NCBI GenBank assembly: GCA_014190235.1
Contig: BJGC01000005.1
Span: 1-64,000, forward strand
DNA: 64,000 bases
DNA from: Actinomycetes bacterium
Lineage (GTDB): Bacteria > Actinomycetota > Acidimicrobiia > Acidimicrobiales > Ilumatobacteraceae
Direction: 5' to 3'
The position numbers and the translations under genes were made by a program. Each line of letters opens with the position of its first letter. The first letter of the stretch is position 1. The notes below the pieces were generated by a model that worked only from the letters and a program-made list of their open reading frames with translations, was not told the DNA's origin and did no database searches. This document shows, piece after piece, positions 1-64,000 of the stretch.

Positions 1-1057
1 CGCCAGCGATGTCGACGAGTTCTGATAAAGCTTCAATAGATTGATCTGGGTACAGCTCTGTCGTTGATTGTAAATGAAACCACCCCATGTATGTTTCCCA
101 GATTGTTCGAACACCCCATGACACCTTGCCATAACCTTGACCAACACGCAGAGCGGGTGGCAGTGTGATCTCTTTCATCAATGTGAATACATCACGACCG
201 GCGTTCAGTCCCTCAAGAGTTGAGCGATGTACAAAATCCACTGCTCCGTGCAGGCGTGCGAGTGCTGCATCAATAAGTTCAGAGCCAATAATTGGTTCAT
301 GACGACCAGTTACAAGCATGGAGGGACAAAGATGACGAAGTTTGTCTACGGTCTCTAGATACGGTTCGACGAAACGATATCTATCCCCTCGCAGTGTATT
401 GAAGTTTGGAAAATGCGGAAATAATGGACCGAGTAGGTTCGAGATAAGTGCAGTTTGTGATGCGGGAAGCCACACAATCATCGAGTCAATGGTCTCGCCT
501 GTTGCTGCGATGAGTTCTACATCACGACCACCAACGTTGAAGTTATATCGATCCGCAAAAACAACATCGGGCGTTGGAGAGTCTTGCCTCATGGGCACGC
601 CAGGGTTCTGGGACGCTATTCGTTGTGCGGCGGCGCCTGTGATGTCAAACCACACTTTTGCAGTGCGATAACGCAGACTTTGTATGCGAGCATCATCAGC
701 CTGACACGCAACATTATTTTGCTGTGCAATGTAGATGGTTTCTGGATCTCGAAATAGTGCGACGCCACCAACATGGTCAACATGTGCTTGCGTTGTCAGA
801 ATATGAGTCGTCGGACCCGAACAAATAGCGTCAAATACGCGCTTGTGATGCACTGCTTCATACCCCATGCCCGTGTTGACAATTATTCTGCCCTCATCAT
901 GCACAATCATGTATGCAGCAGTTGCCCCGCTTGACCGAAATATCCCGGGCGCCACTTCGCGGGCAGGATCTTCATAGTGATGCTGAAGAAGTTCTTTTCC
1001 GGGCCGAGTATCAATTAGATGATCGACTTGCTTTTGTATATCTGAACTGCTCTCCAT
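1..1057 (-). CDS. Alkylsulfatase-like metallo-beta-lactamase-fold hydrolase (3' end outside window)
   Basis: Reading the minus strand from the ATG at 1057 gives an open frame to the window edge, so the C-terminus is missing. The order is an N-terminal MBL fold with TQAHVDHVGG near residue 90, then ATGETIDSMIVWLP, a GPLFPHFPN segment and LVTGRHEPI, followed by the start of a helical region (GYGKVSWGVRTIWETYMGW) that resembles the dimerisation domain of SdsA/BDS1-type alkyl sulfatases. Such enzymes hydrolyse sulfate esters with two zinc ions. The first His of the HxHxDH motif is Gln here, so the metal site may be altered. The start lies 1 nt after the stop of the sulfotransferase, so the two genes are probably co-translated. 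The substrate is unknown. Confidence 0.85.
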   Translation of the reverse strand, partial: MESSSDIQKQVDHLIDTRPGKELLQHHYEDPAREVAPGIFRSSGATAAYMIVHDEGRIIVNTGMGYEAVHHKRVFDAICSGPTTHILTTQAHVDHVGGVALFRDPETIYIAQQNNVACQADDARIQSLRYRTAKVWFDITGAAAQRIASQNPGVPMRQDSPTPDVVFADRYNFNVGGRDVELIAATGETIDSMIVWLPASQTALISNLLGPLFPHFPNFNTLRGDRYRFVEPYLETVDKLRHLCPSMLVTGRHEPIIGSELIDAALARLHGAVDFVHRSTLEGLNAGRDVFTLMKEITLPPALRVGQGYGKVSWGVRTIWETYMGWFHLQSTTELYPDQSIEALSELVDIAG

Positions 1058-1058
1058 A

Positions 1059-2312
1059 CTATTTCACCTCAATTAGCACATTGAATTTTTCGAGATACGG
1101 CATAAATCTTTCCCGAATCTGTTCAGGAGTGCGATCAAAGTCCGCTCGAACATCGTAGACCACAGAGTCTTGTCCATCACGAGAACGCTCGATGACACGC
1201 TTATTGATCTGCTCCTCTGCTTTTTTGCTCAGCACATGCGACGAAAACTCGCACACTTGCTTCACCATGTCTGCATCATTTGCCATGAAGTCATTGAAGT
1301 GAACATCGATGCGCTGGTTAGGTGGAATCTTGTCAACATCGCGCACTGCTGCCGTGAGGAGGCGGTCGATTCTGTCGGTCCAATAATCGATATACCAACC
1401 AGGATCAATTGTGCGATATGCCATCCGCGCCGCATACGTAATCATCGTCGCCGCCGATTGAACAACAGCCACAGGATCTCGGTGAGTCATCACGATGGTC
1501 GCGTCTGGAAAGGTGTTCATCAACGGACCGATTTGTTCAAAGTGTTGGGGTGACTTCAAGATCCATCGCTTGCGTGGTCGCAAAAACGTGAGCACCTTGA
1601 GCATGGTGTGCATGTAGTCATAGTGCGGCTGTTGATCGGTTGACAAATAGTGATCGCGCCACTGCGGACAGCGCGCTACCCACTCCAAGTTGTACGAAGC
1701 AAAGTCTGGCAACATCAACTCAATCTCTTCGTGCACGTGTTCAGGGTCCATCGGATGCATAAGTGCTACGTGCGGAGTCACGACTTGCATTTGTTCCCAC
1801 TCTTTGGCGCACCGCACATAACGCGGATCGCGACCATCAGGGCCGGCGCCATCACCTGGCATTGGGATCGGCTCGTAACTTTCCCAGAGTGGCATCGACC
1901 TCATGCTTTGATCTGCTGACAAAAGGTTCAAGAGATGCGTTGTTCCGGTGCGTGGTAGCCCCAAGATAATGATTGGTCGCTCTATTTTGATGTCATGGAT
2001 CTCTGGATGACGGCGCAAAAGATCATGCGTCAATAATCGATTCGAGACATACCGAACGCAACTATTTCGAAGTGACAAATTTGCAATGCGGAGTCGATCG
2101 GGGTCTTGGCCTACTTCGTCTAACCACAATGACAATCGGTCAACGAAGTCGAGAGCACCGAAGTCGTCGAGCCCAGTACGAAGGGACGCCTCAGTAAGAA
2201 TGCCCTGCGACGACATATCTAGGGCAAGGGACTCGCCGTACTCGTGCGCCAAACGTTGCACATCGGTGAGTTCTGGCCTTGCCAGATCAGTGATTCGGAT
2301 TTTCGCTGACAT
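1059..2312 (-). CDS. Sulfotransferase family protein
   Basis: This 417-residue protein carries the two PAPS-binding signatures of sulfotransferases: the 5'-phosphosulfate loop LGLPRTGTTHLLNLL near residue 115 and the 3'-phosphate motif MTHRDPVAVVQSAATM near residue 277. It fits the bacterial Sulfotransferase_3 type, which moves sulfate from PAPS to a hydroxyl group of a small molecule or lipid. The ATG is preceded by AGGAG at good spacing. It is followed 1 nt later by an alkylsulfatase-like gene, so a sulfate-adding and a sulfate-removing type enzyme are encoded side by side. Divergent from the oxidoreductase at 2346. The substrate cannot be read from the sequence. Confidence 0.9.
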   Translation of the reverse strand: MSAKIRITDLARPELTDVQRLAHEYGESLALDMSSQGILTEASLRTGLDDFGALDFVDRLSLWLDEVGQDPDRLRIANLSLRNSCVRYVSNRLLTHDLLRRHPEIHDIKIERPIIILGLPRTGTTHLLNLLSADQSMRSMPLWESYEPIPMPGDGAGPDGRDPRYVRCAKEWEQMQVVTPHVALMHPMDPEHVHEEIELMLPDFASYNLEWVARCPQWRDHYLSTDQQPHYDYMHTMLKVLTFLRPRKRWILKSPQHFEQIGPLMNTFPDATIVMTHRDPVAVVQSAATMITYAARMAYRTIDPGWYIDYWTDRIDRLLTAAVRDVDKIPPNQRIDVHFNDFMANDADMVKQVCEFSSHVLSKKAEEQINKRVIERSRDGQDSVVYDVRADFDRTPEQIRERFMPYLEKFNVLIEVK

Positions 2313-2345
2313 TATCTCCTCGTCTCAAATAGTAGTCTGCATGAA

Positions 2346-3347
2346 ATGAATGGTCTCCGTCTTGGACTCGTCGGATGTGGCGCGATCGCCCAATGGCACG
2401 CCAGGGCTTTGCAGAGCACGAAACGAACGACCGTCACCGCCTGTGTAGATGTCTCGACAGAACGCGCAAATTATCTCGCCGAATTAACTGGTGGAACTGC
2501 CTGCTCGACTATCACTGAAGCACTCGCTATCGGGGTAGACGCTCTCGCCATCTTGGTGCCGCATCATCTTCATCAAGACCTCGTGACTGAAGCACTACGT
2601 GCTGGAGTTCATGTTGCTCTAGAAAAACCCATGGCTCCAAGCCCCCAAGCGTGTGAACAAATCCTCGCAGTAGCGGCGCAGCATCCCGCCCGTGTCTTTA
2701 TGTTGACCGAAAATGCCCAATACTGGCCCGAGGTACTGATCGCACAAGAACTGATCCGTAATGGTGCAATCGGTGACATTATTACTGCCCGTTCATGGCA
2801 CAACTTCGGCATTACTCCAGAGTTTTACCCCTCACAGGACTCATGGAGATTTCAGGCAGCCCAGGCTGGTGGTGGAGTTGCTCTTGATACTGGTTCACAT
2901 TGGATGCGACCACTGCGAATGATTCTGGGAGAGATTGATGAAGTTGTGGGCGTTACATCCCGCATCCAAGAAAAAATGGAGGGTGAATCATTAGTGCGTG
3001 CCCTCTGTAAGTTTCAGTCTGGCGTTGTGGCAAGTTTTGATGTCATGCTTGCAACCGGCGCCGTTGCGCTGCAGCCACATTTTCAATTCACAGGTACAAA
3101 AGGAGAAATTGTGATCTCTGCTTTGGGTGAGGTGCGTCTCTTTGATGGCAGTGATTGGCAAGGAACGGTGGTTGGAACGGGTAACTATATGGATAGCTAC
3201 ATTGGGGTTTGGAATGATTTCGAAGCCGCGGTGCTCGATAATAAGCCGCTTGAAGCAGATGCTCAATACTCTCTTGGAGAAGTTCGTGCTGCTCTTGCAA
3301 TCACACGAAGCGCACAAACGCATCAGTGGGAGAAAGTCTGGTCGTGA
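2346..3347 (+). CDS. Gfo/Idh/MocA family NAD(P)-dependent oxidoreductase
   Basis: The protein has 333 residues. The N-terminus holds a Rossmann dinucleotide-binding motif (GLVGCGAIAQWHARAL) and the family's EKP motif (VALEKPMAPS) near residue 95, where the Lys is the usual catalytic residue. The C-terminal half is the alpha/beta substrate-binding domain, including GGGVALDTGSHWMRPL with the conserved D/H pair near residue 180. These enzymes oxidise or reduce sugars, inositols and related alcohols. The stop codon overlaps the GTG of the next gene (GTGA), so it is the first gene of a three-gene operon with an SDR and a PhyH dioxygenase. The substrate is not identifiable. Confidence 0.92.
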   Translation: MNGLRLGLVGCGAIAQWHARALQSTKRTTVTACVDVSTERANYLAELTGGTACSTITEALAIGVDALAILVPHHLHQDLVTEALRAGVHVALEKPMAPSPQACEQILAVAAQHPARVFMLTENAQYWPEVLIAQELIRNGAIGDIITARSWHNFGITPEFYPSQDSWRFQAAQAGGGVALDTGSHWMRPLRMILGEIDEVVGVTSRIQEKMEGESLVRALCKFQSGVVASFDVMLATGAVALQPHFQFTGTKGEIVISALGEVRLFDGSDWQGTVVGTGNYMDSYIGVWNDFEAAVLDNKPLEADAQYSLGEVRAALAITRSAQTHQWEKVWS

Positions 3348-4102
3348 CGACATCAAACTCAACTACTTTTAACTTTCAAGGTGCTCGTGTTCTTGTCACT
3401 GGAGGCTCGAACGGAATTGGACTAGAGATCGCCCAGTCGTTTGTTCTTGCTGGCGCAATCGTCACGATTACTGGCACGAAAGATTCATCAGCGCAGTACT
3501 CGCATGATCTCTCGCGTTTTAAGTACATCAAATGTGTCATGAGTAGCCGTGAAGATGTCAACTCGCTAGCGGCAAGCATTTCTGCGCTAGATATTTTGGT
3601 GAACAATGCCGGACAAGTAATGCCCAATGGCGGTAACGAATATGACCCCGACGTCTTTGAAGAAGCAGTACTCATCAATCTCTCCGCAGCCTTTCGGCTC
3701 ACTCAACTACTGCAACCTCTCCTTGCGAAATCAACGCTTCGCGGGGGCGCTTGCGTCATCAATATGGCTTCACTTGCATCGTTTTTTGCAGTCGAGTTTG
3801 TCCCTGGCTATGGCGCTGCCAAGGCAGCCGTTGTCCAGATGACAAAAACTCTTGCCGTGCATTACGCCAGCGATAACATTCGCGTCAATGCAATCGCGCC
3901 AGGACTGGTCGAATCCAACATGACAGCCCCAATGCTGCCCTTTGACGCGTTGACCAAACCACACCTCGATCGCTCTCCTATTCGCCGCATTGGTACGCCT
4001 TCAGATATCGCTCCAGCAGCGCTCTTTCTTGCATCCGAAGCAAGTCAATTCATCACCGGGCACACGCTCGTCGTTGATGGCGGGTTTTCAGCAAAGGGGT
4101 AA
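3344..4102 (+). CDS. SDR family short-chain dehydrogenase/reductase
   Basis: A classical SDR of about 252 residues. It shows the cofactor loop TGGSNGIG near the N-terminus, the structural NNAG motif, the catalytic YxxxK as YGAAKAAVVQ, and the C-terminal GHTLVVDGGF. An in-frame ATG at 3326 would overlap the upstream gene by 22 nt. The GTG at 3344, which overlaps the upstream TGA as GTGA, is the better start because it gives normal SDR spacing and matches the coupling seen throughout this window. It probably oxidises or reduces an alcohol/ketone in the same pathway as the flanking oxidoreductase and dioxygenase. Confidence 0.92.
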   Translation: MTTSNSTTFNFQGARVLVTGGSNGIGLEIAQSFVLAGAIVTITGTKDSSAQYSHDLSRFKYIKCVMSSREDVNSLAASISALDILVNNAGQVMPNGGNEYDPDVFEEAVLINLSAAFRLTQLLQPLLAKSTLRGGACVINMASLASFFAVEFVPGYGAAKAAVVQMTKTLAVHYASDNIRVNAIAPGLVESNMTAPMLPFDALTKPHLDRSPIRRIGTPSDIAPAALFLASEASQFITGHTLVVDGGFSAKG

Positions 4103-4104
4103 AC

Positions 4105-4974
4105 ATGACATCGTCACTTCTTCGAACTATCACAAATGATGAAATTGAGACATTCTGGCGCGATGGTGTCGTTTGCCTGCGAAAAGTTGTTGACCCCGAT
4201 CTTCTTCGCAGTATGGAAGCACCATTAGCGGCGCTGTTTGATACCTCTGAGGTCGCAGACCTCTCAGCGATGGGTGATGCGATTGCCAAAAGTGGCAACG
4301 ACGTTCAACGCGGCGATGTACCTCTCACCGGACGTGGACGATTCTTTGCAGGAGTCGATCACTGGCGCGAGCATGATCAATTTCATTTTTTTGCATGCGA
4401 TTCACCAATGCCCGAAATTGCAGGTGCAATTATGCGCTCTTCGACTGTGCGTCTTTGGGAGGACAGTGTTCTTGCCAAAGAGCCTGGCACTATTGAGCGC
4501 ACAGCGTGGCATCAAGACTTGGCGTACTTTCATGTGGAGGGCAACAAGGTGTGCACGATGTGGTGTCCACTCGACAATGTGACCTCCGAATCTGGCGCAG
4601 TCAAATTCGTCGCAGGCTCACATCTTTGGCCCGATGTCTACCAGCCAAATCTTTTCATTTCTTCAATGGTGATTCCTGGTACTCACGGACCCGCGATTCC
4701 AGACATTGATGCGATGGCCGAGAGCAATGAGTGTTCGGTCATTTCATTTAACACAGAACCTGGCGATGTCACCGTGCACCATGGACGAACTATTCATGGC
4801 GCGGGCCCCAACACCACTCAGGGATTCAGACGCGCAATTAGTCTTCGATACTGCGGCGACGACACGACCTATTTCACTCGCGCTGGTGCACCATTAAAAG
4901 CGCATCATCGCAACATCGTCGACGGCAATCCGCTTCACGAAGATGACTGCCCCACCGTGTGGCTGGCGTCATAA
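4105..4974 (+). CDS. Phytanoyl-CoA dioxygenase (PhyH) family protein
   Basis: This 289-residue protein has the double-stranded beta-helix pattern of Fe(II)/2-oxoglutarate oxygenases of the PhyH family. The opening is typical (DEIETFWRDGVVCLRKVV). The iron ligands are visible as HxD in TAWHQDLAYFHVEG (near residue 135) and the distal His in VHHGRTIHGAGPN (near residue 225), followed by an Arg for 2-oxoglutarate (RAISLRYCGDD). It starts 2 nt after the SDR stop with AAAGGGG upstream. It likely hydroxylates a small molecule or acyl chain. It closes the oxidoreductase-SDR-dioxygenase operon. Confidence 0.9.
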   Translation: MTSSLLRTITNDEIETFWRDGVVCLRKVVDPDLLRSMEAPLAALFDTSEVADLSAMGDAIAKSGNDVQRGDVPLTGRGRFFAGVDHWREHDQFHFFACDSPMPEIAGAIMRSSTVRLWEDSVLAKEPGTIERTAWHQDLAYFHVEGNKVCTMWCPLDNVTSESGAVKFVAGSHLWPDVYQPNLFISSMVIPGTHGPAIPDIDAMAESNECSVISFNTEPGDVTVHHGRTIHGAGPNTTQGFRRAISLRYCGDDTTYFTRAGAPLKAHHRNIVDGNPLHEDDCPTVWLAS

Positions 4975-5130
4975 GACCTCAATTTGACAGACCCCGTTTG
5001 TCGGTCCAGGACATATCGGCGTCTGAGGCTTTTACCCAATAAGGGTGTACACATTCTTTGTGCCACAAACATTTAATCAAGCGCTCCCTAACTATGCCAG
5101 CGTGTTTCTTGGTCTACAGTCAATGTTCTT

Positions 5131-5871
5131 ATGAAAAAGTTTCTTTTCGTTATTGCACTATTTGCACTATTTCCAGCCACAGCAGCCAAAGCGCATGACC
5201 CAATCATCCTGACGTCGGAGCAGAGCACGCCAATTGATGGGCCACTGCTTGTTGACGGCACAATTTCTTTTGCGCTATACGGGTCTCTTGAAATGTCCGA
5301 CGACACAAGGGGTTTTCGCGTCAAGTTCAACGAAGGTGACCCGCTCTACATATCGCTGCTGATCCCTGACCTTGCGCCAGAAAATGCAATAAAGGACACT
5401 GAGTTGCCCTACCTCGAAGTAGTTGACCCGTCCGGCACCAAAACCACGTTGGCAACAACTGAGCGAATTGCATTTCCCGAGCCATTTACTGGCACTAATT
5501 ACATCCGATTAGTAGAGCAAACTGACGTGGCAACAATGGGCATTTACTCGATCACGATCACTGGCAAGTCGCCTGCTCGATTCACGGTTTCAGTGGGCAA
5601 GAAGGAACAATTTGGTACAGCAGTTGAAAATATCACGAATCGTGCCCTCGGTGTTACTGGTGTCATGGCGTGGTACGAAACGGCCTCAACTACTCAAACG
5701 ACCGTCACCGATGAAACCAGTGGTTCAGACCAGTCATCTGGAATATCAGAGAATTCCCTGTCATCCGAAAATGACTACCCAAATATTGCAATAATTGTGA
5801 TCGTTGGCATAGTCGTCCTCGGCGGTGCGGCTTTGATTCTCAAAAACCGCCAGAAAAAAACGAGAGCGTGA
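5131..5871 (+). CDS. Secreted, membrane-anchored protein of unknown function
   Basis: I do not recognise a named family. The 246-residue protein has a clear signal peptide (MKKFLFVIALFALFP, cleavage probably after AKA), an extracellular beta-rich body with a Gly/Pro/Thr-rich composition, a low-complexity Ser/Thr/Gln linker from about residue 185 to 212, a single C-terminal transmembrane helix (IAIIVIVGIVVLGGAALIL), and a basic tail (KNRQKKTRA). This is the layout of an actinobacterial cell-surface protein anchored with its bulk outside. It stands alone: 156 bp separate it from the PhyH gene and it converges on the nuclease gene downstream. Confidence 0.8.
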   Translation: MKKFLFVIALFALFPATAAKAHDPIILTSEQSTPIDGPLLVDGTISFALYGSLEMSDDTRGFRVKFNEGDPLYISLLIPDLAPENAIKDTELPYLEVVDPSGTKTTLATTERIAFPEPFTGTNYIRLVEQTDVATMGIYSITITGKSPARFTVSVGKKEQFGTAVENITNRALGVTGVMAWYETASTTQTTVTDETSGSDQSSGISENSLSSENDYPNIAIIVIVGIVVLGGAALILKNRQKKTRA

Positions 5872-5971
5872 TCTAACCTGGCATACCCCGTGAGTAGGTG
5901 GATCGAAATATTCACCAACCACTGACGGTCGATGGCATTTGTTTTCAGTTGCAAAAACTGAGGAGTCAGAC

Positions 5972-7633
5972 TCAACAACCGGTTGAACCTGTCGAGGCCC
6001 GGATATGGCGGGCAATGCACAAAATTTCATCGATGATTTCAGTATCAATTGGTATTGCTGGAGCACTCTCTAGCGGACGGCTGAGCAACTGAACGAAGTC
6101 GGCCCCTAAAGGTGGGGCAATCGGCGAAAATACGGTGCCGTCGATGTGCGTGGATTGCAAGAGTCCGCAATTTATTTGATACGAGATTTGTTGACCTGCA
6201 GAGTTTGTGGCGCCAGCTGCATCAGGATTAATGACAAAGTCGAAACTTCCGGCGTCGACCAACTCACGAGCAGTTTGAGTGCGGCGCAAAACCGACTGAA
6301 GGGCTTCAATGCGCGCAAGTACGTCGCCGGCTTCTTCAAAGCACTGCGCCTGAGAATGTCTTTGCATTTTTTCGGTGAGTTTGTCAATTATTTCTTGCTC
6401 ATTGCCCGACATTGCGCTGACAACTCGTTGAACTTCAGCGGCGTAAATTTGTGGATCGGCAGTGCCCGAGCATGGGCACTGAGCCAGACCAAGTTGGGCC
6501 GCTGAGCACATCGGTGAATCTTGGGACGGTTGATAATTGCGACCCATGCGTACGGTGCAGCGGCGAAGCGGCACAACTGACTCAATCGCATCCACGACAT
6601 TTCGTGCTATCGCTCGAGTGGAAATTGGACCAAGATAAATATCGTTGGCGTTCACTGCGCCAGTAGCGACACGATTTGTGATCATCAATCGTGGCCACTG
6701 CTCCCCGAGCGTCAGCCGCACGTAGCAGTACTTTGCCGCCCGCGTGCCCACGTAGTTGTAGCGAGGGCGCAATTTTGTGATTATGCGAAGTTCAAGCACT
6801 TCAGCAGTCAATAAGTCGGGGGTAGCAACATAATGAACTGACTGCATCAACTTGAGAAGTGAGCCGATCTTGCGTCGGGTATCGCCAGTCCCAAAATAGC
6901 TCCGAACGCGGGCGCGGATGTTTGTTGCTTTGCCGACATACAGCACATCACCTCTGCCATCAACAAATAAATAGACACCAGGACTGCGTGGTAGATCAAC
7001 CGTCAATTTTAGTTTTGAGGCCTGCGGATGCGCCCAGATTTTTGCCAATGCTGCAAAATCATCAAGATCAAACACGCCAAACCCGGCAGCACGCTCTATT
7101 AAATAGTGCAACAAATCGCCCGTGGCCAACACATCATTAATGGCGCGGTGGCACGGCTGATGTCGCAGGTTTAGGCTTGTCGCAAGAGTCGACAACTTAC
7201 AATTTTTGACTTCTGCCCCAACGAGTCGTCGCGCCAGCCCAACGGTATCTAGAACGCGATTTGTCAGAGGTTCGTAGTCGGCGCGCAGTAGAGCCGCGTT
7301 GATGAACCCGATGTCAAAACGTGCATTATGCGCGACCAAAACTGAGGTACCGATGAATTGAAGCAACGGTGCAAGAGTTTGTTCAATCGGCGGTGCGTTT
7401 GCCACCATCGCGTCGCTTATTCCGGTGAAAACCGTAATGAACGCAGGGATTGCACATCCAGGATTTACCAGAGTTGTATAACGTGCAATTTCCTGCCCCC
7501 CAAGATATTTCACGGCACCAATTTCAGTGATTGCGTGAAACTCGCTTGAGCCACCCGTGGTCTCGAGGTCTACAACACAGAATTCGACTTCGTTGAGTGC
7601 AATCGATTCGGTAGTTTGCTCAGATTGCGTCAT
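5972..7633 (-). CDS. DEDDh exonuclease fused to GIY-YIG nuclease (UvrC/Cho-like)
   Basis: The 553-residue protein joins two nucleases. Residues 15-185 form a DnaQ/PolC-epsilon-type 3'-5' exonuclease: CVVDLETTGG (Exo I, D22/E24), AHNARFDIGF (Exo II, 101-110) and HRAINDV (Exo III, H162/D167). Residues 217-300 form a GIY-YIG domain like UvrC's N-terminus (GVYLFVDGRGDVLYVGK). Further on is a UVR-like segment (EKMQRHSQAQCFEEAGDVL). There is no C-terminal RNase H/HhH part, so it cannot replace UvrC's 5' incision. The architecture is known in actinobacteria and suggests a DNA repair role related to Cho. It is a single-gene unit upstream of a 229-bp gap. Confidence 0.93.
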   Translation of the reverse strand: MTQSEQTTESIALNEVEFCVVDLETTGGSSEFHAITEIGAVKYLGGQEIARYTTLVNPGCAIPAFITVFTGISDAMVANAPPIEQTLAPLLQFIGTSVLVAHNARFDIGFINAALLRADYEPLTNRVLDTVGLARRLVGAEVKNCKLSTLATSLNLRHQPCHRAINDVLATGDLLHYLIERAAGFGVFDLDDFAALAKIWAHPQASKLKLTVDLPRSPGVYLFVDGRGDVLYVGKATNIRARVRSYFGTGDTRRKIGSLLKLMQSVHYVATPDLLTAEVLELRIITKLRPRYNYVGTRAAKYCYVRLTLGEQWPRLMITNRVATGAVNANDIYLGPISTRAIARNVVDAIESVVPLRRCTVRMGRNYQPSQDSPMCSAAQLGLAQCPCSGTADPQIYAAEVQRVVSAMSGNEQEIIDKLTEKMQRHSQAQCFEEAGDVLARIEALQSVLRRTQTARELVDAGSFDFVINPDAAGATNSAGQQISYQINCGLLQSTHIDGTVFSPIAPPLGADFVQLLSRPLESAPAIPIDTEIIDEILCIARHIRASTGSTGC

Positions 7634-7862
7634 CTGGCAACGCTGACAACTATCAAACTACACATTTTTGCACGAGAGCAGTTTTTCATCGCCAAAGACT
7701 ACCTGCGGGGTGTCGGGGTGTCGGGATTGTAAACCTCATTCGGCGCACATGGACTGAGGCGATTATCGTCCTGAGAATGGAATCACTTGATATTCGCAGG
7801 ACTGAGTCTGCAGAAGGCGCAGTGGAGAACAAATATTCTTCTTGACTTAATGCCTCTCAAAA
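7634..7862. other. Intergenic stretch, no gene found
   Basis: These 229 bp lie between the start of the nuclease gene and the end of the selenoprotein-like gene, both on the minus strand. I checked it for a tRNA-Sec because of the neighbouring gene and found no T-arm or long extra arm. It holds a short tandem repeat in which ggggtgtc occurs twice around 7708-7725. The part nearest 7634 presumably carries the nuclease promoter. Confidence 0.5.
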
Positions 7863-8387
7863 TTATCTGCCGAGTTCTGCGATGATTGAATCAAGTTCAG
7901 TCTCCGACATTGCTCCCAAGCGCCGCGTGACAGTTCCATCCGTATCAATAAACACCCAGGCAGGCTGATACGGAATCTCATACTCTGCGTAGACGTCTCC
8001 GGGTGTGTCGTCAATATTTATGAACGAGATGTCATGCTTGGCGACAAAATCTTCATAACTTGAAGTGTCTCCACTCCAAGCAACCCCAACGATTTCTACT
8101 GACTCGCTATATTTTTGATGAACCGCCTCGACCGAGGGGGCTTCGCTATTGCAGGTAGTTCAACCAGGCGCCCAAAACCAAAAAGCGACTGGCGTATCTT
8201 TGATCTCTTTCGCTAGATCAAATTGTCGCCCCTCAATCGTTGTCAATTGCTGTGATTGAACGGCTCCTTGGGTGTTTGTGGGTAGGGAGACTGTCGTGTC
8301 GCCCACTGTTGTAGAGCCTCCGGATGCGCACGACGTTGCCAGAGTCAATACTCCAAGAATGGCAATTATGTGAACGAATTTTCTCAC
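7863..8387 (-). CDS. Selenocysteine-containing DsbE/MPT53-like thiol-disulfide oxidoreductase lipoprotein (in-frame TGA at codon 76)
   Basis: Translation starts at GTG 8387 and runs to TAA 7863 if the TGA at 8160-8162 is read as selenocysteine, giving 174 residues. Residues 1-20 are a lipoprotein signal peptide with lipobox ATSC (Cys20). A thioredoxin-fold redoxin follows. The active site reads FWAPG-U76-T-T-C79-NSEAP, that is UxxC where relatives have CxxC. The cis-Pro motif YQPAWVFID follows near residue 148. Layout and spacing resemble mycobacterial MPT53/DsbE (from memory WFWTPWCPFCNAEAP and WQPAFVF), an extracytoplasmic disulfide-forming protein. The frame after the TGA keeps the fold to the end without any other stop. 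A SECIS-like hairpin lies 17 nt past the TGA. A nonsense mutation is the main alternative. Confidence 0.82.
8121..8142 (-). promoter_or_regulatory. Candidate bacterial SECIS hairpin
   Basis: In the mRNA (minus strand) AGCCCCCUC and GAGGCGGUU pair around a GGUC loop. The stem has eight pairs (one G-U) and a single C-C mismatch. There are 17 nt between the UGA and the stem and 26 nt to the loop. Bacterial SECIS elements bound by SelB are stems close behind the UGA with a G (often GGU) at the start of a small apical loop, so position, length and loop all fit. It lies within the coding frame and does not interrupt it. Confidence 0.75.
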
Positions 8388-8454
8388 CGCTCAAATAGTA
8401 CCCCCTTAGTCAGCAATGCGCCTGACTCACGTCGAAACAGCAAGACTATGTCGT

Positions 8455-9039
8455 ATGACAACTTCGCTCTCACCGCTTGGAAAACCACGACCAACTGAAC
8501 CTCGACTTGTGCCTGTTGACACAATCTCAGAGGAAGTAGCCAATATTTTGGGCAACGGGATTACTTCAGCAAGTGGCGAGCCACTCAATATTTTTACAAC
8601 TATTGCTCACCATCCAAAACTACTCAAGCGATTCATGACATACGCGGGGTTCTTCTTGAATAAGGGGGTGCTCCCCGTCCGCGAACGCGAAATTGTCATC
8701 TTGCGTGTGGGGTGGAACTGTCAGTCAGTGTATGAATTTGGTCAGCACACAATCATTGGCGAGCGCGTTGGCTTAACAAGGCAAGAGATTACCGATCTCA
8801 CCAAAGACATTGGCGCAGCCAACTGGAACGCCCGCGACCGCACTCTAATTGAAATGTGTGATGACCTCTGTCGTGACGATTGTGTATCCGACACAACCTG
8901 GCAACTACTACAAACGCACTGGAACGAGACTGAACTTGTCGAACTCATCATGGTTGCTGGCACATACCGTCTTGTGTCGGGATTTCTTAACACAATGGGT
9001 GTTGAGCTTGATGCAGATACTCCTAGTTGGCCTCAATAG
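8455..9039 (+). CDS. Carboxymuconolactone decarboxylase (AhpD-like) family protein
   Basis: The protein has about 194 residues from ATG 8455; an in-frame ATG at 8416 would add 13 residues but sits in the divergent promoter region. The CMD fold core is visible: LPVREREIVILRVGWNCQSVYEFGQH near residues 75-100. It has the W-C-x-S-x-Y-E-x-x-Q-H pattern rather than the CxxC of true AhpD, so peroxidase-partner activity is not supported. A second part (ARDRTLIEMCDDL) follows. Members of this type are common in actinobacteria and mostly uncharacterised. It is divergent from the selenoprotein-like gene, with 67 bp between the starts. Confidence 0.85.
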   Translation: MTTSLSPLGKPRPTEPRLVPVDTISEEVANILGNGITSASGEPLNIFTTIAHHPKLLKRFMTYAGFFLNKGVLPVREREIVILRVGWNCQSVYEFGQHTIIGERVGLTRQEITDLTKDIGAANWNARDRTLIEMCDDLCRDDCVSDTTWQLLQTHWNETELVELIMVAGTYRLVSGFLNTMGVELDADTPSWPQ

Positions 9040-9049
9040 CTTTTATTTG

Positions 9050-9838
9050 TTATTCGCCGTGTGCTACTCGCAGTGCGACTAGAGCGTCAACAATCTCAGG
9101 AGAATATCCTGCGATGGGAGTGCGCCTCAGTGCTGGGTCGCCCACAAGCAGATCGCGCCCAAAAGCGTCAACTACCATGATGCCTGCTTCTTCGCAGATC
9201 AAAAGTGATGCGGCGTAATCCCACACGCCGTGATCATGAAAATCAATGAAGCCATCTAATGCGCCGGTTGCAACTAAGCAGAGGTCGAGTGCTGCAGCGC
9301 CGAGTGCGCGAAACTGCCACCATCCTGCCTGTGAAGGCGGAACCCCTGAGACACCGATGACGGCTTGGTCCATGTCGGCATTGCTGGAAGATGCAATTCG
9401 CACACCATCACACACTGCACCACTACCGCGCACCGCTGAGAAACGCGTTTCACTGCCTGATTGTTCTGCGATCAGGCTCACACGTGGACCCTCTGAGTCA
9501 ACGGCGCACAGTGCTGTTGCAAACCACGGAATACCTTTGCTTGCGTTTGTTGAGCCATCAATAGGATCGACAATCACGATGAGTTCGTCGCCACGCAATG
9601 GCCACTGAAATCCGCGTGCTCCACTTTCTTCGGACAAAATACCAACGCCTGCACGCTCGAGCAATCGTGTCACTGCGTTGTCTACTAATACGTCGGCTTT
9701 ATATTGACCTGTGCGTACGCCCGACAGGGACCAATCTCCTACTTCGTCGAGTGCATCGGCTGCCGCATCGGCGACGTCATGAAAGAACTCGAGAATATCG
9801 AGATCATCGGATTGAGCATTCAATAGAGCCACGACCAA
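9050..9838 (-). CDS. Inositol monophosphatase/FBPase-family phosphatase
   Basis: A Mg-dependent phosphatase of about 262 residues. Motif DPIDGSTN (near residue 90) and the C-terminal GVWDYAASLLICEEAG (near residue 205) supply the metal ligands; the first acidic motif appears as ILSEESG. The family includes inositol-1-phosphatases, fructose-1,6-bisphosphatases, histidinol-phosphatases (HisN) and 3'-phosphoadenosine phosphatases. Since a his operon lies elsewhere in the window without a visible histidinol-phosphatase, a HisN role is possible but not shown. The start at 9838 is TTG; a GTG at 9832 is equally possible. It converges on the gene ending at 9039. Confidence 0.88.
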   Translation of the reverse strand: MVVALLNAQSDDLDILEFFHDVADAAADALDEVGDWSLSGVRTGQYKADVLVDNAVTRLLERAGVGILSEESGARGFQWPLRGDELIVIVDPIDGSTNASKGIPWFATALCAVDSEGPRVSLIAEQSGSETRFSAVRGSGAVCDGVRIASSSNADMDQAVIGVSGVPPSQAGWWQFRALGAAALDLCLVATGALDGFIDFHDHGVWDYAASLLICEEAGIMVVDAFGRDLLVGDPALRRTPIAGYSPEIVDALVALRVAHGE

Positions 9839-9854
9839 ACGGTAGTCTCAACTG

Positions 9855-10424
9855 ATGGCCGTCATTGACATTGCTGGATTTGTTTCTGTTCTTAAGAGCC
9901 ATGCCGTTGATCATGGCTTCCATGTCCATGATGAGCGACACTTTGTCGAGACCTACTCGCTGCGTCAACTATGGGAAGTCGACCTCCACCCTGCCGAAGC
10001 CTGCAACGGGCCAATTGACCTGCATCTGAGCCTCGAGATCGATCCGCGCGCGTTGTTGGGCTTTGAAGATGAAATCCTCAAGCAAGATGACCCCGATGCT
10101 GAGCCGCCAGACGGATTCAGTTTTCCACTCATTTTCACGTGGACATTCCCGCCGCTGTTTTCGCCACCCGACTTGTTGGTGCTCGCCACAGAGATCGCTG
10201 GTGTTGGCGGACTGCAATTACCACTTGAAGTATCTGCAATTGATTCGTATCACTCCGTCACCGATGCTCCCGAGCGAAGCCTCAGTATTGTTGGAAGGAT
10301 TGCGGTGTCATTAGCAAATGTTTTTCGTGGCACAGACGAGGATTTTTATGACGTGTTTAACAAATGCAGAGACGTCAGCCTTGATCTCCTCGAACGCGTG
10401 CCGAGCTGGTTAGACGAGCACTAA
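9855..10424 (+). CDS. Conserved-looking hypothetical protein, 189 residues
   Basis: I do not recognise this protein. It is acidic and soluble, without signal peptide or transmembrane helix. It contains a Pro/Phe-rich centre (FSFPLIFTWTFPPLFSPPDL, residues about 90-110) and ends in an acidic helical region (DEDFYDVFNKCRDVSLDLLER). The ATG at 9855 gives an uninterrupted frame with codon use like its neighbours. It starts 16 bp from the divergent phosphatase gene and ends 3 bp from the convergent histidine kinase gene, which supports a real gene in a tightly packed locus. Confidence 0.75.
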   Translation: MAVIDIAGFVSVLKSHAVDHGFHVHDERHFVETYSLRQLWEVDLHPAEACNGPIDLHLSLEIDPRALLGFEDEILKQDDPDAEPPDGFSFPLIFTWTFPPLFSPPDLLVLATEIAGVGGLQLPLEVSAIDSYHSVTDAPERSLSIVGRIAVSLANVFRGTDEDFYDVFNKCRDVSLDLLERVPSWLDEH

Positions 10425-10427
10425 TTG

Positions 10428-11831
10428 TCACGTGCTCTCGTGCGCAGACAACAATGTCACTCGCGCGCATAATCCGACATGATCTTTACGCGGAAGTAAT
10501 GCAGCAGACCCACCACTCGCCGTTGCCAACTGCTGCACGATAGCCAGGCCTAGCCCGCTACCACCCTCGTTCTGTGTAGACGCACTACGCCAAAAACGCT
10601 GAAATGCGACCACGCATTGTTCAGGTGTTAAGCCTGGACCACTGTCGCAGACATCAATTTCGACCTGCACGCCTTTGTGTCGTACGGTGATCTCAATTGT
10701 TGAACCAGATGGCGAAACCGAAAGCGCATTATCAACAAAGTTGTCGATCATTTGTTCAAGTCCACCGTCAACGACGCGACATCGCGATAAAGAGTCAGCC
10801 GCAACAGAGATTGTGATGTTTTTTTCTTCGGCAAGCGGTTGCCACATCAGAGCACGATCGTAAGCGACAAGGGCTGCATCTGCATCAACGGTGGGTGCGT
10901 CTCCACCCTCAAGTCGTGCAAGGGCAAGAAGCTGCTCAATCATTGACTGCAACCGATCTGTCTCATGACGCGAGGCGTCTAGGGCTTCACGTAGCTCTTC
11001 TGACTCACTCCCGGCAATAGCCTGCGCTTGCTCAAGTCTCAGCCGCAGTGCTGTGAGGGGCGTGCGCAATTGGTGCGAAACATCTCCAGCAAAAGAACGT
11101 TGACTCTGAAGAATTGCACTGAGTCGACCCGCCATCACGTTAAATGAGCGTGCAAGTTCTCTGATTTCAGGCGGACCTTGGGCATCTGAAGCTCGCGATT
11201 GCATATCGCCTGCCGATAACTTTTCTGTCGCAGTTGTTAAGCGGCGCAACGGACGGGTCAGAGTGTTGGCAAATAAGACGGCGGCGATAGTAGCCATCAA
11301 AAGCGAAATTGCCCCGACAAGTAAAATTCCCCAACGCTGGCGCTGCACGCGCTTGTCAACAAAAGATTTCGGATACGAGAGTCGAACTGCGCCAATCACC
11401 CTGTCGCCGCTTTGAACCGGCACTGCCACATACACCAACGTTTGTCCGAGTGTTTGAGACGCACGCTGACCCGTGGCCGGAACGCCCGTGAGAGCCATAC
11501 CAACTTCAGGTCGATTGGCGTAGGTTTCGCCGATCTCTACGGCTGAATCATTTGAACTCACTACTAGGCCTATGGCATCCGTTACCACGACAAGAGCAGC
11601 ACTTGTTTTTGAAAATTCGTCAAGAGCTGGCTGCAGAGACGGAAGTGCCACGCCTGCTGACGAGTTCAGAGATTCTTTGGCATGTCCTGCCAAGATAAAT
11701 GCGTCGCGTTCCAGAGCAGTAGTGAGACGATCTCGTTCGACGCGACTCAAGTATGACGCAAGGGGAACATTGTGCACCGCCAGCACGATGATAACCACCC
11801 CCAAAAGAGCTCCGATGAACCTGCGTTTCAT
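10428..11831 (-). CDS. Two-component sensor histidine kinase
   Basis: This 467-residue membrane kinase has an N-terminal transmembrane helix (residues 5-25), an extracytoplasmic sensor region to about 165, and a second helix (ILLVGAISLLMATIAAVLFA). A HAMP linker (NTLTRPLRRLTTATEKL), the H-box FAGDVSHQLRTPLTALRLRL (phospho-His near 257), and the N and G boxes of the HATPase (DNFVDNALSVSPSG, DSGPGLTPE, GGSGLGLAIVQQLA) follow. Its ATG overlaps the response regulator stop as ATGA, so the pair is translated together. The signal sensed is unknown. Confidence 0.95.
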   Translation of the reverse strand: MKRRFIGALLGVVIIVLAVHNVPLASYLSRVERDRLTTALERDAFILAGHAKESLNSSAGVALPSLQPALDEFSKTSAALVVVTDAIGLVVSSNDSAVEIGETYANRPEVGMALTGVPATGQRASQTLGQTLVYVAVPVQSGDRVIGAVRLSYPKSFVDKRVQRQRWGILLVGAISLLMATIAAVLFANTLTRPLRRLTTATEKLSAGDMQSRASDAQGPPEIRELARSFNVMAGRLSAILQSQRSFAGDVSHQLRTPLTALRLRLEQAQAIAGSESEELREALDASRHETDRLQSMIEQLLALARLEGGDAPTVDADAALVAYDRALMWQPLAEEKNITISVAADSLSRCRVVDGGLEQMIDNFVDNALSVSPSGSTIEITVRHKGVQVEIDVCDSGPGLTPEQCVVAFQRFWRSASTQNEGGSGLGLAIVQQLATASGGSAALLPRKDHVGLCARVTLLSAHEST

Positions 11832-12502
11832 ACAGTCAATTCAACAAACTTGAAACCAACTCCTCGCACCGCTTGAATCCAGTCGGGGCTCGCAAGTTTT
11901 TTACGAATAGCAGCAATGTGCGCATCAAGGGTCTTTGTGGTTCCGTACCAGTTGATATCCCACACATGCTCAAGAATATCGCTGCGTCGAAACACGGTTC
12001 CGGGTTCGGACCACAGATAAGCCAAAAGGTCAAACTCTTTTGTGGTGAGATCAATTGTTGCTCCGTCAAGAGTCACTATTCGAGTTCGTTCATCAACAAT
12101 GAGGCGCCCATCACGTGGTGTTGACCCGATGACATCAGCATCTCCCAAACTGCGGCGCGTCACTGCTTTGATGCGCGCAGTAAGTTCACGCAGGCTAAAT
12201 GGCTTCACTACATAGTCGTCGGCACCGAGTTCAAGACCGAGAACGCGATCAAGTTCGTCGCCCCGCGCACTTACAATAATAATCGGCACGAGAGAGAGTC
12301 CGCGCAGAGCCTTGCACAGATCTAAGCCATCCATGTCCGGAAGTCCAAGGTCGAGCAACACAACATCTGGAGTGCCCAGCGATAATGCGTCAAGAGCGGC
12401 GCGGCCCGTCGATACGTGGGCAACCTCCATCCCAGCACCTGTGAGACCGACAACGACGGAGTCTGCAATTGACTCGTCATCTTCAACAAGAAGCACTTTC
12501 AC
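11828..12502 (-). CDS. OmpR/PhoB-family response regulator
   Basis: About 224 residues from the GTG at 12502, which places KVLLVEDDES directly at the N-terminus as usual; a longer frame to 12562 would add 20 atypical residues. The receiver domain has the acidic pocket (EDD), the phospho-acceptor Asp in VVLLDLGLPDMDG, the Thr/Ser in IIIVSARG and the Lys in DDYVVKPFSLREL. The C-terminal winged helix (DLTTKEFDLLAYL to TLDAHIAAIRKKL, then VRGVGFKF) binds DNA. It is first in the operon with the kinase. An 11-bp-spaced direct repeat lies just upstream. Confidence 0.95.
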   Translation of the reverse strand: MKVLLVEDDESIADSVVVGLTGAGMEVAHVSTGRAALDALSLGTPDVVLLDLGLPDMDGLDLCKALRGLSLVPIIIVSARGDELDRVLGLELGADDYVVKPFSLRELTARIKAVTRRSLGDADVIGSTPRDGRLIVDERTRIVTLDGATIDLTTKEFDLLAYLWSEPGTVFRRSDILEHVWDINWYGTTKTLDAHIAAIRKKLASPDWIQAVRGVGFKFVELTV

Positions 12503-12560
12503 GGTCTCTAGTGTGGTCGCTCGTTGCCTAAATTCCCCTACTACTCCCAGATGTCTACTC

Positions 12561-12580
12561 ATCTTGGATGAATCTTGGAT
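12561..12580 (+). promoter_or_regulatory. Candidate response-regulator operator: ATCTTGGAT direct repeat
   Basis: ATCTTGGAT occurs at 12561-12569 and again at 12572-12580, a period of 11 bp, one helical turn. Tandem half-sites with this spacing are the usual targets of OmpR/PhoB regulators. It lies between the divergent response regulator gene and the Asp-tail gene, about 70 bp before the latter's start, with an AT-rich TTAATGTAAT near 12611-12621 that could hold its -10. Confidence 0.5.
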
Positions 12581-12651
12581 ATCCCTCTACTCCATCTCAG
12601 GAATACGTTCCTTAATGTAATGGGTGTCGGCATTCGCCACGAGGAGGACAT

Positions 12652-13233
12652 ATGAAAATTGGAATCGTGACAGCACTCTCTCTGACGGGAGTTCTTGCCG
12701 CTGGTGCCGCCGCATTTGCGGTGAACTCAAACGTCTTAAATGGCACATCGGATCTCGCTGCCGGAATCACCGCAAACTCAATTAACTCGTTGTCTGTTGA
12801 CCTCATGGCCTCGCCGAGTACAACATCTTCGGCAACCGGAATCACCACGTTTGCTGCGGGTGACTCTGGCAGCGTCATTATGGAAGTACGTTCTGGCATC
12901 ATTGTCGTCAAAGATGTCATCGCCAACTCGAATTGGACTGTTGAGTCTCCGATGACCATGCCCAACGGCGATGTACAGGTCCATTTTAATAGCGGGACCT
13001 CGCGCACCGAACTGAACGCCACGCTCGTCGATGGCGTAATCAAAGTGAGCGTGACTGACGATTCTGGGTCATCATCCCCAGTCGGAGTTCAACCTAACAA
13101 GCCGCGCAACTCCTCGTCAACAACGCCACCCACTAACAACTCTGATGTCTCTGGTGGGCTTACTCCTGGCAAGAGCAACTCTTCCTACGATGATGATGAT
13201 GATGATGACGACGATGACGACGACGATGACTAA
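12652..13233 (+). CDS. Exported protein with 14-aspartate C-terminal tail
   Basis: The 193-residue protein has a strong ribosome binding site (GAGGAGG) and an N-terminal hydrophobic export segment (MKIGIVTALSLTGVLAAGAA). A body of about 100 residues follows with beta-strand patterns, containing GSVIMEVRSGIIVVKDV and TSRTELNATLVDGVIKVSV. A Ser/Thr/Pro/Asn-rich linker comes next, then Tyr and 14 consecutive Asp residues to the stop. The Asp codons mix GAT and GAC, so the run looks selected, not only slippage. The acidic tail could bind calcium or other cations. It is divergent from a two-component system that probably controls it. Function unknown. Confidence 0.82.
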   Translation: MKIGIVTALSLTGVLAAGAAAFAVNSNVLNGTSDLAAGITANSINSLSVDLMASPSTTSSATGITTFAAGDSGSVIMEVRSGIIVVKDVIANSNWTVESPMTMPNGDVQVHFNSGTSRTELNATLVDGVIKVSVTDDSGSSSPVGVQPNKPRNSSSTTPPTNNSDVSGGLTPGKSNSSYDDDDDDDDDDDDDD

Positions 13234-13243
13234 GCGTTATTAA

Positions 13244-14296
13244 TTAATAAATGCACTCCACGCCGATGGAGTGATACCCCGTTGCCCCGCTGGGCTCTAC
13301 AGGGCGGATCTCTTCATCTTGTACAACACCTTTTGCGTCAGTGACTCGTGTCGTAAATATGTGCTGACCAGAGGTTGCAGTCCAGTTCAGTTTCCACTGA
13401 CACCATGTGTCTCCGGTTGGTGACTTTTCAATCTGTGCTGGCAGCCACGGCCCATCGTCAATGCGTACATCGACTGACTTCACACCAGCGCGTGGCGCCC
13501 ATGCGAATCCAGCAATCATCAACGGACCAGTTTTTATCTGTGCTCCATTACGCGGAAGATCGATGCGACTTGATGACAACATTGGTCCTTCTTTGGCCCA
13601 ACCACGATCAATCCAATATGCATCGAATGCATTCCACGTTGTGAGTTCGATCTCGTTTACCCACTTTGTTGCCGACACATAACCAAATAATCCAGGCACC
13701 ACAATGCGCACTGGGAATCCGTGTTTGGGGATGAGTGGTTCGCCGTTCATCGTGGTCACCAACATTGCTGGACGACCGTCCATGATGGCATCAACAGGAG
13801 TTCCACATGTCCATCCATCGACGCTTCTGCTCACAAGTTGTTGCGCTCCTGACTGCACGCCGCATGATCGCAACACATCGGCAAGCAAAACACCACCCCA
13901 CTGAGCAGTGCCAATCAGATTTCCGCCGACTTCATTTGACACACATCCCATTGTGATGTCATTGGCTACTTGAGGTAGTGAATTTATATCATCAAGCGTG
14001 AGACGTTTTTCTGTATCGACCATGCCATGAATTCGCAGGTTCCATGTCGAAGCGTCTACTTGCGGGATCTCGAATGCAGTATCAATGCGATAGAAATCTT
14101 TGACGGGAGTAATGAACGGTTCAAGTGTTGGTGCAGGCAATGTTGTCGGTGTTGCCAACACGGCTGATCCCGTGGATGTTGGTGTCGCGTTAAGCGAACG
14201 AAACGTGGCGGCAAGCACGCCTGCGCTGCCGAGCGCAACTGCTCCTCCGATAAATTGTCGCCGAGAAGCCCTGGGTGCCACGCCACTATTAAACAC
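13244..14296 (-). CDS. Tat-exported sulfite-oxidase-family molybdopterin oxidoreductase
   Basis: The protein has 350 residues with a GTG start. A twin-arginine signal (SRRQFIGGAVALGSAGVLAA) directs folded export. The molybdopterin domain contains the Mo-ligating Cys118 in MGCVSNEVGG, then GTAQWGGVLLADVLR and GFPVRIVVPGLFGYVSATKWV. The C-terminal part is an immunoglobulin-like dimerisation domain (VDVRIDDGPW to TTRVTDAKG). This fits the SorA/YedY-like sulfite oxidase superfamily; sulfite, other S-oxides or methionine sulfoxide are possible substrates. No heme subunit is encoded nearby. It converges on the Asp-tail gene with 10 bp between. Confidence 0.92.
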   Translation of the reverse strand: MFNSGVAPRASRRQFIGGAVALGSAGVLAATFRSLNATPTSTGSAVLATPTTLPAPTLEPFITPVKDFYRIDTAFEIPQVDASTWNLRIHGMVDTEKRLTLDDINSLPQVANDITMGCVSNEVGGNLIGTAQWGGVLLADVLRSCGVQSGAQQLVSRSVDGWTCGTPVDAIMDGRPAMLVTTMNGEPLIPKHGFPVRIVVPGLFGYVSATKWVNEIELTTWNAFDAYWIDRGWAKEGPMLSSSRIDLPRNGAQIKTGPLMIAGFAWAPRAGVKSVDVRIDDGPWLPAQIEKSPTGDTWCQWKLNWTATSGQHIFTTRVTDAKGVVQDEEIRPVEPSGATGYHSIGVECIY

Positions 14297-14324
14297 GCAA
14301 TCATTGACAGGTGTCTCACTGTGA

Positions 14325-14401
<77 letters not shown>

Positions 14402-14416
14402 GCGAATGGGGAAAAG

Positions 14417-14489
14417 CTCCGGGGGTGGGGCTCGAACCCACGACAAACGGATTAACAGTCCGTTGCTCTGCCAACTGAGCTACCCCGGA
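14417..14489 (-). tRNA. tRNA-Asn (anticodon GTT)
   Basis: Minus strand: acceptor arms TCCGGGG/CCCCGGA, D-arm AGCTCAGTTGGCAGAGC, anticodon loop CTGTTAA with anticodon GTT, T-arm GTGGGTTCGAGCCCCAC and discriminator G. CCA is not encoded, unlike the tRNA-Met 15 bp downstream, with which it is probably co-transcribed. Confidence 0.95.
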
Positions 14490-14493
14490 AAGG

Positions 14494-14532
14494 ACGGGCG
14501 CGACAGACGGAGAACCGTCTGAACTTGCCCGT
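14494..14532 (-). terminator. Long hairpin between rpoD and the tRNA pair
   Basis: CAGACGG and CCGTCTG pair perfectly around a 4-nt loop (14504-14521), enclosed by a second perfect stem ACGGGC/GCCCGT (14494-14499 with 14527-14532). It lies 62 bp after the rpoD stop and ends 5 bp before tRNA-Asn. It lacks a U-tract, so it may be an actinobacterial-style terminator for the dnaG-rpoD transcript or a processing site for the tRNAs. Confidence 0.45.
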
Positions 14533-14593
14533 GTTATGGCATATTCACTCTAGTGGCACTGGCCCCGACCGACACATTTGGGTCTGGCTTGGG

Positions 14594-15793
14594 TCATTCT
14601 TCGTCTATTAATCCACGCAATTTCCGGCTGTTATTTGGATGCCGCAAGCGAGCAAGGGTCTTTTGCTCAATCTGGCGAATTCGCTCACGTGTGACATCTT
14701 CTTCGAGTGCGACATCGTCAAGCGTCATGGGTTTGCCATCATGAATACCGAACCGCTTCTCCAAAATTCGACGTTCTCGCTCTGGCAAATTTGAGAGTTC
14801 AGAGCGAATAACGTCAACTAAGAGATTTCTTTCAGCAATATCAAGAGGCGTCTCTTGTTCATCGTCATACACACGTTCATAGCCAGCAGAACTGTCTTCG
14901 TCTTGTGACAATGGAGCATCAAGACTCATCGTCACGGTAGAAAGTTGCATGAGTTCTGAAATCTGATCTGGTTCAAGAAACGCTCGCTCAGAAAGTTCTT
15001 CAACGGTCGGTTCTCGATTAAGTTCAACGACAAGTTCTCGCTGTGCTCTCTTGAGGCGGTTCATTCGCTCCACCACATGCCCAGGGATACGGATAGTTCT
15101 CCCCTGCTCAGACATCGCCCGCATCATGGCTTGCCGGATCCACCAAGTGGAATATGTTGAGAACTTGAAGCCCCTCTCCCAGTCATACTTTTCGGCGGCG
15201 CGCATGAGACCGATATTGCCCTCTTGAATCAGGTCTGCTAGTTGGAGTTCTCGCCCGTTGTAGCGCCGAGCAACAGAAACAACCAGTCGCAGGTTTGCCT
15301 TAACTAGTTCTTCAGTTGCGCGCTCACCTTCGCTAATAATGGCGCGTCTGTCGCGCTTGTCGCGCAGTGATGCAGTCTCTGGCAGTTCTGTGAGTTTGGC
15401 CGATAATCCTGCTTGGATCGCCTTGCCGAGTCTTCGTTCGTCATCCACGGTGAGTAATTGAACTTGACCAATTTCTTGCAGGTACAACCCGATGGCATCA
15501 CCTTTTGTTGATCCACTTGATTTGGAAGATGATTTCTTTTTCTCGATAATAATTGAGTCAGGGACTTCTGCGGCAGCGTCGCTTTCAGAATCTCCAACAA
15601 TGGTGAAGCCCGCATCTTTGAGAGTTTTGGATACCGTTTCAAGCATTTCTTCGGTGAGAACAACGTTGATCAAGACCTTGTCGACGTCCTCCGCCGCAAT
15701 GTTGCCGTTTGGATCGCGAGTCGCCAACAGAGAAAGCCACTCGGAGGGCAATACTCCCTCAGGAGGCAAAGGCGTCAGGAATTTCTTTGTCAT
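14594..15793 (-). CDS. rpoD: RNA polymerase primary sigma factor
   Basis: About 399 residues from the ATG at 15793, which overlaps the dnaG stop as ATGA; a longer frame to 15823 is less likely. After an acidic Lys/Ser-rich N-terminus comes region 1.2 (GDAIGLYLQEIGQVQLLT), the nearly invariant region 2 (LRLVVSVARRYNGRELQLADL, then WERGFKFSTYSTWWIRQA for the -10 element), region 3, and region 4 (LEEDVTRERIRQIEQKTLARL) for the -35 element. Length and motif completeness indicate the housekeeping sigma factor (SigA/RpoD). The dnaG-rpoD arrangement is the classic macromolecular synthesis operon. Confidence 0.97.
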   Translation of the reverse strand: MTKKFLTPLPPEGVLPSEWLSLLATRDPNGNIAAEDVDKVLINVVLTEEMLETVSKTLKDAGFTIVGDSESDAAAEVPDSIIIEKKKSSSKSSGSTKGDAIGLYLQEIGQVQLLTVDDERRLGKAIQAGLSAKLTELPETASLRDKRDRRAIISEGERATEELVKANLRLVVSVARRYNGRELQLADLIQEGNIGLMRAAEKYDWERGFKFSTYSTWWIRQAMMRAMSEQGRTIRIPGHVVERMNRLKRAQRELVVELNREPTVEELSERAFLEPDQISELMQLSTVTMSLDAPLSQDEDSSAGYERVYDDEQETPLDIAERNLLVDVIRSELSNLPERERRILEKRFGIHDGKPMTLDDVALEEDVTRERIRQIEQKTLARLRHPNNSRKLRGLIDEE

Positions 15794-17532
15794 GCCGTTG
15801 ATGTGGTGCGATTCGTTAACCACTGTAGCAACTGCATTGCAGCGTCGTTGGCTTTGCGTGGGTCATTGAAATCGGCCAGCGTAATTCGAGCTTGGCGGTC
15901 TTGTCGAATTTCGTCTGAGTCGGTGATGTGTACCCGTTGTGCCAACTCACGACGAACTGCCGCGGCTATAAGAGCGCGAGATTCCAGAATAGGATCAGTC
16001 TCAAAATCAGAAACGGCTGCTCGCTCAATAATGTCTCGCGCCTCACCCTCAACAAGCAGTATCGCCACTTCGACATTGCCGTCTGCTTCGACGATTGCCC
16101 TAAACGCAGCACGATACGTGTCCTGAGCGAACAACGCCTCGATCAACCAGGGCGCAATGTCGTTCCAGCGATGAATCAGCATCGTTAAGGCCACAAAACC
16201 AGCGCCCTCTGCTTGTTGTCGCACTGGCGTTGCCACCACAACTCGCGCGTTGCCGCCCCGCTCTACCATGCGCACCAGGTCTTGAGCAGGAAGATTCGTA
16301 AATACGGCAACTTCACTGGCATACAGCCGACGAACGTTGATGTCGGGATGCTCGTTAATAATCATGATCGCTGATTCAGCAGTACGTGCTCGGCCTTCTG
16401 GTGTTGTGATGGTTCCGGCATCGAGGGCACGTTTGACGCGAAATCCCAAAAATGGTGTTGCTGCAGAGACCGCTTCGCGAAGTGACTCTGGATTGCTTGA
16501 CGCTAGGTCACCCGGATCTTTGCCTTGTGCAAAACGTGCAACAGACACTTGCACGTCGTATCGCTTTTCCCATTCATAAAACCGTGCTGCCGCACCTTGC
16601 CCCGCCGCATCTGCGTCGAATGCAAGCACAACTTTAGTGGCGAATCGTTTGAGCAAGCGGACGTGATCTTCGGTCAGCGCGGTTCCGCATGTTGCAACAG
16701 CGATGCCCACCCCCGAACGATGAAAACCAATCACATCGGTATAGCCCTCGCAGACCACAACTGTGTCGGCTTTGACGATGTCATTTTTTGCCCAGTTCAC
16801 ACCGTAGAGGGTGCGGGACTTAGCGTAAATCGCAGTCTCACTTGAGTTTTTATATTTAGCAGGGTCATCACTGCCCGGTAAGACACGTCCACCAAACGCG
16901 ACAGGTGCGCCAGTCTCGTCAAAAATCGGAAACAAAACTCGAGCGCGAAAAGAATCTTGCATGCGACCACGCTTGTTTGTGAAGCCAAGTCCGACATCAC
17001 GCAAAAGATCGTCGGCGACACCAATCTCGCGACACAACGTGTCCCAGTCATCTGGGGCCCAACCTAAGCGAAACTGGCGAGCAATCTCGCCGGTAATGCC
17101 ACGAGACCGCAAGTAATCACGCGCGGCTCTGCCATCAGGAGCCTCCAGAAGTCGTTTTTCATACCAAGCAACCGCTTTTTCCATGACCTCAAGAAGTTGT
17201 TGGCGGCGCTTACGGTCTTTGCCAGCACCCGGACCTGTTGTGTAGTGCAGTTCAACGCCGGCTCGAAGAGCAAGGCGCTCTACCGATGCAACAAAGTCAA
17301 GATGTTCAATATCTTGAATGAATTTGAAGACATCGCCACCGGCATTACAGCCAAAACATTTGAAGCGTCCTGTGTCTTCGCGGACATTAAATGAGCCTGA
17401 CTTTTCTGAATGAAAAGGACACAGGCCGACGAGACTTCTGCCGACTCGCCGGAGGGTGACGTATTCACCCACGACATCGACGATTGAGATGGCAGTTCGC
17501 ACTCTTTCGATGTCGTCGTCAACAATGCCCAT
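15790..17532 (-). CDS. dnaG: DNA primase
   Basis: The 580-residue primase makes RNA primers for replication. It has the N-terminal zinc-binding domain (LCPFHSEKSGSF with FKCFGCNAGGDV), the RNA polymerase core (YAKSRTLYGVNWAK) and the TOPRIM metal site (VVVCEGYTDVIGFHR and AFDADAAGQGAA). The C-terminal DnaB-interacting region is more divergent, as is usual. It overlaps rpoD by 4 nt and follows terC by 9 bp, so the order terC-dnaG-rpoD-tRNAs is likely transcribed together. Confidence 0.97.
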   Translation of the reverse strand: MGIVDDDIERVRTAISIVDVVGEYVTLRRVGRSLVGLCPFHSEKSGSFNVREDTGRFKCFGCNAGGDVFKFIQDIEHLDFVASVERLALRAGVELHYTTGPGAGKDRKRRQQLLEVMEKAVAWYEKRLLEAPDGRAARDYLRSRGITGEIARQFRLGWAPDDWDTLCREIGVADDLLRDVGLGFTNKRGRMQDSFRARVLFPIFDETGAPVAFGGRVLPGSDDPAKYKNSSETAIYAKSRTLYGVNWAKNDIVKADTVVVCEGYTDVIGFHRSGVGIAVATCGTALTEDHVRLLKRFATKVVLAFDADAAGQGAAARFYEWEKRYDVQVSVARFAQGKDPGDLASSNPESLREAVSAATPFLGFRVKRALDAGTITTPEGRARTAESAIMIINEHPDINVRRLYASEVAVFTNLPAQDLVRMVERGGNARVVVATPVRQQAEGAGFVALTMLIHRWNDIAPWLIEALFAQDTYRAAFRAIVEADGNVEVAILLVEGEARDIIERAAVSDFETDPILESRALIAAAVRRELAQRVHITDSDEIRQDRQARITLADFNDPRKANDAAMQLLQWLTNRTTSTA

Positions 17533-17541
17533 TGTTGAATC

Positions 17542-18507
17542 CTAATGCTTCGGCGTGTCCTCGTTAGCAGGGGGTGCACCCCACCGAATTGATGCTGCGA
17601 CAGAACCTGCCAGCACGACGACGATCACCGACAGCGACAATGCGATTGACAAGTGGTGCCAATACGAGTACACCATTTTGGCACCGACAAAAACCAGGAT
17701 AATGCCGAGTCCGGTCTGAAGATACTGAAAACGGTCTCTCATGCCAGCCACCAAGAAATACAACGCCCGGAGCCCCATGATTGCAAAAGCGTTTGATGCA
17801 AACGCAATGTATTGCTCACTCGTGACTGATAATACGGCCGGCACAGAGTCAATGGCAAAGATGATGTCGGAGAGTTCTACCATCACAAGCACCGCTAGGA
17901 GCGGCGTCGCAACGCGCTTGGCATTGACGACCGTAAAAAGTTTTTGACCATCCAGAACATCAGTGCTTGGGATCACCCGATTAAAGGCTTTCAAGACTTT
18001 GCTGTTTTGAGGGTCAAACTCATCATCTCCACTTCGCAATAACTGCACTCCGGTGTATGCCAAAAAGAGCCCAAAGACGATAAGAGAAATTTTAAAAGTA
18101 TCGATAATGGCCACGCCAGCAAAGATAAAGCCAAGTCGCATAATAAATGCGCCAAAGATTCCCCAGAACAGAACCCTATGTTGATACTGAGACGGCACTT
18201 TAAAGTGGGAAAACAGCACGGCCCACACAAATACGTTGTCAATACTGAGACTCTCTTCGATTAAGTACCCACCGATGTACTCACCCGCGGCGTGTTTCCC
18301 AAACTCATAGGCAATCCATGCGCCGAAAAGCAGGCCGATGACCACCCAGACCACAGTTTCGATCGCAGCCTCTTTGGGCTTCACCACATGTGCTGTGCGA
18401 TGCACTACAAGAATGTCAATTAATAACAGAGAACCGAGTAGGCCGAGTAGCAAAAACCAATGCCACGAAGCAATCGTAAGGTCTACTTTTGCACCTAATA
18501 AAAACAT
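17542..18507 (-). CDS. TerC/Alx-family integral membrane protein
   Basis: The protein has 321 residues with about eight or nine transmembrane helices. Family signatures are the paired acidic motifs SLSIDNVFVW near residue 87 and FAIDSVPAVLSV near residue 227. TerC/Alx proteins are associated with tellurite resistance and with export of manganese to prevent metal poisoning, including metalation of exported proteins. It is placed between ppdK and dnaG on the same strand; no partner from a ter operon is nearby, so a Mn-homeostasis role is more likely than tellurite resistance. Confidence 0.92.
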   Translation of the reverse strand: MFLLGAKVDLTIASWHWFLLLGLLGSLLLIDILVVHRTAHVVKPKEAAIETVVWVVIGLLFGAWIAYEFGKHAAGEYIGGYLIEESLSIDNVFVWAVLFSHFKVPSQYQHRVLFWGIFGAFIMRLGFIFAGVAIIDTFKISLIVFGLFLAYTGVQLLRSGDDEFDPQNSKVLKAFNRVIPSTDVLDGQKLFTVVNAKRVATPLLAVLVMVELSDIIFAIDSVPAVLSVTSEQYIAFASNAFAIMGLRALYFLVAGMRDRFQYLQTGLGIILVFVGAKMVYSYWHHLSIALSLSVIVVVLAGSVAASIRWGAPPANEDTPKH

Positions 18508-18528
18508 TGCAATAACAACTCTACCTTA

Positions 18529-21210
18529 TTACTTGGTGTCGGACTTGTTTCCGCCGATTACTGCTTGTGCCGCAGACAGCCTGGCGATAGGAACTCGATA
18601 CGGAGAGCAACTGACATAGTCAAGACCAGCACGATAAAACAATCCGATTGATTCGGGGTCTCCACCATGCTCGCCACAAACGCCAAGTTTCATTCCGCGC
18701 TTTACTTTGCGTCCACGTTTAGCGGCAATTTCAACGAGTTCACCAACGCCTGTTTGGTCAATCGTTTCGAATGGATTTCTTTTTAGCAAGCCAGCCTCAA
18801 GGTATGCGGGCATCATGCGACTTTCAATGTCGTCACGACTAAAACCAAAAGTCATCTGAGTAAGGTCGTTGGTGCCAAAACTAAAGAAATCAGAAACTTC
18901 TGCGAGTTCGTCGGCTCGCAAAGCGGCGCGCGGAGTCTCGATCATTGTGCCGATTGTCACTTTTGGACGCACGACACGCTTTGCGCCTTTTTTCGTTTTT
19001 GGAGCAGGTCGTGAATTGATGTCTGCGAGGACTTCTTCTACCCAACTGCGAGCCAATGCCATTTCTTCGCGCGTCACTGTGAGCGGAATCATGACTTCGA
19101 TAACAGGCTTATATCCTTCGGCAGCCACTTGATCTGCCGCCTCCATCAGTGCCCGCACCTGCATTGCATAGAGACCTGGCTTGACAACACCGAGTCGCAC
19201 ACCGCGGGTTCCTAGCATTGGGTTGAATTCAGCCCAACTATGTGCTGCTTTTAAGAGAGCTTCTTCTTCGGCGTTCAGGCCGGACACGGCTTTTTTGATC
19301 TCTAGTTCTTCTACTCGCGGCAAGAATTCATGCAGCGGTGGATCGAGCAAACGGATCGTGACTGGTAATCCAGACATAGAGCGCAATAATCCTGCGAAGT
19401 CTTCTTTTTGTACTTGCCGTAGTTCCTCAAGTGCTTGTGTTTCTTCGGCGGGTGTATTTGCCAAAATCATTCTGCGAACTACTGGCAGTCGGTCTGGAGC
19501 CAAGAACATGTGCTCTGTACGACAAAGACCGATTCCCTGTGCGCCGAGTTCGCGTGCTTTGTCTGCATCTTCGGCGGTGTCGGCATTTGCACGCACGTCA
19601 AGTTTTCCTTTACGTACTTCGTCAGCCCATTTGAGAATGGTTCTAAACTCTTTTGGAGGTTCTGCTGCCTCAAGACGAAGTTCTCCGAGCACAACTTCTC
19701 CCGTTGTGCCGTCAAGAGAAATTATGTCGCCCTCTTTGACGGTGACGTCACCGACAGAAAAAGTTTTTCCTTCGATTTTTACCATGTCAGCACCAACAAT
19801 CGCTGGAGTGCCCCAACCACGAGCAACGACCGCGGCATGACTCACAAGCCCACCGCGTGCTGTCAAAATGCCCTTAGCAACCATCATGCCGTGAACATCT
19901 TCTGGGCTTGTCTCGCTGCGCACCAAAATGATTGCTTCACCGCGATCAGCCGCATCAACAGCATCATCTGCTGTGAAATACACTTTGCCAACTGCTGCAC
20001 CAGGTGATGCTGCAAGACCTTTTGCTAATACTTTTCCTTTATTGGCAAATTGTGGATGCAGTACTTGGTCAAGGTGGTCAGCGGTGACGCGCATCAGAGC
20101 TTCACGCTTGCTGATTTTCCAGCCACCCTTTGGTGCTGACAACTTGGTCATGTCGACCGCCATTTTTAGTGCAGCCGCACCGGTCCGTTTGCCGACGCGC
20201 GTTTGCAGCATCCAGAGTTTTCCCTGCTCAATAGTGAACTCGGTGTCGCACATATCTTTGTAGTGCTTTTCTAGGCGCACAAAGATTGCCATCAATTCTG
20301 AATGAAGGACCGGGAACTTCTTTTTCATTGCATCTAGGTCTTCGGTGTTACGAATACCCGCGACAACATCTTCGCCTTGGGCATTCACCAAAAAGTCGCC
20401 GTATGGTTTGTTGAGCCCGGTGGCGGCATTGCGTGTAAAGCCAACACCTGTTCCGCAGTTGTCATCACGGTTGCCAAAAACCATTGCTTGCACATTGACA
20501 GCAGTTCCGAGATCGTGACTGATTTTTTCGCGTACTCGATAGGCGATGGCACGAGGACCGTTCCATGAACGAAACACTGCCTCGACTGCACCACGCAACT
20601 GCTTGGCGGGGTCCTGAGGAAATGGCTTGCCCGTCTCAACGGCGACAGTTGTCTTGAACTGCTCGCACAAATCCTTGAGCACATCAGCCGGGATATCGGC
20701 GTCGGTCTTGGCGTTGCACTTGGCTTTTGCGGCCTCAAGGGCGTGCTCAAATTTCTCTCCATCAATTCCAAGGACAATGCGCCCATACATGGAGATAAAT
20801 CGACGATAGGAGTCATAGGCAAATCGTTCGTTCTTGGTAGATGCGGCGAGACCTTTCACGCTCTTGTCATTGAGGCCAAGATTAAGCACCGTGTCCATCA
20901 TGCCGGGCATTGAAAACTTGGCTCCTGATCGCACCGATACCAATAGCGGATCTGTTGCATCACCAAGACCGCGGCGCATTTTGCTTTCAAGCGATTTGAC
21001 GTGCAGAGCGATTTCTTTGTCCAGAGACTTTGGCCACCCGCCGTGCATATAGTCGCGACACGCATCGGTAGTAATTGTGAAACCGTGTGGCACAGGCAAC
21101 TTAAGCACGCTCATCATTTCGGCAAGGTTGGCTCCCTTGCCTCCGAGCAGATCTTTGAGTTCCATGGGGGGACGACGGTATTTATGGTCAAAGGCAAAGA
21201 CGTAAGGCAC
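18529..21210 (-). CDS. ppdK: Pyruvate, phosphate dikinase
   Basis: The enzyme interconverts pyruvate, ATP and phosphate with PEP, AMP and PPi. The 893 residues are full length. The N-terminal nucleotide-grasp domain contains LLGGKGANLAEM and GAKFSMPGMMDTVLNLG. The central swivelling domain has the phospho-His in GGLVSHAAVVARGWGTPAIV (near residue 455). The C-terminal PEP/pyruvate barrel has GIGLCRTEHMF, GTMIETPRAAL, FFSFGTNDLTQ and CGEHGGDPESI. The start is GTG. It permits PEP formation from pyruvate or reversible PPi-linked glycolysis. It is divergent from the M50 protease gene (46 bp). Confidence 0.97.
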   Translation of the reverse strand: MPYVFAFDHKYRRPPMELKDLLGGKGANLAEMMSVLKLPVPHGFTITTDACRDYMHGGWPKSLDKEIALHVKSLESKMRRGLGDATDPLLVSVRSGAKFSMPGMMDTVLNLGLNDKSVKGLAASTKNERFAYDSYRRFISMYGRIVLGIDGEKFEHALEAAKAKCNAKTDADIPADVLKDLCEQFKTTVAVETGKPFPQDPAKQLRGAVEAVFRSWNGPRAIAYRVREKISHDLGTAVNVQAMVFGNRDDNCGTGVGFTRNAATGLNKPYGDFLVNAQGEDVVAGIRNTEDLDAMKKKFPVLHSELMAIFVRLEKHYKDMCDTEFTIEQGKLWMLQTRVGKRTGAAALKMAVDMTKLSAPKGGWKISKREALMRVTADHLDQVLHPQFANKGKVLAKGLAASPGAAVGKVYFTADDAVDAADRGEAIILVRSETSPEDVHGMMVAKGILTARGGLVSHAAVVARGWGTPAIVGADMVKIEGKTFSVGDVTVKEGDIISLDGTTGEVVLGELRLEAAEPPKEFRTILKWADEVRKGKLDVRANADTAEDADKARELGAQGIGLCRTEHMFLAPDRLPVVRRMILANTPAEETQALEELRQVQKEDFAGLLRSMSGLPVTIRLLDPPLHEFLPRVEELEIKKAVSGLNAEEEALLKAAHSWAEFNPMLGTRGVRLGVVKPGLYAMQVRALMEAADQVAAEGYKPVIEVMIPLTVTREEMALARSWVEEVLADINSRPAPKTKKGAKRVVRPKVTIGTMIETPRAALRADELAEVSDFFSFGTNDLTQMTFGFSRDDIESRMMPAYLEAGLLKRNPFETIDQTGVGELVEIAAKRGRKVKRGMKLGVCGEHGGDPESIGLFYRAGLDYVSCSPYRVPIARLSAAQAVIGGNKSDTK

Positions 21211-21256
21211 TCATAAAGTCTAGGCACGAGACTCGCTTTCGTGCGCTATCCGTAGA

Positions 21257-22276
21257 ATGCGAGATATGGCACAGTGGTCTTCGCCTCGGCGACAACAAGA
21301 GTTCACGCTCTTGGGATTCCCGATCGAGTTCAGACGTGGATTCGTATTATTTCTTGTACTTATCGTCTTTATTTATGGTGGAACACTAGGTCTCTGGACT
21401 GCAGGCGCAATTGGCGCCTTCACGATTTTGCACGAACTCGGCCACGCGTTGGCAGCACGTGCGTACGGAGCGGATGCCAGAATTTCACTGGATTTTTTAG
21501 TTGCGTACGCCGCCTATCAACCTCGACGACCACTGCAGTGGTACGAGCGCGCTGTCATTGCCGTTTCTGGTCCAGCCCTTCAGATCTCCGTCGGTACCGC
21601 CATCTTGTTACTCGGAGGTATTAATCCACTCAATCGATTTGAGATCGGGACATCCGACGCCTCGGTTGCCGTTTGGTGGGCAAGCGTCGCTCTTGGAATC
21701 TTGAATCTTCTTCCGGTTCTCCCGCTAGATGGCGGTGCAATCGTGTCAAGCGCACTTGAACGACTGTTTCCGCGTCACGGACAGATTGCGATGATTCGAT
21801 TCAGTTTGTTTGCCACCACCGCATCGGTGCTTTTATTAGTCTTAACATCAAACCTGCGTGGGTTTTTGCCGTTCATTGTATTTTTATTGATCTATCAAGT
21901 ACAGGCACTTCGCCCACAACCACAAACTGCGTTGCAACAACTCAAGCCAAGCGGTGATTTTCTTCGCGATTCACTCATGACTGGCATGCTTGTTGACAAT
22001 AAAAGTATCGACGTGGCAATAAGTTACGGGTCTGAGTCCTTCGCCTTATGCCCATTTAGTGACACTGCGGTCAATGTTGCTCGTGCCTTGGTCTTGCGTA
22101 GCGACCCTGAAGGTGCAGTGAAATGGCTTCATGCCGCAAAAAACTCTTCGATTGATTTTGCAACGTTACTTGAAAAAATTAATCTTGCTTATGAATTTCA
22201 AGAACTGCATGGCGTTGCTGAGTTTGACTTACTTCATGCCCAACTTCTGTTACGTGTGCAAAACCAACGGCTATAA
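21257..22276 (+). CDS. M50-family (site-2 protease-like) membrane metalloprotease
   Basis: This 339-residue protein has several transmembrane helices, the zinc motif HELGH in FTILHELGHALAARAYG (near residue 60) and the third-ligand segment LPVLPLDGGAIVSSALERL (near residue 155). This is the layout of SpoIVFB/S2P-like proteases that cut within membranes. A soluble C-terminal region of about 110 residues, helical and TPR-like in appearance, follows the last helix. An ATG at 21266 is an alternative start. Its stop overlaps the convergent ygfZ-like gene by 6 bp. The substrate is unknown. Confidence 0.9.
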   Translation: MRDMAQWSSPRRQQEFTLLGFPIEFRRGFVLFLVLIVFIYGGTLGLWTAGAIGAFTILHELGHALAARAYGADARISLDFLVAYAAYQPRRPLQWYERAVIAVSGPALQISVGTAILLLGGINPLNRFEIGTSDASVAVWWASVALGILNLLPVLPLDGGAIVSSALERLFPRHGQIAMIRFSLFATTASVLLLVLTSNLRGFLPFIVFLLIYQVQALRPQPQTALQQLKPSGDFLRDSLMTGMLVDNKSIDVAISYGSESFALCPFSDTAVNVARALVLRSDPEGAVKWLHAAKNSSIDFATLLEKINLAYEFQELHGVAEFDLLHAQLLLRVQNQRL

Positions 22277-23062
22277 CAACAGTGCCGTTCCGGCAACATG
22301 TCCGCGTTTGATGCGCGCAATTGCATGCGCGCGCCCAACCGAAGTAATTGTTCCGATGTCAACGCCATTATCTTGCACAGTCTCTCCAGCCTGATACGTC
22401 CCAGCCGGAAGGACACGCAATGTGACAGGGGCGTTTGAACCACGGGAGTCCATGCGCTCGACAAGTTCTTGACCGGGATAACAGCCCTTCGTGAAACTCA
22501 CAGCCACTTGAGTAACACCTGTCGTTGCCGGAATATCACCAACCTCAATATCAGATCCGACATAGGGCCAATGCGAGTCGATCCTGTTGATGTGCCACTC
22601 GTGCACGGGCGCATCATCGCCAACATGTGGTGCATCTGAGTCAACGCCAATGACATCGACAGAATTCACATACGAATCGGAACCTTCATGAGCCCACGCC
22701 ACGACTGCTCTGCCGACTCCTAGACCAACGGCTGTGCGTGCATCATTACCCCAGTACGAATGAACGACGAAATCACTTACCCGCAGTGTGACTTTGGCTC
22801 GTAAAACAAATTTGCTGAGACGCGCCACGACTGCGTCGCCTAGACCAGCATCAACATCAAGCGTGTACACCGTGTCTGCGTGGCGCACCACGCGCAAGAG
22901 CGCAACGACATGACCTGATGGCTCGAGCAAAAGACTGTGCGCACTCCCTCCGATAGAAATTGAGTTGATATCTTGAGCCAGTTGGGAATGCAAGAAGACT
23001 CGTGCGTCATCACCTTGAACGAGAACAACATCGCGGGGTGCGACACAATGAAGCACACTCAT
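22271..23062 (-). CDS. ygfZ: YgfZ/GcvT-like folate-binding protein
   Basis: About 263 residues from the ATG at 23062, which overlaps the trpE stop as ATGA; a longer frame to 23149 runs inside trpE and is unlikely. The family signature K-G-C-Y-x-G-Q-E is present as FTKGCYPGQELVERM (near residue 195). The GcvT-like fold starts with VLVQGDDARVFLHSQLAQDI. YgfZ/IBA57 proteins bind tetrahydrofolate and help maintain or assemble Fe-S proteins such as MiaB-type enzymes. It sits at the end of the hisI-trpE-ygfZ unit. Confidence 0.93.
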   Translation of the reverse strand: MSVLHCVAPRDVVLVQGDDARVFLHSQLAQDINSISIGGSAHSLLLEPSGHVVALLRVVRHADTVYTLDVDAGLGDAVVARLSKFVLRAKVTLRVSDFVVHSYWGNDARTAVGLGVGRAVVAWAHEGSDSYVNSVDVIGVDSDAPHVGDDAPVHEWHINRIDSHWPYVGSDIEVGDIPATTGVTQVAVSFTKGCYPGQELVERMDSRGSNAPVTLRVLPAGTYQAGETVQDNGVDIGTITSVGRAHAIARIKRGHVAGTALLL

Positions 23063-24585
23063 GCTCGTGTTCCGGCTTGTTTGCGTCGCTGTGTCATCTT
23101 GCGAGCCGCAGGAATAGTGGCGAGCAAGGCGGCGGCCTTGTTGTGACACTCTAGGTCTTCGTCTTTAGCAATGCTGTCAGCAACGATTCCGGCACCTGCT
23201 TGAAGCGACGCACCATTTGGTCCGACAAACATTGTGCGAATCGCAATTGCAGTGTCTAGATTTCCGGCAAAGTCGACATACCCCACAACGCCTGCGTACG
23301 GACCGCGTTTGACTGGCTCTAGTTCGTCGATGATCTCCATTGCTCGCACCTTTGGAGCACCACTCACTGTGCCTGCAGGCAATGTGGCACGCAAAACATC
23401 AATGGGGCCCAGCCCATCTCGCAAATCGCCCGACACTTGTGATGTCAGGTGCATGACATGGCTATATCGCTCGAGTGTCATCAGTTCGTCAACTACAACT
23501 GAACCAAATTTGGCGACACGTCCCACATCGTTGCGCGCAAGGTCAACAAGCATGATGTGTTCTGCAACTTCTTTGGGATTCTCCCGCAATTCTGCCGCCA
23601 AGCGGCGATCGTGTTCGTCATTGCGCCCGCGTTTGCGGGTGCCCGCGATTGGTCGGCTGATAATGCGACCATTTTGCACCTGAACCATTGGTTCTGGGGA
23701 TCCTCCAACAATGGTGAGGCCTGGCTGTCGTAAAAAATACATGTACGGACTGGGGTTGACCTGTCGCAATACTCGGTAAACGTCAAAAGGGTCTGCTTGT
23801 AAGTCGATGTCAAAACGCTGCGATAGTACTACCTGAAAAATATCGCCAGCCCGAATGTAATCTTTGGCGACTTCTACTGCTCGTTGATAGTTTCCGCCAG
23901 ACATTGATGACGTCATCGACAAAAGGTCGTCCTCTGCTACCGGAGGTTCGACTGCGACATACTCAAGTGGTCGACACATGTCTGCAACACCTTGTTGTAC
24001 GCGTTGGGTTGCGCCAAGATACGCCGCCTCAATTTGTGCTGCGTCTAGGCCATCTACTGCAACACTCTCAAGCATGTACACACGTTGACGCCAGTGATCA
24101 AACGCAACCAGAGATCCAATCACGCTAATAGTGGCATCTGGCAAGTGTCGATCATCGGGTGCTGCGTTGGGAAGATTTTCTACTTCACGAATGACGTCGT
24201 ATCCAAGAAAACCCATCAGCCCACCTTGCAAGGGTGGCAGATCTTCCATGACTGGTGCGCGATACACATCAAGAAGAGCTTCCATTGCAGCGAGCATTCC
24301 TTGATCAAGTGGAACAGAATCTGGAACATCGCCGATAGTCGAAATCAGGCCATCACGCAATGTCAAGGTTGCTCGGGGATTGCGACCGACAAAAGAAAAC
24401 CGACTCCAGCGTTCGCCGTGTTCGACTGATTCAAGTAAAAAGCCATCACCCTCGCCTACAAGTTTGGCAAATGCTGCTACGGGAGTTTCTAGGTCTGCCA
24501 ATATTTCAGTCCAGACCGGCACAACAGTGTATGACAGCGCAAGTTCTGTGAACTCTTCGAGTGTTGGTTTCATCTGAGTTGTCAT
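23059..24585 (-). CDS. trpE: Anthranilate synthase component I
   Basis: The enzyme turns chorismate and ammonia or glutamine into anthranilate, the first step to tryptophan. The 508 residues contain the N-terminal feedback-binding domain (FLLESVEHGERWSRFSFVGR) and the chorismate-binding domain with IVGGSPEPMVQVQNGRI, ISRPIAGTRKRG, LVDLARNDVGRVAKFGSV, LPAGTVSGAPKVRAMEII and QAGAGIVADSI. It starts 3 bp after hisI on the same strand. No trpG is nearby, so the amidotransferase subunit must be elsewhere. Confidence 0.96.
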   Translation of the reverse strand: MTTQMKPTLEEFTELALSYTVVPVWTEILADLETPVAAFAKLVGEGDGFLLESVEHGERWSRFSFVGRNPRATLTLRDGLISTIGDVPDSVPLDQGMLAAMEALLDVYRAPVMEDLPPLQGGLMGFLGYDVIREVENLPNAAPDDRHLPDATISVIGSLVAFDHWRQRVYMLESVAVDGLDAAQIEAAYLGATQRVQQGVADMCRPLEYVAVEPPVAEDDLLSMTSSMSGGNYQRAVEVAKDYIRAGDIFQVVLSQRFDIDLQADPFDVYRVLRQVNPSPYMYFLRQPGLTIVGGSPEPMVQVQNGRIISRPIAGTRKRGRNDEHDRRLAAELRENPKEVAEHIMLVDLARNDVGRVAKFGSVVVDELMTLERYSHVMHLTSQVSGDLRDGLGPIDVLRATLPAGTVSGAPKVRAMEIIDELEPVKRGPYAGVVGYVDFAGNLDTAIAIRTMFVGPNGASLQAGAGIVADSIAKDEDLECHNKAAALLATIPAARKMTQRRKQAGTRA

Positions 24586-24588
24586 GAA

Positions 24589-24978
24589 CTACTCTTCAAT
24601 TTTGGCATCACCAAAGGTGTTAAAGAAACATGAATACTCGCCCGTATGACATGCGCCTTCACCTTCTTGGTCGACAATAAATAGCAAAGTGTCACCGTCG
24701 CAGTCGTAATACGCCTCGCGCACAAATTGTGCATCGCCACTCGTATCACCTTTTCTCCACAACTCGTTGCGGCTACGGCTCCAGTACACCATGCGCCCCT
24801 CGGCGAAGGTCTGCGCTAATGACTCCTTTGTCATCCATGCCATCATCAATACGCGCCCCGTTGTGCGGCACTGCGAAATCGCTGGCACAAGTCCATCCTT
24901 GTTAAATGCGATGGCAGAAAGTTGTTCAGGTGACGCTGAAATCTGTTCACCTCGAGGGGCATTGAACGCGTCAGTCAT
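24589..24978 (-). CDS. hisI: Phosphoribosyl-AMP cyclohydrolase
   Basis: The 129-residue zinc enzyme opens the purine ring of PR-AMP in histidine synthesis. It has [33 protein letters not shown] and the metal-binding Asp/Cys set in [12 protein letters not shown] and [10 protein letters not shown]. It is the cyclohydrolase alone; HisE (the pyrophosphohydrolase) is not fused and not seen in the window. It leads the hisI-trpE-ygfZ unit and is separated from hisF by an alpha/beta hydrolase on the other strand. Confidence 0.96.
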
Positions 24979-25052
24979 GTGACCATTCTACGGGGTTCTC
25001 CCCGTCTGCTCCCGTCCGATTTTGCTCTCGAGCGTGCGATACCGTTTCGGGC

Positions 25053-25691
25053 ATGCATGATGAGTTGGTCCACCTCACCACGATTGACAATCTTATTCTT
25101 GATGGCGACCTACGCCGTGCTGATGGCCACGCCAGCGCCGGATTCGTGGTGTGTCATCCGCATCCCTTGTACGGAGGCAACCGTCATGACATGGTGGTGG
25201 CCGCCATCGTGGAGGCAGCAAATCGTGCGTCGTGTCCAGCGCTTGCATTTGACTTTCGTGGTGTTGGCGCGAGCCAAGGCGAACACGATGGCAACGGAGC
25301 CGAACGACTTGATGTTGCCGCCGCAATTGATGTGATGTCTCACGTGGTGGGCGATTTACCGATCATCGTTGCGGGCTACTCATTTGGTGCTGCTACTGCG
25401 CTCACTGTTGTTGAGCCACGCATTGGTGCATGGATCGCAGCTGCTCCTCCGCTGGGAATGTTTAGTACTCCACCAGTGGCAGCCCATGATCATCGTCGCA
25501 AATTTATTTTGATGCCAGACCATGATCAGTTCACGAGTATCGCCGATACCGAACTTTCAATTTCGACATGGACAAACACGACACTCGCCGTGCTTGCAGG
25601 CGCTGACCATTTTATGGCCGGACAGTTTGGGACTACGAAAGATTCGGTATTGGACGAACTCGTATCCCAAGCGATTGCATCAGTGTCTTAG
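25053..25691 (+). CDS. Alpha/beta hydrolase (dienelactone-hydrolase-like)
   Basis: The protein has 212 residues. The oxyanion segment [12 protein letters not shown], the strand [16 protein letters not shown], the nucleophile elbow [10 protein letters not shown] (Ser near residue 111), and later acid and His candidates ([16 protein letters not shown]) support an alpha/beta hydrolase of the small serine esterase kind. The substrate is unknown. It lies on the plus strand inside the histidine operon and its 3' end overlaps hisF by 59 bp tail to tail. Confidence 0.9.
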
Positions 25692-26427
25692 CATCGCCCA
25701 CAGTGTGTTCACCAAAATGAAAAATAGATGCTGCCAAGACTCCACTTGCTCCACCAACTGACACTCCATCAGCCAAGTGTTGCAATGTTCCGACGCCACC
25801 ACTTGCAATAATCGGAACACCGACAGCATCTGCCACGGCACGAGTCAGAACAAGATCGAATCCCTCTCGAGTGCCATCGCGATCCATGGAAGTTAGTAGA
25901 ATTTCTCCGGCCCCGAGCGACACGGCTTGTACTGCCCATTCAATAACGTCTATTCCGGTTGGAGTTCTTCCTCCATGTAGGAATACTTCCCAGGATTGCG
26001 TCGATGCGTTGAGTTTTGCGTCAATGGCACACACAACACATTGCTCACCAAACTCTGCGGCGATCTCGGCGATGAGACCTGGTCTTTGTACGGCGGATGT
26101 ATTGACACTTACCTTGTCAGCCCCCGCACGCAACAACGCACGTGCATCGGCCAACTCCCTGATTCCGCCACCAACTGTTAGTGGGATAAAAACTTGTTCT
26201 GCGGTGTGAGACACCACATCAAGCATGGTGTTGCGCCGATCAGATGATGCTGTGATATCTAAGAAGACCAACTCATCTGCGCCTTCAGCGTCGTATCGGG
26301 CAGCGAGTTCTACCGGGTCACCAGCATCACGTAGATCGACAAAGTTGACACCTTTGACAACGCGACCGTTTGTGACATCAAGACACGGAATCACTCGTGC
26401 GACAACGTCTGTTTGTACATTGCTCAC
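25633..26427 (-). CDS. hisF: Imidazole glycerol phosphate synthase cyclase subunit
   Basis: HisF closes the imidazole ring with ammonia from HisH, releasing IGP and AICAR. The 264-residue (beta-alpha)8 barrel has the catalytic Asp residues in [18 protein letters not shown] and [16 protein letters not shown], and phosphate-binding loops VGGGIRE and [13 protein letters not shown]. The GTG start overlaps the hisA stop as GTGA. The last 59 bp are shared with the antisense alpha/beta hydrolase. Confidence 0.97.
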
Positions 26428-27146
26428 CGCACACCACCTGACAATGCTTGAATTGCCTCTTGCACGCTGAAGCGTCGCTCATAGATAGCTTTTCCGGCAA
26501 TCACTCCTTGCAAATTGGCGACATTTGCTAACTCTCGCAAATGTTCAAGCGTGCCAACCCCGCCACTTGCAATGATCGGAGTCTTTGTTGCATGTGCCGC
26601 AGTGCCCAGTCCTTCAATGTCTGGCCCAGACAACATGCCATCGCGTGAAATATCGGTAATAACAAAAACATCAGCCGTCGCAAACATGCTAAGCGCATTC
26701 ATCAATGACAATTCACTTGCGGCCGTCCATCCGTGCACAGCAACAACACCATCCCGATGATCAAGCCCAACCGCAACAGGCAATACCGCTGACGCCTCTC
26801 GCACAAGTTCTGGATTTTCTACTGCAGCAGATCCCATCACCACTCGCGCAACACCTGCTTTGGCAAGTTGTTGCACATCCGCCACAGATCTGACTCCCCC
26901 GCCTACCTGCAACTGAGCACGCCCCCGCAATGCGTGGGCAACGGAAGTAATAATGTCTCGATTCGTGGGGTCACCACTGCGCGCAGCGTCAAGATCGACC
27001 ATGTGCACCCATGTTGCTCCGGCATCAGCAAACGCCATGGCGACAGCAACTGGGTCATCGCCGTAAATTGTTTCGTCCTCGTAATCGCCCTGGCGCAGAC
27101 GCACGACGGAACCACCACGAATATCAATTGCAGGATACAAAATCAT
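26424..27146 (-). CDS. hisA: HisA isomerase (possibly bifunctional PriA)
   Basis: The 240-residue barrel isomerises ProFAR to PRFAR. The ATG at 27146, overlapping the hisH stop as ATGA, begins the standard [17 protein letters not shown]; a longer frame would add 65 residues inside hisH and is rejected. Catalytic Asp residues are in AIDIRGG and [15 protein letters not shown], with [13 protein letters not shown] and [12 protein letters not shown] loops. In many actinobacteria this gene is priA and also serves as TrpF. I cannot tell HisA from PriA by eye; trpF is not seen in the window. Confidence 0.95.
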
Positions 27147-27769
27147 GAAGAAACCGCCATCGATACAAAATTCTGCAGTAACGCAAGGCCCGCACCAGCA
27201 GATTTCTCTGGGTGAAATTGAGTAGCAAAAACATTGTCTTTGCGAAATGCAACATTTAATTGTTCGCCATACTGCACTGTGGCGGCCACATGGGTGTTGT
27301 CGTCTGGTACACCATGCAATGAGTGCACGAAGTACATCCATGGCTTTTGCCCAAGCCCCTCAAACATACTGTCTGGATAGATGACATCTAACTGGTTCCA
27401 TTGCATTTGCGGTCTTGGCACAGATGTTGAGATCCAGCGCACGTCTCCCGGGATGACGTTGAGCCCTTTTGCGTCAGGATCTTCTTCACTGCGCGTAAAC
27501 AACATCTGCATGCCAACACAAATTCCAAGAAAAGGTTTTCCGCTGTTTACGGCACGAAGCGTCACCTCTTCTAGATCGGCAAATCGCAGAGCATCCATAC
27601 ATGCTCCAAAGGCACCGACTCCTGGCAAGACAACGGCATCTGCTGCATCAATTTGGGAATGGGATGTCGTAAGAACTGCGTGAGCCCCAACTCGTTCTAA
27701 TGCTTTTTGCGCTGAGCGCAGATTGCCGATTCCGTAGTCGAGCACCGCGATACGCGGTGGTTGCGTCAC
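27143..27769 (-). CDS. hisH: Imidazole glycerol phosphate synthase glutamine amidotransferase subunit
   Basis: HisH hydrolyses glutamine and passes ammonia to HisF. The 208-residue class I amidotransferase has the start VLDYGIGNLRSAQKAL, the nucleophilic Cys in PFLGICVGMQMLF (near residue 81), and His/Glu in VFATQFHPEKSAGAGL. The GTG start overlaps the hisB stop as GTGA. Its own stop overlaps the hisA start as ATGA. Confidence 0.97.
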   Translation of the reverse strand: MTQPPRIAVLDYGIGNLRSAQKALERVGAHAVLTTSHSQIDAADAVVLPGVGAFGACMDALRFADLEEVTLRAVNSGKPFLGICVGMQMLFTRSEEDPDAKGLNVIPGDVRWISTSVPRPQMQWNQLDVIYPDSMFEGLGQKPWMYFVHSLHGVPDDNTHVAATVQYGEQLNVAFRKDNVFATQFHPEKSAGAGLALLQNFVSMAVSS

Positions 27770-28359
27770 GAAAGAACGCCCTTTGTGGACGGTACTCCTG
27801 TCGAGTCAATGCGTACTGCATCTCGTAGGCAACGAGCCAGTCCTTTAAATGTTGCCTCGATGATGTGATGCACATTTCGGCCTGCTCGCAAATTGACATG
27901 CAATGTAATATTTGCGGCCGTTGCCAATGATGCGATCGCGTGTTCTGCCAAGGACGGATCAAATGCTGGGCTTCCGAGTGGCAAGCATTCTGGCAACTCA
28001 ACATCCCACGAAACAAATGGACGCCCACTGAGGTCGAGTGATATCTCAACGAGTGCTTCGTCAAGTGGAAATGTGCCACTAGCAAAACGCCTGACGCCTG
28101 CTTTGTCCCCGAGCGCTTCGCGCAATGCTTCGCCAATCGCAATCGCAACATCTTCGACTGTGTGATGAGTATCAATATGTAGATCACCTTTGGCTGCGAC
28201 GGTGAGATCGAACCCACCATGGCGGGCGAGTTGGTCAAGCATGTGGTCATAGAAAGGGATGCCTGTCGACACGGACGATTGACCGGATCCGTCAACATTG
28301 ATGCTGACCTCAATAGATGTTTCCTTGGTAGACCGATTTCGGGTTGCTGTGCGAGCCAT
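27766..28359 (-). CDS. hisB: Imidazoleglycerol-phosphate dehydratase
   Basis: The enzyme dehydrates IGP to imidazole acetol phosphate using manganese. From ATG 28359 it has 197 residues and begins MARTATRNRSTKETSIEV. The metal-binding repeats are IPFYDHMLDQLARHGGFD, DTHHTVEDVAIAIG and the C-terminal HHIIEATFKGLARCLRDA. A frame extension to 28392 would overlap hisC. It is the single-function form without the phosphatase domain found in enterobacterial HisB. It follows hisC by 4 bp. Confidence 0.96.
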   Translation of the reverse strand: MARTATRNRSTKETSIEVSINVDGSGQSSVSTGIPFYDHMLDQLARHGGFDLTVAAKGDLHIDTHHTVEDVAIAIGEALREALGDKAGVRRFASGTFPLDEALVEISLDLSGRPFVSWDVELPECLPLGSPAFDPSLAEHAIASLATAANITLHVNLRAGRNVHHIIEATFKGLARCLRDAVRIDSTGVPSTKGVLS

Positions 28360-28363
28360 GTGT

Positions 28364-29455
28364 CTATTCTCCCTTGCCGACAGCCACGCCAAGCGCCTTT
28401 AAGAACAAATCGTTCTCGGCTGGGGTTCCTACGGTCACTCGCAAGCACCCGTCAAGCCCTGCCCACGTGCTGCAATCTCGCACCAAGACACCAGCGTTCA
28501 GCAACTTTTGCCAGACAGACTCAGAGCCAGATCCCTGCCCGACAACGCCTGTCGCCGCAGGGCGAAACAAAATAAAGTTTGCTCCGCTTGGCCACGTGTC
28601 AATACCGAGTTTTTCGAGACCTATTGCGATGCGTTCTCGTTCTTGCACAATACCCGCGACGCGTGATTGCATTTGTTCGACATAGTGCAGTGCACGCTCC
28701 CCTGCAATTTGCTTCAGGGCATCAAGGTGATACGGCATCACCACGGCGTGGAGCTCTTCGACAATTCGCGTTGGAGCAATTGCGTAGCCCAAACGAAGAG
28801 CCGCGAGTGACCATGTTTTTGAAAATGTACGTGTGACCACAACATTGGAGTGTTCTGTCACAAGTTCAAGTGCACTCCAGTCCGAGAACTCGGCATAGGC
28901 CTCATCAATAATAATGAGCCCTGGTGCGTTCTCTATGACCAACTCAATATTGCGACGAGGTTCGAGTCGACCCGTTGGGTTGTTTGGACTGCATAAAAAA
29001 ACGACATGTGGTTGCGCCATCTCAAGGACTCGCAAAATCTCTGATTCTTGCAAGCAAAAATCACCGTCGCGCTGACCAGAGACGACAGTTGCTCCCGAAA
29101 TTCGAGCGAGATGCGCATGCAACTGATACGTGGGCTCAAAGGTTGCCACTGTGCGACCAGCACCGGCGTATGTCAGTAGCAAGGTCTGCAGAACTTCGTT
29201 TGATCCGTTTGCTGCAAAAATGTTTTCTGCACTCACGCCGTGACGAACCGCGATTGCTTGGCGTAATGCGCGAGCAGATCGATCCGGGTATCTGTTCCAT
29301 GCAATATCGTCAACAGCTCTGCGTACATCTTCGATCCACTCTGGCGGAACAGGAAGTGGCGATTCGTTTGTATTGAGCCGCACGGCGACGTCTACTTGGG
29401 GCGAGTGATACTTGTCCATCGCCACAATGTCGGCCCGAGGCTTGATTTCTGTCAC
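28364..29455 (-). CDS. hisC: Histidinol-phosphate aminotransferase
   Basis: A PLP enzyme of 363 residues (fold type I) that transaminates imidazole acetol phosphate. It begins with MTEIKPRADIVAMDKYHSP from a GTG. The visible motifs are RLNTNESPLPVP, FAANGSNEVLQTLLL, LCSPNNPTGRLEP, IIIDEAYAEFSD, and the PLP Lys in VVTRTFSKTWSLAALRLGYA (near residue 215). It is the first his gene in this run, followed by hisB. It lies 42 bp after a small ORF downstream of nth. Confidence 0.95.
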   Translation of the reverse strand: MTEIKPRADIVAMDKYHSPQVDVAVRLNTNESPLPVPPEWIEDVRRAVDDIAWNRYPDRSARALRQAIAVRHGVSAENIFAANGSNEVLQTLLLTYAGAGRTVATFEPTYQLHAHLARISGATVVSGQRDGDFCLQESEILRVLEMAQPHVVFLCSPNNPTGRLEPRRNIELVIENAPGLIIIDEAYAEFSDWSALELVTEHSNVVVTRTFSKTWSLAALRLGYAIAPTRIVEELHAVVMPYHLDALKQIAGERALHYVEQMQSRVAGIVQERERIAIGLEKLGIDTWPSGANFILFRPAATGVVGQGSGSESVWQKLLNAGVLVRDCSTWAGLDGCLRVTVGTPAENDLFLKALGVAVGKGE

Positions 29456-29497
29456 TCAGTCAAACTACCGAGCCAAGGGCCATGAAAGAGAACAGTT

Positions 29498-29689
29498 TTA
29501 GCGAGCCAGTTTGCCAGCGCGTGCCACAAGGCGTTGCGCACCAAGCAAGGCCCGCTCTGCTTCATATAAAGCCGACACGAGATCTTCATTATCGGGCCCC
29601 ACGGTGTCGACTAAGCCACTCACCCGAAGGCGATATCGCTCCAGCGCCTCGGCGGCGGCGGAAAGTTCAGCGCGGATAGTGTCGCTCAT
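29498..29689 (-). CDS. Small hypothetical protein, 63 residues
   Basis: I do not recognise this protein. The ATG at 29689 overlaps the nth stop as ATGA, which argues for a translated gene. It starts MSDTIRAELSAAAEALERY and is almost entirely helical, with charged and hydrophobic residues arranged as in a short coiled coil, ending RLVARAGKLAR. No Cys and no transmembrane segment. It separates nth from hisC and is probably co-transcribed with both. Confidence 0.65.
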   Translation of the reverse strand: MSDTIRAELSAAAEALERYRLRVSGLVDTVGPDNEDLVSALYEAERALLGAQRLVARAGKLAR

Positions 29690-30399
29690 TGTTGTCCTTG
29701 CTTTGTCTTCTTGCGGGTGGGCATCAGCGTCGACGGGCAGATGTCTTCGAGTTCGCAAATGTCACATTTGGGTTTCTTTGCATCACATACTCGACGCCCG
29801 TGCAAGATCAAGCGTAATCCAAATCCACCCCATTGTTCTGGTGGCAAAAAATCATTGAGAACTCTTTCGACTTTGACGGGGTCTTCTTCAGTCGTAAGTC
29901 CCAGCCGGCGCGATAGTCGACCCACATGTGTGTCAACCGCGAGACCTGGCAAGTCGTAGACAACACTTCGTAACACGTTGGCAGTTTTGCGACCAACCCC
30001 TGGCAACGTAATGAGGTCTTCGAGGTCAACGGGAATCTCTCCACCAAAGCGCTCCATCACATTTTGTGCCATGCCCACAAGATTGCGAGCCTTCGTCTGA
30101 AAAAAACCAGTGGATCGCACTAACTCCTCAACATCGGCGACATTGGCGGCAGCCAGTTTTTTTGGTGTGGGATATTTTTTAAACAATGCTGGTGTCACCA
30201 TATTGACGCGTACATCGGTGCATTGAGCTGACAAGATAGTCGCCGCAAGCAACTCATAGGCATTGGCATGGGTGAGTTCACAGATCGCGACAGGATAGAT
30301 CTCGACTAATCGCCGTTCGATCTCTCGAGAACGTGCTGCTGGAGTTCGGGGCTTTCCCACGGCGCGAGGGTACCCTTTCTTTATGCGTTCTCTCGTCAT
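29686..30399 (-). CDS. nth: Endonuclease III
   Basis: A base excision repair glycosylase/AP lyase for oxidised pyrimidines. It has about 237 residues with ILSAQCTDVRVNMVTPAL, the helix-hairpin-helix LPGVGRKTANVL with the catalytic Lys, the catalytic Asp in AVDTHVGRLSRRLG, and a C-terminal [4Fe-4S] cluster with four Cys (CDAKKPKCDICELEDIC). The start is uncertain: the ATG at 30399 lies next to the divergent mshD start, and a GTG at 30360 is also possible. Confidence 0.96.
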   Translation of the reverse strand: MTRERIKKGYPRAVGKPRTPAARSREIERRLVEIYPVAICELTHANAYELLAATILSAQCTDVRVNMVTPALFKKYPTPKKLAAANVADVEELVRSTGFFQTKARNLVGMAQNVMERFGGEIPVDLEDLITLPGVGRKTANVLRSVVYDLPGLAVDTHVGRLSRRLGLTTEEDPVKVERVLNDFLPPEQWGGFGLRLILHGRRVCDAKKPKCDICELEDICPSTLMPTRKKTKQGQQ

Positions 30400-30409
30400 C
30401 AAACGGCAA

Positions 30410-31303
30410 ATGAATACGACCGATATCCAAAATATCTCTGGATTGCTTGCCGATGCTGAGCGCGCAGACGGAGTTCGTCCCTTGAGCGACCATCTTTGGC
30501 TCGATCTGCGTCAAGGTGGACGGCCGGGATTTATTGGCCTCATTGCCACCGAAGAAGGTCACGACCATCCCGTCGCATACTGCCAATTGTCTCGCGGAAA
30601 TGATTCCTGGTCGCTGGATCTCGTAGTACACCCCCATCATCGCTACGACATGGCCATCATTGGCCGCGAACTTATGACATCAGCGCTCGAAGTGGTCAAG
30701 ACCGAAGGTGGAGGCCATGTGCACTGGTGGGTATTTGAAGCGTCACAACTACACCGTGAGTTGGCCCACGAATTTGATCTACAACAAGGTCGCGAATTGT
30801 TGCAACTTCGCGTTGCTCTTCCGCTTGCGCCATCAGTCGCCGTGCGGGCTAACTCACTCATCACCCGTTCATTTGATTTTTCACGTGATGCCCAAAACTG
30901 GCTCGATACAAATAATGCGGCGTTTGCCCAACACCCAGAACAAGGGGCGTGGGAGATTGATGTTTTGCGCTCGCGCATTGCCGAGCCGTGGTTTGATGCA
31001 AAGGGATTCTTTATTCACGACATCAAATCCGAGCTTGCCGCATTCTGCTGGACAAAATTACAAACCGATACGACACCACTCTTGGGTGAAATCTACGTGA
31101 TTGCCGTTCACCCATCATTCACAGGCAGAGGCTTGGGATCAGCAATCACTGTGACGGGCCTTAATTACCTCTCAAAGTCAGGAGCAGAGGTGGGGATGCT
31201 GTTCGTTGACTCCACCAATACCGCCGCCATCGCAATGTATAACGCACTTGGCTTCGTCGCTCATCACACAGAAATCGCTTTCGTGGGCGACATTTCGCAG
31301 TAA
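30410..31303 (+). CDS. mshD: Mycothiol synthase (tandem GNAT acetyltransferase)
   Basis: MshD acetylates Cys-GlcN-Ins to give mycothiol, the actinobacterial low-molecular-weight thiol. About 297 residues hold two GNAT domains. The N-terminal one is degenerate. The C-terminal one has the acetyl-CoA loop VHPSFTGRGLGSAIT and a final LFVDSTNTAAIAMYNALGF. The middle motif NAAFAQHPEQGAWEID is typical of MshD. An ATG at 30383 is possible but collides with nth. It is the strongest taxonomic marker for Actinomycetota in the window. Confidence 0.93.
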   Translation: MNTTDIQNISGLLADAERADGVRPLSDHLWLDLRQGGRPGFIGLIATEEGHDHPVAYCQLSRGNDSWSLDLVVHPHHRYDMAIIGRELMTSALEVVKTEGGGHVHWWVFEASQLHRELAHEFDLQQGRELLQLRVALPLAPSVAVRANSLITRSFDFSRDAQNWLDTNNAAFAQHPEQGAWEIDVLRSRIAEPWFDAKGFFIHDIKSELAAFCWTKLQTDTTPLLGEIYVIAVHPSFTGRGLGSAITVTGLNYLSKSGAEVGMLFVDSTNTAAIAMYNALGFVAHHTEIAFVGDISQ

Positions 31304-31340
31304 TAGCGTCGTCACCCAAGAACGCCAATAGCCTGAAGCC

Positions 31341-33149
31341 ATGTCTGACACCACTTTGCCTCGTTGGTCTGTCGCTGATGTTCATGATTCATTGTCGTCT
31401 CGCAGTTTTACCGATGACATGGAAAATCTTGCCTCTGATGTGTCGCGTCTTGAGTCGCTTTTTGAACATCACAACGTACGCGACGTCAATCGCGATATCA
31501 CCGATGCCGACGGACCCGCAGCGGATGAAATTATCGTTGCTGTCAATCGGGTTCTTGCGCACTCTGAAATCTTGGAGGCATATGTCTATGCCACTGTCAC
31601 CACCAACTCACGAGACGAACAAGCACAAGGTTTACTCAGCGAAGTAGAAGTTCTCGACTCTCGAGTTCGTCCGTTGCTCGCGCGCCTCGCCCAATGGATT
31701 GGATCACTTGGCATCGATGCACTCAGTTCCAAAAGTACTCAGGCGCACGAACACTACGGACCACTATTGCGACTTGCACAACGTGCCGCCCATCAGATGC
31801 CCGAAGCCCAAGAAGGCCTGTATGCCGAACTCGCAACCACTGGTTCTGGAGCATGGGGCCGTTTGCAAGGTGACATCACATCTCAACTCAGCACCACCGT
31901 GTCGTTTCCGGATGGATCAAAGCGCGAGATGCCCATGCCCGCTATTCGTGGGCTAGCGAGTCACGCCGACGAAGCAACCCGCCGCGCGGGATACGAAGCA
32001 GAAATGAATGCGTGGCCTCGCGTTGCTGTTGTCTGTGCAGCGGCAATGAACAGCATCAAGGGCGAAGCAAATACCGTGAACGCCAAACGTCATTGGGATT
32101 CACCTCTTGAGGCATCTCTATACGGCAACAGCGTGAGTCGACCAACATTTGACGCAATGCAAAAAGCAGTCACTGATTCACTTCCAGATTTTCGTCAATG
32201 GATGAAAACTAAATCATCACTACATGCATCTGGTGAATCGTTGCCATGGTGGAACATGATGGCTCCGTTGCCAGTGGGTGCCGACAAGATCTCCTGGGAT
32301 GAAGGCATCGCATCCGTGCGAAACGCCTTTGGCACATACAGTCCAGAACTGGCTGCTCTCGTTGATCGCTCTATCGCTGAAAAATGGCTCGATGCAGAAC
32401 CTCGCGACGGCAAAGTAGGTGGCGCATTTTGTATGCCCTTCGTGGGAGACCGATCGCTTGTTCTTTTAAACTGGACCGGCAGTGCTGATAGCGCCCAAAC
32501 AACTGCCCACGAACTTGGGCATGCGTATCACAACACGCAACTATCACAACGCACTCCATTGCAAAAACGTCTTCCGATGGCACTCGCCGAAACCGCAAGT
32601 ATTTTTTGCGAAACACTGATGGTCGAAGCAGGGCTCGCCTCTCTGCAGGGAAATGACCGACTTGCTCTTCTTGACGTCGACCTCGTTGGCTCAACGCAGG
32701 TAGTTGTGGACATTCATAGTCGCTTTTTATTCGAGACAGAAGTTTTTGCCCGACGCCAACGACGAACACTCGGAGTAAGCGAACTCAATGAACTTATGAC
32801 CGATGCACAAGCCGCTGCATATGGTGACGGACTCGATCAATCCACTGCGCACCCACACATGTGGGTACTTAAACCCCATTATTACGGAAGCCATTTTTAC
32901 AACTGGCCCTACACATACGGGCTGCTCTTTGGACTTGGATTGTTCTCACAGTTCCAGGCTGATCCTGACAAGTTCCGACATGGCTACGACACGCTGCTCT
33001 CGCGTGCCGGAATGGACACGGCAGAAGAACTCGGAGCAGCCTTCGGCTTTGACGTCACCGGCGAAGCCTTCTGGACTGCAAGCCTTGATGTTGTTCGGAC
33101 TCGCATTGCCGACTACAACACGCACGCACGATCGGCTCTTGGGGCATGA
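31341..33149 (+). CDS. M3-family oligoendopeptidase (PepF-like)
   Basis: A cytosolic zinc peptidase of 602 residues that degrades short peptides. The catalytic motif HELGH occurs in TAHELGHAYHNTQL near residue 390, with the third ligand Glu in ALAETASIFCETLM about 25 residues on. The substrate-closing HPHMWVLKPHYYGSHFYNWPY region follows near residue 510. The length and order match M3 clan PepF/oligopeptidase F proteins. The stop overlaps the rlmN start as ATGA. Confidence 0.94.
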   Translation: MSDTTLPRWSVADVHDSLSSRSFTDDMENLASDVSRLESLFEHHNVRDVNRDITDADGPAADEIIVAVNRVLAHSEILEAYVYATVTTNSRDEQAQGLLSEVEVLDSRVRPLLARLAQWIGSLGIDALSSKSTQAHEHYGPLLRLAQRAAHQMPEAQEGLYAELATTGSGAWGRLQGDITSQLSTTVSFPDGSKREMPMPAIRGLASHADEATRRAGYEAEMNAWPRVAVVCAAAMNSIKGEANTVNAKRHWDSPLEASLYGNSVSRPTFDAMQKAVTDSLPDFRQWMKTKSSLHASGESLPWWNMMAPLPVGADKISWDEGIASVRNAFGTYSPELAALVDRSIAEKWLDAEPRDGKVGGAFCMPFVGDRSLVLLNWTGSADSAQTTAHELGHAYHNTQLSQRTPLQKRLPMALAETASIFCETLMVEAGLASLQGNDRLALLDVDLVGSTQVVVDIHSRFLFETEVFARRQRRTLGVSELNELMTDAQAAAYGDGLDQSTAHPHMWVLKPHYYGSHFYNWPYTYGLLFGLGLFSQFQADPDKFRHGYDTLLSRAGMDTAEELGAAFGFDVTGEAFWTASLDVVRTRIADYNTHARSALGA

Positions 33150-34204
33150 CGACAACATCTCTCTACGACGCCTCCCGAGAGGACCTCGCCAAAATATTGG
33201 CCGGACAACCCAGGTATCGCATTGACCAGGTTTGGGAGGGTCTTTACACTCACCTCAAATCGCCATCAGAGATCTCTTCGCTCCCCAACAATCTACGCAA
33301 CGTCCTACAGACTGCATTGCCGATGTCATTGCATGAGGTTTCACGCACTGTCGCTGACGACGGCGACACAATCAAGTTCTTATGGAACCTCGTCGATGGC
33401 GGCTCCCCTATTGAGACCGTCTTGATGTATTACGAAGATCGTGCCACCGTGTGCGTCAGCACCCAAGCGGGATGTGCAATGGGTTGCGGATTTTGTGCAA
33501 CTGGTCAAGCGGGCTTCACACGTCACATGACAACGGGAGAAATCGTCGAGCAAGTTATTTTGGCATCGCGTATTGCTGCAGAACGCGATATACGTGTTGG
33601 CAACGTTGTGTTTATGGGAATGGGAGAACCACTTGCTAACGAGTCTGCAGTGTGGGGTGCAGTTGAAAAAATGAACCACGACATGGGGATCTCAGCACGA
33701 CATCTGACTATCAGCACTGTGGGGATCATTCCCGGAATCCGAACTCTCAGCCAGCGACCCCTACCCGTCAATCTTGCAGTCTCGCTTCATGCGGCCCGCA
33801 ATGACTTGCGCGATGAACTTGTTCCGATCAACAAGCGCTACCCCATTGAAGACCTCATGCAATCGTGTCGCGAATATCTTGACAAGAAAAATCGCAGAAT
33901 TACTTTTGAGTGGGCTCTCATTGACGGAGTCAACGACACAGAACGCGATGCCCGTGAACTACATACATTGTGCGCATCACTACGGCCAAGCGCTCATGTG
34001 AATCTGATTCCTCTCAACCCGACTCCAGGGTGGCCCACACGCGGAAGTAGCAACAATAAGGTGCACGCTTTTCGGCGCAGCCTTGAGGCGCTTGGCACTA
34101 ACGCCACAATTCGCCAAAATCGTGGCACAGATATCGCGGCTGCATGCGGTCAATTGGCAGCAGGTCAGCCCGTGATACTAGGCAAGACACCTCGTAATAA
34201 CTAG
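33146..34204 (+). CDS. rlmN: 23S rRNA (adenine2503-C2)-methyltransferase
   Basis: A radical SAM enzyme that methylates A2503 of 23S rRNA and A37 of some tRNAs. The 352 residues include the radical SAM CxxxCxxC as CAMGCGFCATGQAGF (near residue 112), GNVVFMGMGEPLAN, ISTVGIIPGI, LAVSLHAARNDLRDELVPIN and the methyl-carrying C-terminal Cys region (RGTDIAAACGQLA). It is coupled to the peptidase gene by a 4-nt overlap. It ends 2 bp from the convergent DUF6285 gene. Confidence 0.96.
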   Translation: MTTTSLYDASREDLAKILAGQPRYRIDQVWEGLYTHLKSPSEISSLPNNLRNVLQTALPMSLHEVSRTVADDGDTIKFLWNLVDGGSPIETVLMYYEDRATVCVSTQAGCAMGCGFCATGQAGFTRHMTTGEIVEQVILASRIAAERDIRVGNVVFMGMGEPLANESAVWGAVEKMNHDMGISARHLTISTVGIIPGIRTLSQRPLPVNLAVSLHAARNDLRDELVPINKRYPIEDLMQSCREYLDKKNRRITFEWALIDGVNDTERDARELHTLCASLRPSAHVNLIPLNPTPGWPTRGSSNNKVHAFRRSLEALGTNATIRQNRGTDIAAACGQLAAGQPVILGKTPRNN

Positions 34205-34206
34205 AT

Positions 34207-34551
34207 CTACTTTTCTAGGTACTTCGGATTCGCCACCTGTAACTTGTCGATCACGCTCGCATACACAAGGGCTCGAACCTCGTCGAGGCGGTCATCCATT
34301 TCTCCGTTTTTAATGCGTTGGGCAAGTTCTGAATCATCTGCACACCCAAGCGTTAGCAGTCTCTGACTGTGTTCGATTGCTTGATCTGGGCCAATCTCAA
34401 TCTCTCGCTCCACCATCGCCAAGAGATTCATCGCGACGCGACCATGAAACTGCAGCCTCGCATCGACTGCTGGCATCACATCACGTTCGAGCCATTGGCG
34501 CACCGCTTCTAGTAATTGAGCGCTTGTAGGAACATCATGTGGATGAGCCAT
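34207..34551 (-). CDS. DUF6285-type protein partnered with phosphotransferase
   Basis: About 114 residues from the ATG at 34551, where the A overlaps the upstream TAA (TAATG). It opens MAHPHDVPTSAQLLEAVRQW, then GRVAMNLLAMVEREIEIG, and is helical throughout. Small proteins of this kind regularly follow acyl-CoA-linked phosphotransferase genes in actinobacteria and proteobacteria. Their function is not established; a partner or stability role is inference. No catalytic motif is visible. Confidence 0.8.
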   Translation of the reverse strand: MAHPHDVPTSAQLLEAVRQWLERDVMPAVDARLQFHGRVAMNLLAMVEREIEIGPDQAIEHSQRLLTLGCADDSELAQRIKNGEMDDRLDEVRALVYASVIDKLQVANPKYLEK

Positions 34552-35531
34552 TACCATTCTCCTTCTAATAATTGAAACAAGTCATATTCGTTCTCACATA
34601 CTCTGCGACCAATCGCTGCCAACTCATGGCTTCTCATCACGCCCGACAAGTGTGTCGATGCTTGCGAGATGCAGATGATTCCCCATTTCAAGGTGCCCAG
34701 CACTTGCCACCAACGCACAGCGTCAGCATCAACTGCAATTCCTGAATGCTGTTCGTACGACGCAAATAAGTCGTCATATGAGCCAAGCCCCGCAACTGGG
34801 GCCGCACCACCAAAGCGCCACGCCTTGACGCACAGCCAACCTAAATCTTCCATCGGGTCTCCGAGGTGAGCAAGTTCCCAATCAAGGACTGCTGCAATGC
34901 CTTTTGAACCAATCATGAGGTTTCCTAGCCGAAAATCGCCGTGCACGATTGTGTGTCGTTGAGACACTGGAGCATGTGCCCGTAGCCAATGAAACACGAG
35001 TTCAAATGTTGGATGAGGTTGATTCAAAAAATCAAGAACATCGCGATACCGCACAACTTGATCTTCATTTTCTAGTCCAGAGACCTCTGCTACATCAATG
35101 CTGTGCAACTTTGCTAGTGCTGCACCAGCATCGCGACAAAAATTCTGCCTCGCCAGACCAAAGGCATCGTCTCTTTGAATCTTGCGGGCAATGGTCTCAC
35201 CTTCAACAGCACGCACGATCATAAATGGCTCGGTGAGTGCAGTTGACGCAGACCCATCAAACACCAGTTCTGGAACTGGAACTCCATGTTGTGCCGCCAT
35301 CAGCAGCACAGATGGCTCTTGCTTGAGTCCGCCAACGGTTCCGGGGCGTACTCTCTGCAAGACAAATGCAGAACCATCAGCATCAAAGCGCCAAGTCTCT
35401 CGTGATGCCCCACCCGTGAGTCGGCGTAGATTGCTGACCTCCCGTGCTCCGAGAACGCCTGATAAATCACTCGCCAGCGCATCAACAATGGCGGTTGTCT
35501 TCACATCTCTACTTTGCCATGTTCGAACCAT
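34551..35531 (-). CDS. Aminoglycoside-phosphotransferase-like (APH fold) kinase
   Basis: This 326-residue kinase-like protein has the nucleotide loop LTGGASRETWRFD, the catalytic loop VHGDFRLGNLMIG (Asp near residue 197) and the metal-binding DWELAHLGDPMEDLGWL. This subgroup is related to the N-terminal domain of ACAD10/11, which phosphorylates 4-hydroxy fatty acids, more than to antibiotic resistance enzymes. That points to acyl or hydroxyacid metabolism; it should not be read as a resistance gene. Coupled to the DUF6285 gene. Confidence 0.88.
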   Translation of the reverse strand: MVRTWQSRDVKTTAIVDALASDLSGVLGAREVSNLRRLTGGASRETWRFDADGSAFVLQRVRPGTVGGLKQEPSVLLMAAQHGVPVPELVFDGSASTALTEPFMIVRAVEGETIARKIQRDDAFGLARQNFCRDAGAALAKLHSIDVAEVSGLENEDQVVRYRDVLDFLNQPHPTFELVFHWLRAHAPVSQRHTIVHGDFRLGNLMIGSKGIAAVLDWELAHLGDPMEDLGWLCVKAWRFGGAAPVAGLGSYDDLFASYEQHSGIAVDADAVRWWQVLGTLKWGIICISQASTHLSGVMRSHELAAIGRRVCENEYDLFQLLEGEW

Positions 35532-35572
35532 TCAGCCGATTACCGTGACATCAATTGCCTGACAACGGCGGG

Positions 35573-36034
35573 CTAGCGACTACTGCTCGTCACAATGTGG
35601 CGCAAGCGGTCACGACCAGAACTGATGCTGTCTGCGAGCACCCGTTCAAGAATTCCGGCCGTCCACAGCCCTCCGTCATAAAAAAGTTCAACATCGACGC
35701 GAGTTGAAGAAGACGACTCTAATGTTTTGAGATCAATCGTCAAGGTCCACTGTGCATGTTGCCTGCCATCTGTCTCACGGCGTTCAAAAACAATTCGAGC
35801 AGAGTGACTTCCCTCCGACACTTCACTCACAGTTTTTTTCATCAACAATCGCTTTGATCGCGCGAGTGGCCCAACTCTGGCTCGTAATTCTACGTTCCAC
35901 TGATCCAAGCAATTATCAACCAGCTTGGCTTGATGTACCAATGTCATCCACGACGGATACGCATCAAGGGCGTCAACAAATGGCAACACGCTCTGCAATG
36001 GTGCATCAATAACAATCTCTGACGAAACGCGCAC
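35573..36034 (-). CDS. SRPBCC-superfamily (START-like) protein
   Basis: About 153 residues from the GTG at 36034; a TTG at 36061 would overlap DUF3499 by 23 bp. The sequence VRVSSEIVIDAPLQSVLPFV, then YPSWMTLVHQAKLVD, is typical of polyketide cyclase/coenzyme Q-binding START-like proteins that enclose a hydrophobic ligand. The end is a long C-terminal helix (GILERVLADSISSGRDRL). No enzymatic residue can be assigned. It follows DUF3499 by 4 bp with that start. Confidence 0.85.
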   Translation of the reverse strand: MRVSSEIVIDAPLQSVLPFVDALDAYPSWMTLVHQAKLVDNCLDQWNVELRARVGPLARSKRLLMKKTVSEVSEGSHSARIVFERRETDGRQHAQWTLTIDLKTLESSSSTRVDVELFYDGGLWTAGILERVLADSISSGRDRLRHIVTSSSR

Positions 36035-36038
36035 GAGT

Positions 36039-36611
36039 TCAGTTCTGTGGGCGATCGCCAAATGCTCGGCGCATTAATCGCCCATGCGATGCAGTGTCAT
36101 CGCGTCGCGAGCCATCATTTGATTGGTCAATGTCGTAGTCACCACGACGAACAAGTTTTGGCATCCACGGTATTGCTTGGGTTTCATCAAGTTCTGTGCG
36201 ATGGTCAGCAACATCCGCAACAACTACCAATGACGGTGCTTTTTGTGGTGTCGCAGGCGTATCCAGCATTGCAGGTGTATCCAGAATTGAAGGCCCAGTG
36301 TTCACAGATTTTTTACGCTTTGTTGCTCGTTTTGCGTCTGGCTTATTCTTGGCAGAGACGCGATCGGTTTTCTTCGTGCTCGTTGGTATGTCGGGAGCGA
36401 TAAACAGCCTCGGAATCGGTTCGCGCCGATCATCTATGGTCCAGCCTTTGGGAACAACAAGAGCGTCAGCATGGCGACGACATAATGCACCTGCTTGAGT
36501 TGCATCCTGTTCAAGGGCAACTTCAAACCACACCGTCAAGCGGGCGTTGTCGATGCCATACGCGACGGCACTTGGTCCGGCACACCCTGGTCGTTCACAT
36601 AACTTACGCAC
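36039..36611 (-). CDS. DUF3499-family protein
   Basis: The protein has 190 residues and a GTG start. The N-terminal 55 residues carry paired Cys/His (CERPGCAGPSAVAYG and ALCRRHADALVVPKGW), the DUF3499 pattern seen widely in Actinobacteria, likely a zinc-binding mini-domain. The remainder is a low-complexity Lys/Pro/Thr-rich stretch (about 75-125) with a repeated IxDTPA motif (ILDTPAMLDTPATPQ), and ends in a basic RRDDTASHGRLMRRAFG segment. Function unknown. Confidence 0.82.
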   Translation of the reverse strand: MRKLCERPGCAGPSAVAYGIDNARLTVWFEVALEQDATQAGALCRRHADALVVPKGWTIDDRREPIPRLFIAPDIPTSTKKTDRVSAKNKPDAKRATKRKKSVNTGPSILDTPAMLDTPATPQKAPSLVVVADVADHRTELDETQAIPWMPKLVRRGDYDIDQSNDGSRRDDTASHGRLMRRAFGDRPQN

Positions 36612-36687
36612 ACCACGAAGTTAGTTCGCGCAGACGCTAAATAAGAGCACCTACCCACGAGTGGCCCAATCCGACCAACACCAACAC

Positions 36688-38445
36688 CTAGCCGCGCACA
36701 AGTGACCCTGGGCGAGCCCCAGTGTCGGCATCGTTTCGGCGTGTGACCTGACCCTTGACCATCGTGGCCACATACCCCGACACGGGCTGAATCAATCGGG
36801 TTCCGCCTGCTGGTAAATCATGAAATGCCTTGGGTGGCGACACTCGCAAGTTGTCAAAATCAATCACATTGAGATCAGCACGCAGCCCCACTGCCAGGCG
36901 CCCCCGATCATTCAAGCCGTATAAGTCTGCATTTCGTGCAGTTTGCTTTGCCACTAAAAATTCAAGTGGAATACGGTCTCCCTTATGTCGATCTCGAGCC
37001 CAAAATGTGAGTTGCGTCGTTGGCATGGTGGCATCACAAATCAATGTGACATGAGCACCGGCATCACTCAGGCCCGTCACCGTTTCTGGATGAACCAACA
37101 TCTGTCGCAATACTTCTTGACTCTCATGCACATTTGCTCCACCCATGAGTGCACACATCGCAGCACCATCTTGTTCAAGCAGATAGTCATATAACACGCT
37201 CAAAATATCTTGCCCAGATGTAGCAGCACGTGTGCCAAGCATGAGCGACGGATCTGGTTCGTAGTCAACTGGATCTGCTAGTGGATACAAGAAAGGTGCA
37301 GCAGTCTGAAACAATCGATACATGTTTGCCATTGAGCCGGGTTGATCAACAGGCACATCGCTCTCAGACATAATGGCGCTTTTGATCTCAGGTTTGGACA
37401 TCTCGCGCGCCCGATCAGCCAAGGACAATGATGCAAGCCTCATATACGTTGGTCGGCGTTGAAAAGCGTGATAGCCGGATAATCCTGATGCCAAACCGAT
37501 TGGTCGGGACGGAACCTGGGGAAACAATTGTGCGCCAGATTGATTTGCTGACACAGTCATCTCCAACAGTCGCTTCCACGTATCAGGGGCGTAGTCAGGT
37601 GATTGCACCAAAGTAAATGTCACCTTGCGTCCACTCTGACGCGAGAAACCAGCCATCAACGCAAGTTCAGCTTCGGGTGTTGTGCGCTCGCCACCTAATG
37701 CTTCAAGTTTGCCGACAGTTCCGGCAGGAATCATTTCAAAAACTCCGCGACCCGCCCGAGCCATCGCATCTGCAATGACACTCAACTCGCTGTCTGGGGC
37801 GAATGTTCCGGGCACTGGAGAACCGTCAAGAGCCCGATGTCCAATCGTGCGTGAAGTGCTGAATCCCATGGCTCCTGCACTGAGTGCATCAGTGAGCAAT
37901 CGCGACATTTCACGTAGATCTTCTGGCGTCGCATCTTGATTTTCTTTACCGCGCTCTCCCATGACGTAGTAGCGCAATGCACCGTGGGCAACTTGAGCGC
38001 CGATGTCAAGCGAGTAGCGACGACTCGCAATGTAGTTCATATATTCTGGAAATGATTCCCACTGCCCCCACTCAATGCCTTCATAGAGAGCCGTTCCTGG
38101 AATATCTTCTACACCTTCCATCAGTTCAATCAAAGACTTTTCTCCACCAGGGCGCACGGGTGCAAAACCGACTCCACAATTACCCATCACGATTGTGGTC
38201 GCGCCATTGCCTGCTGATGGATCCATCACATCGTCCCAACTCACCTGGCCGTCATAGTGAGTATGCACATCTATCCAGCCAGGCGTCACAATGGCTCCGT
38301 CAGCATCAATGGTTTCTTCAGCAGACTCAGTAATCGTGCCACCAACTTGGACAATTATTCCGTCACGCACGGCGATGTCTCCTTGACGAGGAGCGCTTCC
38401 TGTTCCGTCAACGATGGTCCCCGCCTTAATCACATAATCCAGCAT
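36688..38445 (-). CDS. Amidohydrolase family protein (N-acyl-D-amino-acid deacylase-like)
   Basis: From ATG 38445 the protein has about 585 residues and opens [19 protein letters not shown]. Metal-binding HxH is in [17 protein letters not shown] near residue 63. A Cys typical of D-aminoacylases follows in [17 protein letters not shown]. The later His/Asp ligands are in [12 protein letters not shown]. The C-terminal beta-sandwich closes with [18 protein letters not shown]. Family members cleave N-acyl-D-amino acids or related amides and cyclic ureas. The precise substrate is open. It is flanked by DUF3499 and the DnaJ-domain gene. Confidence 0.88.
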
Positions 38446-38505
38446 CCCAATCCCCCTTGTTTGTGATCGTACAAAATAACCTACCCTCGCTGTCACCTCG
38501 CGTCA

Positions 38506-39099
38506 TCACCGAGGTATCGACTCCGAAGGCGAAATGCGATTAACACATGCGGTTCCCATCCCTTGACGATCTCGATATGTCTCAGTATCGGACGGACACG
38601 TCATGTCGTAGCCAATGAGTTGTCGAACGATTGCGTCGTGAGTAGTTGCGCATGACACTTCTGAGACTGCACCCGCTCCATCGAATATCACGCATGAGCC
38701 TGCCTGCAAGAGTTGATCAGGAGTATCAGAGGGCACGTCATTGCTTGCGCCAAAGACAAGAACTGCAGTGATTCCAAGAATAAGCAGCACTAAAAGTCCG
38801 CGCCACGGAAATGGTGACGGAGGATAAAAGACTGGCGCAACATACTCAGTGGCCTGAGACTCACTGCCAGATTGAGTGACACCGAGGGATTGATCGTATT
38901 CTTTGCGACGGCGTGAATCAGAAAGCACATGCCACGCGTCATTCACGCGAGCCATCTTGTTTAAATCACCGTGTCCGATGGACTCCGAACGAGTATCTGG
39001 GTGCAGAGTTCGTGCTAGTGCACGATACGCATCGCGAATTTGACGCGTTGTCGCATCAGATTTTACCCCGAGGAGCGTGTAGAGATTCTCAGTAGCCAC
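38506..39099 (-). CDS. Membrane-anchored DnaJ-domain protein
   Basis: A GTG-started protein of 197 residues. Residues 5-70 form a J domain with the HPD motif (RALARTLHPDTRSES), so it could stimulate a DnaK ATPase. A single transmembrane helix (GLLVLLILGITAVLVFGAS) follows near residue 115. The extracytoplasmic end has four Cys (AGSCVIFDGAG, VSCATTHDAI, DMTCPSD, GTACVN) and resembles the small Cys-containing domains found in actinobacterial septum-formation-type proteins. The start overlaps the dehydrogenase stop by 11 bp. Confidence 0.85.
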   Translation of the reverse strand: MATENLYTLLGVKSDATTRQIRDAYRALARTLHPDTRSESIGHGDLNKMARVNDAWHVLSDSRRRKEYDQSLGVTQSGSESQATEYVAPVFYPPSPFPWRGLLVLLILGITAVLVFGASNDVPSDTPDQLLQAGSCVIFDGAGAVSEVSCATTHDAIVRQLIGYDMTCPSDTETYRDRQGMGTACVNRISPSESIPR

Positions 39100-40012
39100 G
39101 ATGACTATCGACAGTACCTATTAATTGCTCACTTTTCATATACAACGCCACATTTGCACTAATCCGCTGCGCCAAAAGAGGCTCGGCCATTTCTGGCGTG
39201 TTGCCGGTGTGGGGAGTGATGATGCAATGTGGCTCAGACCAGAGCGGATGCCCAATAGGCAGAGGTTCTGGATCGGTCACATCAAGCGCTGCTCCACCGA
39301 TCTTGTTATTTGTGAGAGCCCACACCAAGTCATCCGTCACAATATGTTTGCCGCGCGCCACATTGATCACCCACGCATGTGGCTCCATAAGTTCAAACTC
39401 TGCGCGAGACAGCAAGCCTTGTGTCTCAGGAGTCAGCGGTAGCGCCAACACAACGACATCGGCGCCGACAAGTGCATTGATGAGACTCTGGGCACTCACG
39501 ACTTGGTCAACTCCATCCATATCGGTCACAGAGTGACGCACAACGGTGATGTGGCACAAGAAAGGTTGCAATAACCGCACTAGTGCAACTGCAATTCCCC
39601 CACCGCCAACAATGGTGACCCGTGCCCCCAAAAGATTGCGCCCGATCGGTCGAGTCCACGATGTTTCTTGGGCATACCGACCGATATTGCGCAGACCAGC
39701 AAGGATCAAACCCAAAGCATGCTCGGCCACTGGCTCTGCATAGACACCTTTGCCACATGTCCATACCCGATCGTTATTGATAATCGAAATGAAGTTCTCT
39801 ACACCAGCGAAGGGAATCTGTACCCAGTTGATGTGGGGACACTCGCGCAGGACTGCATCAAGACCAGCAACATCAGTTGGTGATACCCAGATCAGTCCAG
39901 TCGCGTCTTGATAGTTGCTGACCTGCGCTCCTGCCGAACACACTGCATCTCGCACCCAGTCAGGGAATGGTTCGGGACCAATGGCAATTGCAGTCTGAAC
40001 ACCTTTGCTCAT
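39089..40012 (-). CDS. D-isomer-specific 2-hydroxyacid dehydrogenase
   Basis: This 307-residue NAD(P)-dependent dehydrogenase has the cofactor loop ARVTIVGGGGIAVALVRLL (GxGxxA variant), the catalytic Arg in INVARGKHIVTDDL, the Glu in ALDVTDPEPLPIGHPLW, and the His in IITPHTGNTPEM. It reduces a 2-oxoacid such as glyoxylate, hydroxypyruvate or phenylpyruvate. It lies 9 bp after the fused polyamine permease gene, so it may be expressed with the transporter. The substrate cannot be told. Confidence 0.9.
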   Translation of the reverse strand: MSKGVQTAIAIGPEPFPDWVRDAVCSAGAQVSNYQDATGLIWVSPTDVAGLDAVLRECPHINWVQIPFAGVENFISIINNDRVWTCGKGVYAEPVAEHALGLILAGLRNIGRYAQETSWTRPIGRNLLGARVTIVGGGGIAVALVRLLQPFLCHITVVRHSVTDMDGVDQVVSAQSLINALVGADVVVLALPLTPETQGLLSRAEFELMEPHAWVINVARGKHIVTDDLVWALTNNKIGGAALDVTDPEPLPIGHPLWSEPHCIITPHTGNTPEMAEPLLAQRISANVALYMKSEQLIGTVDSHRGY

Positions 40013-40021
40013 CTGGATGAC

Positions 40022-42055
40022 TTACGAGCCAGCAAGGGTTGCGGCGATTTCACTGGAAGAACTTCCGGAACGTCTGAGTACAACTGCAACAAACCACAGA
40101 GCGCCCAACGTGACAGCAAACAGCAACACCGCACCTACTCCCCAGAATGGCTTGATCGTACTGCGCGTTGCGCCAAGAAGCGCTACAGGAAACGTTGTTG
40201 ACCCGGCTTCGCTAATCAATGTAGAGATCACCGCGTTATCTAAGCAGAGTGTGAAAGACAATAACGCCCCAGCCACCAATGCAGCCGAGATAAGCGGCAG
40301 AGTGATCTGTCGAAATGCTCGTGCTGGAGTTGCTCCAAGATCTGCCGCTGCCTCCTCGAGCGATTCATCGAGTCCAGCAAGTCGCGCACGAACAATGAGT
40401 GTCACGACTGCGCTTGCATACAGTGACTGCCCCACCCAAAGTTTGTTGATTCCGCCATTAAACGGACCAAGTCCATCCGTGAATGGAATTCCAATCAGTG
40501 GAATATCTTTGATTCGCGGAAACCACGTCGCAAGAGCAATGGCGTCCATAATCTCTGGAGTCACCAAGATCAAGAAAACAACTGCCATAAAAATTTTGGT
40601 CCAGAGTCCGGGTCGTCTTGCTAATGCAACTCCGGATAGCCCACCAAGTAGCACTGCGATCACTGTTGCCCCAAATGCGGCAATAAAGGAATTTCGAATT
40701 GAGTCACCGATTCCGGCAAAGTCAAATATCTTGCGATACCAGTCAGTTGAGACGCCATTAACAATGACAGCCAAAATAAACGAACCAGGTCCAAACCAAT
40801 TTAAGGTTCGTACAGACAGAGCAGATCGAGCGGTCAATACTCTGCGTGCAACAAGCGCAACAGCAACGATCACAACAAAGCGCGCGATGACCGCCCACGC
40901 AACAGACCCCGCAAAAAGTTCATCCCACCACTTGAAGGTCGTAGAACCAGCCCAAATAGTGAAAGAACTACCACTATTAAATGAGTGCAGAACAACCAAT
41001 GCGATCGGTATAAACAAAAACAACAACACTAAAACGGTCCAGATTGCCAACATCAATTGCAACAACTCAAAACGACCAATATGTACCGTGCGCGAAACAT
41101 GAACTCGAGCCTCTGACCGAGCGCGCATAGATCGGCGCGTTTTATCAATCAGTGGACGAACTAGCTGGATTCCCCACGGAAACACCCACACAATGAGTGC
41201 ACCCACCATTAATGACGCCAGAACTGCTCCGATCATCAGCACAGCCATTGCCGAACCAAGTGGCCAGTTCTGAGCACTCGAAAACTGTGACGCGATCATT
41301 GATCCAATCATGTTTCCTTTTGCACCACCCAACACCGTGGCTGTCACATAGTCACCACACATTGGAATAAAAGTAAGCAACACACCTGCCACAATGCCTG
41401 GCCCTGCAAGCGGCAAAGTGATCGTCATAAACGTCGCAAGGCGGCCTGCGCCAAGATCTTTTCCGGCTTCGCGCATGCGCACATCAATTCGGTCAAGGGC
41501 AACGTATAGCGGCAAGATCATGAAGCCCAAATAGTTGTAGACGATGGCAATCTGTACGGCCATTGGTGTTTCAAGAATTTGAATTCCGTTGCTACTGATC
41601 CAGCCAAGATGAACAAGCCAATGGGAAAATGTTCCATTCGGGGCAAGTGGAATGCGCCATGCAACTGTTCGGATCAGAAAACTTGTAAAACTTGGCACGA
41701 CCACAAGGGCCAACAAGATTGCCTTCCAGCGCTCAGCCACTTTAAAAGCGGCGAAGTATGCCACTGGTAATCCGACCAACACGCACATCGCCGTTGCAAT
41801 GAGTGCAATTCGCAGGGTCGCCTTAAAGGTTCGAAAGAACGTGTCGTCAAAGACGCTTGCGTAGTTTGCGGTAGTCAGATGTCCAAGATCAACTGGAATA
41901 AGTTTGCTGCCGTCTTTGGTTCCAAACGAATACACCACGATAAACCCAATTGGCACCGCAAAAAATATCGCGTACCAAATGATCGCCGGAAGGGCGAGTA
42001 CGTATTTGGGACTATGCAACCTCAATCGTGGTTTCGAAGGAACCGCAACAGTCAC
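40022..42055 (-). CDS. Fused polyamine-type ABC transporter permease (PotB-PotC in one chain)
   Basis: The 677-residue protein joins two binding-protein-dependent permeases. Residues 15-300 match PotB, with an EAA loop at about 188-215 (VRMREAGKDLGAGRLATFM). Residues 328-677 match PotC, with the second EAA loop at 561-588 (DESLEEAAADLGATPARAF). Both EAA loops would contact the ATPase, so one polypeptide could form the whole membrane pore. Residues about 384-447 look like an extra helical hairpin placed before the usual first-loop sequence. It lies 6 bp from the binding-protein gene. GTG start. Confidence 0.9.
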   Translation of the reverse strand: MTVAVPSKPRLRLHSPKYVLALPAIIWYAIFFAVPIGFIVVYSFGTKDGSKLIPVDLGHLTTANYASVFDDTFFRTFKATLRIALIATAMCVLVGLPVAYFAAFKVAERWKAILLALVVVPSFTSFLIRTVAWRIPLAPNGTFSHWLVHLGWISSNGIQILETPMAVQIAIVYNYLGFMILPLYVALDRIDVRMREAGKDLGAGRLATFMTITLPLAGPGIVAGVLLTFIPMCGDYVTATVLGGAKGNMIGSMIASQFSSAQNWPLGSAMAVLMIGAVLASLMVGALIVWVFPWGIQLVRPLIDKTRRSMRARSEARVHVSRTVHIGRFELLQLMLAIWTVLVLLFLFIPIALVVLHSFNSGSSFTIWAGSTTFKWWDELFAGSVAWAVIARFVVIVAVALVARRVLTARSALSVRTLNWFGPGSFILAVIVNGVSTDWYRKIFDFAGIGDSIRNSFIAAFGATVIAVLLGGLSGVALARRPGLWTKIFMAVVFLILVTPEIMDAIALATWFPRIKDIPLIGIPFTDGLGPFNGGINKLWVGQSLYASAVVTLIVRARLAGLDESLEEAAADLGATPARAFRQITLPLISAALVAGALLSFTLCLDNAVISTLISEAGSTTFPVALLGATRSTIKPFWGVGAVLLFAVTLGALWFVAVVLRRSGSSSSEIAATLAGS

Positions 42056-42061
42056 CTGAAC

Positions 42062-43309
42062 TCAGCCTCCGGCCTTAGCTTTAACCTTGTTCAAAATATC
42101 TACCAGTCGATCGATTGAGGTGTTCAGTATTTGTGTGTGCATGGTCTTGACTTCGGCATCCTTGAAAAAGATCATGTCGCCCTTCTCTAGGTCTGGGGCA
42201 ATCTCGGCGATGAGTGCTGGCATGTTTTTCATGCCCGTGTTGTAGCCGTGATACTGCAAGTCCTGCACTGATCGTTCTGGAATCAAAATCCAGTTGATCC
42301 ACGCATGTGCCGCCTCAACGTTTGGAGCACCTTGAGCGATGCAGAAGTTGTCCATCCACAATTCTGTGTCAGGAGTTCCGAGTACCCATTTCCAGTTCTC
42401 TGGTGTTCCGCCTGCCTCTTTGATTCGCACATACGCCTGACGAGCATCTCCGTTCCATGCCATTGCGATGCTGTACGCGCCCTCTGCCAATTTGGTACTT
42501 GGGTAACTATCAAAGGCCTTGATGTGCGATGCAAACTCGTCAACCATGAACTTCTCATACGCATCGAGATCGGCTTTGTCTTCAGTGTTCCAGTCGATTC
42601 CTTTGGACCAGAAATACATTCCTGCCACATTTGGTGCCGCATCGATAACTGAACATTGTCCACTTGCTTCACCCATGCATACGTCGATGAAGTCCTGCCA
42701 CGATGTCAGTTCACGCGAAATCTTGGTGGTGTCATAGAAGAAACCCGTGCTTCCCCAGTTCTTGCACACCGAGTAATCGTTGGTGGTGTCCCATGCTTGA
42801 CCCAAGTACAACGGATCAACATTGACCATGTTTGGCAACAAGGTCTTATCAAACTTTTGAATCAGTTCTTTGTCGATCATCTGTGGAATATATGGTCCGG
42901 TCGGGACCACGATGTCAAAACCACTACTGCCACCCGCAGTTGCCAACTTTGTAATGAGGTCTTCGTTGCTCGCAAAATAATCGACCTTCATCGTGACGCC
43001 AAGGGTCTTATCTGCAAGCGCCCCAACAAGTTCTGGGTCGTCGTAATCGCCCCATGTATACATTGCAAGAGTTCCGCTTGCCTGATTAATCACGCGACTC
43101 CAGTCACCCGAAGCCACCCCGCTTGGTGCTGTGCCCCCTGGTGCAGTGGTGTCAGATGCACCTGTTGTGTCTGATGGAGAATCAGAACCGCCGCATGCCA
43201 CGACAACTACTGCGAGACCCGCTGCAACTGTTCCTACTTTAAGAAATGCACGACGTGAGAGCGCCTCGCGAAAACTTTCTGGTGCCAACATCCTGAGTTC
43301 TTTGGTCAT
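42062..43309 (-). CDS. potD: Polyamine (spermidine/putrescine) ABC transporter substrate-binding protein
   Basis: About 415 residues from ATG 43309, chosen because AAGGAGAG lies just upstream. It begins MTKELRMLAPESF; a longer frame to 43339 exists. SRRAFLKVGTVAAGLAVVVV followed by ACGG gives both a twin-arginine motif and a lipobox, so it is probably a Tat-exported lipoprotein. The mature part has PotD-like TLAMYTWGDYDDPELVGAL, YFASNEDLITKLATAG, FDIVVPTGPYIPQMI and YSIAMAWNGDARQAY. The ligand is probably putrescine or spermidine, judged by similarity and by the neighbouring aldehyde dehydrogenase. Confidence 0.9.
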   Translation of the reverse strand: MTKELRMLAPESFREALSRRAFLKVGTVAAGLAVVVVACGGSDSPSDTTGASDTTAPGGTAPSGVASGDWSRVINQASGTLAMYTWGDYDDPELVGALADKTLGVTMKVDYFASNEDLITKLATAGGSSGFDIVVPTGPYIPQMIDKELIQKFDKTLLPNMVNVDPLYLGQAWDTTNDYSVCKNWGSTGFFYDTTKISRELTSWQDFIDVCMGEASGQCSVIDAAPNVAGMYFWSKGIDWNTEDKADLDAYEKFMVDEFASHIKAFDSYPSTKLAEGAYSIAMAWNGDARQAYVRIKEAGGTPENWKWVLGTPDTELWMDNFCIAQGAPNVEAAHAWINWILIPERSVQDLQYHGYNTGMKNMPALIAEIAPDLEKGDMIFFKDAEVKTMHTQILNTSIDRLVDILNKVKAKAGG

Positions 43310-43326
43310 TTTTGCTCTCCTTGATC

Positions 43327-43350
43327 TTTTAGTAACCATATTTTAGTAAC
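43327..43350 (+). repeat. Short direct repeat TTTTAGTAAC
   Basis: TTTTAGTAAC occurs at 43327-43336 and 43341-43350, a 14-bp period, in the gap between potA and the binding-protein gene and just upstream of the latter's ribosome binding site. It may bind a regulator or be incidental. Confidence 0.4.
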
Positions 43351-43360
43351 GGTAATTAGA

Positions 43361-44470
43361 TTAGTCCTCGTGCGACTCCGCAAGAACCACCTCCGCCTGG
43401 CGGGCAGAGAAAAAGTACACGTCGTCGGCAGACCAACTACACCATACGTGGTCGCCCATCTGATGACGAACTGACTTGGTTCGGGGGGTCAGCACCAGTA
43501 CATCTCGGTCTCCGGCGGTCACGACATACTGCAATACATCCCCAAAGTGCGACACGCCCGCGATTCGTGCGGCCACGCAGTTTGTCGACTCCGCTGGACG
43601 TTCTACTGACAAGTTCACACACTCTGGTCGAACCGCCGCTAGGGCAGGTTGACCCGTGGGAACAACTTCTTCTGGGCGGGTCGCAACGAACACCGTGCCA
43701 TCCTGGGCGACTGCGCCATTGGCGGTTGCGGTTCCTTGCCAAAAATTGTTTCGTCCGATGAACCCCGCCACAAATGCTGACGCTGGATGCTCATAGACAG
43801 TTTCGGGATCGCCTAGTTGCTCCACATGACCGTCCAACATGATGGCGATACGATTACTCATGCTCATGGCTTCTTCTTGGTCGTGAGTGACGAACACAAA
43901 AGTAATCCCGAGGCGACTCTGCAAAAGTTTGAGTTCGATCTGCATTTCTTCGCGCAGCTTGCGATCAAGTGCGCCAAGAGGCTCATCTAGCAACAGCACA
44001 CTTGGTCTGTTTACTAATGCCCGAGCAACTGCAACGCGCTGCTGCTGACCACCAGACATCTGACGCGGCTTACGCTCTGCCAACTTTGTCATCTGCACCA
44101 TGTCAAGCGCTTCAATGACTCGCTCGGCGGTCTCTGACTTTTTGACTCCACGTTGACGTAACCCGTAGGCGACATTTTCGGCAACTGTCATATGCGGGAA
44201 AAGCGCATAATGCTGAAACACGGTGTTGACATCGCGCTTGTAGGGAGCAACGCCTTGTACCTCTACTCCACTAATGCGAATATGCCCAGCGTCTGGTTGC
44301 TCAAAACCAGCGAGCATGCGCAGGGTCGTTGTTTTTCCACATCCACTAGGACCAAGCAACGACAAAAATTCTCCGGGCTGCACAACAAGATGAAGGGAAT
44401 CAACGGCAACTACCGAGCCGTACTGTTTGGTCACACCAATCAGTTCGACCGACCCTCTCTCGTTATTCAT
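43361..44470 (-). CDS. potA: Polyamine ABC transporter ATP-binding protein
   Basis: The 369-residue ATPase powers the adjacent permease. It shows Walker A (LLGPSGCGKTTTLRML), the Q-loop (NTVFQHYALFPHM), the signature MSGGQQQRVAVARALV, Walker B (LLLDEPLGALD) and the H-loop (VFVTHDQEEAMSM). A C-terminal TOBE domain (about 275-360) follows. This is the PotA/UgpC arrangement. It is the first gene of the potA-potD-permease operon, with the aldehyde dehydrogenase 85 bp upstream on the same strand. Confidence 0.93.
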   Translation of the reverse strand: MNNERGSVELIGVTKQYGSVVAVDSLHLVVQPGEFLSLLGPSGCGKTTTLRMLAGFEQPDAGHIRISGVEVQGVAPYKRDVNTVFQHYALFPHMTVAENVAYGLRQRGVKKSETAERVIEALDMVQMTKLAERKPRQMSGGQQQRVAVARALVNRPSVLLLDEPLGALDRKLREEMQIELKLLQSRLGITFVFVTHDQEEAMSMSNRIAIMLDGHVEQLGDPETVYEHPASAFVAGFIGRNNFWQGTATANGAVAQDGTVFVATRPEEVVPTGQPALAAVRPECVNLSVERPAESTNCVAARIAGVSHFGDVLQYVVTAGDRDVLVLTPRTKSVRHQMGDHVWCSWSADDVYFFSARQAEVVLAESHED

Positions 44471-44555
44471 TCACCCCCCTCAACCGCTCGCGGTGAACAA
44501 ATACTAGACAATGTCGCGACCCGTAAAGGTAATCCGCACACTGTTCACGCTCTTG

Positions 44556-46001
44556 TCAACTGTCAAGATTTGCCATTACGTGCTTGATTCGGGTGTAGTC
44601 GTCAAAGGCGTATGCCGACAGATCTTTTCCGTAGCCTGACTTTTTGTAGCCACCGTGAGGCATCTCCGCCACAATGGGGATGTGCGTATTGATCCACACG
44701 CAGCCAAAATCTAGGTGCTTGGCCATTCGCATGGCTCGCCCAAAGTCGCGAGTCCAGACCGACGATGCCAGCCCATATTCAACGCCGTTAGCCCATGCGA
44801 GGGCCTCTTCTTCGTCAGTGAATTGCTGCACCGTGATGACTGGTCCAAAAATTTCACGCTGGATCATCTCGTCGTTTTGTTTGAGGTCTGCCACAACTGT
44901 TGGTTCAAAGAAATAGCCAGTGTTTCCGAATCTCGACCCACCGGCAACAATGCGCGCGTGCTTAGGGGCACGATCAATGAATCCAGACACATGTGCAAGT
45001 TGATTCTGATTATTGACTGGACCATAGAGAACATCTTCGTCATCTGGCGTACCAGTGCGCGTTGCATTGGCTTGCTCGGCCAATGCCGCAACAAAATCTG
45101 CGTATGCCCGCGGACCGACCAACACTCGAGTTGCAGCCGTGCAGTCTTGACCGGCATTGAAAAATCCTGCACCACTGATTCCGGCAACAGCCGCCTCGAT
45201 ATCTGCATCGTCAAACACAATGACAGGGGCTTTGCCTCCAAGTTCTAAGTGAACTCGTTTGAGCGACCGTGATGCTGCTTCGGCGACTTCCATTCCAGCG
45301 CGCACTGATCCGGTGACAGACACCATCGACGGCGTGTCATGCAGAACCATCGATTTGCCGGTTTCTCTGTCACCACAAACAACATTGAAGACGCCAGGCG
45401 GCAAAAATTCTGCAGCGATTTCTGCCAACAACGTGGTCGTCGCAGGAGTCGTATCTGATGGCTTCAATACGACCGTGTTGCCCGCTGCTATTGCTGGGGC
45501 AAATTTCCACACCGCCATCATCATCGGGTAGTTCCATGGTGCAACTTGTGCACACACGCCGACTGGCTCACGTCGCACAAAAGATGTCATGTTGCGCATG
45601 TATTCTCCGGCACTCTTGCCTTCGAGCATTCGTGCGGCGCCTGCAAAAAATCGAATCTGATCAATCATCGGCGGAATTTCTTCAGACCGCGTCATGGCTG
45701 TTGGCTTTCCGGTGTTTTCGACTTCGCGCGCAATCATTTCTTCAGACCGCGCCTCAATGGCATCTGCGATTCGATAGATCGCCAATGACCGCTCCGATGG
45801 TGTGGTGTTTCTCCATGACTCAAAAGCAGACGCTGCCGCCGCCATTGCGGCATCAATGTCTGCAGCACCACTGAGGGGTGCCGTGGCATATTGCTCACCT
45901 GTGACGGGATTAATGACCGGAGTGGTCTTGCCATCGGCAGCATCGGATAGTGACCCATTAATGAAGTTCTGAAATGAACGCATCCCTGTAGGTTTCCACA
46001 T
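44556..46001 (-). CDS. NAD(P)-dependent aldehyde dehydrogenase (aminobutyraldehyde-DH-like)
   Basis: The 481-residue enzyme has [22 protein letters not shown], the cofactor and general-base Glu segment [19 protein letters not shown], the nucleophilic Cys in [16 protein letters not shown] (near residue 285), and [12 protein letters not shown]. The closest kind is gamma-aminobutyraldehyde or betaine aldehyde dehydrogenase. Position directly upstream of a polyamine transporter supports 4-aminobutanal oxidation to GABA in putrescine breakdown, though this is inference. An ATG at 45983 is an alternative start. Divergent from the P450 gene. Confidence 0.92.
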
Positions 46002-46112
46002 TTTGTGCGTCCGTCACAACACGGTGTCCGTCGGTCGTGCAAATGGGCGTTCCGAGCAAAATTAGACTCTTGCAATACCCGATTGCCTCACTAACTCTGC
46101 ACTCTTACATCT

Positions 46113-46130
46113 TCCCAACTAGCGTTGGGA
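46113..46130 (+). promoter_or_regulatory. Perfect inverted repeat abutting the P450 start codon
   Basis: TCCCAAC and GTTGGGA (7 bp each) are separated by TAGC and end 1 nt before the ATG of the P450 gene at 46132. No Shine-Dalgarno sequence is seen otherwise. It could be an operator or an RNA hairpin that hides the initiation site. Confidence 0.5.
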
Positions 46131-46131
46131 T

Positions 46132-47355
46132 ATGGCTATCAATGTTGAAACCTTAGATCTTCCCCAATTGCCACTCTTCGGAGAAGAAGAACGCGATCAC
46201 CGCATCGAAACATTGCGCAGTGTCGCCAAGGATAACTGGATAGCCAGAAATGCATTCGGCTACTCGATTCTAAAATATGACGATGTCGTTGCGGTACTGC
46301 GTGACAAGCGTTGGTTCAGTGCTGTTGGATTTATCTCTGAGTCACAACCAACTGATAACGAGGAATACAACAACCGACCACGGCAAAACTCAATCCTGTC
46401 AGCAGACGGGCCCGAGCATGTCCGACTTCGTCGACTAGTGGCGCCAGCGTTTAACCCGCGCGTCGCCGACCGTTTGCGTCCCATCATGCGTGACGTACTG
46501 AATTCACTTGTCGACCCAATTGCCAAAACAGGTTCTGCTGATTTCGTTTCGGCCGTCTGTGAGCCATACCCGATTCCTATTATTTGCGAACTTCTTGGCG
46601 CACCAAAAAAGGACTGGAAACTCTTTAGCAGGGTTGCAGCAGACATCTTGAAAGTTTTTGATGGCAATCTCAATCGAGACGCACCGCTCATCATGAAAGC
46701 CCAAGACGACTTAAGCGAATATGTGCAGAACTTGATTGCAGCACGACGCAATGTGCCCGCAGATGATCTCATCACTGATTTGATTACCGCTGAGGAGCAG
46801 GGAGACAAGCTCAATACTCAAGAATTAGTCACAATGGTGGGCGCTGTAATTATCGGTGGAACTGACACCACGCGCAATCAACTAGGGCTTGCACTCATCT
46901 TGTTTGCGGAGCATCCAGACCAATGGAAGCTTCTTGGAGAACACCCTGAGATGGCACCGCGCGCGGTCGAAGAATGCATGCGATATTTTGGTGCCGTTCG
47001 GGGCACAGGTCGATATGCGATTGAAGATATCGAATACAAAGGAGTCCTTTTTCCAAAGGGCACTCTTGTGATGCCGAGTCTTGGAACATCGAACTTTGAT
47101 GACTCTGTGTTTCCGGAGCCTGAAAACTTTGACATCACTCGCGAACCTGTAGGTCAACCACAACTCACCTTTGGTTCAGGAGTTCATTACTGTCTCGGAG
47201 CATCGCTTGCGCGCGCAGAGCTACAAGAAGCGCTCATCATTTTGTCTCGTCGTCTTCCAAATCTTGCTCTCGCCGGAGACATTGTCTACAAGGCCGGAAC
47301 GGCTGCCATTTTCGGTCCAGAAAAACTTCCCATCACCTTTACGCCAGGACACTAA
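46132..47355 (+). CDS. Cytochrome P450
   Basis: The 407-residue heme monooxygenase is soluble and of bacterial type. It shows the substrate/O2 I-helix VGAVIIGGTDTTRNQLGLAL (near residue 245), the ExxR helix (VEECMRYFGAVRGTGRY), and the heme-binding loop FGSGVHYCLGASLARAEL with the Cys ligand near residue 355. The N-terminus lacks a membrane anchor. No ferredoxin or reductase gene adjoins it. It is divergent from the aldehyde dehydrogenase and 6 bp ahead of the phosphodiesterase gene. Substrate unknown. Confidence 0.95.
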   Translation: MAINVETLDLPQLPLFGEEERDHRIETLRSVAKDNWIARNAFGYSILKYDDVVAVLRDKRWFSAVGFISESQPTDNEEYNNRPRQNSILSADGPEHVRLRRLVAPAFNPRVADRLRPIMRDVLNSLVDPIAKTGSADFVSAVCEPYPIPIICELLGAPKKDWKLFSRVAADILKVFDGNLNRDAPLIMKAQDDLSEYVQNLIAARRNVPADDLITDLITAEEQGDKLNTQELVTMVGAVIIGGTDTTRNQLGLALILFAEHPDQWKLLGEHPEMAPRAVEECMRYFGAVRGTGRYAIEDIEYKGVLFPKGTLVMPSLGTSNFDDSVFPEPENFDITREPVGQPQLTFGSGVHYCLGASLARAELQEALIILSRRLPNLALAGDIVYKAGTAAIFGPEKLPITFTPGH

Positions 47356-47361
47356 ATACCC

Positions 47362-48357
47362 ATGAAAAAACTCATTTTCTCAACCATTTCGGTCATCCTC
47401 ATGACTGCGTGTGGCGGATCCGCAGGTTCTTCGACAGACTCAACCCCGACTCTTGCTACACCACAAGCCACGACGGTTGCAGAGACCCTGGCACTTGGTC
47501 GACCCGTCATCATGGCGCACGCATCGGGAGAAAACATTCATCCCCATTCTTCTCCCTACGGTTATGCCGAGGCAGTCAAAGTTGGCGTTGACATCTTGGA
47601 CTTCGATGTGCAACTCACCAAAGACGGCGTACTAGTAGTGCAACATAATTTAGATGTAGATGCCGGAACTGACGGCAGTGGCAATGTCATTGACATGACA
47701 TACGACCAAATCTTGGCGCTCGATAATGCATATTGGTTTACAAAAAACTGCACATGCAAAGACAAGCCTGAATCCGACTACATCTTTCGCGGTGTGCGCA
47801 CTGGCAAAATTGCTCCACCGGGCGGCTACACCCCTGAAGATTTTATTATCCCAAAATTCATTGACATCGCCACAAAATATCCAAAGCACATGCTCAACAT
47901 TGAGATTAAAGATGTCTTCCCCGCTGCAGTACCTGCAGCCAAAGAGCTGGCAAGAATTCTCGACGAGATCGGCGCCAACGATCGCGCAGTCGTGACATCA
48001 TTTGATGACAAGGTGATCGATGAATTTCGAAAATTTGCGCCAACCGTCGAACTCTCTCCTGGTCGTGCCAACCTCGTGGCCTGGTTTGTCAACAAGGTTC
48101 CAATCCCATATGGCATGCGCATCTTGCAGATTCCCACAGCAGAACCTGCCGTCAAGTTTGAACTCAACGCCGAGTTTGTCGCTCGTGCTCACGCTGAGGG
48201 TTACATCTTGTGGATCTGGCCGAGTGAATCAAAATGGGAAAACACCGCAGGCTACACAGAACTACTTCGTCTACAAATCGAAGGAATTGATGCTGCAAAC
48301 CCGACCGAAGCGATGACTGCACTTAACTCTTTCGTGGCAGAAAAATCACAGGACTAG
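47362..48357 (+). CDS. Glycerophosphodiester phosphodiesterase lipoprotein
   Basis: A 331-residue exported lipoprotein (MKKLIFSTISVILMTACGGS, lipobox MTAC). The GDPD barrel is shown by RPVIMAHASGENIHPHSSPY with the catalytic His near residue 52, and DILDFDVQLTKDGVLVVQHN with acidic ligands and the second His. It hydrolyses deacylated phospholipids to glycerol-3-phosphate and an alcohol outside the membrane. It probably serves phosphate or glycerol scavenging. It follows P450 by 6 bp on the same strand. Confidence 0.92.
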   Translation: MKKLIFSTISVILMTACGGSAGSSTDSTPTLATPQATTVAETLALGRPVIMAHASGENIHPHSSPYGYAEAVKVGVDILDFDVQLTKDGVLVVQHNLDVDAGTDGSGNVIDMTYDQILALDNAYWFTKNCTCKDKPESDYIFRGVRTGKIAPPGGYTPEDFIIPKFIDIATKYPKHMLNIEIKDVFPAAVPAAKELARILDEIGANDRAVVTSFDDKVIDEFRKFAPTVELSPGRANLVAWFVNKVPIPYGMRILQIPTAEPAVKFELNAEFVARAHAEGYILWIWPSESKWENTAGYTELLRLQIEGIDAANPTEAMTALNSFVAEKSQD

Positions 48358-48382
48358 TCACACAGTGCTAGGGACCCTGCGC

Positions 48383-48547
48383 CTAGTCGCAACAGCTGTC
48401 TCGCCACCCACAACCTGTGCATTTAAAGTGTGCGTGTTCTGGAGACAGATTGCTCCCACATAGTGGACACTCAGCAAACGTGCCGAACCGCGTGCGACAC
48501 GACGATTCTTGATTCTCGACGGATTCCGCTGCTGGTGATGTAGTCAT
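48383..48547 (-). CDS. Small zinc-ribbon protein, 54 residues
   Basis: From ATG 48547 the protein starts MTTSPAAESVENQESSC and ends with two Cys pairs, ECPLCGSNLSPEHAHFKC and TGCGWRDSCCD, the pattern of a zinc ribbon. A longer frame to 48604 begins inside the gap and is less likely. It could be a nucleic-acid-binding or protein-interaction peptide. The GDPD gene converges on it with 25 bp between, which hold a weak hairpin (CTAGG/CCTAG, 48368-48386). Confidence 0.65.
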   Translation of the reverse strand: MTTSPAAESVENQESSCRTRFGTFAECPLCGSNLSPEHAHFKCTGCGWRDSCCD

Positions 48548-48637
48548 CCCCAAAGTCTTATGTCGAACAGCAATACAAAGGTGGATACCCGTTGTCATAG
48601 GCATTGGGCACTAGCGTTTTAACGGTTTCTCTTGCCT

Positions 48638-49870
48638 ATGAACACACCTACAACGTCGTCCGCTCCTCGACCCGGCAGTGCCCGTGCCGCACTCGCCACG
48701 CGGGATTTTCGATGGATGTGGTACGCCAATCTTGCTTCAACTAGCGGAACATGGATGCAAAACGTTGTGCTTCCTGCGTACGTGTACCAACGAACTCATC
48801 GTGCCTCTCTTGTGGGTGTCTTCATTTTTGCCCAACTCGGGCCACTTCTTTTGCTCTCTATTCCGGGCGGCGTTTTGGCAGATCGATTCGATCGTCGCCG
48901 CTGGTTGATTTCGTCTCAAATAGTTCAATTGGTATTTTCAGTGCTCCTCGGGATCTGCGCCGCATCGGATTCCCGAATCGCATTATTATTTTTGATGCAA
49001 TTCGGTGTTGGCATTGGGGGTGCGCTTAACGCGCCCACATGGTCTGCTGTATTGCCCACGTTGGTGAAAGCAGAAGATCTACCTGGGGCTATTTCGCTCA
49101 ATAGTACCGTTGTCAACGGTTCTCGAATTGTGGCTCCAATCATCGTGGCAATTCTCTCTGTCTACGGTGTGACATCTGCGGAATTCTTTTTTATTAATGC
49201 TGTCACCTATTTGGCTGTCATCTTCACTCTGACCAAGATCACTATTCCAAAGTTGTCGACCCCACCTGCTGCTGGTTGGAGAAGTTTTACTTTTGGAATT
49301 CAGTTTGTGCGCAACCACCCTGTGTCAAAACGAATTATTTTATCGATGACAAGTTTTTCGTTTCTGTCGCTCACATATGTCGGCTTGTTTCCTGCCGTCT
49401 CGCAACTCAACTTTGGCATTGAGGCAAAGTCGGCTGCCTACAAGTGGCTCTACGCCACATGGGGACTCGGGGCATGTCTTGGCGGCCTCGCAGTCGGCAC
49501 CATTTTTGTTGGGGCAGATCCGCGTGTGCTTATCCGCCGAGGATTTGCATCGTTCTCACTTGCGCTAGCAATGTTTGCGGTCGTACGAACGCCAGTGCCT
49601 GCTTTTATCGTTGCTTTCTTTTTAGGAATCGCCTATTTTTTTACAGCCACATCGTTGTTATCCGTATTGCAGAGTCGCCTTGAATCGGAGGTTCGCGGCA
49701 GAGTAATGGCGTTGTGGTTCATGGCGTTTGGCGGAACAGTTCCACTTGGCAACATGGTGTTTGGCCGAGTCATCGATGCATACGGTGCACGCTGGGTGCT
49801 CGTTGCAGGGGCTGCATGGGCAATGTTTTTAGCGTGGTGGTGCAATATTAAGCGAATTGACGCCGCGTAA
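48638..49870 (+). CDS. MFS transporter (EntS/MFS_3-like exporter)
   Basis: The protein has about 410 residues with 12 predicted transmembrane helices. It opens ALATRDFRWMWYANLASTSG and shows the MFS motif between helices 2 and 3 as GVLADRFDRRRWLISSQI. The second half repeats the layout (FLGIAYFFTATSLLSVLQSR, then EVRGRVMALWFMAFGG). This subgroup includes EntS, which exports enterobactin, and other efflux carriers. The substrate is unknown. The frame can begin at TTG 48632; ATG 48638 is preferred. Confidence 0.9.
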   Translation: MNTPTTSSAPRPGSARAALATRDFRWMWYANLASTSGTWMQNVVLPAYVYQRTHRASLVGVFIFAQLGPLLLLSIPGGVLADRFDRRRWLISSQIVQLVFSVLLGICAASDSRIALLFLMQFGVGIGGALNAPTWSAVLPTLVKAEDLPGAISLNSTVVNGSRIVAPIIVAILSVYGVTSAEFFFINAVTYLAVIFTLTKITIPKLSTPPAAGWRSFTFGIQFVRNHPVSKRIILSMTSFSFLSLTYVGLFPAVSQLNFGIEAKSAAYKWLYATWGLGACLGGLAVGTIFVGADPRVLIRRGFASFSLALAMFAVVRTPVPAFIVAFFLGIAYFFTATSLLSVLQSRLESEVRGRVMALWFMAFGGTVPLGNMVFGRVIDAYGARWVLVAGAAWAMFLAWWCNIKRIDAA

Positions 49871-49872
49871 TA

Positions 49873-51201
49873 TCAATCAACAAGCGCCTGCACAACTCTC
49901 TCTAGTTGGGCGACCCGTGAGCCTTTCACCAGGATTGCTGCTTCGTCTCCGACATTGGCGAGACGCGAAGTCACATCTTGAAATGACAATGCGGGAAAAC
50001 CATATAAATCTGTTTCAACAGCAAGCAGTTCGATTCCTAATTGCTTGGCTATCTCGGCAATACGGGCATGCGACGCTGGAGCATCGGCTACTTCAGCCAT
50101 GACACCGACAACTGCAATTCGACGCATCACGTCAAGTGATGCAAGTGTCAGAAGCGCTGCTTCCATAGACGTGGGATTGGCGTTATACGAGTCATCAATA
50201 ACCAAGGCCCCCGAAGCCATAAACCGTCGCTCCATTCGCGACCCGCTGATATTGACTGTCTCTAGAGCACGACACGCTTTGGATAAGTCAATGCCCACTA
50301 GAACTGCAACTGCGAGCGCAGCAACTGCATTCGACGCCATGTGCAGGCCCGCAGCAGGACAACGAAACACCGCAGTCTCCCCCGTCACTTTGTGGTGAAC
50401 CTCGGCAATAATTCGCCCTTCATCATCGGTCGCCATCACCTGAAATCTGACATCTGCTTTTTTGTGCATGCCATATGTGAGTACCGACGCGTGCGTGAGA
50501 GAACGCATTGCAACAACCAACTCATCATCAGCGTTTAAAACTGCCCAACCATTCTTAGGCAACGCCTGCACGAGTTCTGCTTTTGCTTTTTGGACACCGG
50601 CGATTCCATCTACGCGTTCTGTGTGGGCTTCGCCAATGCGAGTGACGACGCCGATATCTGGAGATGCAACAGAACAGAGCCGTGCGATTTCTCCAAATCC
50701 TCGCATTCCCATTTCAAGTACGACCGCTTCGGCGTCTGTTGGTGCGCCCAGCAACGTAACAGGCAAACCAATATCGTTATTGAAAGATTTTTGACTCGCA
50801 ACGACCTGTTTAAAATTTGCGCTCAGTACTGCCTGAGTAAAATCTTTGGTACTGGTTTTTCCGACAGAACCAGTGATCGCCACCACGCGACCTTCGGCTT
50901 GCATCAGTTGCTCGCGAGCATACGAACCAAGAGCCAACAACGCCTGTTGCGTATCGTTCACTTCTATGACTGTGAGCGGCCATCCATCTTTTGGGCACCG
51001 TGCTTGATGGACGACGGCTATCGCGGCCACTCCCACGACCTGTTGAATAAAATCATGGCCGTCACGTTGCGCGTGCAATGCCACAAATGCTTGGCCTGGC
51101 TCAATCTGACGTGAGTCAAAACAGACGCCATCAATATCTACGTCGTCGCCCACCAACGTTCCGCCAACCTCAATAGCAGCAACAGATGCCCTGATGATCA
51201 T
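49873..51201 (-). CDS. murF: UDP-N-acetylmuramoyl-tripeptide--D-alanyl-D-alanine ligase
   Basis: MurF adds D-Ala-D-Ala to the UDP-MurNAc-tripeptide. The 442 residues have the Mur ligase ATP loop VVAITGSVGKTSTKDFTQAV (near residue 110), FNNDIGLPVTLL, VLEMGMRGFGEIARL, the linker RMERRFMASGALVIDDSYNANP and GVMAEVADAPASH. It is divergent from ddl (35 bp), so substrate making and using enzymes lie side by side, apart from a larger dcw cluster. Confidence 0.95.
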   Translation of the reverse strand: MIIRASVAAIEVGGTLVGDDVDIDGVCFDSRQIEPGQAFVALHAQRDGHDFIQQVVGVAAIAVVHQARCPKDGWPLTVIEVNDTQQALLALGSYAREQLMQAEGRVVAITGSVGKTSTKDFTQAVLSANFKQVVASQKSFNNDIGLPVTLLGAPTDAEAVVLEMGMRGFGEIARLCSVASPDIGVVTRIGEAHTERVDGIAGVQKAKAELVQALPKNGWAVLNADDELVVAMRSLTHASVLTYGMHKKADVRFQVMATDDEGRIIAEVHHKVTGETAVFRCPAAGLHMASNAVAALAVAVLVGIDLSKACRALETVNISGSRMERRFMASGALVIDDSYNANPTSMEAALLTLASLDVMRRIAVVGVMAEVADAPASHARIAEIAKQLGIELLAVETDLYGFPALSFQDVTSRLANVGDEAAILVKGSRVAQLERVVQALVD

Positions 51202-51236
51202 GGAGCGAACCTTATCGGCGGCTACCGTCTGAGCAG

Positions 51237-52280
51237 ATGAACACTCCTGATTCGCGTGCCACAGTGGTCGTTTTATTCGGCGGACAATCAGCAGAGCACG
51301 ATGTCAGTTGCGTCACCGCGGCCCACGTCATGAGGGCTGCCGACCCCGATAAATACAGACTGGTTCCGATTGGTATCACCCGCCAAGGGCAATGGGTGTT
51401 AGCAACGCCAGATGCTTCGGCTCGGCAACTTGAGGCAACCGGAACCGCAACGACTGCGTCCGTGATTCCCACATTGGGCAACGACATTGTGGTGATGCCA
51501 TTGCTGCATGGCCCGCTCGGCGAAGACGGAACCGTGCAGGGACTTCTTGAGGTGCTTGATGTGCCGTATGTAGGTAGCGGAGTTCTTTCGAGTGCGATTG
51601 CGATGGACAAAGCAATCGCCAAGGACATCTGCGCTAGTCATGGCATCGCCCAGCCTCGCTACGCAGCAATTCGCCAAACTGACGTAACACCAACACGTCT
51701 CCAAGAAATTTCGACAACTCTTGGACTGCCGCTTTTTGTCAAGCCTGCCAATATGGGTTCCTCCATTGGAGTTTCAAAAGCAACAAACATCGCAGAACTC
51801 ATCGCTGCTGCAAATACTGCACTCGCTTACGACGAATGGATTCTTATTGAAGAAGCAATCGTTGGAAGAGAGATCGAAGTTTCAGTTCTTGGCAATCAAT
51901 CTGCGCGCACCTCGGTGCCGGGAGAAATCATTCCCGGAAATGACTTTTACGACTACAACGACAAATACATTGACGATGGCGCCCAACTTCTTGTCCCTGC
52001 GCCACTAACTGCCTTGCAGACAACTGAGGTTCAACAACTTGCTCTTAAAATCTTCTCCGCGCTCAGATGTGATGGCATGGCGCGCGTTGATTTCTTCTTT
52101 GAAGAAAACGACCGTGGCTTCTTATGCAACGAAGTCAATACAATTCCAGGGTTTACTCCCATCTCGATGTATCCAAAGCTTTGGCAGGCTTCTGGGCTCG
52201 AATACCCTGCCCTGATTGACGAACTGATACTTCTTGCGCGTCAACGTCATTCGCGACGCAAGCGAAACACGCAGCGCTAA
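51237..52280 (+). CDS. ddl: D-alanine--D-alanine ligase
   Basis: Ddl makes the D-Ala-D-Ala dipeptide used by MurF. The 347-residue ATP-grasp enzyme begins VVVLFGGQSAEHDVSCVTAA and shows PLLHGPLGEDGTVQGLLEVL, PYVGSGVLSSAIAMDK, KPANMGSSIGVSKA, EVSVLGNQSAR and CNEVNTIPGFTPISMYPKL. Tyr and Ser residues typical of the dipeptide-forming type are present (a Tyr in place of Phe, linked to D-lactate specificity, is not assessed). It converges with the LysM gene. Confidence 0.95.
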   Translation: MNTPDSRATVVVLFGGQSAEHDVSCVTAAHVMRAADPDKYRLVPIGITRQGQWVLATPDASARQLEATGTATTASVIPTLGNDIVVMPLLHGPLGEDGTVQGLLEVLDVPYVGSGVLSSAIAMDKAIAKDICASHGIAQPRYAAIRQTDVTPTRLQEISTTLGLPLFVKPANMGSSIGVSKATNIAELIAAANTALAYDEWILIEEAIVGREIEVSVLGNQSARTSVPGEIIPGNDFYDYNDKYIDDGAQLLVPAPLTALQTTEVQQLALKIFSALRCDGMARVDFFFEENDRGFLCNEVNTIPGFTPISMYPKLWQASGLEYPALIDELILLARQRHSRRKRNTQR

Positions 52281-52285
52281 AAAAT

Positions 52286-52969
52286 CTACGCTCCAGCGGT
52301 CGGAATATTGATTGTGTCACCGACAAGCAACAATGCACCGGTGTCAGACCAGTTGTTCGCAGCGAGCAGTGCCACCGTTGACACACAGAACTTGCGACGA
52401 ATCGTAAAGACGGAGTCTCCTTTGGCAACAACGTAAGTGCCCGCTGGTCGCGTACCGCACTTTGTCAAGGTTGGATCTGTTGAAACCGCTGGTGCAGTGC
52501 CCCCTGTTGCGGGATCAACTGTGCCGGGAGTATCAATTGGAGCAATCGCCTGTGGTGGGATTTTAATAATTTGTCCCGGATACGGAAACTGCGCAGGACT
52601 CACCCAGCCGTTGTACGCCAACAATGCAGTGACCGAGATTCCGTACCGATTGGCCACAGCAATCGGAGAATCATTGGCAACAACTGTGTAGGACTGTTCT
52701 GATCCCACTGCATTGAGCGGATACGTCGTGGTTGTGCCTGGCAGAGTGCTTGACACGGGTGGAATCGTTGCAAAGTTGGTGGGCTGCACTGGCACCACGG
52801 TGGTGGCAACACCGAGTGTGTCGGCTCCGCACGCCGAAATTGCCAACGAGATCCCCACCATCACTGCCGCGGTGACAACCACATGCACTGGAATTCGTCG
52901 CCTAAGAAAGACTCGCACAGCCCTCAACAGTAGGTGCTGGAGGCTCGCCGATGGTGGCGCATGGGACAA
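52286..52969 (-). CDS. LysM-domain lipoprotein
   Basis: About 227 residues. Near the N-terminus an export segment (VVVTAAVMVGISLAISACG) ends in a lipobox, ISAC, near residue 47. Two LysM repeats follow: YTVVANDSPIAVANRYGISV (about 95-140) and YVVAKGDSVFTIRRKFCVS (about 178-222). A Thr/Pro-rich spacer separates them. LysM binds peptidoglycan glycan strands, so it is an envelope protein. The start is uncertain: TTG 52969 gives a long lead, and a GTG at 52918 is possible. Convergent with ddl. Confidence 0.85.
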   Translation of the reverse strand: MSHAPPSASLQHLLLRAVRVFLRRRIPVHVVVTAAVMVGISLAISACGADTLGVATTVVPVQPTNFATIPPVSSTLPGTTTTYPLNAVGSEQSYTVVANDSPIAVANRYGISVTALLAYNGWVSPAQFPYPGQIIKIPPQAIAPIDTPGTVDPATGGTAPAVSTDPTLTKCGTRPAGTYVVAKGDSVFTIRRKFCVSTVALLAANNWSDTGALLLVGDTINIPTAGA

Positions 52970-52991
52970 GTTGTGCCCAAAATAACGCGAA

Positions 52992-54443
52992 TTACATTAA
53001 TGGTCTGGCGGTCGGCAGCACTGGCGAGGGTAAATCGGAACTGCCCATCAGGTATTCGTCAACCCCCCGAGCACATGAACGCCCCTCAGCAATTGCCCAC
53101 ACAATCAGGCTCTGTCCCCGACCCATGTCACCGGCTGCAAATACCCCCGGCACATTTGTCATGTAGTTGTCGTCGCGCGCCACATTGCCACGCTCGTCAA
53201 GAGCCACTCCCAGTTCGCTGAGCCATGAGCCTTTTTCTGGACCGACGAAACCAAGCGCGAGCAACACAAGATCGGCTGGCAACTCTTGTTCTGTTCCGGC
53301 TATTTTTTCAAACTTGCCATCGCGCATCTCGACTTCGTGCAATAACAATGCTTTGACATTGCCGTTGCCGTCATCAATAAATCGCTCGGTGTTCACGCTG
53401 AAAATTCGTTCGCCGCCTTCTTCGTGCGCAGACGATGTGCGATAGATCAGACTCCATTGCGGCCACGGATTATTGTCCGCGCGAACATCTGGTGGTTGAG
53501 CCATGATCTCAAGTTGCGTTGTACTGGCTGCACCTTGACGATGTGCGGTGCCCAAACAGTCAGCACCCGTATCACCACCACCGATAATGATGACGTGCTT
53601 GCCTTCGGCAGAGATCGCGGGCTCACTAAAGTCGCCCTCCTGTACCTTGTTGGCAATCGGCAAATACTCCATTGCCTGATAAATGCCTCGCAACTCTCGA
53701 CCAGGCACAGGCAGGTCACGCCATGCGGTTGCTCCACATGCCAGCACCACGACATCATGACCAGCACGCAAGATATCGATATTGAGCAGGCCCCCGACGT
53801 CGGCGTTTGTACGAAACTCAGTTCCTTCGGCTTTCATCTGTTCGATTCGTCGCTCGATCTGATGCTTTTCCATCTTGAACTCAGGGATTCCGTAACGCAG
53901 GAGACCACCGATTCTGTCCGCTCGCTCCAACACCACAACATCATGACCAGCACGACTCAATTGCTGCGCTACTGCAAGCCCTGCTGGTCCACTTCCGATG
54001 ACTGCAACGCGCTTGCCGGTTTTTGTACTGCAGATCTGGGGTTCAATCCAACCATTTTCCCACGCCATGTCAACAATCGAAACTTCTACTTGTTTGATTG
54101 AAACAGGGTTCTGATTAATTCCAAGCACGCACGCCGACTCACATGGCGCTGGACACAAGCGTCCTGTGAATTCTGGGAAATTATTTGTTGCATGAAGACG
54201 ATCGATCGCCTCACGCCAATGTTGGCGATATACCAAGTCATTCCAGTCTGGAATTAAATTGCCAAGTGGACATCCGTTATTGCAAAACGGAATTCCGCAA
54301 TCCATGCAACGACCTGCTTGTTGGCGCAAGTCATCTTCTGGGAACGGCTGATACACCTCGCGCCAGTCACGCAAACGCACTTGCACAGGGCGACGAATTG
54401 CGCCCGAGCGATCCCATTTCAAAAAACCTGTTGTTTCACCCAC
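52992..54443 (-). CDS. gltD: Glutamate synthase small (beta) subunit
   Basis: The NADPH-oxidising partner of GltB has 483 residues. The Fe-S Cys set is visible as [17 protein letters not shown] near residue 45 and [17 protein letters not shown] near residue 95. FAD and NADPH Rossmann loops are [17 protein letters not shown] and [16 protein letters not shown]. The electrons it takes from NADPH drive GltB. The GTG start overlaps the gltB stop by 8 bp, so they are co-translated. Confidence 0.97.
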
Positions 54444-57400
54444 GAGCCACCTCCATTACTCGAACTGCAGTCTCATCCTCAGACCAACCTTGCGTCTTTG
54501 CGGTCGCAAGAACCCCCAGCACGCGCTTGTAGTCGCCTGGCATAACTTTGCGGAAGTTGATCACCTCTGTTGACCAGTTAGCCAAGATGGATGCACCAAC
54601 CTGCGAGCCCGTGTACTGATAATGACGTTCAATAATGTCGTGCAACCACTCGGCGTCTACACCTTGAACAACTTCGAGCTCTACCATCTCGTCATTCACA
54701 TTGTCTGAGAATTCATCATCTGGGTCATAGACGTAGGCAACACCGCCAGACATTCCAGCAGCAAAGTTGCGGCCCGTCGCACCGAGCACAACGACGTTTC
54801 CACCCGTCATGTACTCGCAACCATGGTCTCCGATTCCTTCGACTACTGCTGTTGCTCCAGAGTTGCGCACGCAAAAACGTTCGCCCACTGTCCCGCGCAA
54901 AAATATCTCACCACTTGTAGCGCCATACCCAATCACGTTTCCGGCAATCACGTTGTCTTGGGCGACAAATGTTGAATCTCGGTGTGGGTGCACAATCAGT
55001 CGACCACCTGATAATCCCTTGCCGAGATAATCATTTGAGTCACCCTCAAGACGCATCTCAATACCGCTCGGAACGAACGCTCCAAAACTTTGACCCGCTG
55101 ACCCGACGAAATGAATCGAAATTGTTCCGTCAGGCAGCCCCGCTCCACCCCACTTCTGAGTGACGACGCTTCCAAGCATTGTTCCGACAGTGCGATGCAC
55201 ATTACGAATCGGCATCTCAATCGATACTTTGCTGGCGTTTTCAATCGCTGTTGCAGAGAGAGCGATCAATTGATTATCAAGTGCAAGTTCTAGCCCGTGA
55301 TCTTGGGCAACTGATTGCAACAGTGTCTGGTTGTACGGATTCTTAGGCACAGCCAAAAGAGGCGAAATATCAAGGCCATGCAACTTCCAGTGATCGACGG
55401 CGCTGCGTGCATCAATCATTTCGACATGTCCAACCGCTTCTGCAATGCTACGGAATCCGAGTGCTGCTAAGTTCTCCCGAACTTCTTGAGCAATAAACTC
55501 AAAAAAGTTCACGACGAATTCTGGTTTGCCGCTAAAGCGTGATCGCAACTCCGGATTTTGTGTGGCAATACCGACTGGACATGTATCGAGATGACATACA
55601 CGCATCATGATGCAACCACTCACAACAAGTGGCGCTGTTGCAAAACCGAATTCTTCTGCACCCAAAAGTGCCGCAATCACCACGTCGCGACCAGTTTTCA
55701 TTTGTCCGTCTGTCTGCACCACGATGCGGTCACGCAAGCCGTTAAGCAACAATGTTTGTTGCGTCTCAGCAAGACCGAGTTCCCACGGCGCACCTGCGTG
55801 CTTGAGCGATGTCAATGGCGATGCACCTGTACCGCCGTCATGACCTGAGATCAGCACCACGTCTGCTTTGGCTTTGCTGACTCCAGCGGCAACTGTGCCG
55901 ACCCCAACCTCAGCAACTAGTTTCACGTGAATACGTGCTGCAGGGTTTGAGTTTTTCAAGTCATGAATGAGTTGCTTCAGGTCTTCAATGGAATAAATGT
56001 CGTGATGCGGTGGCGGACTAATGAGTCCGACTCCTGGCGTGCTGTGACGCGTTTTTGCGATCCATGGATACACCTTGTATCCGGGCAATTGACCGCCTTC
56101 ACCAGGTTTTGCACCTTGTGCCATTTTGATCTGCAAGTCATCGGCGTTCACTAAGTACTCACTCGTCACACCAAAGCGACCAGAAGCGACTTGCTTGATT
56201 GCACTGCGCTTGGAGTCGCCGTTTGGCATCGGAACAAATCGCTCCGCATCTTCGCCGCCCTCGCCAGTATTGCTCTTTGCACCAATACGGTTCATGGCAA
56301 TAGCAAGTGTCTCGTGTGCCTCTGCTGAAATCGATCCATAACTCATTGCGCCTGTTGAGAAGCGCTTGACTATTTCTGAAACTGGTTCTACTTCGTCGAT
56401 AGATATGACTGGTCGAATATCGGATCTGAATTCAAAGAGTCCGCGCAATGTCGACAAGGTGCGAGCCTGGTCGTCTACAAGAGATGTGTACTCTTTGAAA
56501 ATGTCGTACCGCTTCGCGCGAGTCGAGTGTTGCAATCGATATACCGTGTCGGGGTTGAACAAGTGGTGCTCGCCCTCGCGCCGCCACTGATATTCGCCAC
56601 CCAGATCCAACTCACGATGCGCACGCAACTCTGGTCGATTTGGATGTGCCATCGCATGCCTCGAGGCGACTTCGCTGGCGATTTCGTCCAGCCCAATTCC
56701 GCCCAAACGGGATACTGTGCCGACGAAAAACTCATCGACAAGCTCTGTCGAAAGACCAATTGCTTCAAAAATTTGCGCACCCGTGTATGAAGCGACTGTC
56801 GATACGCCCATCTTCGACATCACCTTTAACACGCCTTTGCCAGATGCTTTGATGTAATTCAAAACAGCCTTGTGCGGGTCCATCTCGCCGAGTGAATGCA
56901 ATCCCCGACCATCGTCAGCCGCAACCATCGCTTCAATCGATTCGAAGGCGAGATACGGGTTAATTGCACCAGCCCCGTATCCGACCAACAGAGCCATGTG
57001 ATGCACTTCACGCGCATCGCCTGCTTCAACTATCAGACCAACTTGCGTGCGAGTTTTTTCACGAATCAAGTGGTGGTGTACTGCACTCGTCAACAATAAC
57101 GACGGAATCGGCGCAAACACTTCGTCGCTGTTGCGATCCGAAAGCACAACAATGCGAATGCCGTCAGTGATCGCGGCAGAAACTTCATCTCGCACACGAT
57201 TCAATGCCTCGCGCAAGCCTTCTCCACCATCTGCGACGCGATACAAACCGCTCACCACAATTGATCGCAAATGAGGATGTGTCTTGTCATCGTTAATGTG
57301 AATAATCTTTGCTAGATCATCGTTATCTAAAATCGGAAATGGCAATGACAACTGACGACAACTGTCAGGACCTGGCGCCAGTAGATTGCCTTCTGGTCCC

Positions 57401-59007
57401 ACACTTGTTCCGATTGCAGTCACAACTGCTTCACGAATCGCATCAAGTGGTGGGTTCGTCACTTGGGCAAACAACTGCGAAAAATAATCAAAGAGCAGTC
57501 GCGGCCTCTCCGACAACACTGCAATCGGAGTATCTGTACCCATTGAGCCAATCGGTTCGGTTCCAGTGCGTGCAGTCGGAGCAATGATGATTTTAAGTTC
57601 TTCGTGCGTATATCCGAACATCTGCTGACGTCGAGTCACGCTGTCGCGACTATGCACTACATGTTCTCGCGCTGGCAAGTCATCTAGTTCTGTTAGGCCA
57701 TCCTGTAGCCATTTCTCATAGGGATGCTGCGCCGCCAACTCCATTTTGATTTCATTGTCATCGATAATGCGACCCTGCGCGGTGTCAATCAGCAACATTC
57801 GCCCAGGCTGTAGACGGCCTTTTTTGATGACGCGACTTGGCTCAATGTCGAGCACTCCGGTCTCGCTTGCAAGTACCACGAGACCGTCTGACGTCACCCA
57901 ATACCGTCCAGGTCGCAAGCCATTGCGATCTAATACTGCCCCAATGACAGTTCCGTCAGTAAAGGCGATGTCTGCTGGTCCATCCCACGGCTCCATCAAT
58001 GACGAGTGGAACTTATAAAAAGCGCGCTTGCTCGGATCCATCCGCTCATTGTGTTCCCATGCTTCAGGAATCATCATCAACAACGCATGCGGTAATGAAC
58101 GACCCGCAAGATGCAATAGCTCGAGCACCTCATCAAAACTTGCGCTGTCGCTCATACTCGGCGTACAGATTGGAAACGCCCGATCAAGACCCGGTATCAA
58201 TTCGCTTTCAAGCAATGCTTCGCGCGTCGCCATCCAGTTACGGTTTCCTTGAACAGTATTGATCTCGCCGTTATGTGCGATGTACCGATACGGATGCGCG
58301 AGCGGCCACGACGGAAACGTGTTTGTGCTAAATCTGCTGTGCACTAATACCAAGGCTGACTCAATGCGTTCGTCAGAAAGATCGGGAAAGAACTCTTGCA
58401 ACTCTGGTGTGGTGAGCATGCCTTTATAAATGAATGTTCGCGCTGACAACGATGCAAAATACGTGCGCATCGCACCAGTCAGTTCATGCTCTATACGCTT
58501 GCGCACAATAAACAATTTGCGATCAAGATCAATTCCAGTTGCACCATCTGGGTCATCAATAAAATATTGATAGAACGACGGCATTACAGCCAAAGCACTC
58601 GCACCCAAACACTTTGGTTCAATAGGAACCTGACGCCATCCCAATGGCCGCAGACCTTCTTCGCGACTGATGCGCTCAACTGTGTCAATCGCTTTGTTCG
58701 CGTCTGCTGCACCCGCTGGCAAAAACGCTAACCCCGCGGCATATGCTCCCAACTTGGGCAATGCAAAATCAACGACTCCACGAAAGAACCTGTCCGGAAT
58801 CTGAAACAGAACTCCGGCGCCATCACCCGTTGCCGCCTCTGCTCCGGTTGCGCCACGATGCTCCATGTTGCACAATGCGCCAAGACCCAACGACACCAAC
58901 TCGCGACTCTGTGTGCCCGCAATATTGACGACGAACGACACGCCACATGAGTCGTGCTCAAAGCGTGGGTCGTAGAGCCCAGATGAAGGTGGAAGATCGT
59001 GATTCAT
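54436..59007 (-). CDS. gltB: Glutamate synthase large (alpha) subunit
   Basis: The enzyme makes two glutamates from glutamine and 2-oxoglutarate. The 1523 residues are full length: class II amidotransferase with the nucleophilic Cys in [14 protein letters not shown] near residue 21 (short propeptide), central domain, FMN barrel ([37 protein letters not shown]), the 3Fe-4S Cys triplet ([17 protein letters not shown]) and the C-terminal beta-helix ([17 protein letters not shown]). The ATG at 59007 is preceded by AAGGA inside a structured leader. Together with GltD it assimilates ammonium. Confidence 0.98.
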
Positions 59008-59070
59008 GCGTTGTCCTTATTAAACGGCGAGTCTCAGCCAAAGACTGAGTGTGTACCCCCGAGACAACGC
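59008..59070 (-). promoter_or_regulatory. Structured 5' leader of gltB
   Basis: In the transcript GCGTTGTC (59063-59070) can pair perfectly with GACAACGC (59008-59015), which ends next to the gltB ATG and overlaps its AAGGA. Inside is a second stem, CTCAGTC/GGCTGAG with loop TTT (59033-59049). The long stem would block the ribosome site. No glutamine-riboswitch core could be recognised. Confidence 0.45.
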
Positions 59071-59172
59071 TGGCCCGAGTAACCTTCAGACTACAGACAC
59101 CTCGCCTTGCGTGCCAAACTTATTTGCACAATTTCGTGCTGCAGTTCTTGCTGCAGATCGATATAGGGCTTC

Positions 59173-59991
59173 TTACTTTGGGTCGATAAAGGCAGGTGCG
59201 CGTTTTTCAAAGTCACTCATCACGGCTTCACGTTGGTTATGGCCGCCAATCATCTGGCCAATCGTGCGCCTTTCGGCCTCAAATTGAGCCGCCGCGTACT
59301 CCACTGTCATGCGATTCAGGAGTTCTTTGGCTCCACGCACTGCATCGGGGCTGCGCTTGCAAATCTCGGCGGCATAGGCAAATGCATCGTCGCGGGGATT
59401 CTCAGACAAACGAGTCACAACACCAATTGCATGTGCTTCACGGCCGTCAAAAATGCGGGCGGACAGCACGATGTCTTTCATGACATCAGGACGCACAAGT
59501 CCCTGGAGCAAAACCGTTCCTGCGCAGTCGGGCACTAATCCCCAATATGTTTCGCGCACGCTGAACTTTGTGTCGGGATGCGCAAGGCGAATGTCTGCTC
59601 CAAGAGCAATCTGGCAACCCGCACCGAGTGCGTGTCCGTGTACTGCTGCAACCACTGGCACCGGGACTTCTTGCCACACCCACGCCGCTTGCTGACCAAG
59701 ATGAGTAATGCGCCCTTCTTGCATGTCGCCGGCTGTTGGTTGTTTTTTATTGGTGTCTTGCTCACTGCCACCGGCCATCGCGCCCATTGACGCAAGATCA
59801 AGCCCCGCACAAAATGATGCACCTTCGCCCGATAACACAACAACACGAATCTGTTTGTTGGTCTTGAGCGACTCGCCTGCGTCAACAATTGCCTGAAACT
59901 GTTCGCCGTCTAACGCATTGCGCTTATCGGGGCGGTTAAACCGCACATCGGCAATGCCGTCAGAAATAGAGATAGTAACCCTGTTGCTCAT
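59173..59991 (-). CDS. Enoyl-CoA hydratase/isomerase (crotonase) family protein
   Basis: About 272 residues from ATG 59991; a longer frame to 60093 overlaps the divergent nitroreductase. It opens MSNRVTISISDGIADVRFNR. The oxyanion-hole segments are FCAGLDLASMG and AAVHGHALGAGCQIALGADI (near residue 125), and the substrate segment follows at FSVRETYWGLVPDCAGTVLL. The acid Glu is not at the strict hydratase site, so isomerase, hydratase or another crotonase reaction is possible. It probably acts on a fatty or aromatic acyl-CoA. Confidence 0.9.
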   Translation of the reverse strand: MSNRVTISISDGIADVRFNRPDKRNALDGEQFQAIVDAGESLKTNKQIRVVVLSGEGASFCAGLDLASMGAMAGGSEQDTNKKQPTAGDMQEGRITHLGQQAAWVWQEVPVPVVAAVHGHALGAGCQIALGADIRLAHPDTKFSVRETYWGLVPDCAGTVLLQGLVRPDVMKDIVLSARIFDGREAHAIGVVTRLSENPRDDAFAYAAEICKRSPDAVRGAKELLNRMTVEYAAAQFEAERRTIGQMIGGHNQREAVMSDFEKRAPAFIDPK

Positions 59992-60087
59992 ATTGCCATT
60001 ATGACAGCCCTTCGGCCAGAGTTTCCTGCCGCAGGGCCAATGTCGTCCGCTGAGCACACATCGCGTCTCACATGGCAGAATGCACCC

Positions 60088-60735
60088 ATGCATTTAAACC
60101 TTTCCGCCGATGAAGTACTTACAACAACCCGCAGTGTGCGCAAGCGCCTGGATTTTGACCGCCCCGTCGAACGAGAAATCGTCGAAGAATGCCTTGAGTT
60201 GGCACTGCAGGCGCCAACGGGTTCAAACAGCCAAGGATGGCATTGGGTGGTCATTGAAGATGCAGCCAAGAAAAAAGCCCTTGCTGATATCTACAAGAAG
60301 AACTTTGAGATGTACATCAACATGCCCGGGCGTGTCTACGCAGAAGGCGACATGAGATCGGCACAAATCGGCGCTGTTCGCAACTCAGCGATGTATTTGT
60401 CAGACAACTTTCATAAATCACCATTGATGCTGATTCCGTGCATTGAGGGTCGTCTTGACAACTTGCCGTCGTTCGCCACTGCATCTGCATGGGGTTCACT
60501 TCTGCCCGCAGTGTGGAGCTTTATGTTGGCATTGCGCGAGCGCGGAATGGGATCGGCGTGGACAACAATCCACATGATGAATGGCGGCGAAGAAGAGGCT
60601 GCGAACCTGCTCGGAATCCCGCACGCAAACATTAGTCAGGGTGGATTGTTTCCGATTGCTTACACCGTCGGCACCGACTTCAAGCCAGCAAAACGCTTGC
60701 CTGTTTCTTCCGTTTTGCACTGGGATAAGTGGTGA
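60088..60735 (+). CDS. Nitroreductase-family flavoprotein
   Basis: From ATG 60088 it has about 215 residues and begins MHLNLSADEVLTTTRSVRKR. The FMN-binding TRSVRKR and LQAPTGSNSQGWHWVVI segments, then LGIPHANISQGGLFPIAYTVG, identify the nitroreductase superfamily. Members reduce nitro groups, quinones or enoyl compounds, or take part in flavin-dependent dealkylation. ATGs at 60040 and 60001 are alternative starts. The stop overlaps the next GTG (GTGA) and it is coupled to a crotonase gene, pointing to acyl or xenobiotic metabolism. Confidence 0.9.
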   Translation: MHLNLSADEVLTTTRSVRKRLDFDRPVEREIVEECLELALQAPTGSNSQGWHWVVIEDAAKKKALADIYKKNFEMYINMPGRVYAEGDMRSAQIGAVRNSAMYLSDNFHKSPLMLIPCIEGRLDNLPSFATASAWGSLLPAVWSFMLALRERGMGSAWTTIHMMNGGEEEAANLLGIPHANISQGGLFPIAYTVGTDFKPAKRLPVSSVLHWDKW

Positions 60736-61448
60736 CAAACGGTTTTGTGACATATGCGTTGACAGACGGCGTCGCTGTCATCACGATGGATGACGGCAAA
60801 GCAAATGCGCTGTCGCTCGAGATGCAAATTGCAATTAACTCAGCGCTCGATCAAGCCCAAAGCGACAACGCGACCGTCGTATTAACAGGCAGATCCGGAA
60901 TCTTGTCTGCAGGCTTTGACTTAAAAACTCTGGCGCGCGGCGGCGACGACGCGACCGCAATGCTCAACGGTGGCCTTGAGTTGTCGCTTCGGATGCTGAA
61001 TTTTCCCACCCCAATAGTTATCGCGTGTAGTGGGCACGCCATTGCAATGGGAGTATTCTTGCTTTTATCGGGTGACTATCGCATCGGAATCGCAGGCAAC
61101 TACAAGTACACCGCAAACGAAGTTGCAATCGGAATGACCATGCCTTTCTCTGCGATTGAAATCATGCGTCAACGATTGACCCCATCGGCAATGAATCGTG
61201 CAGTATTGCTTGCCGAAGTTTTCACCCCAAACAATGCTATTGAGACAGGTTTTCTTGACCTTGTTGTTGACGAGGCTCACCTGATGAGTGCGGCAATGAG
61301 CTTTGCTGCATCCACATCAGGGCTGAACGCAGCAGCGCATTTGGCAAGCAAGAAGCGCATGCGCGCAAATGCTATCAATGACATCACGGCAGGGCTTGCC
61401 CTTGACTATGCCGGTTGGCGCAAACAATTCGCCGTTAAACAGGACTAG
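60732..61448 (+). CDS. Enoyl-CoA hydratase/isomerase (crotonase) family protein
   Basis: About 238 residues from the GTG at 60732, which overlaps the upstream TGA. The crotonase fold is shown by DGVAVITMDDGKANALSLEM, the first oxyanion segment SAGFDLKTLARG and the second ACSGHAIAMGVFLLLSGDYR. The active-site acids usual for hydratases are not clear, so another crotonase reaction is possible. It shows little identity to the crotonase at 59173, so it is not a recent duplicate. It ends 4 bp within the convergent GntR gene region. Confidence 0.9.
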   Translation: MTNGFVTYALTDGVAVITMDDGKANALSLEMQIAINSALDQAQSDNATVVLTGRSGILSAGFDLKTLARGGDDATAMLNGGLELSLRMLNFPTPIVIACSGHAIAMGVFLLLSGDYRIGIAGNYKYTANEVAIGMTMPFSAIEIMRQRLTPSAMNRAVLLAEVFTPNNAIETGFLDLVVDEAHLMSAAMSFAASTSGLNAAAHLASKKRMRANAINDITAGLALDYAGWRKQFAVKQD

Positions 61449-62176
61449 TCGACAAGCCGCAGGCCCGATGGCGCAATCGACGGTTGCGCATACGGAAGAT
61501 CAACAACAAACTCTGTCCGATGCCCCGGAAACACATGCCGAGAGACCAATACAACTTGGCCACTGGTCGTAGATGTAATGCGTTCGCATCGCAAAACAGG
61601 TGAACCTGGCGGAACATGAAGCAACTCTGCCTCTGCGGTGTTGGCCGCGTCGGCGCCAATAGTTTGTGATGCACCGCTCAGTGGTACTTCGAGTAATTCA
61701 TAAAACGGAGACCGCTCAACATCGGCGCGTGACAAGTGCTGAGCGAGATCTGCTGGACACCAAACAGTGACCAATGCAAATGGTTCTCCGTCGGCAGTAT
61801 TGAGTCGACTCACTCGCAAGACGTGTGGTGTTGCCAGCACAAGAGCAATGTCACGTGGTGCTTTTTCAAAAACGAATTCCAGAATTCGCCGCTCAGGCTG
61901 CATTCCGCTGTCACGCATTTGATCTTCGATGGTGGCTAAGCGACCAAGTGGCTGGCGCACCTGCTTGCCGGCGACAAACCATCCAAAGCCTTGGCGAGCA
62001 TCAACAAGACCTTCCTCACGCAAGATTTCAAGAGCCTTACGAATCGTGACCCGACTCACGCCAAATTCCGCTGACATTTCTGATTCGCTCGGTAAAACTC
62101 GACCAGCGGCGTATGCCCCAGATGAAACGCGCATGCGAAGTTCGTCCGCGATTCCGTGATAGCGAATTGTCCTCAC
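61445..62176 (-). CDS. GntR/HutC-family transcriptional regulator
   Basis: The 243-residue repressor has a GTG start (MRTIRYHGIADELRMRVSSG). The N-terminal winged helix is AAGRVLPSESEMSAEFGVSR followed by VTIRKALEILREEGLVDAR. The C-terminal half (about 85-240) is a UTRA effector domain with FVFEKAPRDIALVLATPHVL and VLRCERITSTTSGQVVLVSR. HutC-type regulators bind small metabolites. It is divergent from aconitase across 67 bp that hold TTGTAT repeats, so it likely controls itself and aconitase. It overlaps the crotonase gene's end by 4 bp. Confidence 0.93.
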   Translation of the reverse strand: MRTIRYHGIADELRMRVSSGAYAAGRVLPSESEMSAEFGVSRVTIRKALEILREEGLVDARQGFGWFVAGKQVRQPLGRLATIEDQMRDSGMQPERRILEFVFEKAPRDIALVLATPHVLRVSRLNTADGEPFALVTVWCPADLAQHLSRADVERSPFYELLEVPLSGASQTIGADAANTAEAELLHVPPGSPVLRCERITSTTSGQVVLVSRHVFPGHRTEFVVDLPYAQPSIAPSGLRLVD

Positions 62177-62178
62177 TC

Positions 62179-62215
62179 TTGTATTCTACCCACACTTGTA
62201 TTAGAGTTGTATACA
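62179..62215 (+). promoter_or_regulatory. TTGTAT repeats, candidate GntR operator
   Basis: TTGTAT occurs at 62179-62184, 62196-62201 and 62207-62212. The last lies in the palindrome TGTATACA (62208-62215). GntR/HutC proteins bind GT-N-TA-N-AC-like palindromes, which this resembles. It is in the gap between the GntR gene and aconitase, and 29 bp before the aconitase ATG. Confidence 0.55.
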
Positions 62216-62243
62216 TAGGACACACCCACAGAATCGAGACATT

Positions 62244-64000
62244 ATGGCCGTAACAGCTGGCACCCCACAAGAACTTGTCGATCGTGTCTACGCGTCACTT
62301 CCGAGCAACTCTGCGCTTGGCCGCACGAGACTCGGGCGTCCACTCACTCTGACGGAAAAGATTTTAATCAACCACCTCGTCGAGCCAACAACACAAGAGA
62401 TGGAGCGTGGCCGCAGTTATGCAGACTTTGCGCCTGATCGTGTGGCAATGCAAGACGCAACAGCACAGATGGCGTTATTGCAATTCATGACAGCAGGTTT
62501 GGCAACAACATCTGTACCAAGCACTGTTCATTGTGATCATTTGATTTTGGCAAAGACGGGCGCCAAACTCGACCTGCAAGTTGCCAACGACTCCAACCGC
62601 GAGGTGTATGACTTCTTGCGCTCAGTGAGCGCCAAGTTTGGTGTCGGATTCTGGGGACCCGGAAGCGGAATCATTCACCAAGTAGTTCTCGAACACTATG
62701 CATTTCCGGGTGGGATGATGATCGGAACCGATAGCCACACGCCAAATGCAGGCGGACTCGGAATGGTTGCGATTGGTGTTGGCGGCGCTGACGCTGTCGA
62801 TGTGATGACGGGCTTTGCATTTAATGTGCGTTGGCCAAAAGTCATTGGCGTGCATCTCACTGGTGCGTTGTCTGGTTGGTCAAGTCCAAAAGATGTCATT
62901 TTAGAAGTTGCTCGTCAACTCACTGTCGAAGGTGGCACCGGCGCAATTGTTGAGTATTACGGACCAGGCGCTGACTCAATTTCGGCAACCGGCAAAGCAA
63001 CAATCTGCAATATGGGTGCAGAGATTGGCGCAACATGCTCAGTGTTTGGATATGACTCCAACATGTCGGCATATCTGCGTGCAACAGGGCGAGCATCCAT
63101 TGCAGCGGCTGCAGATCTCGTCGCTAGCGATCTTCGTGCAGACGACGGCGCAACATACGACAGCATGATCGAGATCAATCTCTCGGTATTGACACCTCTC
63201 ATCAACGGACCGCACTCCCCTGATCGCGCACATGCTGTTGGTGCAGGTGTCGGCGCTGCTGCTCGCGACAACAACTGGCCTCTCAACATTTCTTCTGCGC
63301 TTGTTGGCTCGTGCACCAACTCGTCATATGAAGACATCACGCGTGCGGCGTCAATTGCCCGACAAGCGTCTGCTAAAGGTCTGCGCGCCAAGACTGAGTT
63401 GCTTATTACGCCAGGCAGCGAACAGATTCGCGCCACCATTGAGCGAGATGGCTTGTTGGCTGATCTTGAATCCATCGGCGCAACAGTGTTGGCCAATGCG
63501 TGCGGACCATGTATCGGCCAGTGGGAGCGTTCCGCAGATGTCAATTCTGTTCCCAACACCATCGTCAATTCATTTAATCGCAATTTTCCAAAACGAAATG
63601 ACGGTTCCGCAAACACATTATCTTTTGTCACAAGTCCAGACACCGTGGTGGCACTCGCTCTTGCTGGCCGCCTTGATTTCAATCCGATGACCGACACATT
63701 GACCGCGCCAGATGGATCACAAGTAAAACTCGATCCTCCTATCGGCGAGGTTTTGCCAGCACGTGGCTACGACGCAGGAGCCGACACATTCATCGCGCCA
63801 CCCGCAGACGGCAGTGCAATCGTCATTGAGGTCAATCCCACGAGCGAGCGACTACAGCTACTGCAACCATTTTTGGCATGGGATGGCAAGGACTATCTTG
63901 AATTGCCAATCTTGATGAAAGCGCAAGGCAAATGCACTACAGATCATATTTCTGCTGCTGGCAAGTGGCTCACCTACCGCGGTCATCTTGAAAACATTTC
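62244..64000 (+). CDS. Aconitate hydratase (3' end outside window)
   Basis: The TCA-cycle enzyme interconverts citrate and isocitrate. From ATG 62244 the frame is open to the window end (about 585 residues, C-terminus missing). The active-site His/Asp segment [20 protein letters not shown] is near residue 157. The [4Fe-4S] Cys ligands are in [16 protein letters not shown] (near residue 355) and [14 protein letters not shown] (near residue 420). The start of the swivelling domain with [15 protein letters not shown] is at the edge (here [15 protein letters not shown]). The sequence type is close to the mitochondrial form. Its promoter carries candidate GntR sites. Confidence 0.96.

Follow-up and report, generated by a model that had tools for sequence, protein, structure and literature searches.

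A two-component switch facing an acidic-tailed protein and its association with putative flavin and heme electron-transfer genes in the Ilumatobacteraceae

In a member of the family Ilumatobacteraceae (order Acidimicrobiales), the genes of a sensor kinase and its response regulator face a gene for a putatively exported protein with a long aspartate tail, here called ACID. Across relatives, the switch, the acidic protein and flavin/heme reductases are linked through their neighbourhood and, within a single genus, through a shared promoter. On balance, it appears probable that the two-component system activates a flavin/heme module for extracytoplasmic electron transfer, with the acidic-tail protein encoded by its first gene. 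The locus lies in a stretch of 64,000 nucleotides, hereafter called the window, and its features are collected in Table 1.

As had been described in the initial annotation, a two-component system stands opposite a gene for a protein that ends in 14 Asp; the kinase and the OmpR-type regulator are encoded on the reverse strand and the acidic protein by a 193-aa open reading frame on the forward strand. Both regulator domains scored above the Pfam cut-off (Response_reg, E = 5.9e-27; Trans_reg_C, E = 1.9e-22). The gap between the regulator and ACID genes of the window carries CATCTTGGATGAATCTTGGAT; copies of ATCTTGGAT are found at 12561-12569 and 12572-12580, 11 bp apart, with their TTGGAT half-sites at 12564 and 12575. 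The ATG at 12562 that was listed as the regulator start is not conserved, and relatives have in common a GTG at 12500-12502, so that the repeat is entirely intergenic. The oxidoreductase gene that converges on ACID is probably a neighbour rather than part of the system. On the other side, a 189-aa protein (MAVIDIAGFVSVLKSHAVDHGFHVHDERHFVETYSLRQLW...) encoded at 9855-10424 on the forward strand adjoins the kinase; it gave no Pfam match and recurs at this place in 8/12 genus loci displayed.

Table 1. Features of the focal locus, in window coordinates
Feature	Positions	Strand	Remarks
Sensor histidine kinase, 467 aa	10428..11831	-	HAMP, HisKA, HATPase_c; weak sub-threshold Cache_WalK
OmpR-family response regulator	11828..12502	-	Conserved GTG start at 12500-12502
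Putative regulator -10, CACACT	12510..12515	-	7 nt before GTG; inferred from comparing 33 loci
Tandem direct repeat TTGGAT-N5-TTGGAT, putative regulator box	12564..12580	+	11-bp period
-10 hexamer TAATGT	12613..12618	+	32 nt after the repeat
Ribosome-binding sequence of ACID, GAGGAGG	12641..12647	+	By inspection
Acidic-tail protein (ACID), 193 aa	12652..13233	+	Open reading frame
Putative N-terminal hydrophobic export/anchor segment of ACID, MKIGIVTALSLTGVLAAGAAAFAVN	12652..12726	+	Strongly conserved; by eye
Six-stranded beta domain of ACID, residues about 60-138	12829..13065	+	Structure model
14-Asp tail, mixed GAT/GAC codons	13189..13230	+	Sequence
SoxC/SorA-like molybdopterin oxidoreductase, convergent	13244..14296	-	Domain search

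Forty neighbourhoods were fetched from relatives and compared together with the window (41 loci, 39 of which hold ACID), and the genes of the kinase, regulator, ACID, SMALL (a small protein described below), ApbE and the focal oxidoreductase were labelled in them. The match in genome G027 covers the tail alone and was not counted as an ACID gene. Regulator-ACID intergenic regions were comparable in 33 loci from seven genera of the family, 14 of them from one genus; the eight loci without a usable region were L069, whose regulator start was not located, L077, L078, L085, L093, L094, L101 and L102.

The TTGGAT-N5-TTGGAT pair was present without mismatch in 12 of the 33 regions, with one mismatch in 13, with two in four, with three in three and with five in a single locus (L072). 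Pairs with zero or one mismatch occurred in 25/33 real regions versus 0.05% of 6,600 shuffles, and pairs with zero to three mismatches in 32/33 versus 8.1%, the shuffles being dinucleotide shuffles of the 33 regions (single letters where no path existed) from which the relatedness of the loci was not removed. Loss of the repeat in relatives, an outcome that would have spoken against the initial proposal of a PhoB/OmpR-like box, was not seen. A TANNNT hexamer follows the repeat at a distance of exactly 32 nt in 32/33 loci (33 nt in the remaining one), as compared with 0.6% of shuffles. Only two other TANNNT occurrences were observed among offsets 5 to 55, both at 23, and this test is independent of how the repeat pair was picked. 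Spacings between TTGGA-like pairs were 11 bp (30), 22 bp (5) and 33 bp (5).

Regulators of the PhoB/OmpR family use 11-bp tandem direct-repeat boxes, and promoters at which a PhoB-type activator replaces the -35 element show a comparable layout. The present locus resembles them in several respects. Its regulator is made of a receiver and a winged-helix domain, its repeats recur about every 11 bp and keep a constant spacing to the -10, and the box precedes a -10 for which no -35 is evident. A third, though weak, half-site with the consensus TTGGAC is in register at +33, which leaves 10 bp to the -10. The position of the box suggests that it is bound by the adjacent regulator. To our knowledge, a TTGGAY half-site does not belong to any named regulator, and nothing on a TTGGAT regulator box was found in open-licence papers.

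In 7/33 loci, 7-8 nt separate the -10 from the ACID start, as they do in L096 and L103 if an MK start is assumed; the remaining loci, including the focal one, have longer ACID leaders. On the regulator side, the GTG comes 6-7 nt after a CACAAT-like hexamer (CACAAT, CAGAAT or GACAAT) in most loci. These short distances suggest leaderless mRNAs for the regulator and, in some loci, for ACID. The box is located between the two divergent promoters, and its distance to the regulator start varies yet keeps helical phase (R = 0.46, 0.59 and 0.61 for periods of 10, 10.5 and 11; 15 distinct distances), so both promoters may be controlled. Nevertheless, the explanation that the repeat serves solely for autoregulation of the regulator, or is the site of some other, unrelated regulator or of a sigma factor, strikes us as quite improbable, since the rigid 32-nt spacing points to the -10 of ACID and not to the regulator, and exact sites in 150 genomes stand almost only before ACID genes.

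These sites come from a blind scan of the 150 family genomes in which the whole promoter was used as the pattern with one mismatch allowed, and which yielded 60 sites versus 6 for the reversed pattern. Thirty-six of the 38 exact sites lie no more than 214 nt ahead of an ACID gene that the protein profile had detected independently, and one of the remaining two (L134) precedes a further ACID copy. The other (L122, at 1501; G098:C3) stands in front of a gene for a membrane protein of the DUF347 type, which may be an additional member of the regulon. The scan also placed exact sites in two loci dropped from the intergenic set, L085 (G129) and L093 (G069), and gave none for L094, L101, L102 and L069. 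As for the sites with one mismatch, half (11/22) precede an ACID gene. Three others, each from a different genome of genus g38, lie ahead of genes for proteins of about 500 aa that are of one type and whose start codons come 44-45 nt after the box; the one that was scanned (L111) has FAD and NAD domains, with Ferric_reduct just below the cut-off. The last eight have no explained target (three were inspected), which is about the control level. In L082 (G087), a single switch is followed by two tandem ACID copies, both of which have a box of their own, exact in one case and with a mismatch in the other.

In the focal genome (2.02 Mb), where a search for further pairs had been proposed, the exact pair occurs once and the 17-mer with up to three mismatches eight times, against zero for the backwards pattern. 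No clear link to a wider regulon was apparent around six of the seven further sites (2-3 mismatches); one falls inside the neighbouring oxidoreductase gene.

The protein search for ACID gave a match in 22/61 genomes and the profile in 62/150 family genomes representing 19/27 genera, some of the matches being partial. A regulator is present in 38/39 ACID loci, a kinase in 37/39 and ApbE in 25/39. The association of kinase, regulator and acidic tail, whose retention in relatives had been proposed as a check, is thus kept across the family, and partly across the order, where a kinase or regulator was found in 15/23 loci and ApbE in 7/23 (about 3 kb fetched); among these order-level loci, L158 alone combines a TTGGAY box with a -10 placed at +32. 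In the rest of the phylum, the beta domain of ACID is present once or twice; a kinase or regulator was seen at 2/12 of these loci and ApbE at none.

Within the genus, the gene order ACID-SMALL-ApbE was observed in 11 loci, and ApbE follows ACID in 11/16 ACID-bearing genomes. An intact open reading frame for a heme protein comes after ApbE in 5/7 displayed genus loci that have ApbE, L065 and L067 being without it. The heme protein is Ferric_reduct (PF01794) in the three loci scanned with Pfam (L079, L082 and L090), and ApbE (PF02424) was confirmed in L079. This recurrence of ApbE and a ferric-reductase-like protein downstream on the same strand in many relatives favours extracytoplasmic flavin/heme electron transfer over a free-standing cation sensor. 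The initial annotation, which had proposed a cation-binding or charge-sensing surface protein regulated by an envelope signal, is as a whole partly supported, its regulatory half being upheld.

The focal genome itself departs from this scheme. SMALL, ApbE and heme-protein genes are absent at the locus in the focal genome, in its closest relative G021 and in G013, and the pairing of PF01794 with ApbE is found at relatives' loci, not at the focal one. In the focal genome and G021, the SoxC/SorA-like oxidoreductase occupies the opposite strand where many relatives carry SMALL-ApbE; in G027 (L078) such an oxidoreductase fills the region, and no switch or ACID was found there. The focal oxidoreductase is nearer to SoxC/SorA than to MsrP and scores below all those family cut-offs. 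The focal genome has its own flavin cluster on contig 20, composed of a Ferric_reduct/FAD/NAD protein, an FMN_bind protein and then ApbE (L106 4007-6757). Its FMN_bind protein contains QGVSGAT, which is close to the canonical acceptor site except that Gln takes the place of the usual first Asp. No TTGGAT box was detected near this cluster.

Co-occurrence was assessed in 32 genus genomes, in which a kinase or ACID was found in 18 and any ApbE in 19. Sixteen have both, two the switch only, three ApbE only and 11 neither (Fisher p = 1.9e-4, uncorrected for relatedness). The two switch-only genomes are 63% and 80% complete, and in G023, one of the three with ApbE only, the contig ends beside ApbE. 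A contrast in FMN_bind between operon-less (3/3) and operon-bearing (1/11) genomes, p = 0.011, was dropped, the second ApbE type being present also in G006 and G003; counted by this second ApbE type, the proportions are 3/3 and 3/11 (p = 0.055).

The persistence of the switch with ACID in genomes that lack local flavin genes (the focal genome, G021 and G013) raises another explanation, in which ACID would be an accessory of the kinase, as a feedback or ligand-presenting partner, its tail binding divalent cations and reporting them to the kinase, and the flavin genes being later passengers. All 16 ACID-bearing genus genomes have a kinase (that of G006 is cut by a contig end), both kinase-only genomes are cut by contig ends, and the tails, rich in D/E and often H, have a divalent-cation type of composition. 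Against this, ApbE follows ACID in most of these same genomes, the box also precedes the flavin/heme-reductase-like genes of g38, and no conserved His or Cys pattern was seen in the tails. We consider a kinase accessory unlikely and retain control of an electron-transfer module as the preferred reading.

The ACID protein has no Pfam or NCBIfam match. The beta-rich body that had been predicted is borne out by confident modelling, two AlphaFold models, one of them with a pLDDT of 93.7, giving a six-stranded meander. A profile of this domain (A2) recovered it across the order and the phylum. Pfam run over 24 beta-domain members returned no family, single weak hits alone, and Foldseek on the ACID body gave nothing at E <= 0.001; sequence profiles of the PDB were likewise of no use. 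The best structural match, lmo2686 (4k15; Z 7.2, rmsd 2.9, 75 aligned), is within the usual noise and was not used to assign a fold. In other actinobacteria, the domain was also seen as tandem pairs in exported-looking proteins (L185, L186 and L193-L196). As to the putative N-terminal signal segment assigned earlier, an MK start, a hydrophobic stretch and AxA can be recognized by eye.

The tail varies in both length and composition. Its mixed-codon 14-Asp end is present as originally reported, and in an 89%-identical relative it is replaced by DDDDDDEHDDDDDEHDDDEHDDDDDDD, a longer and interrupted D/E/H tail. Such rapid change in length, together with the single uninterrupted GAY run of the focal tail, is what would be expected if the run were a functionless product of neutral triplet slippage of GAY codons. 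Nevertheless, at least nine D/E are present in the last 30 residues of 34/39 complete family members (L103, cut by a contig end, was omitted), and all 39 end in DD, so an acidic end and the final DD are retained from genus to genus despite differing codons and residues; absence of the tail in close homologues, which would have pointed to slippage, was not observed. The terminal DD is also found outside the family in 16/21 complete order-level proteins (L175 and L178, whose C-termini are incomplete, were left out). An overlapping SMALL start forces DD only where loci end in GATGAC-TGA, and loci ending in GACGAC-TGA, without ATG, keep it. Slippage without function is accordingly very improbable in our estimation, and we conclude from these comparisons that the length of the tail shifts quickly and that its acidity is maintained by selection.

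SMALL is a protein of about 130-300 aa, encoded between ACID and ApbE, with a single hydrophobic segment, a linker rich in Pro and Ala, and a C-terminus that is conserved. It was recovered 24 times from the 25 family loci with ApbE. Seventeen of the 24 terminate in GS, with or without one further residue (SSGSR, SNGSR, SSGSK, TSGSN, SSGS), five in SG or SGA (KASG, TSG, SSG, PSGA), and L091 and L094 differ; GS or SG thus falls within the last three residues in 22/24. Similar ends (TNGSR, TSGSN, THGSR, TGGS) are found in SMALL proteins of other families. Substrates of ApbE are described with the acceptor motif D-x-x-[S/T]-G-A-[S/T] (PMC12052999). This canonical motif was absent from every labelled protein of the 41 neighbourhoods, and the relaxed form [ST]GA[ST] was scattered (3/40 ACID, 1/13 labelled SMALL). 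PF04205 (FMN_bind) was considered as the local ApbE substrate and was not found at the locus; a match was obtained in 6/32 genus genomes (five over the cut-off), none on an ACID-bearing contig. SMALL is a candidate for an unusual flavin acceptor, which should be taken as a lead and not as a result. In a more speculative version, which we hold to be unlikely, the switch would run, in this order of actinobacteria, a flavinylation system with an unrecognised acceptor, the [S/T][S/N]GS end of the anchored SMALL would bear FMN as a flexible arm without the canonical motif, the acidic protein would gather metal or dock the acceptor, and the focal switch and ACID would have outlived the arm through a second flavin cluster acting in trans.

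Taken as a working model, activation of an electron-transfer module would proceed as follows. The membrane kinase would sense an envelope signal, redox or metal state being the likeliest class, and the phosphorylated OmpR-type regulator would bind the TTGGAT-N5-TTGGAT box. From its fixed place 32 nt upstream of the -10, the regulator would switch on ACID, taking over the role of a -35 element. In the form most often seen, the presumably co-transcribed module would comprise ACID, SMALL, the flavin transferase ApbE and often the ferric-reductase-like heme protein, and would move electrons outward via flavin and heme. ACID may be an exported accessory by which cations, or the electron acceptor, are held or presented at the surface; its tail, a putative disordered polyanion, might bind cations or dock partners. 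The focal species presumably lost SMALL, ApbE and the heme protein at the locus, and its ACID and switch probably work with the separate Ferric_reduct/FMN_bind/ApbE cluster of contig 20.

Flavinylation clusters and two-component control are already known in kind. In the MsrPQ system, the ferric-reductase-like MsrQ is under the OmpR-type two-component system HprSR. The present system is similar in that an MsrQ relative is associated with an OmpR-type two-component system and that a molybdopterin oxidoreductase, albeit a distant one, adjoins the focal genes. It differs in that this oxidoreductase is nearer to SoxC/SorA, convergent and without a detected box, and in that ApbE, which does not belong to MsrPQ, belongs to many relatives' loci. 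In addition, MsrQ-like clusters that combine a PF01794 protein with ApbE are reported as broadly conserved in Actinobacteria and as typically including a gene with an FMN-binding domain (PMC8238504). Many relatives likewise pair ApbE with a Ferric_reduct heme membrane protein at the locus; however, the genus loci have ACID and SMALL instead of a PF04205 gene, and a dedicated two-component system is present. The terms 'response regulator' and 'histidine kinase' are absent from the main text of PMC8238504. In the open-licence literature, nothing relevant was found on a link between two-component systems and ApbE, on the box, on the combination of ACID with SMALL, on a missing canonical acceptor or on such tails.

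For these uncharacterised small-genome actinobacteria, the locus provides a testable regulon with one box, a fixed promoter geometry and a short list of targets that points to envelope electron transfer. It also ties both an unannotated beta domain that is found phylum-wide and a deeply conserved acidic tail to flavinylation. Finally, an ApbE left without a canonical substrate has as its neighbour a small protein whose C-terminus is conserved, and finding the acceptor of this ApbE would widen the known specificity of the enzyme.
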